Shown here: in pieces, positions 1 to 64,000 of the stretch | How positions within the stretch are numbered: the first letter of the stretch is position 1 | Layout of the letters: each line of letters begins with the position of its first letter | DNA from: Sphingobacterium yanglingense | Lineage (GTDB): Bacteria > Bacteroidota > Bacteroidia > Sphingobacteriales > Sphingobacteriaceae | Length of the DNA stretch: 64,000 nucleotides | NCBI RefSeq assembly: GCF_004363245.1 | Contig: NZ_SNYV01000013.1 | Location: 334,939-398,938, forward strand | Direction: 5' to 3' | Notes under the pieces: generated by a model | The model's database searches: none | Told to the model about the DNA's origin: nothing | The model's input: the letters and a program-made list of their open reading frames with translations, nothing else | Position numbers and translations under genes: made by a program

Positions 1-772
1 TGGATCTGCAAATTCGGGCAAAGTGATGACTTGGAATGGAATTGCTATGTATGCTGGGATAGCATTAGGAGCACCATTGAGTATTTTTATGGGTAAGAAT
101 TATGATCTTCTTTTGGTCTTTTTATTGATCGTCTTACTACCTGCTGTCAGTTGGTTGGTCACGTTGCGGCTACCTCGACTACAGGTCGAAAAAATCACCG
201 TTAGAATGCCTTTCTATAAAGTAATAGGTGCTGTTTCGGGAGAGGGGATGAGTCTCGCTTTCTCTTCGATGGCATTTGGTTGTATTGCCTCATTCATTGC
301 TCTGTTTTTTATACATAAAGAGTGGGGAGATGCTTCGTTTGCCTTTCTGACATTTGGAGTTTGCTACGTATTGACCCGTATTTTTTTTGCTTCTTTTCCT
401 GATCGGTTTGGAGGCTACAAGATTGCACTCTTGTCGCTATTGGTAGAAGTGGTGGGGCAAATGCTGATTTGGACAGCTTCATCAGAATTGATGGCTATTA
501 TAGGGTGTGGATTGACCGGAATAGGATTCTCATTGGTTTTTCCTGCATTGGGGGTATTGGCATTACAACGGGTACAACCTCAGATGCGCGGTACTGCACT
601 AGGAGCGTATGTCGCTTTTGTTGATTTATCTTTAGGCTTAGCGGGGCCTCTAGCGGGGTTGGTAGCAGGCTGGTTTGATTATCAGACGGTGTATTTATTT
701 GGGGCTATCAGTTGTGTGTTAGCAATCTTATTGTTGTTGTTCAACAAGCGGCGCAGTACCGTGACGGGGTGA
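1..772 (+). CDS. MFS transporter, C-terminal part
   Basis: This is the C-terminal part of a major facilitator superfamily transporter; the frame is open to the left edge (residues GSANSGKVMTWNG precede the first possible internal start), so the N-terminal half lies outside the window. The visible 250 residues hold about seven hydrophobic segments, with a short charged loop near the middle of the fold, and end in a basic tail (FNKRRST). The SGKVMTWNGIAMYAG region resembles the YhhS/YfcJ group of drug or sugar efflux proteins, but that subgroup call is by eye. Substrate is unknown. The next gene on the same strand, a Crp/Fnr regulator, begins about 100 bp downstream. Confidence 0.8.
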   Translation, partial: GSANSGKVMTWNGIAMYAGIALGAPLSIFMGKNYDLLLVFLLIVLLPAVSWLVTLRLPRLQVEKITVRMPFYKVIGAVSGEGMSLAFSSMAFGCIASFIALFFIHKEWGDASFAFLTFGVCYVLTRIFFASFPDRFGGYKIALLSLLVEVVGQMLIWTASSELMAIIGCGLTGIGFSLVFPALGVLALQRVQPQMRGTALGAYVAFVDLSLGLAGPLAGLVAGWFDYQTVYLFGAISCVLAILLLLFNKRRSTVTG

Positions 773-870
773 AATGGTTGAGGTACTATTTCGACGTTAG
801 TATCAGGATAATTTAGATTAGTTAACGTATTTTTATTAGTAGATTTGTGTAATACAGGTTTACAATATCA

Positions 871-1440
871 ATGACAGAATTATTAGCATCTTATATCAGA
901 GACAAAATAACAGTGACAGATGAAGAGTTGCAGACGATATTGTCTTATTTTAAGTTTATCAAGCTCAAGAAAAACGAGGTGTTGCTCTCGCATGGTGAGG
1001 CGAGCCAAAGAACATTCTTTGTAAATAAAGGTTGTGTCCGGATATTTTTTATCAATAATGATGGACAAGAATCGACACGTTACTTTGCTTTTGAAAATCA
1101 GTTTGCTACGGCTTTAGTCAGTTTTATTACTTCTGAGCCTTCGGAAGAGCTTATACAGGCCGTAGAGTCTTCTGAAGTCTTTTATATTACACATAAGAAC
1201 TTTTTCCATTTATTGGATACGATACCACAATGGGAAAAGTTCTATAGGGGGTACCTCGAACTGGCTTATGTGAATAATACGAACAGATTGATGTCATTTT
1301 TGACACAGGATGCTATCGAGAAGTATCGCTTACTACTGGAAGAGAATCCTGTAGTGGTGCGGCGACTTTCTAATAAGATGGTGGCTTCTTACCTGAATAT
1401 ATCCCAAGAAACATTGAGTCGATTGAAATCTAAGCTGTAA
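871..1440 (+). CDS. Crp/Fnr-family transcriptional regulator
   Basis: A 189-residue protein with an N-terminal cyclic-nucleotide-binding-like beta-roll (about residues 25-120, with FVNKGCVRIFF) and a C-terminal winged helix ending in the recognition helix SYLNISQETLSRLKSKL. No Fnr-type cysteine cluster is visible, and the effector cannot be told. Proteins of this length and layout are very common in Bacteroidota and often control neighbouring stress genes. The sulfur-handling pair TauE-CstB lies 700 bp downstream on the same strand but is separated by a minus-strand gene, so a regulatory link is only a guess. A second protein of exactly the same length and family lies at 10818-11387. Confidence 0.88.
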   Translation: MTELLASYIRDKITVTDEELQTILSYFKFIKLKKNEVLLSHGEASQRTFFVNKGCVRIFFINNDGQESTRYFAFENQFATALVSFITSEPSEELIQAVESSEVFYITHKNFFHLLDTIPQWEKFYRGYLELAYVNNTNRLMSFLTQDAIEKYRLLLEENPVVVRRLSNKMVASYLNISQETLSRLKSKL

Positions 1441-1456
1441 GATTACAGGATACTAA

Positions 1457-2017
1457 CTAATTCATTTTTCTTAATATTTTATGAATGGTATTCATATTTC
1501 GTGAAGTGAATAAGTTCTTTATATTTTTTTTTGCTAATGTTTTTCCAAATTTTGAGTCTAAAGTATTTCCTTTTAATACCTTCCAGTATATGTTTTCGCC
1601 AATAATCAGAACCTGTTCTTGTTCTGTATCTATGATTTTTTCAATTTCTTCATTTAATAAGTTCTCCGTTTGATATTCTGTAGCTGTAATAATGCAATAA
1701 ATATGAAATAGAGGATCACTTTCAAAGGGATTTTCCCGTATAATTCGTTCTATTTCATTTTTAGTTTTTATAAACATAAATGCTTCATAATTGAAATGTA
1801 GCGACAATGCTTTTTCTAGAATTTGTTTAAGCTCACTCTTTGGTTTCTCCGAATCGAATAATATATTTCCGGATGCTAGTATAGAGTATGCTGATTTAAT
1901 TCCTTGATTTTCAAATAGTGTACAGACATCTTTCATTTTCATGTTAGTTCCGTTAACATTTACTCCTCTCAAAAAGGCACAGTATGAAACTGTTGAAATA
2001 TCGTTTGGCTTATTCAT
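1457..2017 (-). CDS. DUF1697 family protein
   Basis: The product (186 residues from the chosen start) matches the DUF1697 family pattern: an early YCAFLRGVNVNG motif, then LASGNILFDS, and a C-terminal FTSRNMNTIHKILRKM. The function of the family is unknown. I start at the ATG at 2017 (MNKPNDIST) because the 13 residues upstream of it are hydrophobic and lack the family pattern. The gene is tail-to-tail with the Crp/Fnr gene (16-bp gap) and divergent from the TauE/SafE gene. Confidence 0.85.
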   Translation of the reverse strand: MNKPNDISTVSYCAFLRGVNVNGTNMKMKDVCTLFENQGIKSAYSILASGNILFDSEKPKSELKQILEKALSLHFNYEAFMFIKTKNEIERIIRENPFESDPLFHIYCIITATEYQTENLLNEEIEKIIDTEQEQVLIIGENIYWKVLKGNTLDSKFGKTLAKKNIKNLFTSRNMNTIHKILRKMN

Positions 2018-2156
2018 GGTAAAAAAATATGCACAAATATACCAGTTACACGTCATTAGCGAAATAGTTTATCTTTAAGACCAAATTAATGTAACACTTG
2101 TCACAGATATTCAGATTTATTTGTGCCATTTTTGTGAGAACGAAAATAAAGGAGAA

Positions 2157-2951
2157 ATGGAGATTTTAGGTTTCTTATCATCTATTTTGATTGGTCTATC
2201 TTTAGGATTGATTGGAGGTGGAGGGAGTATTCTTACGGTACCCGTATTGGTCTATTTTTTTAAAGTTGATGCGGTTTTAGCGACGGCTTACTCCTTATGT
2301 GTGGTCGGTACGACAAGTCTCGTGGGGTCTATTACCTACTTTAAGCAGAAACTTGTTAATCTGCGTACCGCATTTGTGTTTGGTATACCATCTATTATCG
2401 CAGTAATGGTGACCCGTATTTTTGTGTTGCCTCTTATTCCAACGGTAGTTTATACTTCAGACGCTTTCTCGGTTACAAAGAATATGCTGGTCATGGTCTT
2501 ATTTGCTGTTTTGATGGTATTGGCCTCTTATCATATGATACGAAAAAATAATGGTGAAGAGATGCAGGAACCTGGAAAAGATGGACACGCTCTAGGCGTT
2601 CTTTTTATACAAGGTGCATTGGTGGGAATTATCACTGGTTTTATTGGAGCAGGAGGAGGGTTCTTGATCATTCCGGTTCTTGTTAACAATTTGAGGGTCC
2701 CAATGAAGGAGGCGATTGGGACATCTCTTTTGATAATTGCCGTCAATTCGCTTATAGGTTTTGCATCCTCCTTACCTGATATTATAGTCGACTGGTCATT
2801 CTTAATAAAGATTGTGTTATTGGCTATAGTTGGAGTATTTGTGGGGACCTATATTGCGCGACGTATTGATGGGCATAGGCTAAAACCTGCGTTTGGTTGG
2901 TTTATTCTAATAATGGGATTTTATATTCTGACTAAAGAACTCTTTTTTTGA
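2157..2951 (+). CDS. TauE/SafE-family membrane permease
   Basis: A 264-residue integral membrane protein with the duplicated TauE/SafE (DUF81) fold: the first repeat carries GLIGGGGSILTVPVLVYF, the second IGAGGGFLIIPVLV, with a polar central loop (RKNNGEEMQEPGKDG). The family moves sulfite, sulfoacetate or other organosulfur anions, usually outward. The ATG at 2157 is chosen over an upstream TTG because it is preceded by a clear Shine-Dalgarno (AAAGGAGAA) and begins directly before the first membrane segment. It lies 123 bp upstream of a CstB-like persulfide dioxygenase, a pairing also known from the cst sulfide-resistance operon of Staphylococcus, which supports a role in exporting sulfite or thiosulfate. 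Confidence 0.87.
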   Translation: MEILGFLSSILIGLSLGLIGGGGSILTVPVLVYFFKVDAVLATAYSLCVVGTTSLVGSITYFKQKLVNLRTAFVFGIPSIIAVMVTRIFVLPLIPTVVYTSDAFSVTKNMLVMVLFAVLMVLASYHMIRKNNGEEMQEPGKDGHALGVLFIQGALVGIITGFIGAGGGFLIIPVLVNNLRVPMKEAIGTSLLIIAVNSLIGFASSLPDIIVDWSFLIKIVLLAIVGVFVGTYIARRIDGHRLKPAFGWFILIMGFYILTKELFF

Positions 2952-3074
2952 CCGATACTTGTCATATTATTGGTCATATGTAACATAAGTAGCTGTATCA
3001 TTACAGAATAGTATGGATATTTGTATAGGATTTGATAAATAGTAAATTGAAGATAAACTTTAAAAATATTAACT

Positions 3075-4466
3075 ATGTTTTTTAAGCACGTATATGATGA
3101 AAGCCTTGCACAGGCCAGTTATTTGATCGGATGTCAGGCTAAGGGCGAAGCCATTGTAATCGATGCGCAGCGGGATGTTGATGTCTATCTAGAAATTGCA
3201 AAGAAAAATAATCTACGCATCACGCATATTACCGAAACGCATATACATGCCGACTTTTTAAGTGGATCTAGGGAGTTGGCCGCTATCACCGGAGCGGAGC
3301 TTTTCCTTTCTGATGAGGGGGGAGAAGATTGGCAGTATCAGTTTGAACATCATGGATTGCGGCATGGAGACACGATAAGTGTTGGTAATCTAACACTAGA
3401 AGTACTGCATACCCCAGGTCACACACCCGAGAGTATTAGTTTCTTATTGACGGATCATCCTGCAACAGGTTCTCCGGTTATGATTTTTACGGGCGATTTT
3501 GTTTTTGTAGGCGATATTGGTCGTCCCGACCTTTTAGAGAAGGCCGCAGGTATTGTAGGGACACAAGAAAAGGGGGCGAGACAAATGTACCAATCTGTAC
3601 AGCGTTTTGCCGAGTTGCCAGATTATATACAAGTCTGGCCAGGGCATGGAGCGGGATCGGCCTGTGGTAAAGCTCTTGGCGCTGTGCCAAGTACCACGGT
3701 CGGATATGAAAAGATCCGTAACTGGGCCTTTCAGTTTTCCAATGAAGAAAACGCATTCATAGATTATCTTTTAGATGGGCAGCCGGAACCACCAGCGTAT
3801 TTTGCGATGATGAAACAGCTTAATAAAGTAGACAGACCGTTGCTTGTAGCGGTACCAAAGCACCCGCACTTGACGAAAGAACTATTCATCTCCGCTTATA
3901 ATAATGGGGTGCAGGTTATTGATACGCGCGAAAAGACTGTCTTTGCTTCAGGTTTTCTACAAAGTAGTATCAATATTCAGAATAATAAGTCTTTTTCAAC
4001 TTGGATGGGTTGGCAATTGAATTATCAAGAGCAGTTTATCTTGATTGCCGATGAATCAGAGATCGAAGATCTGACACGGAAGTTAATGCGTATCGGTATG
4101 GATAATATGTATGGTTATATTACCGATATAACGGAGTTGGGCTTGGAATTGAATACCGCTGATGTTGTTGATAGGGATGTATTTAAAACCTATTTGGATA
4201 GAGATGATGTGCAGTTGATCGATGTGAGAGGAGAGAGTGAGTATACTGCAGGACATATCAAAGGAGCGGAGCATATTTTTGTTGGTACTTTGCAAGATAA
4301 CCTGGATAAGGTGAGCCGGGATAAGCAAGTAGTGATTCATTGTCAAGCTGGAGACCGTTCGGCTATCGCTTATTCTATTCTTAGGAAGCATGGTTTTGAG
4401 AAGGTAAAAAACTATTCAGGTGGAATGAAAGATTGGAAAGATGCCGGAGAACATATAGAAGCGTAG
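3075..4466 (+). CDS. CstB-like persulfide dioxygenase-rhodanese fusion
   Basis: A 463-residue cytosolic protein: metallo-beta-lactamase-fold domain (about 1-250), a rhodanese-like domain lacking its cysteine (about 265-355, VIDTREKTVFASG) and an active rhodanese domain (about 368-463) with C423 in HCQAGDRSA. Metal ligands are visible as H56-x-H58-x-D60, H116 (HTPGHTPES), D141 (TGDF) and the WPGHG histidine. The third position of the usual HxHxDH motif is F61. This layout and length match CstB, which oxidises persulfides and transfers sulfane sulfur to make thiosulfate. With the TauE permease just upstream it looks like a compact reactive-sulfur detoxification pair. It could also be an ordinary MBL-rhodanese glyoxalase-like protein; the tandem rhodanese part favours CstB. 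Confidence 0.85.
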   Translation: MFFKHVYDESLAQASYLIGCQAKGEAIVIDAQRDVDVYLEIAKKNNLRITHITETHIHADFLSGSRELAAITGAELFLSDEGGEDWQYQFEHHGLRHGDTISVGNLTLEVLHTPGHTPESISFLLTDHPATGSPVMIFTGDFVFVGDIGRPDLLEKAAGIVGTQEKGARQMYQSVQRFAELPDYIQVWPGHGAGSACGKALGAVPSTTVGYEKIRNWAFQFSNEENAFIDYLLDGQPEPPAYFAMMKQLNKVDRPLLVAVPKHPHLTKELFISAYNNGVQVIDTREKTVFASGFLQSSINIQNNKSFSTWMGWQLNYQEQFILIADESEIEDLTRKLMRIGMDNMYGYITDITELGLELNTADVVDRDVFKTYLDRDDVQLIDVRGESEYTAGHIKGAEHIFVGTLQDNLDKVSRDKQVVIHCQAGDRSAIAYSILRKHGFEKVKNYSGGMKDWKDAGEHIEA

Positions 4467-4678
4467 CCTATGTAGCTGGCTGGTAGACCGAATAATTTGT
4501 TGTTAAAATATGGAAGGGCTCTGAGCTGGTGGTAAAAATTCTTGTCTAACGGCTATTAGTACTTTTTTTTATTGAAATCGTAAATAGAGTTGAGTTTCTG
4601 CCCTTAGTTTTGGATATTTGTTAAAATATTCTCTTGTTTTAACTACTTTAGAGCGGTAGTTATACAAAAACTAAAATT

Positions 4679-5632
4679 ATGCAGACATCGATAGAAATAA
4701 TTAAGAACAGGTCAGATATTGGGGCCGGTACTAGGGGTGCGGATTTAGGGATCGATGCGATGGAAATAGCGGCAATCAATAAAGGGAGTGATTTTTTTCA
4801 TAGGTATCCCTTTGTAGATGTACGTACACGTAATGAATCTGTTTATGAAAATGATCAGCATCCATTTGCAAAGTATATCCCTTATGTGTATCAACAATGT
4901 GAGGAAGTAGCATCTGTGGTCGAAAATTGCCTTTCAAATGGTAAATTCCCATTGGTATTCTCTGGTGACCACTCGTCCGCAATGGGCACAATCAGTGGGA
5001 TAGAAGCAGCTTTCCCAGATAAGACACTTGGTGTTATTTGGATAGATGCGCATGCTGATATCCACTCGCCTTATACCACGCCATCAGGAAATATGCATGG
5101 CATGCCACTTGGTGCAATGCTGGGCGAAGATAATTTAAAATGTAAGATTAATGACCTCGACGAAGAGACCGAAACCTATTGGAATAAGTTGAAAGATTTG
5201 AAGGTCAAAGGCCCAAAAGTGAGCCCAGCTCATTTAGTGTATTTTGGCGTACGGGATACCGAGGATCCAGAAGATTCGCTCGTAGCGGAGTTGGGGATAC
5301 GTAATTATATGGTTGCAGAAGTGAGGGAAAGAGGTGTCGAGACGTGTGTGCATGAAACACTAGAACGACTCGCTAGCTGTGACATCATATATCTTTCCTT
5401 TGACGTGGATAGTATGGATAGTGAGTTAATCTCTGATGGTACAGGTACACCAGTACCTCGAGGTTTTTTCCCGCAAGAGATTTCGATGTTATTAAGAGGT
5501 TTGACCGATTCTGGTAAAGTTCAATGTTTAGAGGTGGTAGAAGTGAATCCGCTTTTAGACAGACAGGGCAATAAAATGGCGGAAGTTGCTTTCGATATCT
5601 TAGAACAACATTTTCAAGATAAGAGCCAATAG
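4679..5632 (+). CDS. rocF: Arginase
   Basis: A 317-residue ureohydrolase with the full binuclear manganese signature: GDHSSAMG, DAHADIHSP and SFDVDSMDSE. It should hydrolyse arginine to ornithine and urea in the cytosol. The TGTPVPRGF stretch and overall length fit arginase or formimidoylglutamase; arginase is preferred because the ammonium transporter follows 184 bp downstream and urease lies 2.7 kb away, giving a route from arginine to urea to ammonium. A perfect 18-bp hairpin terminator follows the stop, so it is probably monocistronic. Confidence 0.85.
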   Translation: MQTSIEIIKNRSDIGAGTRGADLGIDAMEIAAINKGSDFFHRYPFVDVRTRNESVYENDQHPFAKYIPYVYQQCEEVASVVENCLSNGKFPLVFSGDHSSAMGTISGIEAAFPDKTLGVIWIDAHADIHSPYTTPSGNMHGMPLGAMLGEDNLKCKINDLDEETETYWNKLKDLKVKGPKVSPAHLVYFGVRDTEDPEDSLVAELGIRNYMVAEVRERGVETCVHETLERLASCDIIYLSFDVDSMDSELISDGTGTPVPRGFFPQEISMLLRGLTDSGKVQCLEVVEVNPLLDRQGNKMAEVAFDILEQHFQDKSQ

Positions 5633-5649
5633 AGGCCGGCTTTCATTTT

Positions 5650-5688
5650 AAAAAAGCGCATAATATTTTAAATATTATGCGCTTTTTT
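5650..5688 (+). terminator. Intrinsic terminator of the arginase gene
   Basis: A perfect 18-bp inverted repeat (left arm AAAAAAGCGCATAATATT) with a 3-nt loop, ending in six T residues, 18 bp after the arginase stop codon. The A-tract on the left makes it usable in both directions. Confidence 0.88.
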
Positions 5689-5775
5689 ATTGCGTTTATT
5701 TTAATGTATGAACATTGTTGTTGTTTTATTTTTAATGAAAATGTATTTTGGTTGATATTTTTTTATAGAAAAGTT

Positions 5776-5783
5776 TATTTTTG
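5776..5783 (+). promoter_or_regulatory. Candidate -7 element for the ammonium transporter gene
   Basis: TATTTTTG fits the Bacteroidota -7 consensus TANNTTTG and sits 34 bp before the ATG, with a GTTG about 21 bp upstream as a weak -33 element. The region is AT-rich, so a chance match is possible. Confidence 0.4.
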
Positions 5784-5816
5784 AATATATTTTATAATCT
5801 AAATTAATCTATTCAA

Positions 5817-7121
5817 ATGAAGAAAATGATTCCAATTATTGTTTTAATTGCTTTGGCCATTGTAGGCATGCTTGGGCCATGTGCAGAAATGGCAAACCGG
5901 TCCGACGTCAAGCTAGATTCTGGAGATACAGCCTGGTTACTGACCTCCTCTGCACTGGTACTAATTATGACTCCAGGTTTGGCATTTTTCTATGGGGGGA
6001 TGGTCAGCAAAAAGAATGTAATCTCGACTATGTTACAGAGTTTTATTTGCATGTGCCTAATATCAATCGTATGGGTTGTCTTTGGCTTTAGTTTGGCATT
6101 CGGCGAAGATATTGGAGGAATTATTGGTGATCCTCGAACTTTTTATATGATGAAAGGGATGCTTGGAAATGTCGTGTGGGAAGGACTACCTACAGTGCCC
6201 TTGATTCTTTTCGCGATGTTTCAATTGAAATTTGCTATTATAGCACCCGCTCTGATCACTGGAGCCTTTGCCGAACGTGTTCGTTTTAACTCTTATATGG
6301 TATTTATTCTACTCTTTAGTATATTTATTTATATGCCCTTGGCCCATGCGACCTGGCATCCCGAAGGTCTTCTCGCTAGGTATGGCGTGTTGGATTTTGC
6401 AGGGGGGACAGTTGTGCATATGTCTGCTGGTTGGGCTGCATTGGCTTCAGCACTTTACCTAAAAGGAAGAAGAACCCCCACGCATTCACCAGCTCGGATA
6501 AGTTATGTGATTTTAGGAACCGCATTGTTGTGGTTCGGTTGGTTTGGTTTTAATGCAGGATCGGCAGGAGGAGCTAATAGCTTGGCTGCACATGCATTTG
6601 CAACGACCACGGTCGCTTCCGCTGTAGCGGCCATGTCTTGGATTTTTGTAGATATTATTCGAGGCAAGAAACCGTCTGCAATGGGAGCATGTATTGGCGC
6701 AGTCGTTGGGCTCGTCGCGATTACCCCGGCGGCTGGATTTGTGAGTATATCGCATTCTATCGTTATTGGTTTAACTGCAGCTTTAGTAAGTAATCTATTC
6801 GTTTTTCTACGTAGTAAAACCCATATTGATGATACGTTGGATGTATTTCCTTGTCACGGAGTGGGAGGTATGGTAGGTATGATTTTGACAGCGGTATTCG
6901 CACATAATTCGATAAATCCACTTGTGAAAGTCAACGGATTATTTTTTGGAGAGACTGGTTTGTTTATAGTGCATGTAGTTGCACTTGTCGCTGTATCGAT
7001 TTTTGCATTTTTTGGATCGCTACTGCTTATTAAACTTACTGATCTGATCGCTCCGTTACGTGTTCATGAGAAGGATGAGGTGTTGGGGTTGGACAGAACT
7101 CAGCATGACGAAGAATTATAA
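5817..7121 (+). CDS. amt: Ammonium transporter (Amt family)
   Basis: A 434-residue inner-membrane channel with an N-terminal signal-like segment (IPIIVLIALAIVGMLG) and eleven expected membrane helices. Family motifs are clear: TPGLAFFYGGMVSKKNV, GAFAERVRFNSY, DFAGGTVVHMSAGWAAL and the distal DVFPCHGVGGMVG with the pore histidines. It takes up ammonium or ammonia. No GlnK (P-II) gene follows it, which is unusual for bacterial amt genes; the C-terminal tail is short. Its neighbours, arginase and urease, produce urea and ammonium, so re-uptake of leaked ammonia is a plausible role. Confidence 0.95.
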   Translation: MKKMIPIIVLIALAIVGMLGPCAEMANRSDVKLDSGDTAWLLTSSALVLIMTPGLAFFYGGMVSKKNVISTMLQSFICMCLISIVWVVFGFSLAFGEDIGGIIGDPRTFYMMKGMLGNVVWEGLPTVPLILFAMFQLKFAIIAPALITGAFAERVRFNSYMVFILLFSIFIYMPLAHATWHPEGLLARYGVLDFAGGTVVHMSAGWAALASALYLKGRRTPTHSPARISYVILGTALLWFGWFGFNAGSAGGANSLAAHAFATTTVASAVAAMSWIFVDIIRGKKPSAMGACIGAVVGLVAITPAAGFVSISHSIVIGLTAALVSNLFVFLRSKTHIDDTLDVFPCHGVGGMVGMILTAVFAHNSINPLVKVNGLFFGETGLFIVHVVALVAVSIFAFFGSLLLIKLTDLIAPLRVHEKDEVLGLDRTQHDEEL

Positions 7122-7124
7122 AAA

Positions 7125-7200
7125 AACGCCTGAAGCGGGGAGCTACAGGCGTTCTTAACTAACCAATTATTAACCTAAATTATGAATACCCAAAGTTAAG
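7125..7200 (+). repeat. Hairpin plus conserved leader-like sequence, copy 1
   Basis: Directly after amt there is an 8-bp hairpin (AACGCCTG / CAGGCGTT) whose 13-nt loop holds CGGGGAG, followed by TAACCAATTAT and AACCTAAATTATGA. A second copy at 27293-27366 has a different stem sequence but the same loop core and 25 of 26 identical bases in the following stretch. In both, the ATG opens only a 4- to 5-codon reading frame. Copy 1 may act as the amt terminator, but the conserved tail goes beyond a terminator. The rest of the gap to 7294 shows nothing recognised. Confidence 0.6.
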
Positions 7201-7294
7201 GGTATAAGCCTGTTTAAAATGTTAAATACTTGTTAATATTATTGTAGTAATAGTATTGTGACATTTCTCATGAGCATATCGTAAAACTCTGTTT

Positions 7295-8173
7295 TTATGA
7301 GAATAAGCTATGTCGGTAAGAGATTGGTGATATGCCTCTTATTTTTTTAAATATCTTCGAAAAATAGCTTGGCGACGGATACCGCATTGCGTATGCGATT
7401 TCAGCAATGTCCAGTGTTAAATCCCGCAAAAGCAATTGGCTATGTTCAATACTCACCTCGTTTATCCATTGCTTGGCTGATTTTGAGGTAATGTGTTTGA
7501 CACAGCGGTTGAGGTAATTTTCGGATAGGTGCAATTTTTCAGCGTAGAAGGATACCGCTCTATTTTCAATGTGGAACTGATTGACCAATTTTTTGAAATA
7601 ATGGACAATTTCTACTTCGCGTCCAGACACTCTATTCTCCTGAGCGTAGGTGTTGAGCCTGGATAGGATAGAATAAAATAGAGGTAGGTGTACATTTGCC
7701 CTACTTTGAGGCAGATTCAGTTCATTCTTTAATAGATTTAGGCTAGCAATTGTAGCTTCAAAATCATAGGGACTTAATTTATAAAACGGTGTATAATTGA
7801 ATTCGACTTGTTTGCCTTGAAATAAACTATACTGTGTGTAGATGTTGGATTCGTAAGCGAGGACATAGCCGCTCACATCTTCCGAAACAAATTGCGTATC
7901 TGTCCATACACCTTCGCTAATATGTGCACATTCTCCTTGTGAAATAGTGTGTATTTCGTTATTGATACATTGCTTTACGGATCCGTGGGTTACGATAATC
8001 AAAAAACTAAAAGAAGTTCTGTACGATAAGGCGGGAATAAGTATACCTTTTAAATACCGTTCTATTTCATAGACCTGTAAAGCATTTGAATTGCTTAAAA
8101 TTTCCTCTTCAAGATAAGGAAAGTAGGTGCGCTTATATTCCTGGCTCGATAAAATTTTAAAAGTACTTTTCAT
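7295..8173 (-). CDS. AraC-family transcriptional regulator
   Basis: A 292-residue protein with a variable sensor part (about 1-180) and a C-terminal double helix-turn-helix: first AEKLHLSENYLNRCVK, second IAYAMRYPSPSYFSKIFKK followed by GISPISYR. I start at the ATG at 8173 (MKSTFKILSSQEYKR); the upstream 24 codons are hydrophobic and not typical of the family. It is divergent from the urease genes with a 148-bp shared upstream region, which makes it the natural candidate regulator of urease. Many Bacteroidota AraC proteins with this layout control unlinked genes, so the target is inferred. Confidence 0.87.
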   Translation of the reverse strand: MKSTFKILSSQEYKRTYFPYLEEEILSNSNALQVYEIERYLKGILIPALSYRTSFSFLIIVTHGSVKQCINNEIHTISQGECAHISEGVWTDTQFVSEDVSGYVLAYESNIYTQYSLFQGKQVEFNYTPFYKLSPYDFEATIASLNLLKNELNLPQSRANVHLPLFYSILSRLNTYAQENRVSGREVEIVHYFKKLVNQFHIENRAVSFYAEKLHLSENYLNRCVKHITSKSAKQWINEVSIEHSQLLLRDLTLDIAEIAYAMRYPSPSYFSKIFKKIRGISPISYRHSLFS

Positions 8174-8321
8174 GATCATATGCAAAAGAATACAATTCAA
8201 AATTACGAAAAGAATGTCTATGCGGAAAATGCCTAAAAAGGACAATGAATAGCCTAGTTTGGCTAATTTTTCGGAGAATTGGTTCCTTAGTTTTGCTGAA
8301 AAATAAAGCTAATAGAGTAAT

Positions 8322-8963
8322 ATGTATTTAACACATCAAGAACGGGAAAAGTTGCTTTTACTTACCGCGGCATCTGTGGCCGAGCGGAGGAAGCAGAAAG
8401 GGCTTAAGCTGAATTATCCAGAAGCTGTAGCCTATTTGTCGGGATATATAATTGAAGGGGCACGAGAAGGGAAAACCGTAAAGGAATTAATAGAGCGGTG
8501 TACCCAACTTTTAAGTGCTCATGACGTAATGAATGGTGTTCCTGAGTTGCTACAGGATTTACAGGTGGAGGCTACTTTTCCTGATGGAACAAAGCTGGTG
8601 TCTATACATCATCCCATTTCTGGCACAGATGATAAGAAAAATGAACCTGGACAATATGTATTTGCTGAAGGAGATATTCTCCTATCTGAGAATCGTAGTA
8701 GACAACGGGTAAAGGTTATTAATACGGGCGACCGTCCGGTACAAGTAGGCTCGCATTATCATTTTTATGAAGTTAATCCAGCGCTTCACTTTGATCGGGA
8801 TGCGACGATGGGTTACCACTTGGATATTGCATCAGGTCTGTCGGTTCGGTTTATGCCAAAAGTAGAGATGGAAGTTGATCTGGTTGCCTATGGTGGAGAA
8901 AAGCAGATCTACGGATTTGCAGGTAAAGTCAATGGCAGTGTAGCGCAAAAGGAGGAAAATTAA
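8322..8963 (+). CDS. ureAB: Urease gamma-beta fusion subunit
   Basis: A 213-residue fusion of the urease gamma subunit (about 1-100: [40 protein letters not shown]) and the beta subunit (about 115-205: [32 protein letters not shown]). The same fused form is known as UreA in Helicobacter. It forms the structural scaffold around the catalytic alpha subunit, whose gene starts one base after this stop with an in-gene Shine-Dalgarno (AAAGGAGGAAAA), so the two are co-translated. Confidence 0.94.
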
Positions 8964-8964
8964 G

Positions 8965-10671
8965 ATGAAAAAAATATCACGTAAAGAATATGCAAGTTAC
9001 TTTGGTCCTACCACTGGGGACAAGATAAGATTGGCAGATACCGATCTATGGATACAGATTGAGAAGGATTTTACCACCTACGGAGATGAGTTAATTTTCG
9101 GCGGCGGAAAGGTGGTGCGCGATGGCATGGGACAGCATCCAACGGCTTTGCAGGAAGAAGTGTTGGATACAGTAATTACCAATGCGGTCATATTAGATCA
9201 TTGGGGAATTGTAAAGGCGGATATCGGTATCAAGAACGGCAAGATTGCGGGAGTTGGTAAGGCAGGTAACCCCTTGATTATGGATGGAGTGACAAAGGGA
9301 ATGGTTGTAGGAGTGGGGACCGAAGTCGTAGCTGGGGAGAATCTCATCGTGACAGCTGGTACAATCGATACTCATGTACACTATATCTGTCCACAACAGT
9401 TTGATGTTGCACTACAGGCTGGCACAACCACCGTGGTCGGAGGGGGAACAGGTCCAGTGGCTGGTACCTTGGCTACCAACTGTACTTCTGGTGTTTGGAA
9501 TCTGCGAAAAATGGCCCTAGCGACAGATACTATTCCTGTGAATTTTGTGTTTTTAGCTAAAGGAAATAGTTCGAGTAAAACCGCTTTACAGGAATTGATT
9601 GACGCCGGCGCTGGTGGGCTCAAGATTCATGAAGATTGGGGAAGCACGCCATTTGTGCTGAATAATTGTCTTGAGGTCGCCGACCAAGCAGATATACAGG
9701 TATGTATACACACCGATACGCTTAATGAAGCCGGATTTGTTGGAGACTCATTGGCTTCCTTTGCTGGGCGCTCTATCCATACTTATCATACCGAAGGAGC
9801 AGGAGGTGGACACGCTCCAGATTTGTTGAAAGTTGTTGAATACGATAATATTCTGCCGTCATCGACTACGCCTACCAATCCATTTACTATCAATACGATA
9901 GATGAGCATTTGGATATGATGATGATATGTCATCATCTCGATAAGAATATTCCTGAAGACGTTGCTTTTGCTAAGTCGCGTATTCGTGCTCAAACTATTG
10001 CAGCCGAAGGGCTATTGCACGATATGGGAGCTATCTCTATGATGAGTTCGGATTCTCAGGCGATGGGGAGAATAGGTGAAGTGGTGATGCGTACATGGCA
10101 GATTGCCGATAAGATGAAAAAGGATAGAGGTGTGTTGGGGGCTAATAAGCTTAATGATAACTTCAGAGCAAAACGCTATGTGGCAAAATATACGATCAAT
10201 CCGGCAATCACACATGGTATTGCGACTCATGTAGGGTCTATTGAAGTGGGTAAGTTGGCAGATTTGGTATTCTATAAACCGCAGGCTTTTGGTGTCAAAC
10301 CTGAGATGGTGATGAAGGGCGGGATTATTGCTTATGCAGGGATGGGGGATCCAAATGCCTCAATATCTACTCCTCAACCTTATATGTATCGCCCGATGTG
10401 GGGTACGCATGGGCAGGTCGTCGGACAGATTTCAGCACTATTTGTCGCACAATCTGCGATAAATCAAGGTGAACTGGAAGAGCTTGGCGTTAAGAAAATG
10501 CTTGTTGCTGTACAGAATACCCGAAACGTAAAGAAAACAGATCTCATTCATAATGACAGTATGCCTAGCATCGTTATGAATCACAATACCTACGACATCA
10601 GTATTAATGGCGATGTTGTAGCGGTAACACCTTCGGCATTCTTACCGATGGCGCAATTATATATGCTGTAG
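8965..10671 (+). CDS. ureC: Urease alpha (catalytic) subunit
   Basis: A 568-residue amidohydrolase hydrolysing urea to ammonia and carbamate. All active-site residues are present: metal ligands H137 and H139 ([11 protein letters not shown]), carbamylated K220 (GLKIHEDWG), H249, H275 ([12 protein letters not shown]), D363 (SSDSQAMGR), plus H222 and the flap C322-H323 (MICHHLD). Every position is offset by three from the Klebsiella numbering. No ureD, E, F or G follows: a terminator comes 28 bp after the stop, then a Crp/Fnr gene. The C-terminus ends LYML instead of the common LF-x-F-type ending. Either accessory genes are elsewhere or maturation does not need them, as in the iron-type UreA2B2 enzyme of Helicobacter mustelae. 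Confidence 0.95.
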
Positions 10672-10698
10672 CTTTTTTCATTTTTTATATTTATTTCG

Positions 10699-10732
10699 AG
10701 CCGGATAATTCTCCTTTTTATCCGGCTTTTTT
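10699..10732 (+). terminator. Intrinsic terminator after ureC
   Basis: A 10-bp perfect stem (AGCCGGATAA / TTATCCGGCT) with a 9-nt loop, followed by a run of T. It closes the two-gene urease operon. Confidence 0.88.
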
Positions 10733-10817
10733 GTTTGTATAATACTCAGAGCTTGTGGAAAGGTCATTAAATTGATATTTTTGATACTCGGGATATAGGT
10801 TTTATTCTAAGGGAAAT

Positions 10818-11387
10818 ATGATGATCGAACAATTTTTTTTAAGCTTTGGCATTTTCAGTAAAGAAGAGATAGCTGGTTTTTTGACTTTATTCGAGCAGAG
10901 GCAGCTTCCTAAATCCAGCTATTTTGCTCAGGCAGGGCAAGTCTGTCGGGAAGTCGCATTTATAGAATCGGGAATATTCCGTTCCTATTATCATACGGAG
11001 AAAGGGGACGATGTTACCTATTGTTTCCGTTTTCCTAATGGTATGCTAGGGGCTTATTCCTCTTTTATCTCGGGAGAACCGAGTGTCGAAAATCTGCAAG
11101 CACTTACTGAAGCCAGGATTTGGGTTCTAACTAAGAAGAAGATAGAAGACCTGGAGGTATCCAACTCGAAATGGACGAAGTTCTTGAAGATCATTGCCGA
11201 ACAACAATATATGGAACTTGAAGAACGTGTGTTTCAATTACAAAAAGAAAGCGCTTCATCGCGCTATGCCAGTTTGCTTAAAAAACAACCTGATTACATA
11301 CAATCCATACCTTTACAGTACCTGTCTTCTTATTTGGGTATCACCCAACGACATTTAAGCCGTATCCGAAAATCGCTTTCTTTTTAG
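10818..11387 (+). CDS. Crp/Fnr-family transcriptional regulator
   Basis: A 189-residue protein with the cNMP-binding-like fold (about 20-115, with VAFIESGIFRSYYH) and a C-terminal winged helix (SSYLGITQRHLSRIRKSLSF). It is the same length as the regulator at 871-1440 and clearly the same family, but the two sequences differ along most of their length, so this is not a recent duplicate. A flavodoxin-fold NAD(P)H oxidoreductase gene begins 62 bp downstream on the same strand; Crp/Fnr genes next to quinone reductases are common in this phylum, suggesting redox or electrophile control of that gene. Confidence 0.88.
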   Translation: MMIEQFFLSFGIFSKEEIAGFLTLFEQRQLPKSSYFAQAGQVCREVAFIESGIFRSYYHTEKGDDVTYCFRFPNGMLGAYSSFISGEPSVENLQALTEARIWVLTKKKIEDLEVSNSKWTKFLKIIAEQQYMELEERVFQLQKESASSRYASLLKKQPDYIQSIPLQYLSSYLGITQRHLSRIRKSLSF

Positions 11388-11421
11388 ACATTTGTCCTGT
11401 ATAATTGGTCGGTACAGCTGT

Positions 11422-11429
11422 TAGCTTTG
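11422..11429 (+). promoter_or_regulatory. Candidate -7 element for the oxidoreductase gene
   Basis: TAGCTTTG matches TANNTTTG and lies 21 bp before the ATG at 11450. No convincing -33 TTTG at the right spacing was seen. Confidence 0.4.
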
Positions 11430-11449
11430 CATAACATATTTCAGCAGCT

Positions 11450-12028
11450 ATGAAGAAAATCGTAATTATCAATGGACACCCCAATAAGGAATCTTTTAAC
11501 AGTGCACTGGTACATGCTTATGAGGAAGGAGCCCTTGGGCAGCAAGCCGAGATAAGGGTTATTCCTATTGGTGAGTTACAATTCAACCCTAATCTACAGT
11601 ACGGATATCAACAACGAATGGAATTAGAACCCGATTTGATGCAAGCATGGGATAGCATTTTATGGGCCGACCATCTCGTTTGGGTTCATCCCGTTTGGTG
11701 GGGAGGGCTCCCGGCAGTAACCAAGGGATTTGTCGATCGACTCTTTCTTCCCGGTATGGCGTACAAGTATCGTCCAAATTCTGTATGGTGGGACAAGCTA
11801 TTATCAGGCAAGACCGCACATATTATAACCACACTGGATCAACCAGGGTGGTATTACCGACTGTTTTTTGGAAGACCTAGTGTCAATCAATTGAAAAAGT
11901 CAATTTTAGAATTCTGTGGAATCAAACCGGTAAAAGTTACCTATGTTGGTGTTATACGTAATTCAACGGATGCTCAACGTACGAAGTGGTTGGATAAGGT
12001 CAGAGGTATTGGGCGAAGATTGATATAG
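11450..12028 (+). CDS. NAD(P)H-dependent oxidoreductase, flavodoxin-like fold
   Basis: A 192-residue FMN or FAD enzyme of the NQO1/KefF/modulator of drug activity family. It opens with the nucleotide-phosphate loop (IVIINGHPNKESFNSAL) and carries the family core WADHLVWVHPVWWGGLPA followed by KGFVDRLFLPG. It should reduce quinones or nitro-compounds by two electrons in the cytosol. It sits just behind a Crp/Fnr regulator gene with its own candidate promoter between them. Confidence 0.88.
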   Translation: MKKIVIINGHPNKESFNSALVHAYEEGALGQQAEIRVIPIGELQFNPNLQYGYQQRMELEPDLMQAWDSILWADHLVWVHPVWWGGLPAVTKGFVDRLFLPGMAYKYRPNSVWWDKLLSGKTAHIITTLDQPGWYYRLFFGRPSVNQLKKSILEFCGIKPVKVTYVGVIRNSTDAQRTKWLDKVRGIGRRLI

Positions 12029-12117
12029 TTTACTTTGTACCCAAAAGCAAATGCTTGTAATAAAAATTTATTAGGTTTGTTGGCTTAAGTTAAGTAGTAC
12101 CTTTTTATTATTCTATA

Positions 12118-13860
12118 ATGTGTTTTAATCCGCGTATTTTTTCTGTTCTTATTCTTTCTATCTTTTCTATGGCCTGTTTTAGCCAAAATCTGGAGAACGA
12201 ACAGAAAGACCGAGACTTAAAGATATTGCTGATTTCGGATTTGAATGATGCCTATGGTTCGGTCACTTATAGTACAGAAGTACACCGTTTGGTGGGACGG
12301 ATAAAAGACATTAATCCAGATATTATCTTGTGTGGGGGCGATATGGTTGCTGGACAAAAAGCCTCTTTACATAGGTCTCAGCTAGATAGTATGTGGAGCG
12401 GATTTCAGACTGCGGTCTTGGAGCCCATTCACCAAATGAATATTCCTTTTGGTTTTACCATGGGTAACCACGACGCTTCGCCTAATTATAAAAGTGATCG
12501 GGAAGCAGCTTCTGCATTTTGGATAGCTTATAAAGATCAGGCAAAGCTTACCTTCGTCGATGATACACACTTTCCGTATTATTTCTCTTATCTAAAGAAT
12601 AACATCTTATTTTTGAGTTGGGATGCTTCGTCATCCGTTATCCCCGATGCGGTAAAGAACTGGATGGCAACACAATTATCCTCCGATTATGCACGAAAAG
12701 CAAGAGGACGGATAGTTTTGGGACATTTGCCCCTATATGCTCTGGTGGAGGCGAAGAACAAACCTGGTGAAGTAATAGATGATGCCGATGCGACCTTAGC
12801 TTTCTTTAAGGACTACGGTGTAGACATGTATATTTCCGGTCATCAACATGCTTATTTCCCTGGATCCAAACAGCAAGTCACGCTCCTACACAGTGGTTGC
12901 CTAGGGGGAGGACCTAGACCATTGATTGGTCATGACGCGCCGGCTTACAAATCTTACGCAATTATTGATATTCCAAAAAAAGGAGGGATGAGCAAGGCGA
13001 GTATACTTGGTTTTGTGGCACCAGATGATCGTAAGGTAACACTTAGTGCGCTGCCCAGAGAAGTAACCGGGTTCAATGGAACTGTAAAACGTATAGACCA
13101 CTCTCTTACAGGAGAAAAATTGAATTTACCCAAGCTGCCTAAGGAGGCCTTGCCCGCAAAGAGTATTGTACAAAAACTATCTGAGTTAGATAATGAACAG
13201 CGGGAAAAAGCTATTGCCAGGTTCTTTCTTGAAGGTAACTTTCCGAAGTTTATGCGAAAACTAAAGCGTATTGATGTAACCGGTATGGATGAAAAAGGAA
13301 ACAAGATTGATGCCTATTATTATGTCATGCCCGATTATTTGATGTTGGGCACGGATGCCGATTTCGTGCGATTACCGATACGACCTAGCACGGCTCAATA
13401 TATAGCCGATTCGCTAGGATTGGTGTTGAGTAACAGTAAGGTCTGTGATGCTGTTTATCAGCAGGCTAAGGTAAAACTCGAGCCTTTACCCTTAACAGAA
13501 GATAGGGAGCAGTTCAGTACTTTCGTGGCACATAATACCCTCATCGAACAGCAGCGTAAGGGAAGAAAAGGTCTTATTGCCGGGATTAAGAAAGATGTCG
13601 TATCAACTGAAAAACTTCGTGGTACCAAGGGGAAAATGGCGTTGTATGGTTGGCATAGATTGGATGGTAAACCTATACAACCTGTCTTTACAGGCCATGC
13701 CGAATATTATGTGGACTATAGCCATGGGATTCGGTTTGTATATCCTTATCTCTTCGTAGGTAAGATGAAAATTGCGTTTGATGATGCGCTAATGAATCCC
13801 TCATTGCGCCTTCTGTTGACCGATGAGAACGCAAGTTCTTATTATAATTACCCTTGGTAA
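12118..13860 (+). CDS. Secreted metallophosphoesterase
   Basis: A 580-residue protein with an N-terminal signal peptide (VLILSIFSMACFSQ). The calcineurin-like domain spans about 35-290 with ISDLNDAYG, GGDMVAG, GNHDASP, GHLPLY and SGHQHAYF, giving the expected two-metal ligand set. The second half (about 300-580) matches no domain I recognise; it is probably a C-terminal domain typical of Bacteroidota family members. The substrate cannot be read from the sequence: nucleotides, phospholipid headgroups or phosphomonoesters are all possible. The cysteine in SMAC could be a lipid attachment site, though the lipobox is poor. Confidence 0.85.
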   Translation: MCFNPRIFSVLILSIFSMACFSQNLENEQKDRDLKILLISDLNDAYGSVTYSTEVHRLVGRIKDINPDIILCGGDMVAGQKASLHRSQLDSMWSGFQTAVLEPIHQMNIPFGFTMGNHDASPNYKSDREAASAFWIAYKDQAKLTFVDDTHFPYYFSYLKNNILFLSWDASSSVIPDAVKNWMATQLSSDYARKARGRIVLGHLPLYALVEAKNKPGEVIDDADATLAFFKDYGVDMYISGHQHAYFPGSKQQVTLLHSGCLGGGPRPLIGHDAPAYKSYAIIDIPKKGGMSKASILGFVAPDDRKVTLSALPREVTGFNGTVKRIDHSLTGEKLNLPKLPKEALPAKSIVQKLSELDNEQREKAIARFFLEGNFPKFMRKLKRIDVTGMDEKGNKIDAYYYVMPDYLMLGTDADFVRLPIRPSTAQYIADSLGLVLSNSKVCDAVYQQAKVKLEPLPLTEDREQFSTFVAHNTLIEQQRKGRKGLIAGIKKDVVSTEKLRGTKGKMALYGWHRLDGKPIQPVFTGHAEYYVDYSHGIRFVYPYLFVGKMKIAFDDALMNPSLRLLLTDENASSYYNYPW

Positions 13861-13969
13861 TCCAGCAAATGAGATACATCTGGACTATGTTGTATTGTTG
13901 TTTCTGTATCATTTGACTGTTCCAGTTTAGACCTATGTTTGTACAGTGTTTATTAAACCCCGTACAACT

Positions 13970-14779
13970 ATGGTTAAAGCTATTTTTTTTGATGTAGACG
14001 GTACTCTATTACGATTTAATGAGGAAACTATTCCAGATTCCATACTCGATAGTCTACGCTGTTTAAAAAACAGTGGAATAAAGGTGTTTGTCGCTTCTGG
14101 GCGTTCCTATGCCCAGATTAAGCGTGTCACCGACTTTCCTTTTGATGGATTTGTCGCTTCCAATGGGGCTGTTGCCATCGATACCGAAGGAAAGGTTCTT
14201 TATAAATCATCAATACCTTATATCGATTTATTTAATCTGGTGCAATACCTGGAGTCTACATCTTCCGGATTTTGTATTTCCTATATGACTGAAGAAGGTG
14301 TTTTTGCTAATGATATCAATGAATTATTGAAACATCATTATTCACTTATCCATATTCCCCTTCCCGAAAAAAGACCGTTGTTAGAGTTATTACGCTCCAA
14401 GGTGTTTCAGCTTACTGCCTATATCGGCCCGGAGCGGGAAAAGACGCTTATTGATAATATTATGGTCAATTGTGTGGCGACGAGGTGGCATGATGATTTT
14501 GCGGATATCAATAATCAGCGTTACAATAAGGCTACGGGAGTCGCCTTTTGGTTGCGCTACTATGGTCTTGCAAAGCGCGATACGATGGCTTTTGGGGATG
14601 GTGGTAATGATATCGAAATGCTTAAATACGTGGGGTATGGGGTGGCTATGGGGAATGCCCGCCAGGAGGTGAAGGATATCGCTTATCACGTCACGGGTGA
14701 GGTCGATGAAGCGGGTGTTGTACAGGCGTTAAAGTATTTTAACCTGTTACAGGAGGAAGATGGACTGATTACACTCTAA
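13970..14779 (+). CDS. Cof-type HAD-superfamily hydrolase
   Basis: A 269-residue haloacid dehalogenase phosphatase: motif I FFDVDGTLL, motif II VASGRS, motif III lysine in NNQRYNKATG and motif IV FGDGGNDIEML, with a type IIB cap between motifs II and III. Such Cof/YbhA-type enzymes remove phosphate from sugars or cofactors such as pyridoxal phosphate. The ATG at 13970 is preferred to an upstream GTG because it lies directly before the first beta strand. The hemL gene follows 13 bp downstream, so the two are probably cotranscribed. Confidence 0.88.
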   Translation: MVKAIFFDVDGTLLRFNEETIPDSILDSLRCLKNSGIKVFVASGRSYAQIKRVTDFPFDGFVASNGAVAIDTEGKVLYKSSIPYIDLFNLVQYLESTSSGFCISYMTEEGVFANDINELLKHHYSLIHIPLPEKRPLLELLRSKVFQLTAYIGPEREKTLIDNIMVNCVATRWHDDFADINNQRYNKATGVAFWLRYYGLAKRDTMAFGDGGNDIEMLKYVGYGVAMGNARQEVKDIAYHVTGEVDEAGVVQALKYFNLLQEEDGLITL

Positions 14780-14792
14780 ATATAATAGCATC

Positions 14793-16133
14793 ATGAAAAA
14801 AGACAGATATGAGATCAGTAGAAGGCTTTTTTTGAAAGCCGAAGCACTTATTCCCGGTGGAGTTAATTCTCCTGTCCGGGCATTTAATAGTGTAGGCGGA
14901 AATCCTGTTTTTGTTAAAAAAGGAAAAGGGGCTTACCTGTACGATGCGGATGATAATACCTATATAGACTATGTGAATTCTTGGGGAGCCCTCCTGTTTG
15001 GCCATGCTTTCTTTCCAGTTGTCGGTTCCATTCAGCAACAAGCGCTTTTAGGTACTTCGTATGGTATTCCTACAGAAGCGGAGATAGAACTGGCAAAATT
15101 ATTTGTCGATGCTGTACCTCATGTGGAGAAGGTTCGATTTGTCAATTCTGGGACAGAAGCAACGATGAGCGCTATTCGACTTGCGCGCGGATTTACAGGA
15201 AGAAATAAGATTATCAAATTTATTGGCTGTTACCATGGTCATGCCGATTCCTTCTTAGTGGCTGGAGGCAGTGGCTTGTCCACATTGGGGATTCCCGATT
15301 CGGCGGGGGTACCAGAGGGAGCGGTAGCGGATACTTTATTGGCTGATTTCAACTCGCTAGATAGTGTCGCGCTTTTGTTTGAGCAGTTTCCAGAAAGTAT
15401 TGCGGCAGTAATTGTCGAGCCGGTAGCCGGCAATATGGGCTGTGTAGCACCATCGGGAGGTTTTTTGGAGGGTTTACGTAAACTTTGTTCCCAGTATCAG
15501 GCTTTATTGATTTTCGATGAAGTAATGACCGGGTTCCGTCTGGCACGGGGAGGAGCACAGGAGTATTTTAAGGTGGAGGCAGACTTGGTGACTTTTGGAA
15601 AGATTGTTGGTAGCGGATTGCCCGTCGGTGCATTTGCTGGTAAAAGACATATTATGGATCAGTTGGCCCCCTTGGGACCTGTATATCAAGCAGGGACACT
15701 TTCCGGGAATCCTTTAGCGATGTCGGCAGGAATAGAGATGCTGAAGCGTATCAATAAGGATGAAGCGTTGTATCGGAGGATTCAACATAAGACTTCCTAT
15801 CTAGAGGAAGGGTTGAAGTCCGTATTTGAGGAATTGCAGGTTCAGGTCTGTATCAACAGTGTAGGTTCTATGATTTCTCTGTTTTTCAATAGCGATGTGG
15901 TGACGGATTATGCATCAGCCCAAGGTGCAGATGCAGGTATATTTCGTGCGTTTTTCCATGGTATGCTAGAGCAAGGAATCTATCTTCCGCCTTCTCCATT
16001 CGAGTCTTGGTTTTTGTCCGATGCACTTACGCAAGAAGACCTGGATTATACGATTGAAGCAGCGCGTACAGTGTTAACGGGGCTTATAAAAAATAAAATA
16101 GCAACAGAATCTACGCTAAGCTGGACTAGGTGA
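14793..16133 (+). CDS. hemL: Glutamate-1-semialdehyde 2,1-aminomutase
   Basis: A 446-residue PLP enzyme that converts glutamate-1-semialdehyde to 5-aminolevulinate in haem synthesis. Diagnostic stretches are EALIPGGVNSPVRAF at the start, VNSGTEATMSAIRLARG, and VTFGKIVGSGLPVGAFAG with the PLP lysine. It carries a slightly longer C-terminal tail (about ten residues) than most. The cbb3 oxidase cluster, which needs b- and c-type haem, starts 230 bp downstream beyond tRNA-Cys, so haem supply and use are near neighbours. Confidence 0.95.
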   Translation: MKKDRYEISRRLFLKAEALIPGGVNSPVRAFNSVGGNPVFVKKGKGAYLYDADDNTYIDYVNSWGALLFGHAFFPVVGSIQQQALLGTSYGIPTEAEIELAKLFVDAVPHVEKVRFVNSGTEATMSAIRLARGFTGRNKIIKFIGCYHGHADSFLVAGGSGLSTLGIPDSAGVPEGAVADTLLADFNSLDSVALLFEQFPESIAAVIVEPVAGNMGCVAPSGGFLEGLRKLCSQYQALLIFDEVMTGFRLARGGAQEYFKVEADLVTFGKIVGSGLPVGAFAGKRHIMDQLAPLGPVYQAGTLSGNPLAMSAGIEMLKRINKDEALYRRIQHKTSYLEEGLKSVFEELQVQVCINSVGSMISLFFNSDVVTDYASAQGADAGIFRAFFHGMLEQGIYLPPSPFESWFLSDALTQEDLDYTIEAARTVLTGLIKNKIATESTLSWTR

Positions 16134-16174
16134 TTTTGCCTGAACTGTCATGGCAAATTGATCCACATATGGCG

Positions 16175-16182
16175 TATCTTTG
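16175..16182 (+). promoter_or_regulatory. Candidate -7 element for tRNA-Cys
   Basis: TATCTTTG matches the TANNTTTG consensus and lies 38 bp before the tRNA 5' end, leaving room for a short leader. Confidence 0.45.
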
Positions 16183-16219
16183 GGTAACAAAAGATGATCT
16201 ACTAAAACGAAGATCTTAA

Positions 16220-16289
16220 GGTCAGGTGACTGATTGGAAGGTAAAGGTTTGCAAGACCTTTTATAATGGTTCGAATCCATTCCTGACCT
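16220..16289 (+). tRNA. tRNA-Cys (anticodon GCA)
   Basis: A full cloverleaf can be folded by hand: acceptor GGTCAGG / CCTGACC, D arm ACT / GGT with the conserved GG in the loop, anticodon stem AAGGT / ACCTT enclosing TTGCAAG (anticodon GCA at 16251-16253), and T arm AATGG-TTCGAAT-CCATT. The variable loop is four bases. The discriminator is T, normal for tRNA-Cys, and CCA is not encoded. Confidence 0.93.
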
Positions 16290-16366
16290 CTTCTTTTCCA
16301 AAGCCATATTTTCCCAAGCCTGGGTTGATTCTAAATCATATTCTTTAAAACGAGTAATTATACTTT

Positions 16367-18505
16367 ATGGCAATGTCAAGATTTTATCCTTTACTTTTTA
16401 GTTGTTTACTGTTGTACACCCCGCAGGTTTCCAAAGCACATGTCATGCTCCCGACCTCTTTTTCATTCCGTGACATGGATTGGATAACCTGCCTTGGGGT
16501 TGTATTGGTTTTATTTTTGTTTATCGCATCGACTTTGTTATATAAGTACATCAATCAATACTGGCAGTTATTGCAAAACCGTATGCAGCGAGAAGAAGAG
16601 GATGGAAAACGTTTGGAGTACCTGATACGGGATAGCAATGCTGAACAGATAAGCCGATTGTGGAATATAATCAATCAATTGCTTAAAAATAAGAGGATTG
16701 GAGCTGTTCTTTTCTTTATGTTGGGAACGGTTTTGCAGGGGAGGGCACAGTTTTACGAAAAAGTCGAAGATTTGGATTTGCTCAGCCAAGGTGGTGTATT
16801 GGTGACGATGGTTCTGGTAGCGATCCCACTTGTTGTCGCTATTATCCTGCTGGTTGTACAAATCAGGAAGCAAGTGCGCAAGTCCGCTCATATGGGAACA
16901 AAGAAGGAAGCAGAGGAACTTGCTACCTATATGCGGAAACAGGATGATATAGATGCCGCTGTTTTTGAGAAGCGGATGGGGGCACTTCAATACCGACTCT
17001 CGGATCAGGAATTGAGTGGGGAAGCTGCGATATCTGATGAAAAAGGACTGTTGCAGAGTCGAAATCTCGAAAATCTTCCTTTTGTGGCAAAAAAGCGAAA
17101 AGCACTCCCTAGGCCTAAAATAGATGCTTCAAGTTCCAGATTGATACAATGGTTTATCGGTACCGCTACATTTTGGCTGTTATTTGGCACGACCGTAGGT
17201 GAATATCTGGGGATTAAATTTATTGCGCCCGATGCTGAAGCTATAAGTTGGCTTAGTTTTGGACGGCTACGTCCAGTGCATACCAATGCGGTTTTTTGGG
17301 GTTGGTCATCTCTGGGGATGATTGGGCTAGGCTACTATATTGTTGCTAAAGTGAGCAATGTACAGCTACAGAAAGTCAATTGGGGATGGTACTCTTTGAT
17401 ATTAATCAATGCCTCCGTGTTGTTGGGTAGTCTCAGCCTGATGGCGGGGATAAACAATGGAGGCGGAGAGTATCGTGAGTATATCTGGCCCATCATGCTG
17501 TTGTTTGCTTTGGGATTGGCTTTTACTTTGGGTAGCTATCTCAAAACAATAGCAAAAAGAGAAACTAAGGAAATCTATATATCCAATTGGTATATCGTTT
17601 CGGCTGTATTGTTCATTTCTATCGTTGCGGTAGTAGGTTATCTTCCTTCTTATCAGGATGGATTGGGCGAGACGATTATTCAAGGTTACTATATGCATCA
17701 GGCCGTAGGAATGTGGTTTATGTTATTTACCTTAGGGATTGTCTATTATTTTCTGCCCCAACAGCTCAATCGGCCAATTTACTCCTATAGTCTAGGAATA
17801 TTGGCTTTTTGGACACAGATTCTTTTCTATACACTGATCGGTACACATCACTTTGTTTTTAGTGCTATTCCCTGGTGGTTACAGACGGTGGCAATTGTCG
17901 CCAGTGCAGGTATGGTGATTCCTGTGGCGGCAGGTACGACCAACTTCATCATGACTTTCCGTGGCGCTTGGCACAAGGTGAGAGATAGTTATTCCCTTCC
18001 TTTTTTTGTGGTAGGTATTGTTTTTTACTTTACAGGGTCTATGCAGGGTACGGCAGAAGCCTTCCGGTATACGAATCTGCTCTGGCATTTTACCGATTTT
18101 ACGGTAGCGCATTCCCATATGACGATGTATGGTATCATTGCCTTTTTGCTATGGGGCGGTATCTATGCCTTGCTTCCCCGTCTTACGGGAAAGGAATCGG
18201 GACAGGCTGCTATAGGTACTCATTTTTGGCTCGCATTAATTGGTCTGATGATTTATTCGGTCTCCTTGATGTATGGAGGGACATTGCGCGGTTTGGCATG
18301 GATGGAAAATGTGCCATTCATCGATAGCGTGACCTTAATGATGCCTTATTGGCTGTGGCGAGCGATAGGCGGAACTTTAATGTGGATTTCCCATATCATA
18401 TTTGCGTACAATGTGTTCCAGATGATGGCTGTGGGGAAAGAGGAGAAATCACTTGTAGATCAGGTTGTCGATTATTTGGAAAAGGAAAATATCGAAACTA
18501 ATTAA
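16367..18505 (+). CDS. ccoN: cbb3-type cytochrome oxidase subunit I with N-terminal extension
   Basis: A 712-residue membrane protein. The catalytic core (from about 260) has the haem and copper ligands of CcoN: RPVHTNAVFWGW, YYMHQAVGMWF, IGTHHFVFS with the cross-linked tyrosine candidate in LFYTL, and the two-histidine motif AHSHMTMYG. Ahead of it lie about 250 extra residues: a signal-like segment, membrane helices near 36-58, 102-118 and 142-165, and a charged linker. This extension is not part of classical CcoN (about 480 residues) and is described in finding form. It reduces oxygen at the inner membrane. The gene for the cytochrome c subunit follows 16 bp downstream. Confidence 0.9.
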   Translation: MAMSRFYPLLFSCLLLYTPQVSKAHVMLPTSFSFRDMDWITCLGVVLVLFLFIASTLLYKYINQYWQLLQNRMQREEEDGKRLEYLIRDSNAEQISRLWNIINQLLKNKRIGAVLFFMLGTVLQGRAQFYEKVEDLDLLSQGGVLVTMVLVAIPLVVAIILLVVQIRKQVRKSAHMGTKKEAEELATYMRKQDDIDAAVFEKRMGALQYRLSDQELSGEAAISDEKGLLQSRNLENLPFVAKKRKALPRPKIDASSSRLIQWFIGTATFWLLFGTTVGEYLGIKFIAPDAEAISWLSFGRLRPVHTNAVFWGWSSLGMIGLGYYIVAKVSNVQLQKVNWGWYSLILINASVLLGSLSLMAGINNGGGEYREYIWPIMLLFALGLAFTLGSYLKTIAKRETKEIYISNWYIVSAVLFISIVAVVGYLPSYQDGLGETIIQGYYMHQAVGMWFMLFTLGIVYYFLPQQLNRPIYSYSLGILAFWTQILFYTLIGTHHFVFSAIPWWLQTVAIVASAGMVIPVAAGTTNFIMTFRGAWHKVRDSYSLPFFVVGIVFYFTGSMQGTAEAFRYTNLLWHFTDFTVAHSHMTMYGIIAFLLWGGIYALLPRLTGKESGQAAIGTHFWLALIGLMIYSVSLMYGGTLRGLAWMENVPFIDSVTLMMPYWLWRAIGGTLMWISHIIFAYNVFQMMAVGKEEKSLVDQVVDYLEKENIETN

Positions 18506-18521
18506 AGGAGGAAGCTAAGAA

Positions 18522-19523
18522 ATGGAAATTTTTAATAATCATAAAAAGCTATTTACAACAGCTACGGTTTTATTTCTTTTACTGACTGTTGTTATTGCTA
18601 TTGTGCCGGCTTTTGATAATCAGATGAATAATGGGCCGCTACCGGATGCTCAACCGCTGAGTGAAAATGCAAGAAAAGGTAGGGATCTCTATATATCCAA
18701 TGGTTGTGTAGCATGCCATAGTCAGCAGGTACGTAATGTGCATATGGATAAAGTGTGGGGCAATAGACCATCCATAGCCGCTGATTATGCATTGAGCACG
18801 CGGGTGGATACCTGGCGAAATACCGCAACATTGATGGGAACCGAACGGACAGGACCCGACCTGACGGATGTGGGAAATAGGCAGCCTAGCTTAGATTGGC
18901 ATCTCCTACATTTATATAACCCGCGTCTGGTTGTTAAGGAGTCTATTATGCCGGCTTATCCTTGGCTGTTTGCATATAAAGAGGTTTTGGAAGAAGGGGA
19001 TATTGCGGTAAATGTGCCTATGGCTATGCGGAGAAATAAGAGGGTGGTGGCTACCCAAGAGGCGCTATATCTTGTCGCTTACCTGCAGGAGCTGAAGCAG
19101 GCTCCATTGCCCGAGGCGACAACTACGCCATCTTTTCTCTATAAACCCGAAGAGAAATCGGGGGCTACGGAGTCAAAGGCAGATGATGGCCTGTTGGACG
19201 GTCAGGTACTGTATGCGGCCAATTGCCAATCCTGCCATCAGGCTTCGGGCGAAGGCTTGGCAGGAGCATTTCCTCCGCTGAAAAACAGTAAGATCGTGCT
19301 TAGCAAAGACCTTAAGCTTTATGTGGATATTATTATGAACGGTTATGATTCCAGACCCGAATATAGTGCGATGCCTGCGGTGGGGCATAATATGGGCTGG
19401 ACTGAGAAAGAAGTAACTGCGATTATAAACTATGAACGTAACAGTTGGGGCAATAAAGCGCCCAAAGTGAGCGAAGAAGAGGTTAAAGAAGTTATGGAGT
19501 ATTTAAAAACACAAATGAAGTAA
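18522..19523 (+). CDS. ccoO: CcoO-type dihaem cytochrome c subunit (CcoO-CcoP-like fusion)
   Basis: A 333-residue protein: one N-terminal membrane anchor (about 11-30), a CcoO domain with CVACH (C62, C65, H66) and the CcoO signature around ESIMPAYPWLF, and a second class I cytochrome c domain from about 222 with CQSCH (C235, C238, H239), resembling a CcoP haem domain. It passes electrons from cytochrome c to CcoN. A Shine-Dalgarno (AAAGGAGG) precedes the start. The stop codon overlaps the start of the next gene (TAATGA). A separate ccoP is absent from the cluster, so the fused domain probably stands in for it. Confidence 0.9.
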   Translation: MEIFNNHKKLFTTATVLFLLLTVVIAIVPAFDNQMNNGPLPDAQPLSENARKGRDLYISNGCVACHSQQVRNVHMDKVWGNRPSIAADYALSTRVDTWRNTATLMGTERTGPDLTDVGNRQPSLDWHLLHLYNPRLVVKESIMPAYPWLFAYKEVLEEGDIAVNVPMAMRRNKRVVATQEALYLVAYLQELKQAPLPEATTTPSFLYKPEEKSGATESKADDGLLDGQVLYAANCQSCHQASGEGLAGAFPPLKNSKIVLSKDLKLYVDIIMNGYDSRPEYSAMPAVGHNMGWTEKEVTAIINYERNSWGNKAPKVSEEEVKEVMEYLKTQMK

Positions 19524-19795
19524 TGAAGAAGTTAAGAAGTATACTCATTATTGCGTTTTTCATAATGCAACAATCGGTGTGGGCCTGTCCGGTCTGTGAT
19601 AGGCATCAGCCTAAGATATTAAGGGGTGTGGTACATGGATCGGGGCCAGATAGTCAATTTGATTATTGGATTATAGGTGTTGTAGCTTTGATTGTGCTGG
19701 CTACACTCTTTTTTTCGGTTAAATGGTTGATTCGGCCTATGGAAAAAGAGCGTACGCATATCAAGCGGATGATAATCAACGAAGTGGATGTTTAA
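19523..19795 (+). CDS. Small membrane protein of the oxidase cluster
   Basis: A 90-residue protein with a signal-like N-terminus (ILIIAFFIMQQSVWA), a CPVCDRHQP motif directly after it, one membrane helix (about 47-68, WIIGVVALIVLATLFFSVKW) and a charged tail. The CPVC pair in the predicted periplasmic part could bind a metal or undergo thiol exchange, which would fit an assembly role, but that is inference. It overlaps the ccoO stop by one base and precedes another small membrane protein by 11 bp, so it belongs to the oxidase operon. Confidence 0.7.
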   Translation: MKKLRSILIIAFFIMQQSVWACPVCDRHQPKILRGVVHGSGPDSQFDYWIIGVVALIVLATLFFSVKWLIRPMEKERTHIKRMIINEVDV

Positions 19796-19806
19796 AGTGT
19801 ATAGCG

Positions 19807-20223
19807 ATGGAAGCGAAGAGCAAAATATACATATTTATGGATCAGGAGGTTAACCCTCTAGCGGTAGTGACTGCACCTATTCATATTGAGATTGATACCC
19901 GAAAACTGGTTGACGGTAAGCATAGTTTGAAATTGGTCAGTAAAGATCCTTCTGGTAAGGAGGGAATACGGATTATTCCTTTTGAGGTACGTAATGGTCC
20001 TGCAATAGCAGTGGAGGGTATTCAGGAGAATGCTGTAGTCGATGGTGTAGTACCCATTATGATTAATGCCTATGGTAAGGGGGATCAGAAATCTTTTTTG
20101 ATATCGGGTAGCGAGACTCCGCAGACGATTCCATTTTGGGTTTGGATTTTACTGATTTGTTTTATTGCCTGGTCGTTGTATTATCTGGTTCGCTATATGA
20201 ATCTCCCCGTTGGGGAATTGTAG
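19807..20223 (+). CDS. Oxidase-cluster protein with C-terminal membrane anchor
   Basis: A 138-residue protein from the ATG at 19807 (MEAKSKIYIF), chosen because the longer frame overlaps the previous gene out of frame. Most of it is a beta-rich soluble part with the look of an immunoglobulin-like domain (HIEIDTRKLVDGKHSLKLV), followed by one membrane helix (PFWVWILLICFIAWSLYYLV). I do not recognise a named family. Its position as the last gene of the cbb3 cluster suggests a subunit or assembly factor; the role is unknown. Confidence 0.6.
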   Translation: MEAKSKIYIFMDQEVNPLAVVTAPIHIEIDTRKLVDGKHSLKLVSKDPSGKEGIRIIPFEVRNGPAIAVEGIQENAVVDGVVPIMINAYGKGDQKSFLISGSETPQTIPFWVWILLICFIAWSLYYLVRYMNLPVGEL

Positions 20224-20285
20224 TGAACTTGCTGGATCAGTAGCTATTGCACATTCTGTACTAGCAATTTCATCCATTCGAAACT

Positions 20286-20293
20286 TACTTTTG
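20286..20293 (+). promoter_or_regulatory. Candidate -7 element for glyA
   Basis: TACTTTTG matches TANNTTTG and lies 47 bp before the glyA start. No clear -33 element. Confidence 0.35.
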
Positions 20294-20339
20294 CAGAAAA
20301 TAATAGCGGAACTCCGTATTTAACTTAAAACTTTTACGC

Positions 20340-21611
20340 ATGATGGAATTAGACAACTTTATTTTTGATCTTATCGCTAAGGAGCGGGACAGGCAATTGA
20401 AAGACCTAGAGCTTATTGCTTCTGAGAACTATGTAAGCCCACAGGTGATGCAGGTGACAGGTTCTGTATTAACTAACAAGTATGCTGAAGGATACCCTGG
20501 TAGGAGGTATTATGCAGGTTGTGAGGTGGTAGATCAGGTAGAACAGGCGGCTATAGACCGTATAAAGAAGGTATTTAAAGCCAGTTATGCCAATGTGCAA
20601 CCGCATTCCGGTTCCCAGGCTAATGCAGCGGTGTTGTCGGCCTGTCTTAAACCGGGCGATAAGATACTTGGCTTTGATCTGGTGCAGGGTGGGCACCTCA
20701 CACACGGAGCCTCGGTCAATTTTTCAGGCAAGCTATACAAAACCAGTTTCTACGGCGTCGATAAAGAAACTGGTTTTTTAAATTATGACCGGATCCAAGA
20801 GATTGCCTTGCAGGAACGGCCGAATCTGATTATTGCGGGGGCTACGGCTTATTCCCGTGATATCAACTATCAACGATTTAGGGTTATAGCGGATAGTGTG
20901 GGGGCATTGTTGTTGGCCGATATTGCACATCCAGCTGGGCTTATTGCTAAGGGATTGCTGTCTGATCCAATCCCGCATTGTCATGTGGTGACCAGTACAA
21001 CCCATAAAACTTTACGTGGACCACGTGGAGGAATAATATTAATGGGTGCTGACTTTGAGAACCCCTTCGGGCTCCGAGATAATAAGGGGAATATACGGAT
21101 GATGTCTTCACTTTTAGATGCTTCGGTTTTTCCTGGAAATCAGGGTGGCCCATTGATGCATATTATAGCAGCTAAAGCGGTTGCTTTTGGTGAGATACTT
21201 ACAGCAGAATATGATAGCTATATTAAGCAGGTACAGAAGAATGCCAAAGCCTTTGAAAAAGCCCTTCGTTCCCGCAATTTTGATATGGTATCCGGTGGTA
21301 CAGATAACCATTTGCTGTTAATCGATCTTTCTAGTTGGTCTATATCTGGACGGGAAGCCGAATTGGTTCTGAATAACGCAGGTATTACTTTGAATAAGAA
21401 CATGATTCCATTCGATACTAAATCAGCGTTGCAAACGTCTGGCATCCGGGTTGGAACACCGGCGATTACCACACGTGGATTGCTAGAAAAGGACATGGAA
21501 ACCATTGTCGATTTGATGGGGGACGCATTGCGCAGCAAGGATGATGCTAATAAGTTGCAGCGTATTAAAGAGAAGGTAAGTAATTGGATGTTGGAGTATC
21601 CTTTGTATTAA
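20340..21611 (+). CDS. glyA: Serine hydroxymethyltransferase
   Basis: A 423-residue PLP enzyme interconverting serine and glycine with tetrahydrofolate. Clear signatures are [42 protein letters not shown] and the PLP lysine in [15 protein letters not shown]. Length and order are normal for a bacterial GlyA. Two adjacent ATG codons open the frame; either may be used. A palindromic repeat begins 10 bp after the stop. Confidence 0.96.
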
Positions 21612-21621
21612 CCATAGAGTT

Positions 21622-21750
21622 TATCCGTCCTTGCGAATGTAGTGAAGCAATCTCATTGTTAGTAGGAGATTGCTTCGCTTCATGTTATTCCGCTCGCAAT
21701 GACGAGGACTATATCCGTCCTTACGCAGCAAATGAAGCAATCTTGATTTG
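21622..21750. repeat. Palindromic repeat, left flank of the GIY-YIG gene
   Basis: A full imperfect palindrome (21622-21707: left arm with TTGCGAATGTAGTGAAGCAA, right arm with GAGATTGCTTCGCTTCATG and CGCTCGCAATGACG) followed by a half copy (21712-21750: TATCCGTCCTTACGCAGC, AATGAAGCAATC). The core CGTCATTGCGA...GAAGCAATCTC is a dispersed repeat type seen in many Bacteroidota genomes. The same full-plus-half order recurs on the other side of the GIY-YIG gene. Confidence 0.85.
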
Positions 21751-21783
21751 TCAAGTCTCTATTAAATTTGTAATTTCATTTTT

Positions 21784-22086
21784 ATGGAACGAGGTGGATG
21801 TGTATATATATTAACCAATAAGAATAACACTACTTTGTATACTGGTGTTACTTCAAATTTGCAATCAAGAATTTACGAACACCTTAATCAAAAATATAAA
21901 CATTCGTTTTCTGCTAAATACAATTTGGTTAATTTGGTCTATTATAAATTCTATCCAACAATAGATGAAGCTATTGCTGAAGAGAAACGGGTAAAAGCAG
22001 GAAATAGACAGAACAAAGAAAAGCTTATCAATTTATTCAATCCACAATGGGAGGACTTGTATGGTAAAGAGGTTAAGCATTGGTAA
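21784..22086 (+). CDS. GIY-YIG nuclease domain protein
   Basis: A 100-residue single-domain protein of the UvrC-N-terminal/GIY-YIG superfamily: the signature appears as VYILTNKNN followed by LYTGVTSNLQSRIYEH (GIY-YIG equivalents Y8-I-L and Y-T-G, catalytic arginine in SR), then FSAKYNLVNLVYYKF and the glutamate in DEAIAEEKRVKAG. It is a stand-alone nuclease domain with no DNA-binding extension. It is flanked on both sides by copies of the same palindromic repeat, an arrangement suggesting that the gene and the repeat spread or persist together. Function is unknown. Confidence 0.88.
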   Translation: MERGGCVYILTNKNNTTLYTGVTSNLQSRIYEHLNQKYKHSFSAKYNLVNLVYYKFYPTIDEAIAEEKRVKAGNRQNKEKLINLFNPQWEDLYGKEVKHW

Positions 22087-22092
22087 TGGAAT

Positions 22093-22215
22093 TTATCCGT
22101 CATTGCGAATGAAATGAAGCAATCTCATTGTAACTAGGAGATTGCTTCGCTTCATGTTATTCCGCTCGCAATGACGACAGCTATATCCGTAATTACGAAT
22201 GTAGTGGCGTAATCT
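22093..22215. repeat. Palindromic repeat, right flank of the GIY-YIG gene
   Basis: Second full copy (22093-22178) and half copy (22183-22215), in the same order and orientation as the left flank, with the right arm GAGATTGCTTCGCTTCATG identical. It begins 7 bp after the GIY-YIG stop and ends 13 bp before the convergent MocR-type gene. Confidence 0.85.
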
Positions 22216-22228
22216 AAATAAATCTTTT

Positions 22229-23668
22229 TTACTGGGCTAATCTTGCTTTCGCTAGTATATCAGCGAGGGCAATAATTCCCTCTTTTATCTGTTCTTCGGA
22301 TACCGAACCATAGCCTATACGAAGTCCTTCATAACCAGTGTTTTCGTGGTAGTTGGAAGGATGTAAGATGGAAATTGATTTTTCCTTTAGTCTGTCAAAT
22401 ACCATAGTCCAGTTAACGGGGTATTTAGGACAGATCCAAAAGGCAAGTCCGCCTTGGGGGATATGGTAGGTAACCTGTGTAGCAAGATGTTCGTCCAACA
22501 TTTTTACCATAAAGTTCTGTCTGGATTGATAATGGAGGGTAGCTTTTCGGATATGACGTTTTATCGTTCCGTCTTTTATGAGCTCTAAAACAGCTTGCTC
22601 CATAATACTATCACCTTGAATGTCTATAATACGACGTAAATCAATGATACTATCCAGCAGTTTTTGGTTTTTGGTGGCGAGATAGCCTATCCGAAGAGCC
22701 GGGGCGACTACCTTACTTAAAGTGCCTATATAGACTACGTTCTCTAGTTCCGAGAATGCCGAGATGGGTTGTAATGGGCGGTATCCAAAATGGAACTCAT
22801 AGTCATAATCATCCTCTATTATGGTAAAATTATATTGATTGGAGAGGCTGACCAACTCTAATCTACGTTGCAAACTCAGGGTCACTGTTGTCGGATATTG
22901 CCGGTGCGGAGTGAGGTATATCGCCTTTATTTTTGGATTTGAAACGAGGTGTGGTAGGATGTCTTCGACGACAATTCCATCTTCATCTACAGGGATATAA
23001 ATTAGATTTGCACCCGCTTTTTCAAATGTTTTCCAGGCTGAACTATAACCTGGTGATTCGACGAGCACATAATCTCCAGGACGCAAAAGGCATTGTGATA
23101 CCAAATACATCGCCATTTGGCTTCCTCGGGTGATGCACAGCTGATTTTCATGTAACTGCATGTTGCGTTCCTGGTTTAACATGCTTGCGATGGCTTTTCT
23201 AAAGTCCAGATTACCATTTGTTTCTGAATATCCCATCATTTTCCAACGGGCGTTGCGTTTGAAAATCTGGCGATAGGCCCGTCCCAATTGATCTACAGGA
23301 GCAATTTTGCTATCGGGATGTCCATCATCAAAAGGGATATGTGCAGGTAGTTGTGGCTCAGTGCTAATACCGCCTTCTGATTGTAAGGATTTTGATTTGG
23401 AAGAAATCGGGAGATTATGCGAAACAAAGGTTCCTCGTCTTTCCTGACTGGTTAACCATTCTTCATTGAGTAATACCTGAATAGCTTCAATAACGGTGTT
23501 TCTGTTGACTTGTAGGCTGTTAGCAAGCGTACGGCTTCCCGGTAAGGCGGTGCCTTTGGGAAGACGGCCAGATTTGATGCTGTCGATTATTATATCTGCT
23601 ATTTGCAAATAGATTGGTTTGGTAGACGATTTGTCTATTTCGATATCAAGTGTCCAAGGTCTTAACAT
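22229..23668 (-). CDS. pdxR: MocR/PdxR-type regulator (GntR HTH plus aminotransferase domain)
   Basis: A 479-residue fusion: N-terminal GntR winged helix (about 12-80, KPIYLQIADIIIDSIKSG, SRTLANSLQVNRNTVIEAI) and a fold type I aminotransferase domain (about 115-475) with the PLP lysine in YIGTLSKVVAPALRIGY and the EDDYDYEFH stretch. MocR proteins sense PLP or a PLP adduct and commonly control vitamin B6 or GABA/taurine genes. It is divergent from an aminotransferase and a pyridoxal kinase gene, which favours a PdxR-type role. The symbol is by analogy. Confidence 0.88.
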   Translation of the reverse strand: MLRPWTLDIEIDKSSTKPIYLQIADIIIDSIKSGRLPKGTALPGSRTLANSLQVNRNTVIEAIQVLLNEEWLTSQERRGTFVSHNLPISSKSKSLQSEGGISTEPQLPAHIPFDDGHPDSKIAPVDQLGRAYRQIFKRNARWKMMGYSETNGNLDFRKAIASMLNQERNMQLHENQLCITRGSQMAMYLVSQCLLRPGDYVLVESPGYSSAWKTFEKAGANLIYIPVDEDGIVVEDILPHLVSNPKIKAIYLTPHRQYPTTVTLSLQRRLELVSLSNQYNFTIIEDDYDYEFHFGYRPLQPISAFSELENVVYIGTLSKVVAPALRIGYLATKNQKLLDSIIDLRRIIDIQGDSIMEQAVLELIKDGTIKRHIRKATLHYQSRQNFMVKMLDEHLATQVTYHIPQGGLAFWICPKYPVNWTMVFDRLKEKSISILHPSNYHENTGYEGLRIGYGSVSEEQIKEGIIALADILAKARLAQ

Positions 23669-23691
23669 GTCGTGTCAGATTTAAGTTTCCT

Positions 23692-23840
23692 ACTGGTCCA
23701 AAGATACGATTGTTTGTAGATGTTTTCTATACCAGATGGATATGATGGAAGTTGTTTGTTTTGTTTAATTATTTGTTTTTGAGCCGATTGTGTTTTGTTC
23801 GTTGTTTTTGGTCTGTTGTTTTAAAGCAAAACTGGACTAG
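23692..23840. promoter_or_regulatory. Divergent regulatory region with candidate MocR-type boxes
   Basis: The 259-bp gap between the MocR-type gene and the aminotransferase operon contains ACTGGTCCA (23692-23700) and AACTGGACTAG (23830-23840). These resemble CTGGAC-type boxes described for MocR regulators such as TauR and PdxR, as I recall them. They are 140 bp apart and the first has one mismatch, so this is a candidate only. Confidence 0.35.
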
Positions 23841-23927
23841 TTGGGTTGTCTAATTTAGACGGAATTTCGTGTTTCTAAAAGATGATCGTTAGATCTCTAG
23901 TCATGTAGTTTTAAATTTTTTCATCGT

Positions 23928-25061
23928 ATGAACCCATTTGCCGTATTTCAGAAGTCCAATATTCATATCGTAAGCGCTAAAGGTAGCTATGTATATGACG
24001 AAGATGGGCGAGCTTATTTGGATATGTATGGTGGGCATGCCGTTATTTCTATAGGGCATGCGCATCCACATTATGTCAGTACTTTACGACAGCAATTGGA
24101 CCGTATTGCATTCTATTCCAATGCAGTGGAGAATAAACTGCAGGATTGCTTGGCGCTAGAGTTGGGAGAGCAGTCCGGTTACCCAGATTACAGCGTGTTC
24201 TTCTCTAATTCCGGAGCTGAAGCCAATGAGAATGCGATAAAACTAGCATCATTCCATACCGGTCGGAGTAAGGTACTGGCGATGTCCAATGCCTTTCATG
24301 GACGTACCTCCGCGACAGTAGCAGCCACTGATATTGGTTCTATGCGTGCACCGATCAATGAGAATTTCAACTTTGTTTTTACGCCTTTTAATGATATTTC
24401 CAGTCTTAGAAAGCAGTTGGAAACAGAGGTGTTTTGTGCTGTTATTATCGAGGGAATACAGGGGGTTGGGGGGATACATGTGGCGGATGACGCCTTTCTG
24501 AATGACGTACGGTCGGCCTGTGATGACACGGGTACGCTGCTGATATTGGATGAGATCCAGTCTGGATACGGACGCTCAGGACGTTTTTTTAGCCATCAAT
24601 ATGCAGGAATAAAACCTGATTTGATTACGGTAGCAAAAGGGATTGCGAATGGATTTCCTATGGCTGCAACCTTGATATCCCCTTCGTTTAAACCTGTTTT
24701 AGGGCAATTGGGGACGACTTTTGGAGGAAATCATCTGGCTTGTGCGGCCGCTTTGGCCGTGTTGGAGGTCATGAAAGACGAGAAGTTGCTTGATAATGTG
24801 GTTGTGGTAGGGGATTTTCTTCGTGAGGAGCTGAAAAAACTAGCTGGGGTAGAGGAAGTCCGTGGTCGGGGATTGATGATCGGGGTTGAGTTTGAAAAAG
24901 ATATAACAGCATTGATGGATAATCTTTTGTATCAAGAAGGGGTATTTACAGGATATGCTGGGAATTATACGTTGCGGTTGTTGCCAGCGTTGAATTTTAG
25001 CTTGGAAGAAGCACAGTTATTTCTGAAAAAACTAAAAAACGCATTAAAAAATGAAGGATAA
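23928..25061 (+). CDS. Class III aminotransferase, acetylornithine aminotransferase-like
   Basis: A 377-residue PLP aminotransferase with YLDMYGGHAVISIGHAHP, FFSNSGAEANENAIKLA, LDEIQSGYGRSGRFF and the PLP lysine in ITVAKGIANGFPMAA. It is closest by eye to acetylornithine/succinylornithine aminotransferases (ArgD), shortened as is common in Bacteroidota. No other arginine synthesis genes are here; instead it overlaps a pyridoxal kinase gene by 11 bp and is divergent from a MocR-type regulator, so it could serve another amino-group donor such as GABA or ornithine. Specificity is open. Confidence 0.85.
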   Translation: MNPFAVFQKSNIHIVSAKGSYVYDEDGRAYLDMYGGHAVISIGHAHPHYVSTLRQQLDRIAFYSNAVENKLQDCLALELGEQSGYPDYSVFFSNSGAEANENAIKLASFHTGRSKVLAMSNAFHGRTSATVAATDIGSMRAPINENFNFVFTPFNDISSLRKQLETEVFCAVIIEGIQGVGGIHVADDAFLNDVRSACDDTGTLLILDEIQSGYGRSGRFFSHQYAGIKPDLITVAKGIANGFPMAATLISPSFKPVLGQLGTTFGGNHLACAAALAVLEVMKDEKLLDNVVVVGDFLREELKKLAGVEEVRGRGLMIGVEFEKDITALMDNLLYQEGVFTGYAGNYTLRLLPALNFSLEEAQLFLKKLKNALKNEG

Positions 25062-25935
25062 AGAAGCCAAAATAGTAAGCATACAGAGTCTAGTGTCAAC
25101 AGGATATGTGGGTAATAATATGGCTATGTTTGCTGCCCAGTTGCACGCATCTGATGTCTGTATGCTCCCTACGGTGGTACTGTCCTCGGCTACCGATAAC
25201 CCCAATTACAGGGGGGATGTGATGCCTTCTACGCTCTTTTCAGAGCTGGTAATAGGTGTAGATTTGGGGTTGGATAGGGCGAGGCTTCATTATTTTATGA
25301 CAGGTTATATCTCTGCTATACCCCTTATCGATATTACTGCAACATGGATTTCTTCCTGTAAGGATAATCATTGTATAGCTCATTATATCTATGATCCAGT
25401 CTTCGGTGATTTCCGTACTTCTGGACTATATCTATCCGAAGAAGCGGTTGTGCATTCCCTAAAAAAGCTGCTTCCTCTATGCGATATTATGACTCCAAAC
25501 CACTTTGAAATGGAGTATATATTGAGCGGAAAATTTGAAACTCGAGAAGAATTACTCGAATTATTGACTCATTTTCCGGAGTTAAAAGACAAGAAAATCA
25601 TCGTTACAGGAGCCCATTTACGGGATACGCCGGAGGGATATCTGGAGAATTTGCTCGTTATTGATGGGCATATTCAGCGGTTTATGGCGGCTCGTATACC
25701 TATAGAAGCAGTGGGAACAGGAGATCTTTTTACCGCATTGGTGACTGTAATAATGAAGAATGGACGGACGGTTTCGGAGGCAATAGACTATGCCACGGAG
25801 TTTATTTCGTCGGTTTTGAGTCAGGTAAATAGGCGTGATTCGAACGAAATAAGAGCAGAAGATCTGCTCTATGCAAAGGAGAAAATGGATGTTTTACAAA
25901 TTTATAAAGGAGGTAAAGAAGATGAAAATTCATAA
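25051..25935 (+). CDS. pdxY: Pyridoxal kinase
   Basis: A 294-residue ribokinase-fold kinase of the PdxK/PdxY group: SIQSLVSTGYVGNNMA at the N-terminus, YDPVFGDFRTSG, TPNHFEMEYI and the anion hole GTGDLFTAL with its catalytic aspartate. It phosphorylates pyridoxal to PLP. It overlaps the aminotransferase stop by 11 bp and its own 3' end overlaps the psd start by 14 bp, so the three genes are translationally coupled. Its linkage to a MocR-type regulator suggests PLP-responsive control. Against E. coli PdxY it is divergent, so the symbol is tentative. Confidence 0.85.
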   Translation: MKDKEAKIVSIQSLVSTGYVGNNMAMFAAQLHASDVCMLPTVVLSSATDNPNYRGDVMPSTLFSELVIGVDLGLDRARLHYFMTGYISAIPLIDITATWISSCKDNHCIAHYIYDPVFGDFRTSGLYLSEEAVVHSLKKLLPLCDIMTPNHFEMEYILSGKFETREELLELLTHFPELKDKKIIVTGAHLRDTPEGYLENLLVIDGHIQRFMAARIPIEAVGTGDLFTALVTVIMKNGRTVSEAIDYATEFISSVLSQVNRRDSNEIRAEDLLYAKEKMDVLQIYKGGKEDENS

Positions 25936-26581
25936 GGAAGGAAGAGGTTCTATAGGACTCGCGGTAGGTGTTTATGTGTTGTTAAATCTGTTGTCATTTT
26001 ATTTTTTTTACGGGATTTCGCCTCTTATCAGTTGGTCGATTTTACTGTTGAGCACGGTCCCATTCGGTCTTGTTATTTACTTTTTTAGAATACCTTTTCG
26101 ACATCATGCGCATAGTGACGATTGGGTAATTGCTCCTTGTGATGGCAAGGTCGTGGCTATCGAAGAGGTGGAGTGTGACGAATATTTTGAGGGTAGAAGG
26201 ATTCAGGTTTCTATATTTATGAGTGTGCTAAATGTGCATGTCAACCGGTACCCTATTGGTGGAAAAGTAATCTATAGAAAGTACCATCCGGGTAAATATC
26301 TTTTTGCATGGCACCCCAAATCGTCTACCGAAAATGAACGTTATACGACAGTTCTGCAACATAGAAACGGGCAGCTTATTTTGGCAAAACAGATTGCTGG
26401 AGCTTTGGCAAAACGTATCGTAAATTACAGCGAAGAGGGGACGGAAGTAAGGCAAAGTGAGGAGCTGGGATTTATCAAGTTTGGGTCTCGTATGGATGTG
26501 CTTTTGCCGTTGGGTACGGAGGTGCTGGTGAAGCTGGGAGATAGACCTAAAGGGGGAGTGACACCTATCGCGAAGTGGTGA
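25922..26581 (+). CDS. psd: Phosphatidylserine decarboxylase proenzyme
   Basis: A 219-residue membrane-associated enzyme of the short (PSD-B/archaeal-like) type. It has one or two N-terminal membrane segments (LAVGVYVLLNLLSFYFFYG region), VIAPCDGKVV, FMSVLNVHVNRYPIGG and the self-cleavage motif IKFGSRMDVLLP, where the serine becomes the pyruvoyl group. It makes phosphatidylethanolamine. The ATG at 25922 is chosen because a strong Shine-Dalgarno (AAAGGAGGT) precedes it inside the kinase gene. Its place behind a pyridoxal kinase is unusual; the enzyme uses pyruvoyl, not PLP. Confidence 0.93.
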   Translation: MKIHKEGRGSIGLAVGVYVLLNLLSFYFFYGISPLISWSILLLSTVPFGLVIYFFRIPFRHHAHSDDWVIAPCDGKVVAIEEVECDEYFEGRRIQVSIFMSVLNVHVNRYPIGGKVIYRKYHPGKYLFAWHPKSSTENERYTTVLQHRNGQLILAKQIAGALAKRIVNYSEEGTEVRQSEELGFIKFGSRMDVLLPLGTEVLVKLGDRPKGGVTPIAKW

Positions 26582-27089
26582 ATTTAATGTTAATCTTTTT
26601 GTTTATATTTTTGGTTTTAAATGTCTGATTAAGTTGTTTTTGTGATTTTTAATATTGTTTTGTTAACAAATTTTCAATGCGTTTAAGGTGTTTTAAGCTA
26701 TTTATGCGTTGTTTTTCTTACTAAGTCTTGTTTTTTATATCAAGTTTTAGTTTTTCTTAAATATGTTAATTAATTCTATATTAAAGAGTAGTAGTTGGTA
26801 ATTGCGAAATTCGTAATTGTATTTTAAGCTTGTTTTGAGATCTGCTTTTAGAGAAATGGCTTAAGGTGAGTGCTTACTCTCTTTTGTGATTTTTGAACCG
26901 AATTCCAGGTTACAAGATGGGGCTTGATTGGCAGGAAATAGAGTTAATTTTAATGCTTTTTTTTGACTTTTACTGAGAGGTTATTGGAGGGGGATACGAT
27001 AGGTTTTAGTTGTATGTGCTACGTTCAGTTCGATACTTGAAATCGGTCCTGCACTTCGGGCGCAAGCTCGGTTTGTAAATAGACGATGT

Positions 27090-27156
27090 CGTCATTGCGA
27101 GGTACGAAGCAATCTGCAAATCCTGTAGGGACTGCTTCATGTTATTCGCAGTGACG
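27090..27156. repeat. Third copy of the palindromic repeat
   Basis: CGTCATTGCGAGGTACGAAG and AATCTGC on the left, then ACTGCTTCATGTTATTCGCA and GTGACGA on the right. It is the same family as the copies flanking the GIY-YIG gene 5 kb upstream, but the arms are more diverged and no nuclease gene is attached. Confidence 0.75.
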
Positions 27157-27292
27157 AGAGCGTTTACTTTTCGAAAACGCTCATTCGGATTTTTAGAAAT
27201 AGGGATGGATTGTCGGGCGTTGGTTTCTCAAAAATGAAGTCTAGAAAGTAGAGGGCGAAAATAGGAGGCCAAGTGAGAAACTGGTAAAAAGA

Positions 27293-27366
27293 AAAAGGTT
27301 TTCAAACGGGGAGAATGAAAACCTTTTGTAACCAATTATAAACCTAAATTATGATACCACAAAGGT
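27293..27366 (+). repeat. Hairpin plus conserved leader-like sequence, copy 2
   Basis: A perfect 12-bp stem (AAAAGGTTTTCA / TGAAAACCTTTT) with loop AACGGGGAGAA, followed by TAACCAATTAT and AACCTAAATTATGA. It repeats copy 1 at 7125-7200: same loop core and same tail, different but compensating stem. The ATG opens a five-codon frame (MIPQR). It lies just beyond the 3' end of the convergent dnaE2 gene. Confidence 0.6.
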
Positions 27367-27429
27367 AGTGTATGTTTTACACTTGTGCAAGTCTTTTTTA
27401 ATTTTTTTTAATAATGTGTTTTCTGGGGT

Positions 27430-30400
27430 TTATTTAAAATCTCTGGATGGGAACAGTTCACCTTGGACTCCATTTGTGTTTGTTCTGTCCGGAGCTGTTT
27501 TTCCGTTGGTCGAAGTTGATTTCTGTATGGAGCCTATATCTCGGCTTCGGGTTTTGATTGCCAATAGATGATTCATGTTATGGCAGGATTCGACGACGAC
27601 ATGGATGACCTCTCCTTCGATCTGAAGCTTGCCGGTGACGAGTAGCAGTTGAGATTGTAAGATGACCTTACGGTAGGTTTCAAAAGTCTTGGCCCATACC
27701 ACAAGATTTGAAAATCCGGTTTCGTCCTCGATGGTTATGAAGAGAACACCTTTGGAGGTGCCCGGTCGTTGGCGAACCGTAATCAGTCCGCAGACTTTTA
27801 TCCACATACCGTCACGCATGGTGCTGAGTTTGGCGGAGGGGGTGACATGGAGGGTGTCCAGATTTTTCCGGGCAAAGCTTACCGGGTGTGCCTTGAGTGA
27901 AAGTGTGGTGCTTGCATAGTCGGCCATGACATGTTCCATCGGCGACAAGGTAGGTAGTGCTACTTCGGTTTCGAAAGTACTGTTCGAAGGCTGTCCCGTA
28001 AAGGCTCCCGTCGGATGGTCTGCTAAAGCCGCAACTTCCCAAAGTGCCTGCCTTCGGTCTAGCCCTATGGAACGAAAGGCATCTGCATCACTCAGTTTTT
28101 CCAGTGCGCTTAAGGGGACGCCAGCTTCGAACACCGTGTTGACCGATTTATAAGCCTTCTGGCGGCCTTTTGTTAAAAGGTGAGCATCTGCTTCATCCAA
28201 TCCTTTTACTTGCCTTAAACCGAGTCTTAATGCGTAATACGACCCCGTTAACTCTTCTAGTGTGTTGTTCCATTCCGAATGGTTGATATCTACAGGTCTA
28301 ACCTGTACCCCATGCTTACGTGCATCGATGATAATCTGTGCCGGAGAGTAGAAGCCCATGGGTTGACTGTTGAGCAAAGCGGCTGCGAATACGTCGGGGT
28401 AATAACATTTGATGTATGAGGAGACGTAGACGAGCAGCGCGAAGCTGGCGGCATGACTTTCAGGGAAGCCATAACTTCCGAAACCTTCCAGTTGTCGGAA
28501 GACGCGTCTGGCAAATTCTTCTTTGTAGCCGTTGTTGACCATTCCCTCTACGAGCATGCGTTCGTACTCGGCTACTTTTCCTTTGGACTTGAATGTTGCC
28601 ATGCTCCGACGGAGACCATCGGCCTGTGCAGGTGTAAAGCCTGCGGCGACGATTGCGATTTCCATTGCTTGCTCCTGAAACAAAGGGACACCTAAGGTTC
28701 GTTTCAGAATAGCTTCTAGTTCGGGCGAAGGATAGTCTTCGGCTTCTTCTTTATTTCTTCTTCTCAGGTAGGGGTGCACCATGTCTCCTTGGATCGGTCC
28801 CGGGCGTACAATGGCGACTTCGATAACTAGGTCGTAGAATTCCTTTGGTTTCAGTCGGGGCAACATGGACATCTGGGCGCGGCTTTCAATCTGGAATACG
28901 CCCAGTGTATCGGCATGGCTAATCATTTCATATACATTTTTATCCTCTTGAGGTACATTAGCTAGGGTCATCTCTTTCCCGTAATGCTGTTTGATTAAAT
29001 CGAATCCTTTACGGATGCAGGTGAGCATGCCCAAGGCGAGTACATCTACTTTGAGGAAACCTAGAGCTTCGATGTCATCCTTGTTCCACTCGATGTTGGT
29101 ACGGTCTTCCATTCGTGCATTCAAGATGGGGCACAGTTCGGCCAGGTTGTTTTGGGTGATTACAAAACCGCCTGTGTGCTGGCCGAGTTGTCGCGGAAAG
29201 CCGATGTAGGTTTCGGTCAGTTCCAGTACCTTCCGCAGGAACGGGTCTTGTGCACTGAACCCCTGTGAGGTTTGTTCCTGTCCGTTGAGCCATTCTTCGG
29301 TCAGTTCGTACTTTGATTTGGCCAAGTGATCTACTGCGTCCACAGAGAGCCCCATAGCTTTGCCGACATCCCGTATGGCTCCCTTCCAATGTACTTGCGT
29401 TACTGTGGCAACAATGCCCGAGCGGTGGCGTCCGTATTTGTTGTAGACGTACTGCATGACTTCTTCCCGACGTTCGTGTTCAAAATCGACGTCAATATCA
29501 GGCGGTTCGTCTCGTGCGTCTGACATAAATCGGGCAAATAGCAGATTTATTTCTGTCGGATTTACCGAAGTGATACCTAGGCAGTAGCATACGGTCGAGT
29601 TGGCTGCGGATCCGCGTCCTTGGCAGAGTATTTCCCGTTCACGGGCAAAACGTACCAGGTCATATACGGTCAGGAAGTACGAGGCATAATTCTTTCGGGC
29701 TATGAATTCGAGTTCCATCTGTATGGTCGCTTTTATCTTTTCGGGTATATCTCCGTCAAATTGCCGGTCGGCACCTTTCCAGGTTTGATACTCCAGCTCT
29801 TCCTGTGGTGTTCTTCCTTCGGTGGTAATTTCTTGGGGGTAGACGTATTTCAGTTCATCCAATGAAAATCGGCAGGCTTTGGCAATTTGTAGTGCATTAT
29901 GGATGGCCTGTGGGTAGTTGCGAAACAGGCGGTGCATTTCGTCTATCGGTTTGAGGTAGCGTTCGGCATGGGCATGTAAGCGGTAGCCTGCCGTATGGAT
30001 AGTGCATTTCTCCCTGACACAGGTCAGTACGTCTTGTAGTTCACGGCGCTCAGGATTGTGGTAGTGTACATCATTGAGGGCCACGATGGGGATTCCAAGT
30101 TCTTGTGATAGCTGGTTCAGTCGAAATAATTTTTTGTGGTCGTCCCCATTGTACAGAAAAGATGCGCCCAGGTATAAATTGTCATGAAGTTGTTGTTGGT
30201 ACTGCTTTAGCACTACACGGAAGTCCGGGGCAAAGTCGAAGTTTTCATGGAGCGTTTTTGGTGGTAGGATGACAAATTTTATGCCTGTAGCATAGCGAAA
30301 CACATCTGCGCTATAGAGGTGGCACTCTCCTTTTTCAGCACGAAGGTTGCCTGTTGTGAGCAACGAAGAGAGCTTGCTGTAAGCTTTTATGTCGGTGGGG

Positions 30401-30633
30401 TAGGTTAGCAAGCTAGGGCCGTCGAGTAGGTCTAGCCGACAGGCCGGGATAAAATGGATGGCCTTCCCCCGTGCTGCCCGATGGGCGCGTACGATTCCGG
30501 CAAGGGTGTTGCGGTCGGTTATTGCAATAGCTTTGTAACCGAGCTGTACCGCTTGCTCGACCATTTCTTCGGGGTGTGAACCTCCCCGTAAAAAAGAGAA
30601 GTTGCTGGTGGTTTGTAATTCTGCGTATTCCAT
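27430..30633 (-). CDS. dnaE2: Error-prone DNA polymerase III alpha subunit
   Basis: A 1067-residue C-family polymerase. The N-terminal PHP domain opens with YAELQTTSNFSFLRGGSHPEE and AIAITDRNTLAGIVRAH; the catalytic part contains RGSAANSTVCYCLGI and the PDIDVDFEHERREEVMQY aspartate motif; SYGFPESHAASFALLVYVSSY is characteristic of DnaE2 rather than DnaE1. An OB-fold lies near 960-1010. It carries out translesion synthesis as part of the ImuA-ImuB-DnaE2 mutasome. It follows imuB after 3 bp and is the last gene of the operon. Confidence 0.96.
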   Translation of the reverse strand: MEYAELQTTSNFSFLRGGSHPEEMVEQAVQLGYKAIAITDRNTLAGIVRAHRAARGKAIHFIPACRLDLLDGPSLLTYPTDIKAYSKLSSLLTTGNLRAEKGECHLYSADVFRYATGIKFVILPPKTLHENFDFAPDFRVVLKQYQQQLHDNLYLGASFLYNGDDHKKLFRLNQLSQELGIPIVALNDVHYHNPERRELQDVLTCVREKCTIHTAGYRLHAHAERYLKPIDEMHRLFRNYPQAIHNALQIAKACRFSLDELKYVYPQEITTEGRTPQEELEYQTWKGADRQFDGDIPEKIKATIQMELEFIARKNYASYFLTVYDLVRFAREREILCQGRGSAANSTVCYCLGITSVNPTEINLLFARFMSDARDEPPDIDVDFEHERREEVMQYVYNKYGRHRSGIVATVTQVHWKGAIRDVGKAMGLSVDAVDHLAKSKYELTEEWLNGQEQTSQGFSAQDPFLRKVLELTETYIGFPRQLGQHTGGFVITQNNLAELCPILNARMEDRTNIEWNKDDIEALGFLKVDVLALGMLTCIRKGFDLIKQHYGKEMTLANVPQEDKNVYEMISHADTLGVFQIESRAQMSMLPRLKPKEFYDLVIEVAIVRPGPIQGDMVHPYLRRRNKEEAEDYPSPELEAILKRTLGVPLFQEQAMEIAIVAAGFTPAQADGLRRSMATFKSKGKVAEYERMLVEGMVNNGYKEEFARRVFRQLEGFGSYGFPESHAASFALLVYVSSYIKCYYPDVFAAALLNSQPMGFYSPAQIIIDARKHGVQVRPVDINHSEWNNTLEELTGSYYALRLGLRQVKGLDEADAHLLTKGRQKAYKSVNTVFEAGVPLSALEKLSDADAFRSIGLDRRQALWEVAALADHPTGAFTGQPSNSTFETEVALPTLSPMEHVMADYASTTLSLKAHPVSFARKNLDTLHVTPSAKLSTMRDGMWIKVCGLITVRQRPGTSKGVLFITIEDETGFSNLVVWAKTFETYRKVILQSQLLLVTGKLQIEGEVIHVVVESCHNMNHLLAIKTRSRDIGSIQKSTSTNGKTAPDRTNTNGVQGELFPSRDFK

Positions 30634-30636
30634 GTT

Positions 30637-32130
30637 CTATGTAAAATAACCATGAAGGAACCATTTGGGGTGGCCCTGTCCGTAATATCCGGAGCGAAAC
30701 AACCAATATCTCGCTCCTTTTTCATCTTCCACACGATAGTAATCCCTCGGTTGTTCGCTGCTGATCCACCATTCCTGTTCGATGCGTTCAGGACCATCTG
30801 CTTTGACGAGCTTGTACACTTTCTTGCGGTGCCTAAAAAGTGCCGGGGGATAATCGGGTAGGGGCACCATGACCTCTATGGGTTCGGGCTGTGTCAGTAG
30901 GTGTAGGGGGCGCAGTGTATAGTTGGGCCAGCTCGATTGAGGCTGCATGTCCAAAGAAACGGTGGGTTCTATGGCTCGTTCGGGCCAATGGTGGGCCGAC
31001 GGTAAAAAACGATGGATGCTCTGCGGGCCTAATTTGGCTGCAATGTTGTCCAGTAGTTCCGCGATTTCCGGCTGACCACCTTTAGTTAGCCAAAGGCCTT
31101 CCTGTGGAAGAACGCTGTTTTCTACCAAAGTGGCTTCCAAAACAAATAACTCAATACCTAAAGCAGGCTCGATGTTGGGTATCTTGAGGTCAAATAATTT
31201 GAAAAGATGCGAAGGGCTACAGGAAGCTCTTCCTGTGCCTATGTGGATGGATTGTAGGTTACCATCGATGCGATATCCTCTGAATACGGCTTGACGCAGT
31301 CCCTTCTCTTCTTTTCTTAATCTATCACACAAGGTGTTTAAGAGTCGTTCTAAGGCTATCTGGATGCCTGTGTTGGTCGATATAGGTTCTAAGCAAGATA
31401 GCCGCTCTTGATAGATCGGTATGGGCTCTATGGAAGTGATGTGTTCTTGCTGTGTCCCTAGGGCCTGTTCTAGCCGGGTGATGAGTTCATCTCCAAAACG
31501 TCGTCTTAATGTGCTTTTGGGGATGTGCATAAACTCTTCAATATAACGAAAGCCCAGTTTGTGTAGGCGCTGTTGTATCTGTTGGGAAATCCGGAGTGCT
31601 GATGGGGGTAGTCCGGATAGGGCTTGCGCTTGTTGTGCTGCAGGGACGATGCTGAGTCGTTGGGTATGACGGGCAACTGCCCAAGCTGTGCCTATGGTGT
31701 CGGCAATTGCTGCTTGTGCCTGGTAGCCCCCTTGGTCGAGCCTATCGATAATGTTGTTGCCGTATTTTTCTTCACCTCCCCAGAGGTGTGCACAGCCCGA
31801 TATGTCAAGGACGATGCCATCGGGAGTTTGTAAGTCTACGATGGGAGCAAAACGGATGCACCATTCGCCGAGTGCTTTTAGTGTCTGGCTAAGCAGAATA
31901 TAATCATAGGTCGATGATTCCAGTTGAGGTAATATAGCCTGGGCATCGGCGAATACCATACCACAGGATAAGCCTTCTTGTAGCGCAGGTCTATTTGCTG
32001 CTTGTATTTTTATACGGCCGTTTTGGGCAAGAGTGAGCACAAAAGGGGCTTTCCTGCGTTCGGGCTGTTCCTTTTCTGCTCTATCGGTTCCGAAGAAGGG
32101 TAACCAGATGCACATATAACGCTTAGGCAT
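30637..32130 (-). CDS. imuB: ImuB, Y-family polymerase-like mutasome protein
   Basis: A 497-residue catalytically inactive Y-family polymerase homologue that bridges the sliding clamp and DnaE2. It opens with the family pattern MCIWLPFFGTDR; the palm region has DGIVLDISGCAHLWGGEE, and LHKLGFRYIEEFMHIPKSTLRRRFG gives the helix-hairpin-helix part. The C-terminal EEWWISSEQP-type stretch (EQEWWISSEQPRDYYRVED) is typical. I start at the ATG at 32130, which overlaps the imuA stop by 8 bp (ATGCCTAA), instead of a longer upstream frame. Confidence 0.94.
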   Translation of the reverse strand: MPKRYMCIWLPFFGTDRAEKEQPERRKAPFVLTLAQNGRIKIQAANRPALQEGLSCGMVFADAQAILPQLESSTYDYILLSQTLKALGEWCIRFAPIVDLQTPDGIVLDISGCAHLWGGEEKYGNNIIDRLDQGGYQAQAAIADTIGTAWAVARHTQRLSIVPAAQQAQALSGLPPSALRISQQIQQRLHKLGFRYIEEFMHIPKSTLRRRFGDELITRLEQALGTQQEHITSIEPIPIYQERLSCLEPISTNTGIQIALERLLNTLCDRLRKEEKGLRQAVFRGYRIDGNLQSIHIGTGRASCSPSHLFKLFDLKIPNIEPALGIELFVLEATLVENSVLPQEGLWLTKGGQPEIAELLDNIAAKLGPQSIHRFLPSAHHWPERAIEPTVSLDMQPQSSWPNYTLRPLHLLTQPEPIEVMVPLPDYPPALFRHRKKVYKLVKADGPERIEQEWWISSEQPRDYYRVEDEKGARYWLFRSGYYGQGHPKWFLHGYFT

Positions 32131-32866
32131 ATTGTTCGTTGTTTTGTAGTCCCATTGCTGGGTGTGCTTCATTAGGTAGATGTACCAGTCGATTGTTTTG
32201 CCAGCATACCTGCCATTTTCCAGGTCTGCCGTTGCGGACTTTCTCTAGAGAAATCTCCCAAGTGGGATAACCTACTCCAGGGAGGCCGTCTGGAACATTG
32301 CTGGCGATGGCGCGGATTTTCCATCGGGTCACACAGGCCAAGGTGTTTTCATGTCGAGGGCGCCTCCGATGTAAGAAGCCGGTAACATTGCTTTTCTCTA
32401 CAGCGAGCTGTAAGCGTTGGGACTCGGAAAAACTGACTTCTTCCATTTCTGCGACTACGGCTGCCAGTGCGGTGCATTTGAGGGCCTGCTCCATGACCCA
32501 TAGGGCATCTTTGTCCTGTGCGACATCCACAAAGATGACTTTGTGTGGTGCTAACCCGAAATGCGATAGGCCAAGGGGGGATAAGCTGCGTTTGGTACTG
32601 ATCCAGAGACAAAAATTGCCTGCATGCATAAGTTTGGCAACTAAACTGGCAATAAAACCATTGGTAGCGGTGGCGTGGACTGCAGTGGGACTGATGAACT
32701 CATGGACTGCGGCGGTGGGGAATACTTCGAAAGGAAAAGCGGATTCTATCTCGGCCAAACCAAAATCAATCCGGCTTAATAATCCCGTATTGGGTTTGAA
32801 GCCTTCTAATTTTAAAATCTTTTCCTGAAGTTGTCTTATCACCTCTTGTTTTGCTGTCCCCTCCAT
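32123..32866 (-). CDS. imuA: ImuA, RecA-like mutasome protein
   Basis: A 247-residue RecA-fold protein of the ImuA family found in Bacteroidota. The N-terminal coiled part (KQEVIRQLQEKILKLEG) is followed by PTAAVHEFISP, SLVAKLMHAGNFCLWIST and the FGLAPHKVIFVDV and ALAAVVAEMEEVSFSESQRLQLA segments typical of the family; a classical Walker A loop is not obvious. It is the first gene of the mutasome operon, overlaps imuB by 8 bp, and starts 99 bp from the divergent LexA-like gene with two palindromic operators between them. Confidence 0.92.
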   Translation of the reverse strand: MEGTAKQEVIRQLQEKILKLEGFKPNTGLLSRIDFGLAEIESAFPFEVFPTAAVHEFISPTAVHATATNGFIASLVAKLMHAGNFCLWISTKRSLSPLGLSHFGLAPHKVIFVDVAQDKDALWVMEQALKCTALAAVVAEMEEVSFSESQRLQLAVEKSNVTGFLHRRRPRHENTLACVTRWKIRAIASNVPDGLPGVGYPTWEISLEKVRNGRPGKWQVCWQNNRLVHLPNEAHPAMGLQNNEQYA

Positions 32867-32924
32867 ACGCTGTGCTCTTTGTTTTTAGTTCATTCTTGTA
32901 TTTACCGCATTGTTTACTTATTTT

Positions 32925-32941
32925 TGTTATTAATAGTAACA
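32925..32941. promoter_or_regulatory. Palindromic operator 1 of the imu/repressor intergenic region
   Basis: TGTTATTAATAGTAACA is a 17-bp dyad with perfect 5-bp ends (TGTTA / TAACA). The second dyad of the same type lies 23 bp away centre to centre, about two helical turns. Candidate binding site of the adjacent XRE-S24 repressor. Confidence 0.75.
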
Positions 32942-32947
32942 ATTTAA

Positions 32948-32964
32948 TGTTATCTATAATAACA
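32948..32964. promoter_or_regulatory. Palindromic operator 2 of the imu/repressor intergenic region
   Basis: TGTTATCTATAATAACA is a 17-bp dyad with perfect 6-bp ends and ends one base before the repressor ATG, so binding would block translation-start-proximal transcription. It matches operator 1 at 14 of 17 positions. Confidence 0.75.
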
Positions 32965-32965
32965 A

Positions 32966-33787
32966 ATGAAGTCGGTAAATCAAAAAATATTTTTTGCTTC
33001 CAATATTAAATTCCTGCGTACACGCCAGGGATTGAGTCAGGAAACAGCTGCGGAGAAATTAGGGTTAACAAGGGCGAAATTAGCTTCTATTGAGGCTGGA
33101 AATACGAAAGCGCCTCAACCTGAGGATTATCTTAATTTCTCTAATTTTTTTTCTGTAAGCATCGATACCTTGCTCAAGGTTAATCTTCCGCTATTGGGTG
33201 AATTGAAACTGAGAGAGCTGGAATCGGGTAATGATGTTTTTATAAAAGGAGGGAATCTTCGGATATTGGCTATTAGTGTAGATAAAAGTAATAATGAGCA
33301 TGTGGAGTATGTGCCGATCAAGGCCAAAGCAGGGTATGCGGCGAGTTATGCTGATCCTGAATTTATAGCTTCACTGCCAAAGTATTCACTGCCGCATCTA
33401 CAGGGAGGGACTTTCCGTATTTTCCCTATTGTCGGTGATTCGATGCTGCCGATTCCAGATGGGAGTGATATTACGGGGAGCTATGTAGAAGATTGGACGG
33501 CTCTTTCTGCTGGTACGCCTTGCATTGTGATTCTCAAGGGACAACAGGATGTTGTATTCAAATTGGTCACCTGGCTTCCAGAGGGACAGTTTCTATTGTC
33601 GTCACTTAATTCTACTTATAGCCCTTATACAGTGCCTGCGGAAGAGGTGCTGGAGATATGGAAGTTCCATGCGTATAGTACGCGTGTTTTTCCGGATGAA
33701 CAGTCGGATTTATCCATGGTCATGGCGGCTATAAAAGATTTGGAACGGCATGTTACGACTTGTATATCACCTCCACCTCAGGATTGA
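32966..33787 (+). CDS. LexA-like XRE repressor with S24 self-cleavage domain
   Basis: A 273-residue protein: XRE helix-turn-helix (about 10-65, LSQETAAEKLGLTRAKLASIEAG) and an S24/LexA peptidase domain (about 115-240). The autoproteolysis set is intact: scissile A122-G123 (IKAKAGYAA), nucleophile S159 (VGDSMLPI) and base K199 (VVFKLVTW). It should be cleaved with activated RecA* after DNA damage, derepressing imuA-imuB-dnaE2 and itself. The N-terminal domain is XRE-type, unlike the winged helix of LexA. The two dyads directly upstream are its likely operators. Its 3' end overlaps the convergent PH-domain gene by 35 bp. Confidence 0.9.
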   Translation: MKSVNQKIFFASNIKFLRTRQGLSQETAAEKLGLTRAKLASIEAGNTKAPQPEDYLNFSNFFSVSIDTLLKVNLPLLGELKLRELESGNDVFIKGGNLRILAISVDKSNNEHVEYVPIKAKAGYAASYADPEFIASLPKYSLPHLQGGTFRIFPIVGDSMLPIPDGSDITGSYVEDWTALSAGTPCIVILKGQQDVVFKLVTWLPEGQFLLSSLNSTYSPYTVPAEEVLEIWKFHAYSTRVFPDEQSDLSMVMAAIKDLERHVTTCISPPPQD

Positions 33788-34166
33788 TAGCTTGAATAGT
33801 ACGGATAAAACCGGCTTTGTCTTTTGGGGATATCAGAACGGAATCGAAGCTGTTGTAAAATAGTTCCAACCGATCTAGGGATGCGGCAGGTGAGCTAATC
33901 ATATTGTTGGTCTCTACAATCTTTCGGATGCTGTCTATGGCAAGATCTTTTTTATAAAATATTCCACTTCTGATTTTTAATGTGTTTTCTTCGATAGTAT
34001 AGCGGGTGTTGAGTAGGCTAGGAAGGCATATTGCGGAGGTCAGTAATAAAAGGATTATAGCTTCCCATACATGCGTGTGGTGGTATAACATAATAGCAGG
34101 TGCAAGTAAAATAGCAACTAGAAGTAAGATTAGCAGTCCTTTGCTGATTTTTGATTTAAAGACCAT
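33753..34166 (-). CDS. Membrane protein with bacterial PH-like domain
   Basis: A 137-residue protein from the ATG at 34166 (MVFKSKISKG). It has two membrane helices (about 8-25, LLILLLVAILLAPAIML, and 33-50, AIILLLLTSAICLPSLL) followed by a beta-rich PH-like domain (RYTIEENTLKIRSGIFYKKDLAIDSI). This matches small bacterial PH (DUF304/YdbS-like) proteins of unknown function. A longer upstream frame exists but adds an unlikely N-terminus. Confidence 0.72.
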   Translation of the reverse strand: MVFKSKISKGLLILLLVAILLAPAIMLYHHTHVWEAIILLLLTSAICLPSLLNTRYTIEENTLKIRSGIFYKKDLAIDSIRKIVETNNMISSPAASLDRLELFYNSFDSVLISPKDKAGFIRTIQAINPEVEVIYKS

Positions 34167-34310
34167 GTTTTTTATTGTTTTGGCTATATTGTTAACCGTC
34201 TTGCTAAGATACAATATGTTTTGTGTTCTTAATCCTGTCGAAAAAAAATAAACCTTTCCTCCAAACAAATGTAGCTCTTAACTGTTTTTTTATTGAAATT
34301 TTAAAATGAC

Positions 34311-34802
34311 ATGATTATGAGTCTAAAAAAAGTATTGTCAATGTTCTTAGTGGCTGGGGTTGTCACTTTTGGAACAATTTCTTGTAAATCCAAGATATCG
34401 GATGCGGATTTAAAAACGAAGGTAGAAACGGCAGTTAGTGCAAGCCCGGCAGTATTGGTGGATGTCAAGGATGGGGTAGTTACCTTGACTGGTACGGTCG
34501 GTTCGGAAGATGAGCGTATGGCTTTAGAGAGTTCAGCTAAAGCAGCGGATACTAAAGGGGTGAAATCTGTGGTCAATAATATTACGGTAAAGGCTCCTAT
34601 AGAAATCAATACCAATGATGCGGATCTGACGGCTAAAATTGTGGACGCAACAAAAGATTTTCCAACGGTAAAAGCTACCGTAGTAGGTGGTGTGATTACG
34701 GTCACAGGCACATTAGAGCAGGCGCGGGTTATGGTGCTGAAGCAATCGTTGGATGCCCTGAATCCCAAGAAAGTGGATATGTCGGCGTTAGTTGTTAAAT
34801 AG
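34311..34802 (+). CDS. BON-domain lipoprotein
   Basis: A 163-residue envelope protein with a signal peptide (VLSMFLVAGVVTFGTISC, candidate lipid cysteine in TISCKSK) and two BON domains, the first with VLVDVKDGVVTLTGTVGS, the second with VKATVVGGVITVTGTLEQ. BON domains bind membranes or other envelope parts, as in OsmY. A second ATG two codons in (34317) is equally possible. It is followed 21 bp later by an SH3-domain protein and the pair probably forms a stress or envelope operon. Confidence 0.83.
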   Translation: MIMSLKKVLSMFLVAGVVTFGTISCKSKISDADLKTKVETAVSASPAVLVDVKDGVVTLTGTVGSEDERMALESSAKAADTKGVKSVVNNITVKAPIEINTNDADLTAKIVDATKDFPTVKATVVGGVITVTGTLEQARVMVLKQSLDALNPKKVDMSALVVK

Positions 34803-34823
34803 AGGTTTTAAAAAAAAGAAAAT

Positions 34824-35246
34824 ATGTCTTTATTAAATAAATATAAAGTTTTGATTGATACCGCTAATGCTTCTGGTATCAGTGATCTGCAGATGGCAGA
34901 GCAGGATGGAGTTTTACAAATAAGAGGCACAGCTCCGAATGCTGATGTTAAGAATAAATTATGGGACATCTATAATCAGATAGACCCTAATTTTTTGTCC
35001 GGCGATGTGGTGATGAATGTAGATGTGTCTACTGCGGTAGCAGGTACACAGGCTCGTGTCATTACCGAGAATTCAAACCTTAATGTACGCAAGGGACCAG
35101 GGACAGATCAACCTATCGTTGGAAAGGCTGCTAAAAACGAAATCATCACGTTAATCAGTAGAGCTAATAGCCAATGGTGGTTGGTACGGACAAAAGATGG
35201 GGAAGAGGGGTACTGCTACGCGCAATATCTAGAGCCCATCGGCTAA
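34824..35246 (+). CDS. BON-like and SH3b-domain protein
   Basis: A 140-residue protein without a signal peptide. The N-terminal half has a BON-like repeat (LQMAEQDGVLQIRGTAPN) and the C-terminal half a bacterial SH3 domain (NLNVRKGPGTDQPIVGKA, WWLVRTKDGEEGYCYAQYL). In related YgaU-type proteins a LysM domain takes the SH3 place. It forms a likely operon with the BON lipoprotein just upstream and is closed by a hairpin terminator. Confidence 0.82.
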   Translation: MSLLNKYKVLIDTANASGISDLQMAEQDGVLQIRGTAPNADVKNKLWDIYNQIDPNFLSGDVVMNVDVSTAVAGTQARVITENSNLNVRKGPGTDQPIVGKAAKNEIITLISRANSQWWLVRTKDGEEGYCYAQYLEPIG

Positions 35247-35289
35247 TTTTTAGTTTTAAAGAAAAAGATTTACTGTTTTTAATTTTGCA

Positions 35290-35330
35290 AAAGCCCTGCG
35301 CTATATATAGTGTGGGGCTTCGCTGTTTTT
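35290..35330 (+). terminator. Intrinsic terminator after the BON-SH3 pair
   Basis: AAAGCCC pairs with GGGGCTT, with a further CGCTAT / ATAGTG stem inside and a T-run after CGCTG. Located 43 bp after the stop codon. Confidence 0.75.
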
Positions 35331-35675
35331 CTGAAAGTGCTTGTTTATTAAAAGTTGTTTTTGTTGTATTTTTTAAGAATAAAATTATATATATCCATTC
35401 TCTGTGTGATAGTTTGTTTTTTGGAGTAGATCAGAATTTATTGTATTTTTTTCTTGTTTATTGCGTTTTATTTTAATTAAATCCTGACTTTCTTTTGAAA
35501 ATTTTAATTATTCGCTGAATTTTATTGATTTTATATTATGTTATTGGGATTTTTTTGAATGTTTTTCAATTTTGTCAACACAAATAGCGCAAGGCATTTT
35601 TAGAAATAAATTATGATTTATACTCGTAGGAGTAGCAAGAAAAATTACCATCAATAAACTTGAAAATTTAAAAAA
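35331..35675. other. AT-rich gap upstream of asnB
   Basis: About 345 bp of very AT-rich DNA with no protein-like frame. A 14-codon frame (MIYTRRSSKKNYHQ, start 35613) lies shortly before asnB, but no terminator or antiterminator follows it, so I do not call a leader. The asnB promoter must lie here. Confidence 0.5.
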
Positions 35676-37325
35676 ATGTGTGGAATTATCGGAGCATTCA
35701 TGCTCAAGGAAACCGAATCGTTGCTAAGACCTAAAGTTTTAGAAATGGCCAAAAGAATACGTCATAGAGGTCCCGATTGGTCAGGTGTGTTTAGCTCTCC
35801 AAGAGCGTTTTTAGCACATGAAAGATTGAGCATCATTGATCCAGAAACAGGCAATCAGCCTCTCCACAGCTCAGACGGAACGGTGACTGTGGTGGTGAAC
35901 GGCGAGATCTATAATTATAATGAATTAAAAAATCTTACCCCAGATTATGAGTATCAGACAGCTTCTGATTCGGAGGTTATTTTGGCTCTTTACCTAACCT
36001 ACGGTATTTCTTTTATTGAAAAATTAAACGGAATTTTTTCTTTTGCCCTCTATGACCACACAAAAGATAGTTTCCTGATTGCAAGAGATCATGTCGGGAT
36101 TATCCCATTGTATTACGGGACAGATTCCATAGGGCAGCTGTTTGTCGCATCCGAACTAAAGGCCCTTGAAGGGTTTTGCACACAGATCGAACAATTTCCT
36201 CCAGGGCATTATTTAGACAGTACTGTCGGAGTAAGACCCATCTGCTGGTACCATAGACCGTGGCAAGAACATCCTGTTTGCACAACTGCGGTAGCCGATA
36301 TCCAGCGTGCACTTGAAGCAGCTGTTAACCGACAGCTAATGTCCGATGTGCCTTTTGGTGTTTTATTGTCGGGAGGTCTGGATTCTTCAGTCATTGCCTC
36401 TATTGCAAAAAAGATGCTCGAGCAGCGTGATCAAATATCGTATAACCGCAGCAAGACGGTGCTACATTCTTTCGCTGTGGGGCTGAAAGGTTCGCCAGAC
36501 TTACAGGCAGCACGTAAAGCAGCAGAGTTTATAGGTACCTATCATCATGAAGTCCACTTTACAGTGCAAGAGGGCCTAGATGCACTGCGCGATGTTATCT
36601 ATCATTTAGAGACATACGATGTCACGACAGTAAGAGCCTCTACACCGATGTATCTTTTGGCCAGAGCGATCAAGTCCCGGGGTATAAAAATGGTGCTTTC
36701 AGGCGAAGGTGCTGATGAACTCTTCGGAGGCTACCTATATTTTCATAAAGCACCGAATGCACAGGCATTTCACGAAGAGACGGTTCGTAAGCTGAGTAAA
36801 CTATACCAGTATGACTGCCTGCGTGCCAACAAAGCACTTTGCGCTTGGGGGGTAGAGGGGCGTGTACCGTTTCTTGATAAAGAATTTATGGATGTAGCGA
36901 TGGGGCTTGATCCAGAAGAGAAGTTAATAAAGGACGGTAGGATTGAGAAGTGGGTACTTCGCCAAGCTTTTGAAAGCTATCTCCCGCACAGCATATTATG
37001 GAGACAGAAAGAACAGTTTTCAGATGGGGTGGGTTACAGTTGGATTGATACATTAAAAGAAGTTGCAGAAAGAGAAGTGTCTGATGTCAATTTCAGTCAT
37101 GCCGCAATTACCTTTCCAATTCAGACCCCTAAGACTAAAGAAGAATATTATTACCGAAGTATTTTTGAAAGCTATTATCCATCTTCGGAGGCAGCGCTTA
37201 CAGTACCTTCGGTCAAGTCTGTCGCATGTAGTACGCCCGAAGCTTTAGCTTGGGATGCTTCCTTTCAGGATCAGAACGATCCTTCAGGCCGAGCGGTAGC
37301 AAATGTGCATCAGCAGTCGTATTAA
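35676..37325 (+). CDS. asnB: Asparagine synthetase B (glutamine-hydrolysing)
   Basis: A 549-residue class II amidotransferase. The N-terminal glutaminase starts with the catalytic cysteine (MCGIIGAF, C2) and has RHRGPDWSG and VVNGEIYNY; the synthetase domain carries the PP-loop LSGGLDSSVIAS and GEGADELFGGY. It makes asparagine from aspartate, ATP and glutamine. Sequence and length are those of housekeeping Bacteroidota AsnB, not of a lasso-peptide cyclase. It is convergent with the IlvN-like gene 55 bp further on. Confidence 0.95.
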   Translation: MCGIIGAFMLKETESLLRPKVLEMAKRIRHRGPDWSGVFSSPRAFLAHERLSIIDPETGNQPLHSSDGTVTVVVNGEIYNYNELKNLTPDYEYQTASDSEVILALYLTYGISFIEKLNGIFSFALYDHTKDSFLIARDHVGIIPLYYGTDSIGQLFVASELKALEGFCTQIEQFPPGHYLDSTVGVRPICWYHRPWQEHPVCTTAVADIQRALEAAVNRQLMSDVPFGVLLSGGLDSSVIASIAKKMLEQRDQISYNRSKTVLHSFAVGLKGSPDLQAARKAAEFIGTYHHEVHFTVQEGLDALRDVIYHLETYDVTTVRASTPMYLLARAIKSRGIKMVLSGEGADELFGGYLYFHKAPNAQAFHEETVRKLSKLYQYDCLRANKALCAWGVEGRVPFLDKEFMDVAMGLDPEEKLIKDGRIEKWVLRQAFESYLPHSILWRQKEQFSDGVGYSWIDTLKEVAEREVSDVNFSHAAITFPIQTPKTKEEYYYRSIFESYYPSSEAALTVPSVKSVACSTPEALAWDASFQDQNDPSGRAVANVHQQSY

Positions 37326-37380
37326 AAATTAATCAATATCAATTGAGGCTTAATAATTTGAGTTTAATGGAGCGTAATAT

Positions 37381-37863
37381 TTAGATCAATTTCCCCCAGG
37401 GTAGTTGTTGTACAATAGCAAGCGGAATCTGGGAGAATCCAAGCAATGAGTTATTGTCAAGCTTATTATATAAGAGTTTGATGTCTTTTTCTGATGCCAC
37501 ATGCAAGACAAGTAATTTATCCGCTTCTATATTAATAATCTGCGTATTATGAGATCTTAAAATATCTAATGTTTTAAAACTTTCTGAATCAAATTTCATC
37601 TGATAGGTAGCCACTTGGAGTACAGCCCCAAACGATACACTTACATCTAGAATACCGTCGATAGCCTGTATTTGATTAATGAAGGTATCGACATAAAGAC
37701 CTTCGATTTCGATTTCAATAGTGATCAGATTCACATCCTTGACATCGGTTAAGGACTTGGAGATCGTGCACACCTTGTATCCTTTCTGTGAGATGTGTTT
37801 AAGCAGTTGTGCTGTTGTTTCGTCGCTCGAGTTGCAACTGATACTGAATAATTTGCTTGTCAT
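37381..37863 (-). CDS. IlvN-like tandem ACT protein
   Basis: A 160-residue protein that follows the plan of the acetolactate synthase small subunit: an ACT domain (about 1-75, LFSISCNSSDETTAQLLKHI, LITIEIEIEGLYVDTFINQI), then the IlvN-type second domain (KFDSESFKTLDILRSHNTQI, LLYNKLDNNSLLGFSQIPLA). Similarity to canonical IlvN is weak and no ilvB lies nearby. IlvN gives valine feedback control to acetolactate synthase; this could be a second regulatory subunit or a divergent sensor. A terminator stands 21 bp before its start, preceded by a Val/Ile/Leu-rich leader ORF, which independently supports a branched-chain amino acid role. Confidence 0.65.
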   Translation of the reverse strand: MTSKLFSISCNSSDETTAQLLKHISQKGYKVCTISKSLTDVKDVNLITIEIEIEGLYVDTFINQIQAIDGILDVSVSFGAVLQVATYQMKFDSESFKTLDILRSHNTQIINIEADKLLVLHVASEKDIKLLYNKLDNNSLLGFSQIPLAIVQQLPWGKLI

Positions 37864-37883
37864 ATTACTTTTTTTAAATAAAA

Positions 37884-37910
37884 AAGCCCCCCGGTTTTAA
37901 TGGGAGGCTT
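37884..37910 (-). terminator. Attenuator terminator before the IlvN-like gene
   Basis: Read on the minus strand: AAGCCTCCC pairs with GGGGGGCTT (one G-T pair) and is followed by TTTTTTATTT. Its left arm CCTCCCATT (37899-37907) is perfectly complementary to AATGGGAGG near the end of the leader ORF (37951-37959), giving an alternative antiterminator fold. It ends about 20 bp before the start of the gene. Confidence 0.8.
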
Positions 37911-37934
37911 GTGTAGTATATTGTTTAAAAAATA

Positions 37935-38045
37935 TTAAATAATAATTGCTCCTCCCATTTTAATTAAAATGACGACACAGACAGCGACCACAACGACGTT
38001 GAGTGAGGAAAAAATTATATTTAACGCTTGTCTGTTCATTATCAT
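37935..38045 (-). CDS. Branched-chain amino acid leader peptide (attenuator)
   Basis: A 36-codon frame (or 34 from the second ATG at 38039) whose product has 8 Ile, 7 Val and 3 Leu, including the run NVVVVAVCVVILI and the terminal AIII. Such runs are the hallmark of ilv leader peptides. The stop is followed after 24 bp by the terminator hairpin, and the codons for MGG supply the antiterminator strand. The start lies 4 bp after the stop of the M16 peptidase gene. An alternative reading is a small one-helix membrane protein, since the sequence is hydrophobic; the matching hairpins argue for the leader. Confidence 0.7.
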   Translation of the reverse strand: MIMNRQALNIIFSSLNVVVVAVCVVILIKMGGAIII

Positions 38046-38048
38046 ATA

Positions 38049-40997
38049 CTAATAACCAAATATATCGGTAAGACTTAACTTAGTGAGCTTTCCGATGCGG
38101 CTAAGCTGCTCATCGCTTACGTTTTTTTCAGAAGCTACGATACAGTACGTGTATGGCTTATTTGCTAAACCAGCTGCATGTATGGCTTCAATATCCGCAA
38201 ACTGCATGGTTTTTACATTTTCATACCAGCTTTTACGACGGTCGTGCTCCATACCTTTCTTTAAGTTCTGTAAATAGCTGAATACAATACCATCTTTACG
38301 GATACGCTGTGTCTCAATGTCGCTTAAAAAACTTCTTTTTGCGGTTTCGAATGCTTTTTCTGAACGCGGCATAGTATTCAACAGATCGTTCATGCCGTTT
38401 ACTGCATCAAATATTTTATCCGATTGTGTACCGATAAAAGCCGAAGCTTGAAAAGGATCTTCTTTTTTCGAAGGAGTGCTGTACCTAGCGTACGTAGTAT
38501 AGGCTAATCCTTTAGCCTCACGAAGGTTTTGAAAGACCACAGAACCCATACCGCCACCAAAATAACTATTAAACAAAGCAACACCTGCTTCCTTATCGGC
38601 TTGGTAATCTTCACCCTTACGGTACCAGCTGATATCCGCCTGCACCATTTCGTAATTCGCAAACAATACCGTGTTTTCCGATTGTTCTAAACGCGTATAG
38701 CTGCTTTTTGGAGGCATAGCAGCAAATGTTTTTGGTGATTTATAATATTTCGTTAAGGTAGTATTATAGTTCTTTAACTCAAGAGGGCTGTACGCTACGA
38801 TCTTATGTTGATAATCCATCATACCGTGTAAGAGAGCTACTAATTCTTCACCTTTGATTGCCATTATGGCATCGCTTGACAACTGATCATTAAAAGGATT
38901 TTTCGACCCGTAAGTAGCGTAACTCATTAGACCCTGCATAATGTTGCGCTTATTGGTCTTATTATTTTGTCGCTGCTGCATGACGTCGTTTTTAAGATTT
39001 GCCAAAGCAGCTTCATCCACTTTACAGTTTTTCAGTAGATCAGACAATAAAAGCATTGCCTCTCCGTAATTTTCCTGTAATCCCGTTAACGTTATCCGTG
39101 TCTCATCGGTTCCGATATTGATACTATAATCACAAGCTAACTTATAAAAAGCTTCCTGGACCTGTGCCGCTGTCATCTTATCCGTACCCAGGTAAGAAAG
39201 ATAATTACCTGCTAAAGGCAATAACTTTTGATTCCAGCTTCCCATATCAAAAAGAAAGGTCTGGCGGAATAACTGATTGTCTTTGTTCTGTATGTATAGT
39301 ACTTCCGTTTGTCCTGATTTGCTGTGTTCAATATCACGTTTGTAATCCAACCACTCCGGTGAAACAGGTAGGGAAGGCATGGCCGCGATCTCCGCAAGGT
39401 ACGTAGATTGTTTATCAGCATTCGTCTTTACAGGTGTGATCGGTGGTTTTTCCACTTTTGCAATAGCGTCCGGCTGGCCTTGTTTCTTGTTCACGACAAT
39501 GTAATTGTCCTGAAAGAAATCATTCGCAAACTTAACAATCTCCGCTTTCGTAACTTTAGATAGGATATCTAGGTATGTTACCTGCTGGTCCCATCCTGCG
39601 CTCTTGGTACGGATAAAATCGGTTACCAGATTTTCGGTACGCTCTTTATTACTATCCAAGCCTTGGAGATAAGCAAATGTTGCATTAGCGCGGATAGCAT
39701 TGATCAAATCCTCGTCAAACTCACCCCTTTTTAATAACGCCAGTTGCTCCAGTAGCAATGCGCGTACTTCCTCTAGCGTCTGTCCTTGTTTCGGATAGCC
39801 ATAGAGCATAAAGAAACCATAATCCTTTTGCTGGTTTATGTTCGTCCCTGCCGCCAACACCCGTTGTTTCTGCGTTAGATTCAAGTCGATTAAGCCCGCT
39901 TTACCGTTAGACAGAATTGCACCGACCACATCAGCTAACAAAGCTTCGCGGCTGTCGCTTTTACCAACACGGTAGCCCATCATCATATACTGCGCACGAG
40001 GACCGGATACTTCTAAAGTTTGGGATTTTTGTATAGGCTGCTCTTTTACGTCGCTATCGGCAACTGCAGTTCCGGCACGAAAGTTTCCGAAATTTGCATC
40101 TACCTTCTTAATAATCTCATCAGAGTTAAAATCACCTGCTAATACAATAGCCATATTATTGGCTACATAATACTGATCATAAAAAGAACGGATTACTTTT
40201 AGAGAAGGGTTCTTCAGATGTTCCACGGTACCTAATGTCGTTTGCTGTCCGTAATTGGTTTTCGGAAATAAAGCCTGCAGCAAAGCTTCAGAGGCACGGT
40301 TGCCATCGTTGTCCAGACTCATGTTTTTTTCCTCGTACACGGTCTCCAGTTCGGTATGGAAGAGCCTAAATACAGGATAACGAAAACGCTCGGCTTGGAT
40401 CAATAAGAACTTATCGATCGAGCTCGAGGGAATGTCCTCTTTATAGATGGTCTCGTTAAACCAGGTATGTGCGTTGGTATTCTGCGAACCAATATTAGAC
40501 ATCAATTTGTCGTACTCGTTGGCGATGGAATAGGTAGAAGCTTCTCCCGACAGACGGTCTATTTCTTGATAGATGGACTTCCGCTTAGTAACATCCGTTT
40601 CCTTCGTATACGTTTCGTAAAGATCTTCTATTTGATCAAGTAGTACCTTCTCTTTATTCCAGTCTGACGTGCCAAATTTGCTCGTTCCCTTAAAAAGAAG
40701 GTGCTCCAGATAGTGTGCTAAACCAGTATGTGTTGATGGATCATTATTGCTTCCGGCACGTACCGCAATTTGTGCAGTAATGCGCGGCTCGTTTTTGTTT
40801 TCCGTCAGGATAACCGTCATTCCATTCTTAAGGGTGTAAAAACGGCTATTCATCGGGTCATTGCTTACGTAACGATAGCTATAACCACCTGATTGGCCTT
40901 CTTTCCAGCTATGCTTCTCTTGCGCCTGTACCGAAGATACTACACTAAGCCCGATGAAAAGCGTGAGCATCCGCAGGATAATCGTTTGTTTTATCAT
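38049..40997 (-). CDS. M16 family zinc peptidase, full-length
   Basis: A 982-residue secreted or periplasmic insulinase-type metallopeptidase. After a signal peptide (LTLFIGLSVVSSVQA) the active half has H95-x-x-E98-H99 in AHYLEHLLFKG and the distal glutamate in ELETVYEEKNM. The second M16 half, inactive, carries GGGMGSVVFQNLREAKGLAY. Two M16 units on one chain form the closed chamber typical of pitrilysin-type enzymes. It degrades peptides. The last codons contain a possible -7 element for the downstream leader RNA. Confidence 0.93.
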   Translation of the reverse strand: MIKQTIILRMLTLFIGLSVVSSVQAQEKHSWKEGQSGGYSYRYVSNDPMNSRFYTLKNGMTVILTENKNEPRITAQIAVRAGSNNDPSTHTGLAHYLEHLLFKGTSKFGTSDWNKEKVLLDQIEDLYETYTKETDVTKRKSIYQEIDRLSGEASTYSIANEYDKLMSNIGSQNTNAHTWFNETIYKEDIPSSSIDKFLLIQAERFRYPVFRLFHTELETVYEEKNMSLDNDGNRASEALLQALFPKTNYGQQTTLGTVEHLKNPSLKVIRSFYDQYYVANNMAIVLAGDFNSDEIIKKVDANFGNFRAGTAVADSDVKEQPIQKSQTLEVSGPRAQYMMMGYRVGKSDSREALLADVVGAILSNGKAGLIDLNLTQKQRVLAAGTNINQQKDYGFFMLYGYPKQGQTLEEVRALLLEQLALLKRGEFDEDLINAIRANATFAYLQGLDSNKERTENLVTDFIRTKSAGWDQQVTYLDILSKVTKAEIVKFANDFFQDNYIVVNKKQGQPDAIAKVEKPPITPVKTNADKQSTYLAEIAAMPSLPVSPEWLDYKRDIEHSKSGQTEVLYIQNKDNQLFRQTFLFDMGSWNQKLLPLAGNYLSYLGTDKMTAAQVQEAFYKLACDYSINIGTDETRITLTGLQENYGEAMLLLSDLLKNCKVDEAALANLKNDVMQQRQNNKTNKRNIMQGLMSYATYGSKNPFNDQLSSDAIMAIKGEELVALLHGMMDYQHKIVAYSPLELKNYNTTLTKYYKSPKTFAAMPPKSSYTRLEQSENTVLFANYEMVQADISWYRKGEDYQADKEAGVALFNSYFGGGMGSVVFQNLREAKGLAYTTYARYSTPSKKEDPFQASAFIGTQSDKIFDAVNGMNDLLNTMPRSEKAFETAKRSFLSDIETQRIRKDGIVFSYLQNLKKGMEHDRRKSWYENVKTMQFADIEAIHAAGLANKPYTYCIVASEKNVSDEQLSRIGKLTKLSLTDIFGY
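38057..38064 (-). promoter_or_regulatory. Candidate -7 element for the attenuator leader RNA
   Basis: On the minus strand TATATTTG (TANNTTTG) lies inside the last codons of the M16 peptidase gene, about 12 bp before the leader ORF start. No clear -33 element was seen. If it is not used, the leader would be reached by read-through from the peptidase gene. Confidence 0.35.
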
Positions 40998-41781
40998 GTT
41001 ATGTGACTAAAATTTATAGTGTAAACTAATGTGATTTATTTTATGGATACAATGAATGTTTTTTTTGTGCGATAAAGCAAAAATGACAGTGATTAAATAA
41101 ACCTTTTTTTTATATCGTTCTTAATTAACAGATTAAGTAAACTTCCATATTTTGTAGAGCAAGTACAATACGGAGTCTGGTTTTCAATATTTTTTTTATT
41201 TTTTTAGTTATATGACAATATATTTTTTGGTGGTCTGGCGAATGTGGCGTGCAAATACTATAAAGCTATCTAAATAAGAAACCCATCTTATATTCATTAA
41301 CAATTCGTTGAAACATAATGATAAGGATTTAAGTGAATTGTCTCTTTTGAATCAAATACCATTTTTTAATAAAAAGGAATAGCATCCGCACACCTACGAA
41401 GAGTTGATAAGAATTAGTCCGGAGATCAAAGTCAACGAAAATAAATAAACATTTGTCTTGGTAAAGTATTCTCAATATCATTAAAAGCAAAAACCATTAC
41501 TCACTGTATTGCAATCGTATCGTAAGGACTATTTTTGTGTTGAACCTGTTCGTCTTATCGTCGGTATTCTGTTGTAGCCCTTTGTGAAGAGGCGGCAGAT
41601 CTGGGAGGAGTTCGTCTAGTTTTTTAACAAAAAGTTGCTTTAAGGACGCTAATGTTGGTTTACTCTTTCTGTATTAAAAAAATACAATAATTATTTAATA
41701 TTCTTAATTTCTATCTTTGCAGAAAGATAGATTATCTGTGTTTTTTAGTAATGACTCTTATACTTTTAAAAGTAAGCATTT
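40998..41781. other. Gene-poor 784-bp gap with a possible degraded frame
   Basis: No intact gene is seen. A plus-strand frame from 41281 to 41448 is open except for one TAG at 41380 and translates to segments such as DLSELSLLNQIPFFNKKE and HTYEELIRISPEIKVNENK, which look protein-like but match nothing I recognise. The rest is AT-rich and should hold the divergent promoters of the M16 peptidase and the thioesterase. Confidence 0.4.
41712..41719 (+). promoter_or_regulatory. Candidate -7 element for the thioesterase gene
   Basis: TATCTTTG fits TANNTTTG, 62 bp before the ATG at 41782. No convincing -33 partner. Confidence 0.4.
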
Positions 41782-42213
41782 ATGAATAGATTAGAATATT
41801 TGAAGCGTTTTATTGGTAGAGAATTTAAGAGATCGCCTTCACCTTTCATGCGGTGGCTGAATCCGATAATTCTGATAGCAGAAGAGGGGCATTTAGAATT
41901 TAAGTACACAATAAGATCGGAATGGTTAAATCCGATAGGTTATCTGCATGGAGGAGTTACTGCAGCTATAATAGATGATATATTAGGTGCTACAATGTTT
42001 TCATTTAATGATGATACTTTTTATATTACGATCAATAATAGCATAGATTACTTCTCTATTGCTAAAGGTGGGGATGATATTGTTGCAGAGACAAAAATAA
42101 TAAAAAGGGGAAAACAATTTGTGAATGCGCAGTGCGAGATCTGGAATGACAGCAAAACGCGATTAATAGCTAGAGGTACGTCTAATCTCTTTAAGACCTC
42201 ATCAGAAATTTAA
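41782..42213 (+). CDS. PaaI-type hotdog thioesterase
   Basis: A 143-residue hotdog-fold protein. The helix motif LHGGVTAAIIDDILGATMF carries the HGG and the acidic residue used by PaaI/YbgC-type acyl-CoA thioesterases, followed by the YFSIAKGGDDIVAETKIIKRG strands. It probably hydrolyses a short or aromatic acyl-CoA in the cytosol. It has its own candidate promoter and is separated from the next gene by a further promoter, so it is probably monocistronic and unrelated to the Sus loci that follow. Confidence 0.85.
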   Translation: MNRLEYLKRFIGREFKRSPSPFMRWLNPIILIAEEGHLEFKYTIRSEWLNPIGYLHGGVTAAIIDDILGATMFSFNDDTFYITINNSIDYFSIAKGGDDIVAETKIIKRGKQFVNAQCEIWNDSKTRLIARGTSNLFKTSSEI

Positions 42214-42284
42214 CACATGGCAATAACGTTCCGTTGATAGTAATGTTAATCAATATGAAGGGGCGTTTTTCATCTGTTTTTTTA

Positions 42285-42292
42285 TAACTTTG
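42285..42292 (+). promoter_or_regulatory. Candidate -7 element for the first ECF sigma gene
   Basis: TAACTTTG matches TANNTTTG and lies only 15 bp before the ATG at 42308, which would leave a leader of under ten bases. Confidence 0.45.
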
Positions 42293-42307
42293 CTATTGAC
42301 CTATTCA

Positions 42308-42883
42308 ATGGCTAATTACAATCGATATACCGATCAAGATTTAGTCACCTTGCTAAAGCAAGGTGACCAATATGCCTACACCGAAATTTATAGTCGTTAT
42401 ATTAAGCTTTTGTATACGTTTGCATTAAAGCGTCTGCCTAACGAACAAGAGGTAGAAGATATTTTGCACGAAATCTTTATGTCACTTTGGAATAAGAGAG
42501 CTGAACTCGATGAAAGTCAACCCATAGCCCCTTACTTATACAATGCGATAAGATATCAAGTGCTAAATATATTTTCAAGAAAAAAAATCACGGATCGGTA
42601 TCTGGATTCTTTTAATCAATTTCTTCTGAACGAATATCAGGTAGACGAAACGGATCACCTTATACGGCATAATGAGCTTGCAGCATTGATTGAAAACGAA
42701 ATTGAAGCTTTACCGAAAAAAATGCGAGAAGTTTTTAATCTGAGTAGGAAGGTCGGATATTCGAGAAAGCAAATTGCAGAAGAGCTGGGTATTTCCGAAG
42801 AAACGGTGAAAAGTCATATGCATCACGCATTAAAGATTCTTAAACGGAAACTAGGAACATTTATACTTCTTTTCTGCTTGTAA
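42308..42883 (+). CDS. ECF RNA polymerase sigma factor (first SusCD locus)
   Basis: A 191-residue ECF sigma-70 factor. Region 2 (about 20-85) has YAYTEIYSRYIKLLYTFA and DILHEIFMSLWNKR; region 4 (about 125-180) has LPKKMREVFNLSRKVGYS and IAEELGISEETVKSHMHHAL. It starts at the ATG at 42308 (MANYNRYTD). It is held by the FecR-type anti-sigma factor encoded next and should switch on the SusC-SusD genes when the STN-bearing SusC signals substrate. Confidence 0.92.
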   Translation: MANYNRYTDQDLVTLLKQGDQYAYTEIYSRYIKLLYTFALKRLPNEQEVEDILHEIFMSLWNKRAELDESQPIAPYLYNAIRYQVLNIFSRKKITDRYLDSFNQFLLNEYQVDETDHLIRHNELAALIENEIEALPKKMREVFNLSRKVGYSRKQIAEELGISEETVKSHMHHALKILKRKLGTFILLFCL

Positions 42884-42994
42884 TTATTCTAGTAAACCTT
42901 TAGAGGTGTTCTTATTAACTTCTTAAAAATTTCTTAATTTTTTTTTAACCCTTATTAGGGTGCAGATTTATATTGGTGTATAAAACTTGAAGAA

Positions 42995-44128
42995 ATGATA
43001 AACCAAGATGAGTTTACCGAACTTTTGGCAAAGTATCGTGAGGGACAATGCACAGAGCAAGAAAAAGCACTGTTAGAAAGTTGGATAACTTTTGGTGCTT
43101 TCGACGGACCGGTTTATGATGACGAAAAACTTAAGGAAAAAATACAGAGAATTAGTGTCAGGCTACCAATAAAAGAAAGGAGGCGTAGCAATTATACAAA
43201 TCTACAACGAACAATCTATATCGCAGCTTCGCTAGCGGCAATCTTGCTAGCTGTCTGGTTTTTTCATATAAATAAAAATGAAGCCATCCAAGACAGGATC
43301 AAAAAGGAAGATGTGCTTGCCTATATCGAACCCGGTAAGGATCATGCATATATTACATTGGCAAATGGGCAGATTATAAATTTGGAAGCTGCTACTAATG
43401 GGGTTTTGTTTGATAAAACAGGGGTGAAGATTAATAAATTGTCCTCAGGTGAAATAGTTTATGAGGTAAACAACGATCAGAACGCGAATCTAAACGCTAT
43501 GAATACGATCGAAACACCACGTGGAGGCCAGTATAGAATCATTTTACCTGATGGAACAAAAGTCTGGATGAATGCTGCCTCCTCCCTGAAATTTTCGACG
43601 GGCCTTTCCAAGTTAAAGGAGCGAAGAATAGAATTAAGAGGTGAAGCCTTCTTCGTCGTAGCGAAAGATCACAACAGACCCTTTATTGTAGAAAGTAGAG
43701 GGCAGGAAGTGGAAGTTCTTGGTACAATTTTCAATGTTAGTGCATATCAGGAAGAACCCAGCATAAAGACTACACTGATAGAAGGATCGGTTAAAGTAAC
43801 CCACCAGGGAATAGTGAAAAAGCTACAGCCCAACCAACAAGCAATAGTTACAGAACATATCGATATAAAACCTGTAACCGGGAATGTCGAGTTAGCATGG
43901 AAGAACGGAGATTTTGATCTTGAAAATGACGATTTCCATAGCTTAATGCGGAAAATATCGCGGTGGTACAATGTAGATATAGAATATGATCCATCTGCCC
44001 CAAATGAATTGAAACTGGGCGGCAAAATTTCAAGAAATAAGAGTATAACCTCCATTTTAAACATAATGGAGGCTACAGGCGAAGTAAGCTTTGAAATCAA
44101 GGGAAGGAGGATTCTTGTAAAAAGATAA
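42995..44128 (+). CDS. FecR-type anti-sigma factor
   Basis: A 377-residue inner-membrane protein: short cytosolic anti-sigma part with the conserved tryptophan (ESWITFG), one membrane helix (about 70-90, YIAASLAAILLAVWFF), the periplasmic FecR domain (TPRGGQYRIILPDGTKVWMNAAS, RGEAFFVVAKD, VLGTIFNVSAY) and a C-terminal DUF4974 domain (WYNVDIEYD). It receives the signal from the STN domain of the outer-membrane SusC. The paralogue at 51511-52644 has the same length. Confidence 0.93.
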   Translation: MINQDEFTELLAKYREGQCTEQEKALLESWITFGAFDGPVYDDEKLKEKIQRISVRLPIKERRRSNYTNLQRTIYIAASLAAILLAVWFFHINKNEAIQDRIKKEDVLAYIEPGKDHAYITLANGQIINLEAATNGVLFDKTGVKINKLSSGEIVYEVNNDQNANLNAMNTIETPRGGQYRIILPDGTKVWMNAASSLKFSTGLSKLKERRIELRGEAFFVVAKDHNRPFIVESRGQEVEVLGTIFNVSAYQEEPSIKTTLIEGSVKVTHQGIVKKLQPNQQAIVTEHIDIKPVTGNVELAWKNGDFDLENDDFHSLMRKISRWYNVDIEYDPSAPNELKLGGKISRNKSITSILNIMEATGEVSFEIKGRRILVKR

Positions 44129-44141
44129 AATTATAAACGGT

Positions 44142-44200
44142 ATGACACGATAAAAAGAGAGCCGGAAATGGTGGAACATTCCCGGCGATTCGGGTGTCAT
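44142..44200 (+). promoter_or_regulatory. Structured leader upstream of the first susC gene
   Basis: Between fecR and susC an outer stem ATGACAC / GTGTCAT (44142-44148, 44194-44200) encloses a hairpin GCCGG-A-AATG / CATT-C-CCGGC with loop GTGGAA. The segment from it to the ATG reads ACTAACTTAATCAAAT and TTTTAACCCAAACAAATG. No T-run follows, so it is not an obvious terminator; it may set susC expression against fecR. Confidence 0.5.
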
Positions 44201-44245
44201 TTGAAAGATGCATTACTAACTTAATCAAATTTTTAACCCAAACAA

Positions 44246-47200
44246 ATGTATAAATTTTATGCGAAATGTTTTGGTATGCCCGGTTGGCATGTCAACAAAT
44301 TAATGCTTATTATGAGGCTAATAATTGTCTTAATATGTTTCAGTATGCATTTGAGTGCCAAGAGTGTAGCACAGAATGTGACTTTAAAGGGGACGGGTCT
44401 TTCTTTACAAAGCGTGTTCAATAAAATCAGATTTCAAACCGGATATGATTTTATTTACAATAAAGCTTTATTGGAGAGGGCCGCCAAAGTGGATATTGAC
44501 GTCCAAGATACTCCACTAAAGGAAGTACTTAATAGTTGTCTTGAAGGACAGCCATTTATATATACCATACGAGACAGAACAATAATTCTCAGAGCGACTG
44601 CACGAAACACTAGTATAGAAGCAAACCCTGTTCAAACCTCAGTCGATGGTCAGGTCTTAAACGAAGCTGGACAGCCGCTAGTTGGGGCGAGTATTCGGGT
44701 GATAGGGTCAAGTATTAACACCAAAACGGACGAAAGCGGAAAGTTTAGCATACCAAACATTCCCGAAAAATCTCGCTTAGAAATTTCCTACGTAGGATAC
44801 GAAGTGATGGAATCCCAGACAACCGGTGAATTTCTTATTATTCGTTTGGAACCATTGACTACCGTACTGGAAGAAGTAAGTATCGTTAATACAGGATATC
44901 AGAGCATATCCAAAGAGCGTAGTGCAGGTGCATTCGCCAAGCCTAATCAAGAATTAGTAGCTAATCGCTCTACAAGTATGAATGTGCTTCAGCGTCTTGA
45001 TGGTCTTGTCCCAGGGTTGAATGTCAATAATTCGCCAGGTGCAGAGTCATTTCTTATTCGTGGTTTAAATTCCATTAATTCCAGCAGATCACCATTGGTC
45101 GTTGTGGATGGCATTCCCACGACAAGTATAGATGCTATAAACCCACAGGATGTTGCGGATATTACTGTATTGAAAGATGCCACAGCAGCTTCGATCTGGG
45201 GAGCTAAAGCTTCGAATGGTGTTATCGTTATCACAACAAAAAAAGGTGTTCAATCAGAAAAGGTCCGCCTAGAATACGACGGCTTTATAAATTTTAGAGG
45301 TAAACCTGATTTAGATTACCTTCCAGTGTTAAATAGTCAACAGTACATACAGGCCGCAAAGGATGTTTTTGATCCAGTGATCTATCCATGGAATACCGCT
45401 AGTGCTTACACGTTAGGTGCAATAGGAATGCCGGTACATGAATCGATATTATACGACCAATATAGAGGTATTATTACCGCTTCTCAGGCAAACAGCCGTC
45501 TGGACAGTTTGGCATCGATTAACAATCTTCAGCAAATACAGGATTTATGGTACCAAAATGCCATGCTCATGAATCATACCCTATCCATTACTGGTGGAGG
45601 TAAGGTGCATTCATTTTATGGGTCAGCGGCCTATACAGATACAAAGTCAAGCCGTGTTGGTCAGCGGGACAATACATACAAAGTCAACGTGCGACAGGAC
45701 TTTAATTTTAACAAATTGGTGAGAGCATATCTTATTACGGACCTTACGGCGAATAAAGGGAAATCTCCCCGGAATGTTTCTGTTGACTCTAGATTTTATC
45801 CTTACCAATTGTTCCGGGACGCCGCAGGCGAAGATATTTCAATTCCTTACGTAGGGGAGCTGTCCGATCCAGCAAGAATTGATGCAGAAGCTAGAAGTAG
45901 AATCGGCTTGGGTTACAAACCTCTCGAAGATGCTGATCTTGCCCAGGCCAATAACAACAATTTGCTGAATAGAATTATAGGTGGGCTCACCATCAATCCC
46001 TTAAAATTTTTACGTTATGAAGGTGTGTTTGGTTATATAAGAGGGCATAATAAGTCATCTTTATACGATGACAATTTGAGTTTTGTACAACGCAATGAGC
46101 TTGTCCAATTTACAGTTGCACCTTCCAGTACGTCTGCACCTGTCTATTATTTACCTTTAGCAGGCGGGAAATACTCTGTAGGTAATGCACTTCAGAGCGA
46201 GTGGACCGTTAGAAATCAATTGGTATTTGACCACAGTTGGGATCAGTCCAAACATCAGTTGACGCTATTAGCCGGTCAGGAGGCGCAGGAGCAAAAGCTG
46301 ACCCTCAACCAAAGCGTTGTGCGTGGATACAACCAGCAACTAAGGAATGCAATACCGGTAGACTATGCAGCGCTTTCTTTAGGTATTCAGAATCCTGTTA
46401 TTCCCAATAATTTTAACAGAAGTGTGCTTTCGCCGGATTTTTATACCGAATCGGAAAGCCAGATCCGTTTCACCTCCTATTATGCTAATGGTGCGTATAC
46501 GTATAAACAGCGATATGCTCTTAATTCAAGCTGGCGCGTTGACCGAAGTAATTTATTTGGTTTAGATAAGGGAGCGCAGGGCAAGCCCGTGTGGAGTGCC
46601 GGTGTTAAATGGAATATTGATCAGGAAGAGTTTATGAAAGAGATCGGGCTAATAAATAAGTTGGCTGTACGCGCCACGTATGGCGTTACGGGCAATTCAC
46701 CGATACCTGGAGTGGCATCCTCGTATAATATTTTAACATCTGCAACTTCTGCCTCATTGCCAGGAGGTAGAAGTTATTCCGTTGCTACTGCCGCAAACCC
46801 CAGCCTGACTTGGGAGCGGACAAAAACAACCAATTTTGGCCTAGATTTTTCCCTAATCAATGATAGGCTTTCAGGATCATTAGATTATTACAATAAGAAG
46901 ACTGAAGATCTGATTGGGCAACTACCCGTGAATTCACTCACAGGATATTCCGTTATTGTTGGAAATTACGGCAGTTTAAAAAATAACGGGATAGAGCTGT
47001 CCATAAATTCGTTAAACATCAATTCTCCTGCTTTTACATGGACAACCTTATTAAATCTAGCATACAACAGAAATGAAATAACCGATCTGAAATATCTTAC
47101 GCCTATTTCAACAGGGCAACAGATGATTGACCAGCGGTATTTTTCAGGGTACTCTGCTTTTGCACTGTTTGCTTATCCTTACGCCGGATTGGATGCTATG

Positions 47201-47899
47201 GGAGACCCTCAGATTAGGAAATCTGGAGAAGTCACTAAAGCCAGAAATGTGGCAACGCCCGACGACATGCTTTATATGGGTACCAGTCAACCCCCGATTA
47301 GTGGCGGATTGTCCAACACATTTTCGTACAAAGGATTCTCTTTAGGTATCAATGCAGTCTTTAACCTAGGTCATCATATGAGACGGGATGTTGGTAGCTT
47401 TTTCAGCGGACGTTTGATCGGTACGAATGCTTTAGTGCGGGTTGCTGGAAGCTACAACTCAGCCATTAATTTGTCACAGGGCAATATAAATTCTATTTTT
47501 CTAGAGAGATGGCAAAAGGCTGGTGATGAAAACCATACCGATGTGCCCTCTTATGTGAGCAATACGGCATTGTCCAATAGCAGAAGGGATATCAACTATT
47601 ATGTGTATGGCGACAATAATGTCCTAGATGCTTCTTATGTTAAACTTAGGGACATCACGCTCTCGTACAAGATGCCCAAATCCTTCTTGGATGCAACAAA
47701 GACCCGGAGCGTCACCTGGAGGATGCAGTTATCAAATATTATGCTCTGGAAAGCAAATAAATTCGGTATCGACCCCGAATTTCAAGGGGTCGGTACAGCA
47801 GCGCCGTTAGGCGGGGATCCCGAACGTGTCACAGGCGTTACACGTGGCATAAGAAGTATGCAGGGGACGATAACCATAGGCGCTCATGTATCATTTTAA
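44246..47899 (+). CDS. SusC/RagA TonB-dependent transporter with STN domain
   Basis: A 1217-residue outer-membrane protein. After the signal peptide (LIIVLICFSMHLSAKSVAQ) come an STN domain (about 50-115, VFNKIRFQTGYDFIYNKA), a carboxypeptidase-regulatory-like domain (VDGQVLNEAGQPLVGASI), the plug (FLIRGLNSINSSRSPLVVVD, ASIWGAKASNGVIVITTKKG) and a long beta-barrel ending in a terminal F. The STN domain marks it as a signalling receptor for the FecR and sigma factor upstream. It works with the SusD lipoprotein 15 bp downstream. Substrate unknown; no hydrolase is attached. Confidence 0.95.
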   Translation: MYKFYAKCFGMPGWHVNKLMLIMRLIIVLICFSMHLSAKSVAQNVTLKGTGLSLQSVFNKIRFQTGYDFIYNKALLERAAKVDIDVQDTPLKEVLNSCLEGQPFIYTIRDRTIILRATARNTSIEANPVQTSVDGQVLNEAGQPLVGASIRVIGSSINTKTDESGKFSIPNIPEKSRLEISYVGYEVMESQTTGEFLIIRLEPLTTVLEEVSIVNTGYQSISKERSAGAFAKPNQELVANRSTSMNVLQRLDGLVPGLNVNNSPGAESFLIRGLNSINSSRSPLVVVDGIPTTSIDAINPQDVADITVLKDATAASIWGAKASNGVIVITTKKGVQSEKVRLEYDGFINFRGKPDLDYLPVLNSQQYIQAAKDVFDPVIYPWNTASAYTLGAIGMPVHESILYDQYRGIITASQANSRLDSLASINNLQQIQDLWYQNAMLMNHTLSITGGGKVHSFYGSAAYTDTKSSRVGQRDNTYKVNVRQDFNFNKLVRAYLITDLTANKGKSPRNVSVDSRFYPYQLFRDAAGEDISIPYVGELSDPARIDAEARSRIGLGYKPLEDADLAQANNNNLLNRIIGGLTINPLKFLRYEGVFGYIRGHNKSSLYDDNLSFVQRNELVQFTVAPSSTSAPVYYLPLAGGKYSVGNALQSEWTVRNQLVFDHSWDQSKHQLTLLAGQEAQEQKLTLNQSVVRGYNQQLRNAIPVDYAALSLGIQNPVIPNNFNRSVLSPDFYTESESQIRFTSYYANGAYTYKQRYALNSSWRVDRSNLFGLDKGAQGKPVWSAGVKWNIDQEEFMKEIGLINKLAVRATYGVTGNSPIPGVASSYNILTSATSASLPGGRSYSVATAANPSLTWERTKTTNFGLDFSLINDRLSGSLDYYNKKTEDLIGQLPVNSLTGYSVIVGNYGSLKNNGIELSINSLNINSPAFTWTTLLNLAYNRNEITDLKYLTPISTGQQMIDQRYFSGYSAFALFAYPYAGLDAMGDPQIRKSGEVTKARNVATPDDMLYMGTSQPPISGGLSNTFSYKGFSLGINAVFNLGHHMRRDVGSFFSGRLIGTNALVRVAGSYNSAINLSQGNINSIFLERWQKAGDENHTDVPSYVSNTALSNSRRDINYYVYGDNNVLDASYVKLRDITLSYKMPKSFLDATKTRSVTWRMQLSNIMLWKANKFGIDPEFQGVGTAAPLGGDPERVTGVTRGIRSMQGTITIGAHVSF

Positions 47900-47914
47900 T
47901 TTAACAAGACACAG

Positions 47915-49354
47915 ATGAAAAATATAGGTAAGATTACGATATTAGTGTGGGTTTCCGTTCTATTTATCGCGTGTAAAGGCGATTTTCTTGAAGTTACGCC
48001 TCCTGGTAAATTAATTGCTTCAACCACGTCAGATTATGATTTACTTCTGAATAGTTTAACTCTAGGCAATCAGTTCATTACAAAACCCCAAGCTATGGGG
48101 GATGAGATGGCTGGGATAGAGCCTTATTATGCAGGAGCGACACAACAGCAACAGCGCGCTTTTCAATGGGAGAAGGATATTTATGAACAAAATGAAGATG
48201 CGCAGGAAATAAGTGATCCAACAAAAGCACTTTATTTGTATAATATAGTGATAAATGAGGTGTTGGCTTCGGTAGGGGGGAGTGAAGCACAAAAGAAGAC
48301 CCTACAGGCAGAGGCATTAGCAGGAAGAGCATGGACATATTTTCAATTGATTAATTTATTTGCTCCTCCATACGTAGCAGCGACTGCGGCAACAGACAAA
48401 GGCTTTCCCATCATTGATCGGGCAAACGTATTGCTTAATAATTTTCAGCGAAACACCGTTAAGGAGGTCTATGATTTTATTATTAACGATCTGCAGTCAG
48501 CCTTGCCTTATCTAGACCAAGTACCTAGACATAGATTCCGCATGTCTAAACCTGCCGCACAAGCGTTGTTAGGTAAAGTATACCTTTTCATGGGCCTTTT
48601 TGAACAAGCGCTTCCACATCTGGATACAGCAATGAGCGGAATTAATACCTCAACATATCCAGTCCGGCTGTACGATTATAACGTAACATTTGGTCCTGGC
48701 GGCGCCTTTTTACCAATTACAATTTTCGGACCACTACTACCCAACCTGTATAACTATGAGGAAAATCTGTACGCTAGACAGTCAATTGGCGACTGGACTG
48801 GCGTATCCAACGCACTTGTATTGACACCCGCGACAATGGCACTTTATGGGCCGTCAGACTTGAGGCGGAACTTTCTTCATTCCGCTCCTTATCCGAGTGG
48901 TGCAAATTTTCCGCTAGGTATGGCGCGAAAAACAGCACCTTTTTCTCCCATTATTGGCATGCTCGTGTCCGATATTTATCTCATGCGAGCAGAAGTCAGG
49001 GCGAGGTTAGGAAATCTTACAGGTTCAAAAGCTGATCTAGAAGCATTAAGAATCAAAAGGATGCCAGTGTCTGCAGCGCCTGTTCCCAACTCGGTTGCTA
49101 TCGATCGGATTGCGCTGGTTAAGTTTGCATTAGAAGAACGAATCCGGGAATATTCCGGATTGGGCTATCGTTGGTATGATATGCGAAGGCTTTCGGTCGA
49201 TGCCGAATTTAGCGCTACGGTTAAACGTGAGCATACAATATATACCAACCAAGGGAGTATTGCAAAAACATTTACGTTAACAAATAATAGGCTCACGTTC
49301 AAGATACCCCCAAAAGTATTGGCCGAAAATCCGCAGATGCAGGATAATGACTAA
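47915..49354 (+). CDS. SusD/RagB-like lipoprotein (first locus)
   Basis: A 479-residue surface lipoprotein with a signal peptide ending in FIACKGDFLEV, where the cysteine is lipidated and the acidic residues after it fit the surface-export signal. The TPR-rich SusD fold is seen in LQAEALAGRAWTYFQLINLFA and the C-terminal EERIREYSGLGYRWYDMRRL. It caps the SusC barrel and binds the substrate. It lies 15 bp after susC and is shorter than the average SusD. Confidence 0.93.
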   Translation: MKNIGKITILVWVSVLFIACKGDFLEVTPPGKLIASTTSDYDLLLNSLTLGNQFITKPQAMGDEMAGIEPYYAGATQQQQRAFQWEKDIYEQNEDAQEISDPTKALYLYNIVINEVLASVGGSEAQKKTLQAEALAGRAWTYFQLINLFAPPYVAATAATDKGFPIIDRANVLLNNFQRNTVKEVYDFIINDLQSALPYLDQVPRHRFRMSKPAAQALLGKVYLFMGLFEQALPHLDTAMSGINTSTYPVRLYDYNVTFGPGGAFLPITIFGPLLPNLYNYEENLYARQSIGDWTGVSNALVLTPATMALYGPSDLRRNFLHSAPYPSGANFPLGMARKTAPFSPIIGMLVSDIYLMRAEVRARLGNLTGSKADLEALRIKRMPVSAAPVPNSVAIDRIALVKFALEERIREYSGLGYRWYDMRRLSVDAEFSATVKREHTIYTNQGSIAKTFTLTNNRLTFKIPPKVLAENPQMQDND

Positions 49355-49386
49355 ATAGTTTATAAGTTTAATAGAAAAAGAAAATC

Positions 49387-50682
49387 ATGATAAAGAAATT
49401 GTCATTTGTTGTGTTGGGATTATGCTTAGCAATAGCCGTCTTCGCACAAGAACAAAAAGAAAATACACCAATTGCCGACAAGGCCAAGGTAGAACGGGAA
49501 GAATTAATAAATAGACTTTATGCCGAAAAAGATGTCGATAAAGTCAAGTCGATCGCTCTTGAAATCGTAAAGAGAATAGATACCGATCCGACGTGGTCGA
49601 GCGAAAAGAACAGAAGGGACATGTTTCGTATGCATCCATTGTATGCCTATCTAGATGCAGAAGATTTCGATGGGTTTAAAAAATTCCTTAATGAGTTGGG
49701 TGAAGTGACGGGAACCGAGCGCATACATTTTGCGACTGCGGGATATGCAAGGAGGGCAGTAGCCAAAGGGATAGACCTGGATTTTGCTGGACAAATTATG
49801 GAAAAGGAAAGAAATTGGGCGCGCGAAAAGATGGAGGATGCAAAACGGGTTGCAGATAGTACAGCTTCTATTCTGGCAGGACGGGAGTATGGCTATGCCT
49901 TATTTACCACTGACCAGGCACGCCTAGCCTACAAGCTGGGAGAAAAGCAACGTGCTTTAGAATTATCGACAGAAGCGATGCGCTATAATGTCAAGCGCAA
50001 AGATGCGGATCTGACTGATTTTTATGTCAAGTTAGCTACCGAGCTTTATCCATCCGATATGCTGAAGAAAGAGTTGGAACAGCTCATCGAAAGCCGTATG
50101 TCCACGGCCAATGTTGTTGACCGTTTAAAGGCCATTTTTGAAGAAGAAAATAAAAGTAATCAGGGATTCGACCAGTATTTAGCTTCACTCAATAAATCAC
50201 AGGTAGCGGAAAAGATAGAAGAGCTGAGAACAAAGATGCTTGACGAAGACGCCCCTGTTTTCAGTCTGAAGGACTTGGATGGTAACACAGTCACTCTTGA
50301 TGGACTTAAAGGAAAGGTCGTCATTTTGGATTTCTGGGCAACTTGGTGCGGACCCTGCAAAGCTTCATTTCCCGCAATGCAGTCGATGGTCAACAAGTAT
50401 AAGGATGACCAAAATGTGCATTTCCTTTTTATCGATACCTATGAGCGCGGCGATAATAAGGAAAAAAATGCGAGTGACTATATTAAGAGCAAAAACTTCA
50501 CCTTTCAGGTCCTTATGGACAATACGGATGAGGTGGTGAAAAGTTATGGTGCTAAGAGTATCCCCGCCAAATTTGTTATCGATAAGAATGGACGTTTGAG
50601 ATTTAGGGCCGCTGGCTTTTCCAGCGACTCCGATTTAATGGCAGAGATAGAAGCGATGATACATCTAGCGGAGCAGGAATAA
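49387..50682 (+). CDS. TlpA-like thioredoxin-fold protein (first locus)
   Basis: A 431-residue exported protein: signal peptide (FVVLGLCLAIAVFAQ), a long helical region (about 25-280) of no recognised family and a C-terminal thioredoxin domain (about 290-430) with C321-G-P-C324 in WATWCGPCKASFP and the cis-proline SIPAKFVID. The motif fits a periplasmic thiol-disulfide reductase. Unlike the other two TlpA proteins here, its N-terminal part is not DUF4369-like. It follows susD by 32 bp and closes the first locus. Confidence 0.9.
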   Translation: MIKKLSFVVLGLCLAIAVFAQEQKENTPIADKAKVEREELINRLYAEKDVDKVKSIALEIVKRIDTDPTWSSEKNRRDMFRMHPLYAYLDAEDFDGFKKFLNELGEVTGTERIHFATAGYARRAVAKGIDLDFAGQIMEKERNWAREKMEDAKRVADSTASILAGREYGYALFTTDQARLAYKLGEKQRALELSTEAMRYNVKRKDADLTDFYVKLATELYPSDMLKKELEQLIESRMSTANVVDRLKAIFEEENKSNQGFDQYLASLNKSQVAEKIEELRTKMLDEDAPVFSLKDLDGNTVTLDGLKGKVVILDFWATWCGPCKASFPAMQSMVNKYKDDQNVHFLFIDTYERGDNKEKNASDYIKSKNFTFQVLMDNTDEVVKSYGAKSIPAKFVIDKNGRLRFRAAGFSSDSDLMAEIEAMIHLAEQE

Positions 50683-50690
50683 GTCCATGG

Positions 50691-50729
50691 AATAGCGTAG
50701 TCTTACATTGCGGATTAGACTACGTTATT
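50691..50729 (+). terminator. Hairpin at the end of the first Sus locus
   Basis: CGTAGTCT / AGACTACG with flanking AATA / TATT pairs, 8 bp after the tlpA stop. It lacks a T-run, so it may be a transcript-end stabiliser or a factor-dependent terminator. Confidence 0.5.
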
Positions 50730-50844
50730 CTATCCCTAAATGTCCATGTTAAATAAAATACACTCTTCTCTCTAATTCTAGGGGATGGCTTTGGATTACC
50801 CATATAAATGTTTAATATTGCTTTAAATATCTTCAAAGTCCTTT

Positions 50845-51432
50845 ATGTCCCAAATTCTTGATAACGACGAATCTGATGTGTTAAAAGACCTTCGTAAAGG
50901 TAAACACACCGCATTTGCGCGTATCTATGATAGTTATTGGAAAAAGATGCTGTTAATAGCCTGGAATCACACCCGGGATGAAAGCCTCGCTGAAGACATT
51001 GTCCACGAAGTCTTTCTGAAATTATGGGACAACCGCGAGAACTATCTTATTACCCATATAGAAGGGTTTCTTGCTACCGCCATAAAATATGCCGTTTTTA
51101 ATTATCATCGCAAGGAAAAAAACAGACTTATTCTAGTAGAAACACAATATGAGGTGGAGCAGATCCAAGATGGAGAAAAGGAATTGGACCGGTTGTTTCT
51201 TGAAGAATATATACGCGATGTCGTAGAGCAAATGCCTGACAAATGCAAGATCGTTTTCAAATATAGCCGTGAGGATGGTCTCAAAAATTCAGAAATAGCA
51301 GCCCTGTTAAATATTTCTGAGAAGGGAGTTGAAGCCAACCTGACCCGCGCGATTAAAATTCTTAAAACCCGAATGAATAAAGATGGATTATATGTACTGG
51401 TCTCATCTTACCTCCTCGATAGCATACTTTAA
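50845..51432 (+). CDS. ECF RNA polymerase sigma factor (second SusCD locus)
   Basis: A 195-residue ECF sigma factor. Region 2 contains FARIYDSYWKKMLLIAW and EDIVHEVFLKLWDNRENY; region 4 contains MPDKCKIVFKYSREDGLKN and IAALLNISEKGVEANLTRAI. It is a diverged paralogue of the sigma factor at 42308-42883. The FecR partner gene follows 78 bp downstream. Confidence 0.92.
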   Translation: MSQILDNDESDVLKDLRKGKHTAFARIYDSYWKKMLLIAWNHTRDESLAEDIVHEVFLKLWDNRENYLITHIEGFLATAIKYAVFNYHRKEKNRLILVETQYEVEQIQDGEKELDRLFLEEYIRDVVEQMPDKCKIVFKYSREDGLKNSEIAALLNISEKGVEANLTRAIKILKTRMNKDGLYVLVSSYLLDSIL

Positions 51433-51510
51433 CATTTATTTTACTTTTTTTTAATATGGATATAGGGGTAATGCTTTTCCATTACTTTACCTATTATATA
51501 CCCCTAGTTT

Positions 51511-52644
51511 ATGAACATAGATAGGATTACGTATTTAGTGGACAGACTGCACACCGGAATCATATCGGATGTGGAGAATAATGAACTTTTAACTTGGTAC
51601 AGAAGTGTGGCCTATCAAGACGCCGAATATCCTACTGAAGAATTGAAGGTTAAAGGACGGATGTTGTATCGTCTGCTGAAAGATACAGGTTTTATACATC
51701 AGCTCGAGACTAAGAGACGGAGATTGAAAAGTATTTGGTACAGTGCGGCGGCCTGTTTACTTTTATCTTTTTTTGCGCTTACCTTTTTCCTCTATTCAGC
51801 TAAAGACAGAGACAAGGGACAACTTCTTGTTCAAGAAAACAAGGTCGACTACCTTCCTGGTGGGAACAAAGCCCAATTGCTCCTTGATGATGGTTCCGTT
51901 ATCGATTTAAATAGCCATCAGTCATCCTTAATAATGGGCGATAAGATTACCTATGCCGACGGATCAATGGTTGAAAACAAAGAGGTATTGCGCAAAGGGT
52001 CTTCCCAGCTTGAGTTGTCCATTCCGCGAGGAGGGCAGTATCAGCTCACCTTAGCCGATGGCACCAAAGTCTGGCTCAATTCAGAATCCCGCTTAAAATA
52101 TCCCCTTCATTTCACAGGGAAAGAGCGTACTATAGAATTAGAAGGAGAGGCCTATTTTGAGGTTTCGCATAATTATAAGCCGTTTGTCGTCAAGACAGAT
52201 CGACAAAGGATCCAAGTACTGGGCACAAAGTTCAATGTTTCCAGTTATAGCGATAATACAGTCGCTACCACGACATTGTTAGAGGGAAGTGTCCGCGTAA
52301 GCACCCCCTATGGAAATAATTTGCTTGCGCCTGGTCATGAGTTGGTCGTTACCACTTCGGGATCTAAGATGAACGAAGTATATGCCAAAGACGCCATCGC
52401 TTGGAAGGAAGGCCTTTTTGTCTTCGACAATATCACCTTAGACGCCGTGATGGACAAGGTCTCGAGATGGTACAATGTAGATATTCATTTTGTCGACGAG
52501 GGGCTAAAGAAGGAACTAGTGTTTGCTGTGATTAAAAAATCAGAAAACATTTCCGTCGTACTGGACAAAATTGCCAGCACAGGAATTGCTGCTTTCAAGG
52601 TAGAGCGTGGACATATCAACGTTACTAAAAACTCAAAAAAATAA
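51511..52644 (+). CDS. FecR-type anti-sigma factor (second locus)
   Basis: A 377-residue inner-membrane regulator with a short cytosolic part, one membrane helix (about 72-92, SAAACLLLSFFALTFFLY), the FecR domain (IPRGGQYQLTLADGTKVWLN, LEGEAYFEVSHNYKP, LGTKFNVSSYSD) and DUF4974 (SRWYNVDIHF). It should hold the sigma factor just upstream until the STN domain of the second SusC signals. Same length and architecture as the first FecR. Confidence 0.93.
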   Translation: MNIDRITYLVDRLHTGIISDVENNELLTWYRSVAYQDAEYPTEELKVKGRMLYRLLKDTGFIHQLETKRRRLKSIWYSAAACLLLSFFALTFFLYSAKDRDKGQLLVQENKVDYLPGGNKAQLLLDDGSVIDLNSHQSSLIMGDKITYADGSMVENKEVLRKGSSQLELSIPRGGQYQLTLADGTKVWLNSESRLKYPLHFTGKERTIELEGEAYFEVSHNYKPFVVKTDRQRIQVLGTKFNVSSYSDNTVATTTLLEGSVRVSTPYGNNLLAPGHELVVTTSGSKMNEVYAKDAIAWKEGLFVFDNITLDAVMDKVSRWYNVDIHFVDEGLKKELVFAVIKKSENISVVLDKIASTGIAAFKVERGHINVTKNSKK

Positions 52645-52702
52645 ATTAAAGACTTTTATTATGAACAATACAAATGCCCCTTAACGTACATATGCCGGAA
52701 TG

Positions 52703-52793
52703 AAAAGGGCTCCATCCTGCAAGTCGAAGCCCTTTTACTTTCTGTATTGATTTACACAGTATAATTAATCATCCCTATTCAAATCTAATAGGG
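52703..52793 (+). promoter_or_regulatory. Structured leader upstream of the second susC gene
   Basis: Two hairpins precede susC: AAAAGGGCT / AGCCCTTTT (52703-52736) and CCCTATT / AATAGGG (52773-52793, loop CAAATCT). The sequence then runs AACTAATCACATTAACAAATG into the start codon, resembling the pre-start sequence of the first susC. A T-containing tract after the first hairpin means it could also terminate some fecR transcripts. Confidence 0.5.
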
Positions 52794-52812
52794 CAACTAA
52801 TCACATTAACAA

Positions 52813-55800
52813 ATGTACAAAATTAACCTAAAAAGCGTTAAAAGACTTCGGTATGTGCCGCTGTCAAGACTATTTCGCATTATGAAATTAACCATTTTAT
52901 TTCTGCTTATTGGATTTATACAAGTCAGTGCTGCCTCATATGGGCAGACTCTTTCCATCAAAAAGCAGGACATGACCTATCGGCAGCTATTCAAGGAGAT
53001 TAGTAGTCAGACTGGGTTTGAGATCTTACTCCACAGCACCAATTTTAATCTAAATAAGCGTGTCGACGTGGATTTCAAGAGTATGCCTTTAATGACCGCG
53101 CTCTCTTGGATTAAATCAAAGGAAAACTTAGATTTTAAGATTGAAGGACAAAGTATTTTACTGCGGACGCTGGATAAAGAAAGTCTGGTTAAAGAGTCAC
53201 AGCAAATGGAACGAGTGAGGGGGACGGTTACCGACGAAAGCGGTAAGCCTTTGTCCGGTGCTACACTACGGGTCAAGGGAAAGAATATAAGCACCGTAAC
53301 AAATGAGAAAGGGGAGTTCAGTCTACTTGTCGTGCTCAATCAAGATGTTTTGATGGTCAGTATGATCGGTTATAATTCAAGAGAAGTTAAAATAAACTCA
53401 AGTACGCCACTTTCGGTTAAACTTCAGATTCAACAAACCGATATCGAGGATGTGGAGGTGACGGTGAATACCGGGTACCAAAGAATTCGACCGGAGCAAA
53501 GCACAGGAGCCATCGCTACGCTAGGCGAGAAGGAGTATAGCTCGCGGATCAACACCAATTTTTTAGATGGTTTGACCAATAGATTGCCAGGTCTTATGAT
53601 CAACAATGATGTACAGTTTACCAGTAATGGTACTTCTCGCCCTTTGTTCAATATACGCGGTATCTCCACGATGTCTGCCAATCAAAGCCCGCTGATTGTG
53701 GTTGATGGGTATCCTACCGAGCTGACGCTGGATATGCTTGATCCGAATGAAATTTCTTCAGTCACAATTCTTAAAGATGCGGCTGCTGCTACCGTATATG
53801 GCGTACGGGCGTCCAATGGAGTTATTATCATTAATAGAAAGCAAGCGGCAGTAGGTAAGCCTAAATACGCTTTTCGAGCGACAGCGGGTATCCGGCCTAG
53901 TGAGAATTATAACCGCTATAGATGGGATGACAATCAGTCCGAAGTAGTCATGGCTTATCAAAAGAGTTTACATTCTGCCAATATCAATTCAAATACGTGG
54001 CATCAAGCGATAACCGCTACCTTGGGTCGAGAGCAACGACCCGAAACATTCTTTATCCTTGCACAATTGGCCGGAAAGGCAATTACACAGGAACAGGCAG
54101 ATCAACGATTTGCTGAACTAATGAGTTACGATAACAAGAACGATTATCGTAAATTATTCTTACAGACTGCGGTCAACCAGACCTACAATTTTAATGTTTC
54201 CGGTGGAAGTGACAAGGCTACATATTATCTGACGGCAAACTATATTAATAATCGCCCGAATTCGATTGCGAATGAGAACAGTAGATTTATGCTTTCCGGT
54301 AGGAGTAACCTCAAGCTGTCCCAAAAATTGTCTCTCGAATTTACGACAGATTATCAAGAACAGTTTGCCAAAAGCTCACCGGTACCCGGTATAGCTTCCA
54401 TGGCGCCTTACGAGCGACTGCAGGATCCCTCAGGTGCACCCCATTTTATAACCGGTTCTGGTATCTCTCCAGTGTACAATTCCTACTTGGTATCCCAGGG
54501 CTTATACGACCAGTTATATTACCCTCTTGTCGATGTCAATGAGATCAACGATAGGACAAATTCGGCAAACAACCGATTTACAGCCAACTTTAACTACAAG
54601 CTGGGCAATGGTTTTGACCTGTCCTTTGGCGGTATTTATGAGACTTCCCGCTCGGATATAAATTATCTAGCTTCAGAACAATCTTCAGTTGCTAGGCGCT
54701 ACGTCAATAGTTATGCGACCCGTAGTACAGATGGAATCTTAAACTTTCCGGTTCCTAGAGGCGGTTTTTTAAGACAGGATGATACCAAGACCAGCAGTTA
54801 TACCGGACGTGCGCAGTTAAATTATAATAAGACTTTTAAAGAAGTACATACGGTCAATGCCATTGCTGGAGCAGAGGTTAGAAACTTGGTCTACAAAAGT
54901 CACCGTTCTTCTTATTTTGGATACAATGACGAGACCCTACTGCACCAACCTGTAGATTATGCTAGTATTGCGACGGGAATGGTTCGAGGCTCCTACAATT
55001 TACCTTCCCCACTTCAGAATAGTTTCAACAGCTTATTTGATCAGCAATATGTCGAGGATCGGTTTATATCGGCTTATACCAATATGGTATATTCGTATAA
55101 GGATACCTATTCACTCACAGGTAGCATGCGTATCGATCAGTCTAATCTTTTCGGTACCGATCCCAAGTATAAATACAAACCATTGTGGTCTCTGGGGGCA
55201 GCTTGGAATATTCATAAGGAGAGTTTTATGCAACATATAGATGCTATCGATCAATTAAAATTGCGCGCTGCATATGGTTTTAATGGAAATGTTGCTAAGA
55301 TGTCTTTACCTGAGGTCGTCGCACAATCTGCCTTGAATCAATTCACCTTCCCGAGATCTACTTCTTTGGAGTTAGTTTCTTATGCCAATAGCAGCCTACG
55401 TTGGGAACAGACCAAGAATATAAATATTGGTTTAGATTACGGCCTGTTGAAAAATATCAGCGGAAGTATTGACCTCTATAAGAAAAATAGCACAGATTTG
55501 TTGGGGTCAGCACTTATTGATCCGACTATCGGAGTCAGCCCTTCGCTCATCAATAAAGCAAATATCAATAATACCGGAATCGAGTTTGCACTACGAGCCG
55601 ATTGGATAGCTACCGATAAGCTTAATTGGAATACAGGCCTTATATTGGCTAGAAATACCAGCAAAGTAACCGAAGTATACCAAAGAGGCGATTATAACCC
55701 CGAGACATTGCAAGCTATAGGGTTTGTCAAGGGGTATCCTGTAGGCGCACTATTTTCGCACAGGTGGGCAGGGCTTGACGGAGCTGGCTATCCGATCATT

Positions 55801-56388
55801 AAAGATGACCAAGGTAAAGAGTTCAGCACCAATATCAATATTCCTAATAATGGGATGTATGAGTTGATGCGTAGAGAGGATTCCGGGCTCACGTATTACC
55901 AGGGTTCTTCGATTCCAACTATCAATGCCGGTTTTAGTAATCGCGTAGACATCGGTAACTTCTACATTTTTGCGATGATCAACTACTACGGCGGTTTCAA
56001 AACCCGAATACCCAGAGCAAATCCATCATTATTACGACCATTAGAAGGAGCGGGCTCTTACTGGAAGCAGGCCGGTGATGAAAATACAACGGATGTAATG
56101 GCACTGGTAGCATTCGAAAAAGATAATCCTAGAAATGCTTACAATTATGCCGATACGTATGTGGTCAATGGTGCATACATTACCCTAGGGGATTTGACTT
56201 TATCGTACAACTTCAATCAAAGTCCTTTCATCAAGCGCGCGAGATTTACCAATTTTGAAGTCAAGGCACAAGCTTCCAATCTTTGGACCAAAGGGTTTAA
56301 CAGAGACAATTATAGTGTGGCGACGGGTAGCTATCAAAAAACATATATGACACCTACTTACACGCTGGGCATTTTTACCAATTTTTAA
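52813..56388 (+). CDS. SusC/RagA TonB-dependent transporter with STN domain (second locus)
   Basis: A 1191-residue outer-membrane receptor: signal peptide (LTILFLLIGFIQVSAASYG), STN domain (LFKEISSQTGFEILLHSTN), regulatory-like domain (VRGTVTDESGKPLSGATLRV), plug (FNIRGISTMSANQSPLIVVDG, TVYGVRASNGVIIINRK) and barrel ending in TLGIFTNF. It signals to the adjacent FecR/sigma pair and imports an unknown ligand with SusD. The start codon is 9 bp from the hairpin region described. It is a distant paralogue of the first SusC, not a recent copy. Confidence 0.95.
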   Translation: MYKINLKSVKRLRYVPLSRLFRIMKLTILFLLIGFIQVSAASYGQTLSIKKQDMTYRQLFKEISSQTGFEILLHSTNFNLNKRVDVDFKSMPLMTALSWIKSKENLDFKIEGQSILLRTLDKESLVKESQQMERVRGTVTDESGKPLSGATLRVKGKNISTVTNEKGEFSLLVVLNQDVLMVSMIGYNSREVKINSSTPLSVKLQIQQTDIEDVEVTVNTGYQRIRPEQSTGAIATLGEKEYSSRINTNFLDGLTNRLPGLMINNDVQFTSNGTSRPLFNIRGISTMSANQSPLIVVDGYPTELTLDMLDPNEISSVTILKDAAAATVYGVRASNGVIIINRKQAAVGKPKYAFRATAGIRPSENYNRYRWDDNQSEVVMAYQKSLHSANINSNTWHQAITATLGREQRPETFFILAQLAGKAITQEQADQRFAELMSYDNKNDYRKLFLQTAVNQTYNFNVSGGSDKATYYLTANYINNRPNSIANENSRFMLSGRSNLKLSQKLSLEFTTDYQEQFAKSSPVPGIASMAPYERLQDPSGAPHFITGSGISPVYNSYLVSQGLYDQLYYPLVDVNEINDRTNSANNRFTANFNYKLGNGFDLSFGGIYETSRSDINYLASEQSSVARRYVNSYATRSTDGILNFPVPRGGFLRQDDTKTSSYTGRAQLNYNKTFKEVHTVNAIAGAEVRNLVYKSHRSSYFGYNDETLLHQPVDYASIATGMVRGSYNLPSPLQNSFNSLFDQQYVEDRFISAYTNMVYSYKDTYSLTGSMRIDQSNLFGTDPKYKYKPLWSLGAAWNIHKESFMQHIDAIDQLKLRAAYGFNGNVAKMSLPEVVAQSALNQFTFPRSTSLELVSYANSSLRWEQTKNINIGLDYGLLKNISGSIDLYKKNSTDLLGSALIDPTIGVSPSLINKANINNTGIEFALRADWIATDKLNWNTGLILARNTSKVTEVYQRGDYNPETLQAIGFVKGYPVGALFSHRWAGLDGAGYPIIKDDQGKEFSTNINIPNNGMYELMRREDSGLTYYQGSSIPTINAGFSNRVDIGNFYIFAMINYYGGFKTRIPRANPSLLRPLEGAGSYWKQAGDENTTDVMALVAFEKDNPRNAYNYADTYVVNGAYITLGDLTLSYNFNQSPFIKRARFTNFEVKAQASNLWTKGFNRDNYSVATGSYQKTYMTPTYTLGIFTNF

Positions 56389-56398
56389 ATTTAGAGCG

Positions 56399-57766
56399 AT
56401 GAAAATAAATAAAAACATGATCATTCTATTTGTTGCAATAACCAGTATCCTTACAGGATGCGACAAATATTTAGATATAACCCCCAAAGGAAAGAGGCTA
56501 CTTACCACAGTCGCGGACTACGACCAGTGGTTGAATAGTGAGCTTTTGATTAATACCGTTGGACAGGCATTTAATACGCTGAACCTTTTGAGTGATAATG
56601 TAGACAACGTTAATATCACCAATCCACCAACAGCAGAATACGAATTGGTCTATTCCTGGGCACAGCAGTTTACAACTGACATGCAGGCACCACCTGTATT
56701 TTGGGGAGATCATTATGCGATCATCAATCATTTCAATACCGTCTTAGTAGGTATCGATGAAGCCACAGGGGGTACAAATGTGCAGAAGAAAAGTTTAAAG
56801 GCAGAGGCGCTTCTTGGAAGGGCATACGAATACTTTTATTTAGTCAATTTATATGGCAGACCATACGATAGCGAGACAGCGGACAAGGATCTGGCAGTGC
56901 CATTTGTGGTTTCCAACGATGTATCACAGCTCGTACCCGATAGAAGCACCGTCGCCGAAGTAAACCAGCGTATTATTGAAGATTTAAATTTTGCCGTCAA
57001 CGATCTGCCTGCGGACAACAGTGCAAATAGATTTAGAGGCTCAAAAGCCGCAGCATATAGTTTACTGGCACGAATATATTTCTATCAGCGCAATTACGCA
57101 GAAGCTCAGAAAAATGCAGCATTAGCGCTTGATTTTACCAATGCCACGATGCTCGATCTGAATGAACCGGTTACCTCCGTACAGGTCAGTATACGACGTG
57201 ACGTAATTTATGGACGAATGTTTATGGGAAGTAATACCGTTGCTTTGGAATACATGCAGTCTTTTGCCGAAAATGATCTTCGCGTGCGTACTTTTTATAA
57301 TAGTGCAGACGATTATACGTTTATCGAAAGAGGCGCTACCCAATATTCACCTTTACAAGTGACACCTCAGTTTATTTACGAAAACTCAGGCACATCCGTA
57401 CAGGAGATGAAATTAATTATTGCCGAGTGTGCCGCTCGCGACGGTGATATTGCCCTGGCACTGAAGCATCTGGATGAACTGCAAAAAAATAGATTGGATC
57501 GCGAGACCTATGAACCTTATGATACGGACGATAAGGAAGCTCTTTTACAAGAGATCTTGCTGGAAAGAAATCGTGAGCTAGGATTCAGTGGTCTTCGCTG
57601 GTTCGATATGCGTCGCTTGGATAAAGAAAATCGTATGCCCACGATACATAGACGCGATGCGCAGGATAACATCATTTTCTCATTGGCACCGAAAAGCGAT
57701 AGGTATACGCTACAAATACCAATACAGGCTTTAAGTTTCAATCCGGGGATGCAACAAAACCCTTAA
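56399..57766 (+). CDS. SusD/RagB-like lipoprotein (second locus)
   Basis: A 455-residue lipoprotein with lipid cysteine in ILTGCDKYLDITPKG. SusD helices are recognisable in LKAEALLGRAYEYFYLVNLYG and the C-terminal ERNRELGFSGLRWFDMRRL. It starts 10 bp after the susC stop. It caps the second SusC transporter and is the ligand-binding partner. Confidence 0.93.
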   Translation: MKINKNMIILFVAITSILTGCDKYLDITPKGKRLLTTVADYDQWLNSELLINTVGQAFNTLNLLSDNVDNVNITNPPTAEYELVYSWAQQFTTDMQAPPVFWGDHYAIINHFNTVLVGIDEATGGTNVQKKSLKAEALLGRAYEYFYLVNLYGRPYDSETADKDLAVPFVVSNDVSQLVPDRSTVAEVNQRIIEDLNFAVNDLPADNSANRFRGSKAAAYSLLARIYFYQRNYAEAQKNAALALDFTNATMLDLNEPVTSVQVSIRRDVIYGRMFMGSNTVALEYMQSFAENDLRVRTFYNSADDYTFIERGATQYSPLQVTPQFIYENSGTSVQEMKLIIAECAARDGDIALALKHLDELQKNRLDRETYEPYDTDDKEALLQEILLERNRELGFSGLRWFDMRRLDKENRMPTIHRRDAQDNIIFSLAPKSDRYTLQIPIQALSFNPGMQQNP

Positions 57767-57785
57767 CCTTCACTAACAAATAGAT

Positions 57786-58715
57786 ATGAAAACAAATTTT
57801 ATATATAGCCTTGTTGTTACTAGCCTTTTGATAACAGCATGTCATAAAGATTCGGATAGCCCAAAACTACCCGAAGGACAGGTTGCTATCCAGACTCCAA
57901 CGGATAAAGATACCATAGAAATGCCTTTATCTATATTAAAGGACTCCGCAATTGTATTGAATTTTAATGCAGAACTGTCTGGGAAATCATCATACGATCA
58001 TTTGGTCAAATTTTCCATCGATACGAATCAAATGACAAACTATCGTGCGCGTTATGGCAAAGGCGAAGTCTTACCCTATACGTCGTACCTATTTTTTAAG
58101 CCCTCAGCTACCCTTCCTGCCGGAGCTTCTGTTTCAGAATCGGCAATACTCAATATAGGACTACAGACCAAGTTGACAGAATATACGACTTATGTACTGC
58201 CTGTCGTGGTCGAGTCTGTAGATGGCAATCCGGATGTGGTTAGTAAGCGTGTCCTTTATCGTGTCTTTAAAACTGGTCGTCCACTTTTTATCAAGAAGGA
58301 AGGTTGGAGCCTTGTGAATTTTTCTACGCAAGGATCGGCTTTACCGGCGACAAATGTTCTGGATGCCAGCCTGACCACCTATTGGGGATCCGGTTTTGCA
58401 ATGAAGATGCCACAATGGGTGACGATCAATTTTAATAAGGATATTATTTTTAGTGCTGTCAATTACTCCTTTCCAGCAAATATGCGCTATCCGACACGTG
58501 GTGGTTATCCGACATTAATTAAGATCGAAACGAGTATGGACGGTACGACTTGGGTAGACAAAGGTAACTTTACGGGTAATTTGGTAGAGAATAGTCAAGT
58601 GCTTAATATTGGACTTACCACAGCGCGATACATGCGGTTTACCGTCTTAGAAGCCGCTAAATTTGTCGGTACCACAGATATTGTATATATCAGTGACATT
58701 ATGTTGATGCCTTAG
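57786..58715 (+). CDS. Surface lipoprotein with DUF1735 and F5/8C-type domains
   Basis: A 309-residue lipoprotein (lipid cysteine in LLITACHKDSDS). The N-terminal half resembles the DUF1735/BT_3987-like domain (FFKPSATLPAGASVSESAILNI), and the C-terminal half a discoidin F5/8 type C domain (LDASLTTYWGSGFAMKMPQW, ARYMRFTVLEA). Such proteins usually bind carbohydrate or another surface polymer next to SusCD. It lies between susD and tlpA of the second locus and is the only feature hinting at a glycan or glycoconjugate ligand. Confidence 0.82.
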   Translation: MKTNFIYSLVVTSLLITACHKDSDSPKLPEGQVAIQTPTDKDTIEMPLSILKDSAIVLNFNAELSGKSSYDHLVKFSIDTNQMTNYRARYGKGEVLPYTSYLFFKPSATLPAGASVSESAILNIGLQTKLTEYTTYVLPVVVESVDGNPDVVSKRVLYRVFKTGRPLFIKKEGWSLVNFSTQGSALPATNVLDASLTTYWGSGFAMKMPQWVTINFNKDIIFSAVNYSFPANMRYPTRGGYPTLIKIETSMDGTTWVDKGNFTGNLVENSQVLNIGLTTARYMRFTVLEAAKFVGTTDIVYISDIMLMP

Positions 58716-58727
58716 ATTTTTTAGAAG

Positions 58728-59828
58728 ATGCAAAAATTAATTATCACAGTTTTTCTTTGGTTGCCATTTATCATTAGCGCGCAGACGGAGTTTACAATTC
58801 AAGGCAAGATCGGGACATTAGACGCACCGGCTAAGGTTTATCTGGGTTATAATGATGATGGAAAGAGCAGGTCTGATTCTGCGGTACTAAGCAAAGGACA
58901 ATTCACTTTTAAGGGGAAGGTAAAAACACCTGCACTAGCGATGTTAACTCTTCGGGGTGCATCATCGCGTGGAGGAGGGAGGCAGTCTGACCTCTTGATG
59001 TTTTATATCGAGAACTCTCTGATTAAAATCACTTCAATAGATTCAATTAAACACGCCACGGTGGAAGGTTCGCTGACCGAAGATGAGGATAAAAAGCTAA
59101 AGGAATTACAACGACCTTATATTGCTGCATTAGATTCTTTGAAAAAGATAGCAGGACGCGCAGATGATACGAATGGTATAGCTAAAAAATATCAATCGGA
59201 ACTTCGGGCTGTGACTAGGACGTTTATTTTACAGCATCCCAATTCTATGGTCTCCCTACGTGCTTTCAAAAAAATCGAGTTGGCCTATAACTTTAATCCA
59301 GATACTGCCGCGTTGATTTTTGAAGCATTTTCTCTCGAGATGAAAGAGAGTGCTTATGGAAAGGAACTTGCCGGGATAATCAAAATTGGACTGGAGACCA
59401 ATCGAGGAATGTTGGCTATCGACGTCGCCGAACCAGATACCTTAGGGAGTATCGTTAAGCTATCTGATTTTAGAGGGAAGTATGTCTTGTTGGATTTTTG
59501 GGCATCTTGGTGTGCTCCTTGTAGAGCAGAGCATCCACATCTGTTAGCTGCATACCACAAATATGGTGCTAAAGGATTTACGATAATGAGCGTTTCCTTA
59601 GACAATCAGCATTCCAAGCAAGCGTGGCTTGCTGCGATCAAAAAGGATGGTCTTTTATGGACGCAGGTATCAGAGCTTACAGGCTTCAATAGTAAGGCAT
59701 CTAAAGACTATGGGATAAAGGCTATTCCTTCCAATTTTTTGATAGATCCCGACGGAAAGATCATCGCTCGAAATCTTCGAGGTCACGAATTAGAAGAAAA
59801 GCTTTCAGGCCTACTGAGTCGTAATTAG
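58728..59828 (+). CDS. DUF4369-TlpA thioredoxin-fold protein (second locus)
   Basis: A 366-residue exported protein: signal peptide (IITVFLWLPFIISAQ), DUF4369 domain (FTIQGKIGTLDAPAKVYLG, SKGQFTFKGKVKTP) and a TlpA/AhpC-type thioredoxin domain from about 230 with WASWCAPCRAEHP and the cis-proline AIPSNFLID. Probable periplasmic thiol-disulfide reductase. It starts 12 bp after the lipoprotein gene and ends the second locus before a bidirectional terminator. Confidence 0.92.
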   Translation: MQKLIITVFLWLPFIISAQTEFTIQGKIGTLDAPAKVYLGYNDDGKSRSDSAVLSKGQFTFKGKVKTPALAMLTLRGASSRGGGRQSDLLMFYIENSLIKITSIDSIKHATVEGSLTEDEDKKLKELQRPYIAALDSLKKIAGRADDTNGIAKKYQSELRAVTRTFILQHPNSMVSLRAFKKIELAYNFNPDTAALIFEAFSLEMKESAYGKELAGIIKIGLETNRGMLAIDVAEPDTLGSIVKLSDFRGKYVLLDFWASWCAPCRAEHPHLLAAYHKYGAKGFTIMSVSLDNQHSKQAWLAAIKKDGLLWTQVSELTGFNSKASKDYGIKAIPSNFLIDPDGKIIARNLRGHELEEKLSGLLSRN

Positions 59829-59923
59829 ATCAACAAGTATAATCTTCGTGTCGTTTCTTGTTTAGACTGTTATGCAGATAAAGTAGGTAAGGTGCAGATT
59901 GCTAAGGATTATATATAATTATC

Positions 59924-59957
59924 AAAAAAAAAGAGGCTGTATCAGCCTCTTTTTTTT
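59924..59957. terminator. Bidirectional terminator between convergent tlpA genes
   Basis: AAAAAAGAGGCTG / CAGCCTCTTTTTT with a 3-nt loop and A/T runs on both sides, between the stops of two converging tlpA genes. Confidence 0.9.
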
Positions 59958-59959
59958 GA

Positions 59960-61075
59960 TTAATTTAAAGCTTTTTCTAACATCTCTTCCAACGCCTTAT
60001 GACTTAAACGCCTTCCGAGAATGGTGCCATCCGGAGCGATTAGAAAACTATCCGGTATAGGTTGTACCCCGTATAATTCTGCTACAGGAGCCTTACCCGT
60101 AGATAGATCCGAAGCCTGTGGCCAGTTTAGACCATCTTTAACAATCGCCTCTTTCCATTTTTTCTCGTCTTTTTTGACATCGATAGAATATTGCAATATC
60201 GTAAATCCTTTGTCTTTGAACTTTTCGTACGTTGCTTTCATATGTGGGTGCTGTGCTCTGCAGGGTACACACCAGTGCGCCCAAAACTCTAATAATACAT
60301 ATTTTCCCTTGAAGTCGCTTAGCTTTATTGGCGCTCCCGTCGTATCGGAAGAAGTGAAATCTGGAGCCTTTCGACCGATAGCCACAGTTTTATTTGCGGC
60401 TAATTTATCTGCTATATATTTTCCTTGGCTAGCTTTCTTTAGGTTAGGAGATAAACTATTGTAAAGGGTTTCTGCGAGATTCAGCGGCATGTTATCCTGT
60501 AGCACATACAAGTAACCGAGACTGATTTCAGAGTCTGGATTTTCTTTGATGAAATTGATCTTGAAATCATTAACTGAATCTGTCTTTGCCTTTATCTGAT
60601 TCCCGAGGTCTTTATATTCAGCTGATTTTTCATCCAGTACCCTGATTTTCTGTATCAACGCCGACCTGCGGTCATAAATAGGGACTAAATACGCCTGAGT
60701 TTGCGTATATTTTTCATTCGTTTGAGTACCCGAAATTTGAAGATAGCTCAGTGAATCCATATTCCCAGAAATATTAATATTTCCAGGTTCAATATAAAAA
60801 TAAGCCATTTTGCGCGACGCCATATCCCCAAAATAGATGTTTACAAAATCCGTTCCTTGAGTTTTTCCTTTGAGCAAAAATTTTCCTCCTTTGCTTTTTG
60901 CAACAAGGGTATCTACCTTATTTGCTATTTGGTTATGTATCACCACAGCAACTTGTTCATTCTGGAGGCCTTTGATATTCCCAGTAATTTTGAAAGAGGC
61001 AGGTTTGGGCATCTGTGCGACGGCACCCACAGAAATGAATGACAATGCTAGAAAAATACGAACTACTTTTTTCAT
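59960..61075 (-). CDS. DUF4369-TlpA thioredoxin-fold protein (third locus)
   Basis: A 371-residue exported protein from the ATG at 61075 (MKKVVRIFLALSF, signal peptide ending in VGAVAQ). A DUF4369 domain (FKITGNIKGLQNEQVAVVI, SKGGKFLLKGKTQG) is followed by a TlpA domain with WAHWCVPCRAQHP and the cis-proline PIPDSFLIA. The longer frame to 61114 would start inside a palindrome and is rejected. It is the last gene of the third, minus-strand SusC-SusD-TlpA cassette and is close in design to the protein at 58728-59828. Confidence 0.92.
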   Translation of the reverse strand: MKKVVRIFLALSFISVGAVAQMPKPASFKITGNIKGLQNEQVAVVIHNQIANKVDTLVAKSKGGKFLLKGKTQGTDFVNIYFGDMASRKMAYFYIEPGNINISGNMDSLSYLQISGTQTNEKYTQTQAYLVPIYDRRSALIQKIRVLDEKSAEYKDLGNQIKAKTDSVNDFKINFIKENPDSEISLGYLYVLQDNMPLNLAETLYNSLSPNLKKASQGKYIADKLAANKTVAIGRKAPDFTSSDTTGAPIKLSDFKGKYVLLEFWAHWCVPCRAQHPHMKATYEKFKDKGFTILQYSIDVKKDEKKWKEAIVKDGLNWPQASDLSTGKAPVAELYGVQPIPDSFLIAPDGTILGRRLSHKALEEMLEKALN

Positions 61076-61091
61076 ATGTGTATAATTTTTG

Positions 61092-61113
61092 TGATCCGCC
61101 AGCTGGCGGATCA
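61092..61113. repeat. Perfect 22-bp palindrome between susD and tlpA
   Basis: The half-site TGATCCGCCAG is followed directly by its exact reverse complement. It sits in the 72-bp space between the third susD and tlpA genes, without a T-run. As RNA it would form an 11-bp (or slightly shorter) hairpin that could separate SusD from TlpA expression, or it may be a dispersed repeat. Confidence 0.7.
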
Positions 61114-61147
61114 TTTTGTTTTTTATTAATGAGTGTTTTTGAGATGT

Positions 61148-62686
61148 TTAATACGTGTTCTGTACGATAGCACCATTACTCGATATAATCTCTGTTACAG
61201 GTATCGGACTCGCATACCGCCTCGAATTTTTGGGTAAGGAATACGTTTTGACAGACTCGTTAAAAAGTACATTCGTACCATTGTAGGGATAGAAATCTCG
61301 AGTTAAAACCACATCATCATTGGGGTCCTCATTGTTGTTATACCTCCGGATGTCAAACCAGCGTTGTACAAAAGGCATTTCTCTTCTTCTTTCTTCCAGT
61401 ATCTTTTTTATAGCATCATCTTTAGATGTCGCTGTCAGTGTGACCCAAGTTCCAGGTTTCATACGTTTTGCTCTCAAAATATTCAACGTATTGATTGCTC
61501 CCATATAATCATCGGTACGCGCCTGTGCTTCGGCTTTCATAAGTAACACCTCGGCAACAGTTGGGCCTGAAGGGATCCATTCTTTAAAGAAAAACACATA
61601 GCCCGGATAGCTGTAAGCGGGTTTGACCATCCCTCGATCATAAGAGTAGTTCTCAACCATGTGGTATTGATAACGTAAGTCGTTTGTTTGGTCATAGAGA
61701 GCCAACAGCTCTTGGCTTGGTATATACCACCAAGTACCCACACTCAACATCCTGAAATATAGAAATTCCTTCCATCCGATCATGTCGGTTTGATCGCTCT
61801 GATTATCATGCGTGTAAGGGTATTTCAGGGTTACAGTTTCCGCTTGCTGCGTCCCTGCATTAATACCTACAGTTCCGTCTATGCCATAGCGCATTTCTGT
61901 ATTATAGTCTACAAGGGTACTATAGTCCTGCAAAACCGCATTCGCATGTGCAATGGTTTTGTTATAGTCGTTTTTGTGCAGATAATACCGAGCTGCGAAG
62001 GCATTCACACCTTCTTTACTGGCCCGCCAGTGTTTAGCTCTTCCGGATTGGGTTAAAGAAACAGGCGTCTTCAACGCTTCCGATAAGTCAGATTCGATGA
62101 GCTGATATACTTTTTCCAAGGATTGCCTTTCTATGGCTTCTTCAAAACTGGTACTCGTCTTTAATGGTAGCCCCAATTCATTTTTATTCGCATCCGTGTA
62201 CGGGAGACAATAGGTGTTGGCTAGTATCCAGTAACTGTATGCACGGATAAAGTGCGCATCGGCTTTAATAATCGCTTTTTCCTGTTCAGTACCGGTTACG
62301 TTGTCTAGATTACTTAGCGCCATATTGGCGGTGAATATCTTTTTATATTCCTCCGTCCAAAGGTTATCGCGTTGTTCGTTAAGGAGAAATTGCGTATCCC
62401 AGGTTGCGAATTGTATAGCTGCGATATTGGATAAGACGGATCGGCCTCCATTGTAGAGGTTAACAGTCAACCCCCAATCGTCTGTACCATAGGTTTGTGC
62501 ACGATTTTCTTCTCGGTAGAAAGTAGATTGATTATCTAGCAATGCATTCAGCTGTGCAGTAGTCTTAACCACCAGTGCGGATGTTTTAGAAGGCGGCTCT
62601 TCTAAGAATTTTTCGCAGGATAGGAGCGTACAAGAGACCGCTATCAAAGCGAGTATAGTATAAGGATGTATATATTTTATGCTCAT
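61148..62686 (-). CDS. SusD/RagB-like lipoprotein (third locus)
   Basis: A 512-residue lipoprotein with lipid cysteine in TLLSCEKFLEEPPSK. The N-terminal SusD-like region (IIKADAHFIRAYSYWILANTY, LPLKTSTSFEEAIERQSL) and the C-terminal EERRREMPFVQRWFDIRRY are typical. It is the longest of the three SusD proteins here. It starts 11 bp after the stop of the third susC and is followed by the palindrome and tlpA. Confidence 0.93.
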   Translation of the reverse strand: MSIKYIHPYTILALIAVSCTLLSCEKFLEEPPSKTSALVVKTTAQLNALLDNQSTFYREENRAQTYGTDDWGLTVNLYNGGRSVLSNIAAIQFATWDTQFLLNEQRDNLWTEEYKKIFTANMALSNLDNVTGTEQEKAIIKADAHFIRAYSYWILANTYCLPYTDANKNELGLPLKTSTSFEEAIERQSLEKVYQLIESDLSEALKTPVSLTQSGRAKHWRASKEGVNAFAARYYLHKNDYNKTIAHANAVLQDYSTLVDYNTEMRYGIDGTVGINAGTQQAETVTLKYPYTHDNQSDQTDMIGWKEFLYFRMLSVGTWWYIPSQELLALYDQTNDLRYQYHMVENYSYDRGMVKPAYSYPGYVFFFKEWIPSGPTVAEVLLMKAEAQARTDDYMGAINTLNILRAKRMKPGTWVTLTATSKDDAIKKILEERRREMPFVQRWFDIRRYNNNEDPNDDVVLTRDFYPYNGTNVLFNESVKTYSLPKNSRRYASPIPVTEIISSNGAIVQNTY

Positions 62687-62697
62687 GATTTATCTTA

Positions 62698-64000
62698 TTA
62701 TAGTTCACATTTAATACCCAGTGAGATACGTGGTTGCGGTTTTAATGTACCTAACGGATATTCAGGATCCTCTCCGGCATTATTCGCTACTACGGTGAAT
62801 AGATCATTCCCCTGTGCAAATACCTGAATACGCTTCATATTAATTCTCGTACTTAAATTTACAGGAAGGTTATAGCTTAAGTTGATCTCCTGCATGCGGA
62901 GATGCGAAGCGCTCTCGACCAAGTAATTCATGTAGGGGTGGAATCGATCCCAAAAATAGTATCGGGGTTCGATCTGGTTCAATGGAAGTGGGACTATTTC
63001 CATTGGATCCCCATTTGTTACTTCCCCTACTTTTTTATTCGGTAGTACACGCGAACTCAGCGTCGCCGGATAGTTAAATCCTTTTCTTTTGAACTGGTGT
63101 CCAAACTTTCCGGTAACGATAAACGATAGATTAAAATCATAAACTTTAAACGAGTTGGTAAATCCAAAAGTATATGGAGCTACAGTAGTCCCCATATTTA
63201 ACAGGTAGGAGGTGCCATCACCCGGAGTGGCTGCCGCAAAATCGTAATTTGTGCCATTAAGTCCTGCTACGGTGGGTTGATTATTGATTACTCCCGTGTA
63301 TTCGTAAGCCCACAGGGTATTCGCATCTTGACCTTCGACATAAGCCACAGATCCACCGCCCACAAGCCAAGAGGCATTGTAATTCGCTACAAACAATTGC
63401 GTGATCTTGTTCTTATTGTACGAAAAGTTCGCATTACCTCTCCAGACAATATCATTTCCTTTGATCCGTTGTATCGTTCCCAGTTCCAGCTCGATCCCCT
63501 TATTGGTCATCGCAGCATTGTTTAAGTTCTGACGAGTAGTTCCATTCACGGCAGGAATGGATAAGGTCGCTATCAGATCTTTGCCAGATTTATTGTATAT
63601 GTCTACTTTACCATACAGCGCACCTTGAAATAAGCTGTAATCGACACCAATATTCCATGTGCCTGTTTTTTCCCAGCGTAATGTTGGGTTTCCAAAGCTT
63701 GATATAGTAGCACGGTAGTCTCCGGTATACAGGTTTGGCGATGATTCTATTGCAATCAATGGACGGAAAGATGTCGAACGGTCTACGTTACCGTTATAGC
63801 CATAGGTAGCGCGTAGCGCAAGATGGTCTACCCAATCCACCTGTTGCATGAAATCCTCTTTATTCAGACGCCAGCTTCCCCCCAGTGACCAAAACGGTGC
63901 GTACCGATAAGACGGGTCATCTGTTATCAGGTTTGATGCATCCGTACGTATGCTTCCCGATAGCGTATACTTTGATTTATAAGTATATGCTGCATTTGCG
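62698..64000 (-). CDS. SusC/RagA TonB-dependent transporter, C-terminal part
   Basis: The frame is open to the right edge of the window (translation upstream of the first internal Met continues as SYRYAPFWSLGGSWRLNKED), so about 434 residues of the barrel C-terminus are visible. SusC barrel signatures include LRATYGYNGNVDRSTSF, NPTLRWEKTGTWNIGVDYSL and the final PQPRISLGIKCEL; it ends in L instead of the usual aromatic residue. Whether it has an STN domain and its own sigma/FecR pair cannot be seen. Confidence 0.93.
   Translation of the reverse strand, partial: ANAAYTYKSKYTLSGSIRTDASNLITDDPSYRYAPFWSLGGSWRLNKEDFMQQVDWVDHLALRATYGYNGNVDRSTSFRPLIAIESSPNLYTGDYRATISSFGNPTLRWEKTGTWNIGVDYSLFQGALYGKVDIYNKSGKDLIATLSIPAVNGTTRQNLNNAAMTNKGIELELGTIQRIKGNDIVWRGNANFSYNKNKITQLFVANYNASWLVGGGSVAYVEGQDANTLWAYEYTGVINNQPTVAGLNGTNYDFAAATPGDGTSYLLNMGTTVAPYTFGFTNSFKVYDFNLSFIVTGKFGHQFKRKGFNYPATLSSRVLPNKKVGEVTNGDPMEIVPLPLNQIEPRYYFWDRFHPYMNYLVESASHLRMQEINLSYNLPVNLSTRINMKRIQVFAQGNDLFTVVANNAGEDPEYPLGTLKPQPRISLGIKCEL

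Follow-up and report, generated by a model that had tools for sequence, protein, structure and literature searches.

The question raised by this locus of Sphingobacterium yanglingense is whether a short reading frame rich in isoleucine, valine and leucine codons, together with the hairpin that follows it, attenuates transcription of a free-standing IlvN-like gene and, if so, what is gained by placing such a gene under this control. In enterobacteria, control of ilv operons by peptide-leader attenuation is textbook knowledge; the E. coli leaders ivbL (for ilvBN) and ilvL (for ilvGMEDA) consist of a Val/Ile/Leu-rich leader peptide frame and an antiterminator formed by regions 2 and 3 that competes with a terminator formed by regions 3 and 4, followed by an AHAS gene. 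Comparative sequence evidence points with high confidence to a classical peptide-leader transcription attenuator, sensing charged tRNA-Ile and tRNA-Val, upstream of the IlvN-like gene. The device is already known; the new part is its wiring to a lone regulatory subunit.

The window, by which is meant the whole 64,000-nt stretch of DNA that was analysed, carries in order on its minus strand an M16 peptidase gene, the leader ORF, a 24-nt gap, an intrinsic terminator, and the IlvN-like gene. No Rfam match is found at the locus. Its parts, in the order of transcription, are as follows:

38057..38064, minus strand: Bacteroidota-type -7 promoter box TATATTTG, a sequence match inside the 3' end of the M16 peptidase gene
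37935..38039, minus strand: leader ORF of 34 codons plus stop, MNRQALNIIFSSLNVVVVAVCVVILIKMGGAIII; the first in-frame ATG is at 38045
37962..37997, minus strand: putative regulatory Val/Ile/Leu codon run VVVVAVCVVILI, leader codons 15-26, assigned from position and codon statistics
37966..37971, minus strand: candidate region 1, CATTTT, pairing with AAAATG of arm 2 (protector hairpin)
37951..37959, minus strand: region 2, the antiterminator 5' arm AATGGGAGG, within the leader ORF
37899..37910, minus strand: region 3, AAGCCTCCCATT, comprising the antiterminator 3' arm CCTCCCATT and the terminator 5' arm AAGCCTCCC
37880..37892, minus strand: region 4, the terminator 3' arm GGGGGGCTT plus T-run; hairpin of -15.1 kcal/mol, covarying with region 3
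37381..37863, minus strand: IlvN/IlvH-like gene, free-standing, 160 aa, a predicted AHAS regulatory-subunit paralogue

The longest frame, MIMNRQALNIIFSSLNVVVVAVCVVILIKMGGAIII, spans 38045..37935 on the minus strand and has 36 codons, 18 of them for Ile, Val or Leu. The first-pass annotation took it in full as the leader; the frame stands, and its true start is likely the second ATG (38039), leaving 34 codons, because the leaders of relatives begin MKRQ.. or MRRQ... Re-reading of the sequence bears out two further points of that annotation: the leader ends 24 nt before the terminator (AAGCCTCCC / GGGGGGCTT plus T-run), and the left arm of the terminator is perfectly complementary to a stretch inside the leader ORF, AATGGGAGG (37959..37951) matching CCTCCCATT (37907..37899) exactly. 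The loop of the terminator hairpin is 9 nt, which is why a simple terminator scan missed it.

The IlvN-like gene is sporadic: within the genus it occurs in 8 of 94 genomes, and within the family in about 40 of 400. The genome of the window itself contains two copies, which are 59% identical and each have a leader. Of the 42 intact homologues examined in Sphingobacteriaceae, 34 are preceded by the leader ORF, the codon run, the arms, and the terminator. Within the leader-bearing clades all 34 intact genes have the ORF, the run, and an intrinsic terminator between leader ORF and gene, with 22-35 nt from stop codon to terminator, and the eight leaderless homologues (L066, L132-L138) make up one sister clade (tree support 87/70). 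The presence of the leader needs two changes on the tree, whose deep forks are weak; it may have arisen once and been lost once, or have been gained twice. In one genome (G044), what comes after the M16 orthologue (75%) is different sequence that contains neither the leader nor an IlvN-like gene.

Over the 14 codons that precede arm 2, counted in 23 loci, Ile accounts for 31%, Val for 21%, and Leu for 15%, against 6.5%, 6.3%, and 9.8% in the genes of the window; because of this enrichment, Ile and Val are better-supported signals than Leu. Of the Val/Ile/Leu bias originally proposed, the Ile/Val part is thus retained and Leu reduced to a lesser share of the run. In the same 23 loci Ile and Val are concentrated 3-12 codons ahead of arm 2, Ile being encoded by ATT in 86% and Val by GTC in 57% of cases. 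Within Sphingobacterium, synonymous codons are identical at 101 of 112 positions of the run (~90%); for the IlvN-like gene the fraction is mostly 0.39-0.51 (~45%). Two loci, L007 and L008, keep the arm AAAATGGGAGG but read it in another frame (..SKWEVNTL vs ..KMGGxITI) while the Val/Ile run stays, which argues that the RNA rather than the peptide is conserved. Most other leaders have in common solely the Ile/Val run, whose distance to arm 2 stays constant. The leader peptide is hydrophobic, and among the closest copies (L001-L006, L010) it varies little in sequence.

Arms 2, 3, and 4 covary across loci. Arm pairs are altered jointly between clades (ATGGGAGG/CCTCCCAT, TGGAGGG/CCCTCC, CCGGGAG/CTCCCGG, AGGGAAGG/CCTTCCCT, and AATCCGGG/CCCGGATT), and each clade's arm 2/arm 3 pair has its own matching region 4. 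Among 23 representatives, cognate arm 2:arm 3 pairing has a mean of -16.0 kcal/mol compared with -12.3 +/- 0.57 for permuted pairs, none of 20,000 permutations being as good; at the single locus, codon-order shuffles of the leader tail match the pairing energy at p = 0.01. In the aligned loci the antiterminator has 36 cells with double changes and the terminator 24; for both, 0 of 500 shuffles reach the count, which lies well over that of slid controls. The MAFFT alignment misregisters the antiterminator of the CCGGGAG clade by one, so its pair counts are too low for the antiterminator; the alignment-free permutation is taken as the main test of covariation. Pairing of arm 2 with arm 3 is weak in L087 and L130. 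Sphingobacterium, L007, L049, and the TGGAGGG group show the protector pairing of region 1, which is clear in only some clades and has weak pair statistics over all loci. Arm 2 ends no more than 15 nt from the end of the ORF and arm 3 begins 22-35 nt past the stop codon. The following hallmarks of an attenuator are present: an ORF with a codon run, an intrinsic terminator, an excluding antiterminator with compensating changes, and a geometry that fits the ribosome. Sequence evolution thus establishes the leader ORF, the codon run, the arms, the terminator, and their covariation; the mutually exclusive folds proposed for the single locus, and the expectation that the codon bias, the complementary arms, and the terminator would persist in orthologues, are upheld with compensating changes.

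In 19 of 34 loci, compared with 1.1 in shuffles, a TAnnTT(T)G box lies 4-16 nt ahead of the leader ATG; it resembles the -7 box consensus given for Bacteroidota in PMC9723704. At the window locus the box overlaps the 3'-terminal codons of the M16 gene. From the position of this box, the mRNA probably starts within a few bases of the leader ATG.

For the working of the switch, stalling, readthrough, and start site are our inference. Transcription would begin a few bases ahead of the leader ATG. With ample Ile and Val the ribosome would reach the leader stop codon and mask region 2; because region 2 is covered, regions 3 and 4 would form the terminator, and RNA polymerase would halt ahead of the gene. 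Under shortage of Ile or Val, the ribosome would stall in the run, 3-12 codons ahead of region 2, which could then pair with region 3 while region 4 is still untranscribed, allowing readthrough into the IlvN-like gene. Partition-function folds with the ribosome footprint masked, the stall being placed six codons ahead of arm 2, agree with the early step: before region 4 exists, 2:3 pairing has a mean probability of 0.84 with a stalled ribosome and 0 with a ribosome at the stop codon. For the full RNA at equilibrium with a stalled ribosome, the terminator (0.82) outcompetes the antiterminator (0.12) and wins in most loci, and whole-leader equilibrium folding does not show the switch by itself. 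The alternative folds predicted at the outset are thus recovered in co-transcriptional form and fail at equilibrium; because the terminator is preferred at equilibrium, the switch would have to operate during transcription. The preference for the terminator either reflects a limit of the model or signals the importance of timing.

Two other readings of the leader bear on this. The ORF could be a real one-helix membrane microprotein, with the hairpin merely terminating its transcript ahead of the next gene, and the hydrophobic peptide, much alike in the closest copies, is what such a protein would look like. The conserved arm is nevertheless read in another frame in L007 and L008, most leaders have only the Ile/Val run in common, the synonymous sites of the run are frozen, the tail of the ORF covaries with the terminator, and the distance from run to arm 2 is fixed; the frame shift and the frozen synonymous sites in particular leave this reading exceedingly improbable, and it is dropped. 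The first-pass annotation had itself named a conserved one-helix membrane protein as the outcome that would count against attenuation, and the differing peptides around a kept run speak against such a protein. Alternatively, attenuation might proceed with no amino-acid specificity, the leader reporting translation speed, start efficiency, or RNA polymerase coupling (ermC-like or Rho-type) and the hydrophobic codons being incidental. The leaders have almost no 5' UTR, so start efficiency could matter, and without a ribosome the equilibrium fold favours termination, as this reading would have it; on the other side, the run is specific, with Ile/Val before ilv-type targets and ileS and Thr/Ile before thrA, and all loci have a real intrinsic terminator. 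We regard attenuation of this unspecific kind as very unlikely, and the Ile/Val-sensing attenuator is the reading carried forward.

What the attenuator controls is less certain. The window protein scores 12 bits against TIGR00119 (cut-off 56.9) and 13.8 against PRK11895 (cut-off 119), below both; its relatives reach 51.4 and 61.6, respectively, and the match of the window protein to the IlvM profile is weak. A profile search of the PDB matches it to IlvH across the ACT and C-terminal ferredoxin-like domains, and its AlphaFold2 model (pLDDT 86.6) has the full-length IlvH fold, with IlvH (2f1f) as best PDB match (TM 0.71-0.74). The product first described as a lone ACT-domain protein accordingly does contain ACT, and has both IlvH domains, as a paralogue of the AHAS regulatory subunit. 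Full-length architecture is thus shared with IlvH/IlvN (2f1f, 2fgc, 2pc6), from which the lone protein differs in falling under the curated cut-offs, being unlinked to ilvB, and forming its own branch, separate and well supported in the tree. A canonical ilvE-D-B-N-C operon lies at another place in the genome, unlinked to the lone gene. No such leader is found upstream of ilvE in this canonical operon, and an attenuator there was rejected on that ground.

Residues N11, G14, and N29 of IlvH are tied to valine inhibition (PMC11893703, PMC13158618). The residues at positions 11, 14, and 29 are S, E, and K in the window protein, compared with N, G, and N in the genome's own canonical IlvN; position 14 is Glu or Asp in all eight aligned Sphingobacterium copies and Gly in canonical IlvN. 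Gly is kept there in 21 copies with a DKKG-like motif and in L050 and L051; because these other copies retain it, valine insensitivity is proposed for Sphingobacterium alone. On sequence and structural modelling, the product may be a second AHAS regulatory subunit, probably valine-insensitive in Sphingobacterium, that would keep AHAS active when either Ile or Leu runs short. A fuller proposal, which we hold tentatively and at less than even confidence, is that in Sphingobacterium the ilv operon is unattenuated and Ile/Val starvation reaches AHAS through this second, valine-insensitive regulatory subunit made on demand. If this is true, the attenuator would control the allostery of a constitutive AHAS, not the amount of enzyme. 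It is also conceivable, if on the doubtful side, that the attenuator works as described and its product is a BCAA-binding ACT protein with another partner (e.g., a modulator of ThrA, of LeuA, or of a tRNA synthetase). This would account for the scores under the curated IlvN cut-offs, for the retention of canonical IlvN in all genomes checked, and for a gene that is not beside ilvB and has varied neighbours, among them ileS and convergent aspartokinase and Lrp/AsnC genes; the match to both IlvH domains in sequence profile and in fold tells against it.

An RNA model built from the leader was searched in the same genome and across the family. Within the genome it finds the two known lone-gene copies and a Thr/Ile leader before thrA (G000:C4:190067-190190). 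Nineteen family matches were inspected, the genes being named from reading translations and not by family search: 11 lie before thrA-like genes (Thr/Ile leaders L201-L203, L206, L208, L209, L211, L212, L214, L216, and L217), 3 before ilvD, 2 before ilvE, 1 before ileS, and 1 before a decayed lone-gene copy (G024), and 1 is unconvincing. The IlvN-like gene sits directly between leader and ileS in two genomes, and in G232 the same leader precedes ileS and the IlvN-like gene is absent. Seven R1 hits (L163, L164, L166, L167, L169, L170, and L215) resemble ordinary terminators and were rejected. The leaders of thrA, ilvD, ilvE, and ileS make attenuation a general habit of the family, of which the lone IlvN-like gene is one target.

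Like the present locus, E. coli ivbL and ilvL have region 2 in or near the end of the ORF; they control a whole enzyme operon, whereas here the target is only a free-standing regulatory-subunit paralogue, with no sequence relation, an almost absent 5' UTR, and Leu minor in the run. The Thr/Ile leaders before thrA share the logic of E. coli thrL and differ in phylum and sequence; they came to light solely as relatives of the attenuator studied here. Closer in phylogeny, the transcriptome of Flavobacterium psychrophilum gave strong clues of leader attenuation upstream of amino-acid operons (PMC9723704), and the main text of that study does not name a lone IlvN-like target among its predicted attenuators. 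Leader ORFs of ilvB are predicted attenuators in Actinobacteria (PMC1262725), and these and the Corynebacterium ilvBNC attenuator (PMC11857589) have, as here, an Ile/Val/Leu ORF and a terminator before AHAS genes; they control ilvB operons, unlike the lone gene here, and the similar-looking leader of Streptomyces coelicolor ilvB, which reportedly did not respond to altered regulatory codons (PMC1262725), is not a case of classical attenuation. Among the papers searched, none was found that treats this locus or target; an earlier mention in a comparative attenuation study of 2010 (doi 10.1134/S0026893310010164) is possible. The belief that attenuation of such a gene is undescribed in Bacteroidota holds, within these papers, for the locus itself, which is one of several in view of the leaders before thrA, ilvE, ilvD, and ileS.

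For Sphingobacteriaceae, a Bacteroidota family in which little had been described, the comparative case for ribosome-mediated attenuation is now strong. It points to a regulon that extends across the family, comprises thrA, ilvE, ilvD, ileS, and the lone IlvN-like gene, and is searchable with one RNA model. The near-leaderless leader ORFs touch on how translation starts in Bacteroidota without a Shine-Dalgarno sequence while coupled to transcription. The wiring is unusual in that a starvation switch would act on a spare regulatory subunit, which yields a precise prediction for the valine sensitivity of AHAS.

In locus L200, ileS (named, like thrA, ilvD and ilvE below, from its translation) comes immediately after the same Ile-rich leader, and the IlvN-like gene is missing; L053 and L061, unlike L200, have the order leader, IlvN-like gene, ileS.

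G232:C12:140497-140604, minus strand, leader locus L200

Two loci are decayed copies. The gene of L207 is broken about 25 codons in, with the leader still intact, and in L009 (genome G034) both leader and gene have decayed.

G024:C12:15835-15957, decayed copy L207

L066 and L132-L138, lone IlvN-like proteins that form a sister clade, lack the attenuator. Most of these proteins end in ..LAA, and their genes sit in other contexts than the attenuator-bearing ones, that of L066 being a position after a cysteine synthase gene.

An Rfam match lies within the window; it could reflect conserved urease-coding DNA matched in antisense, not an RNA gene.

9120-9409, minus strand, 5' ureB sRNA (RF02514), 82.8 bits (gathering threshold 40)

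In genus g14, L204, L205, L210, and L213 are Ile/Val leaders ahead of the canonical operon's ilvE and ilvD; the single operon of L205 carries two predicted attenuators, one upstream of each gene. The S. yanglingense genome itself has, outside the window, a Thr/Ile leader, MFLSTIISTTIITTGIDSGGSSSMVK, upstream of a thrA-like aspartokinase gene; this leader has arms for both an antiterminator and a terminator.

G000:C4:190067-190190, minus strand, Thr/Ile leader L217

At least 10 further Sphingobacteriaceae genomes have leaders resembling L217.
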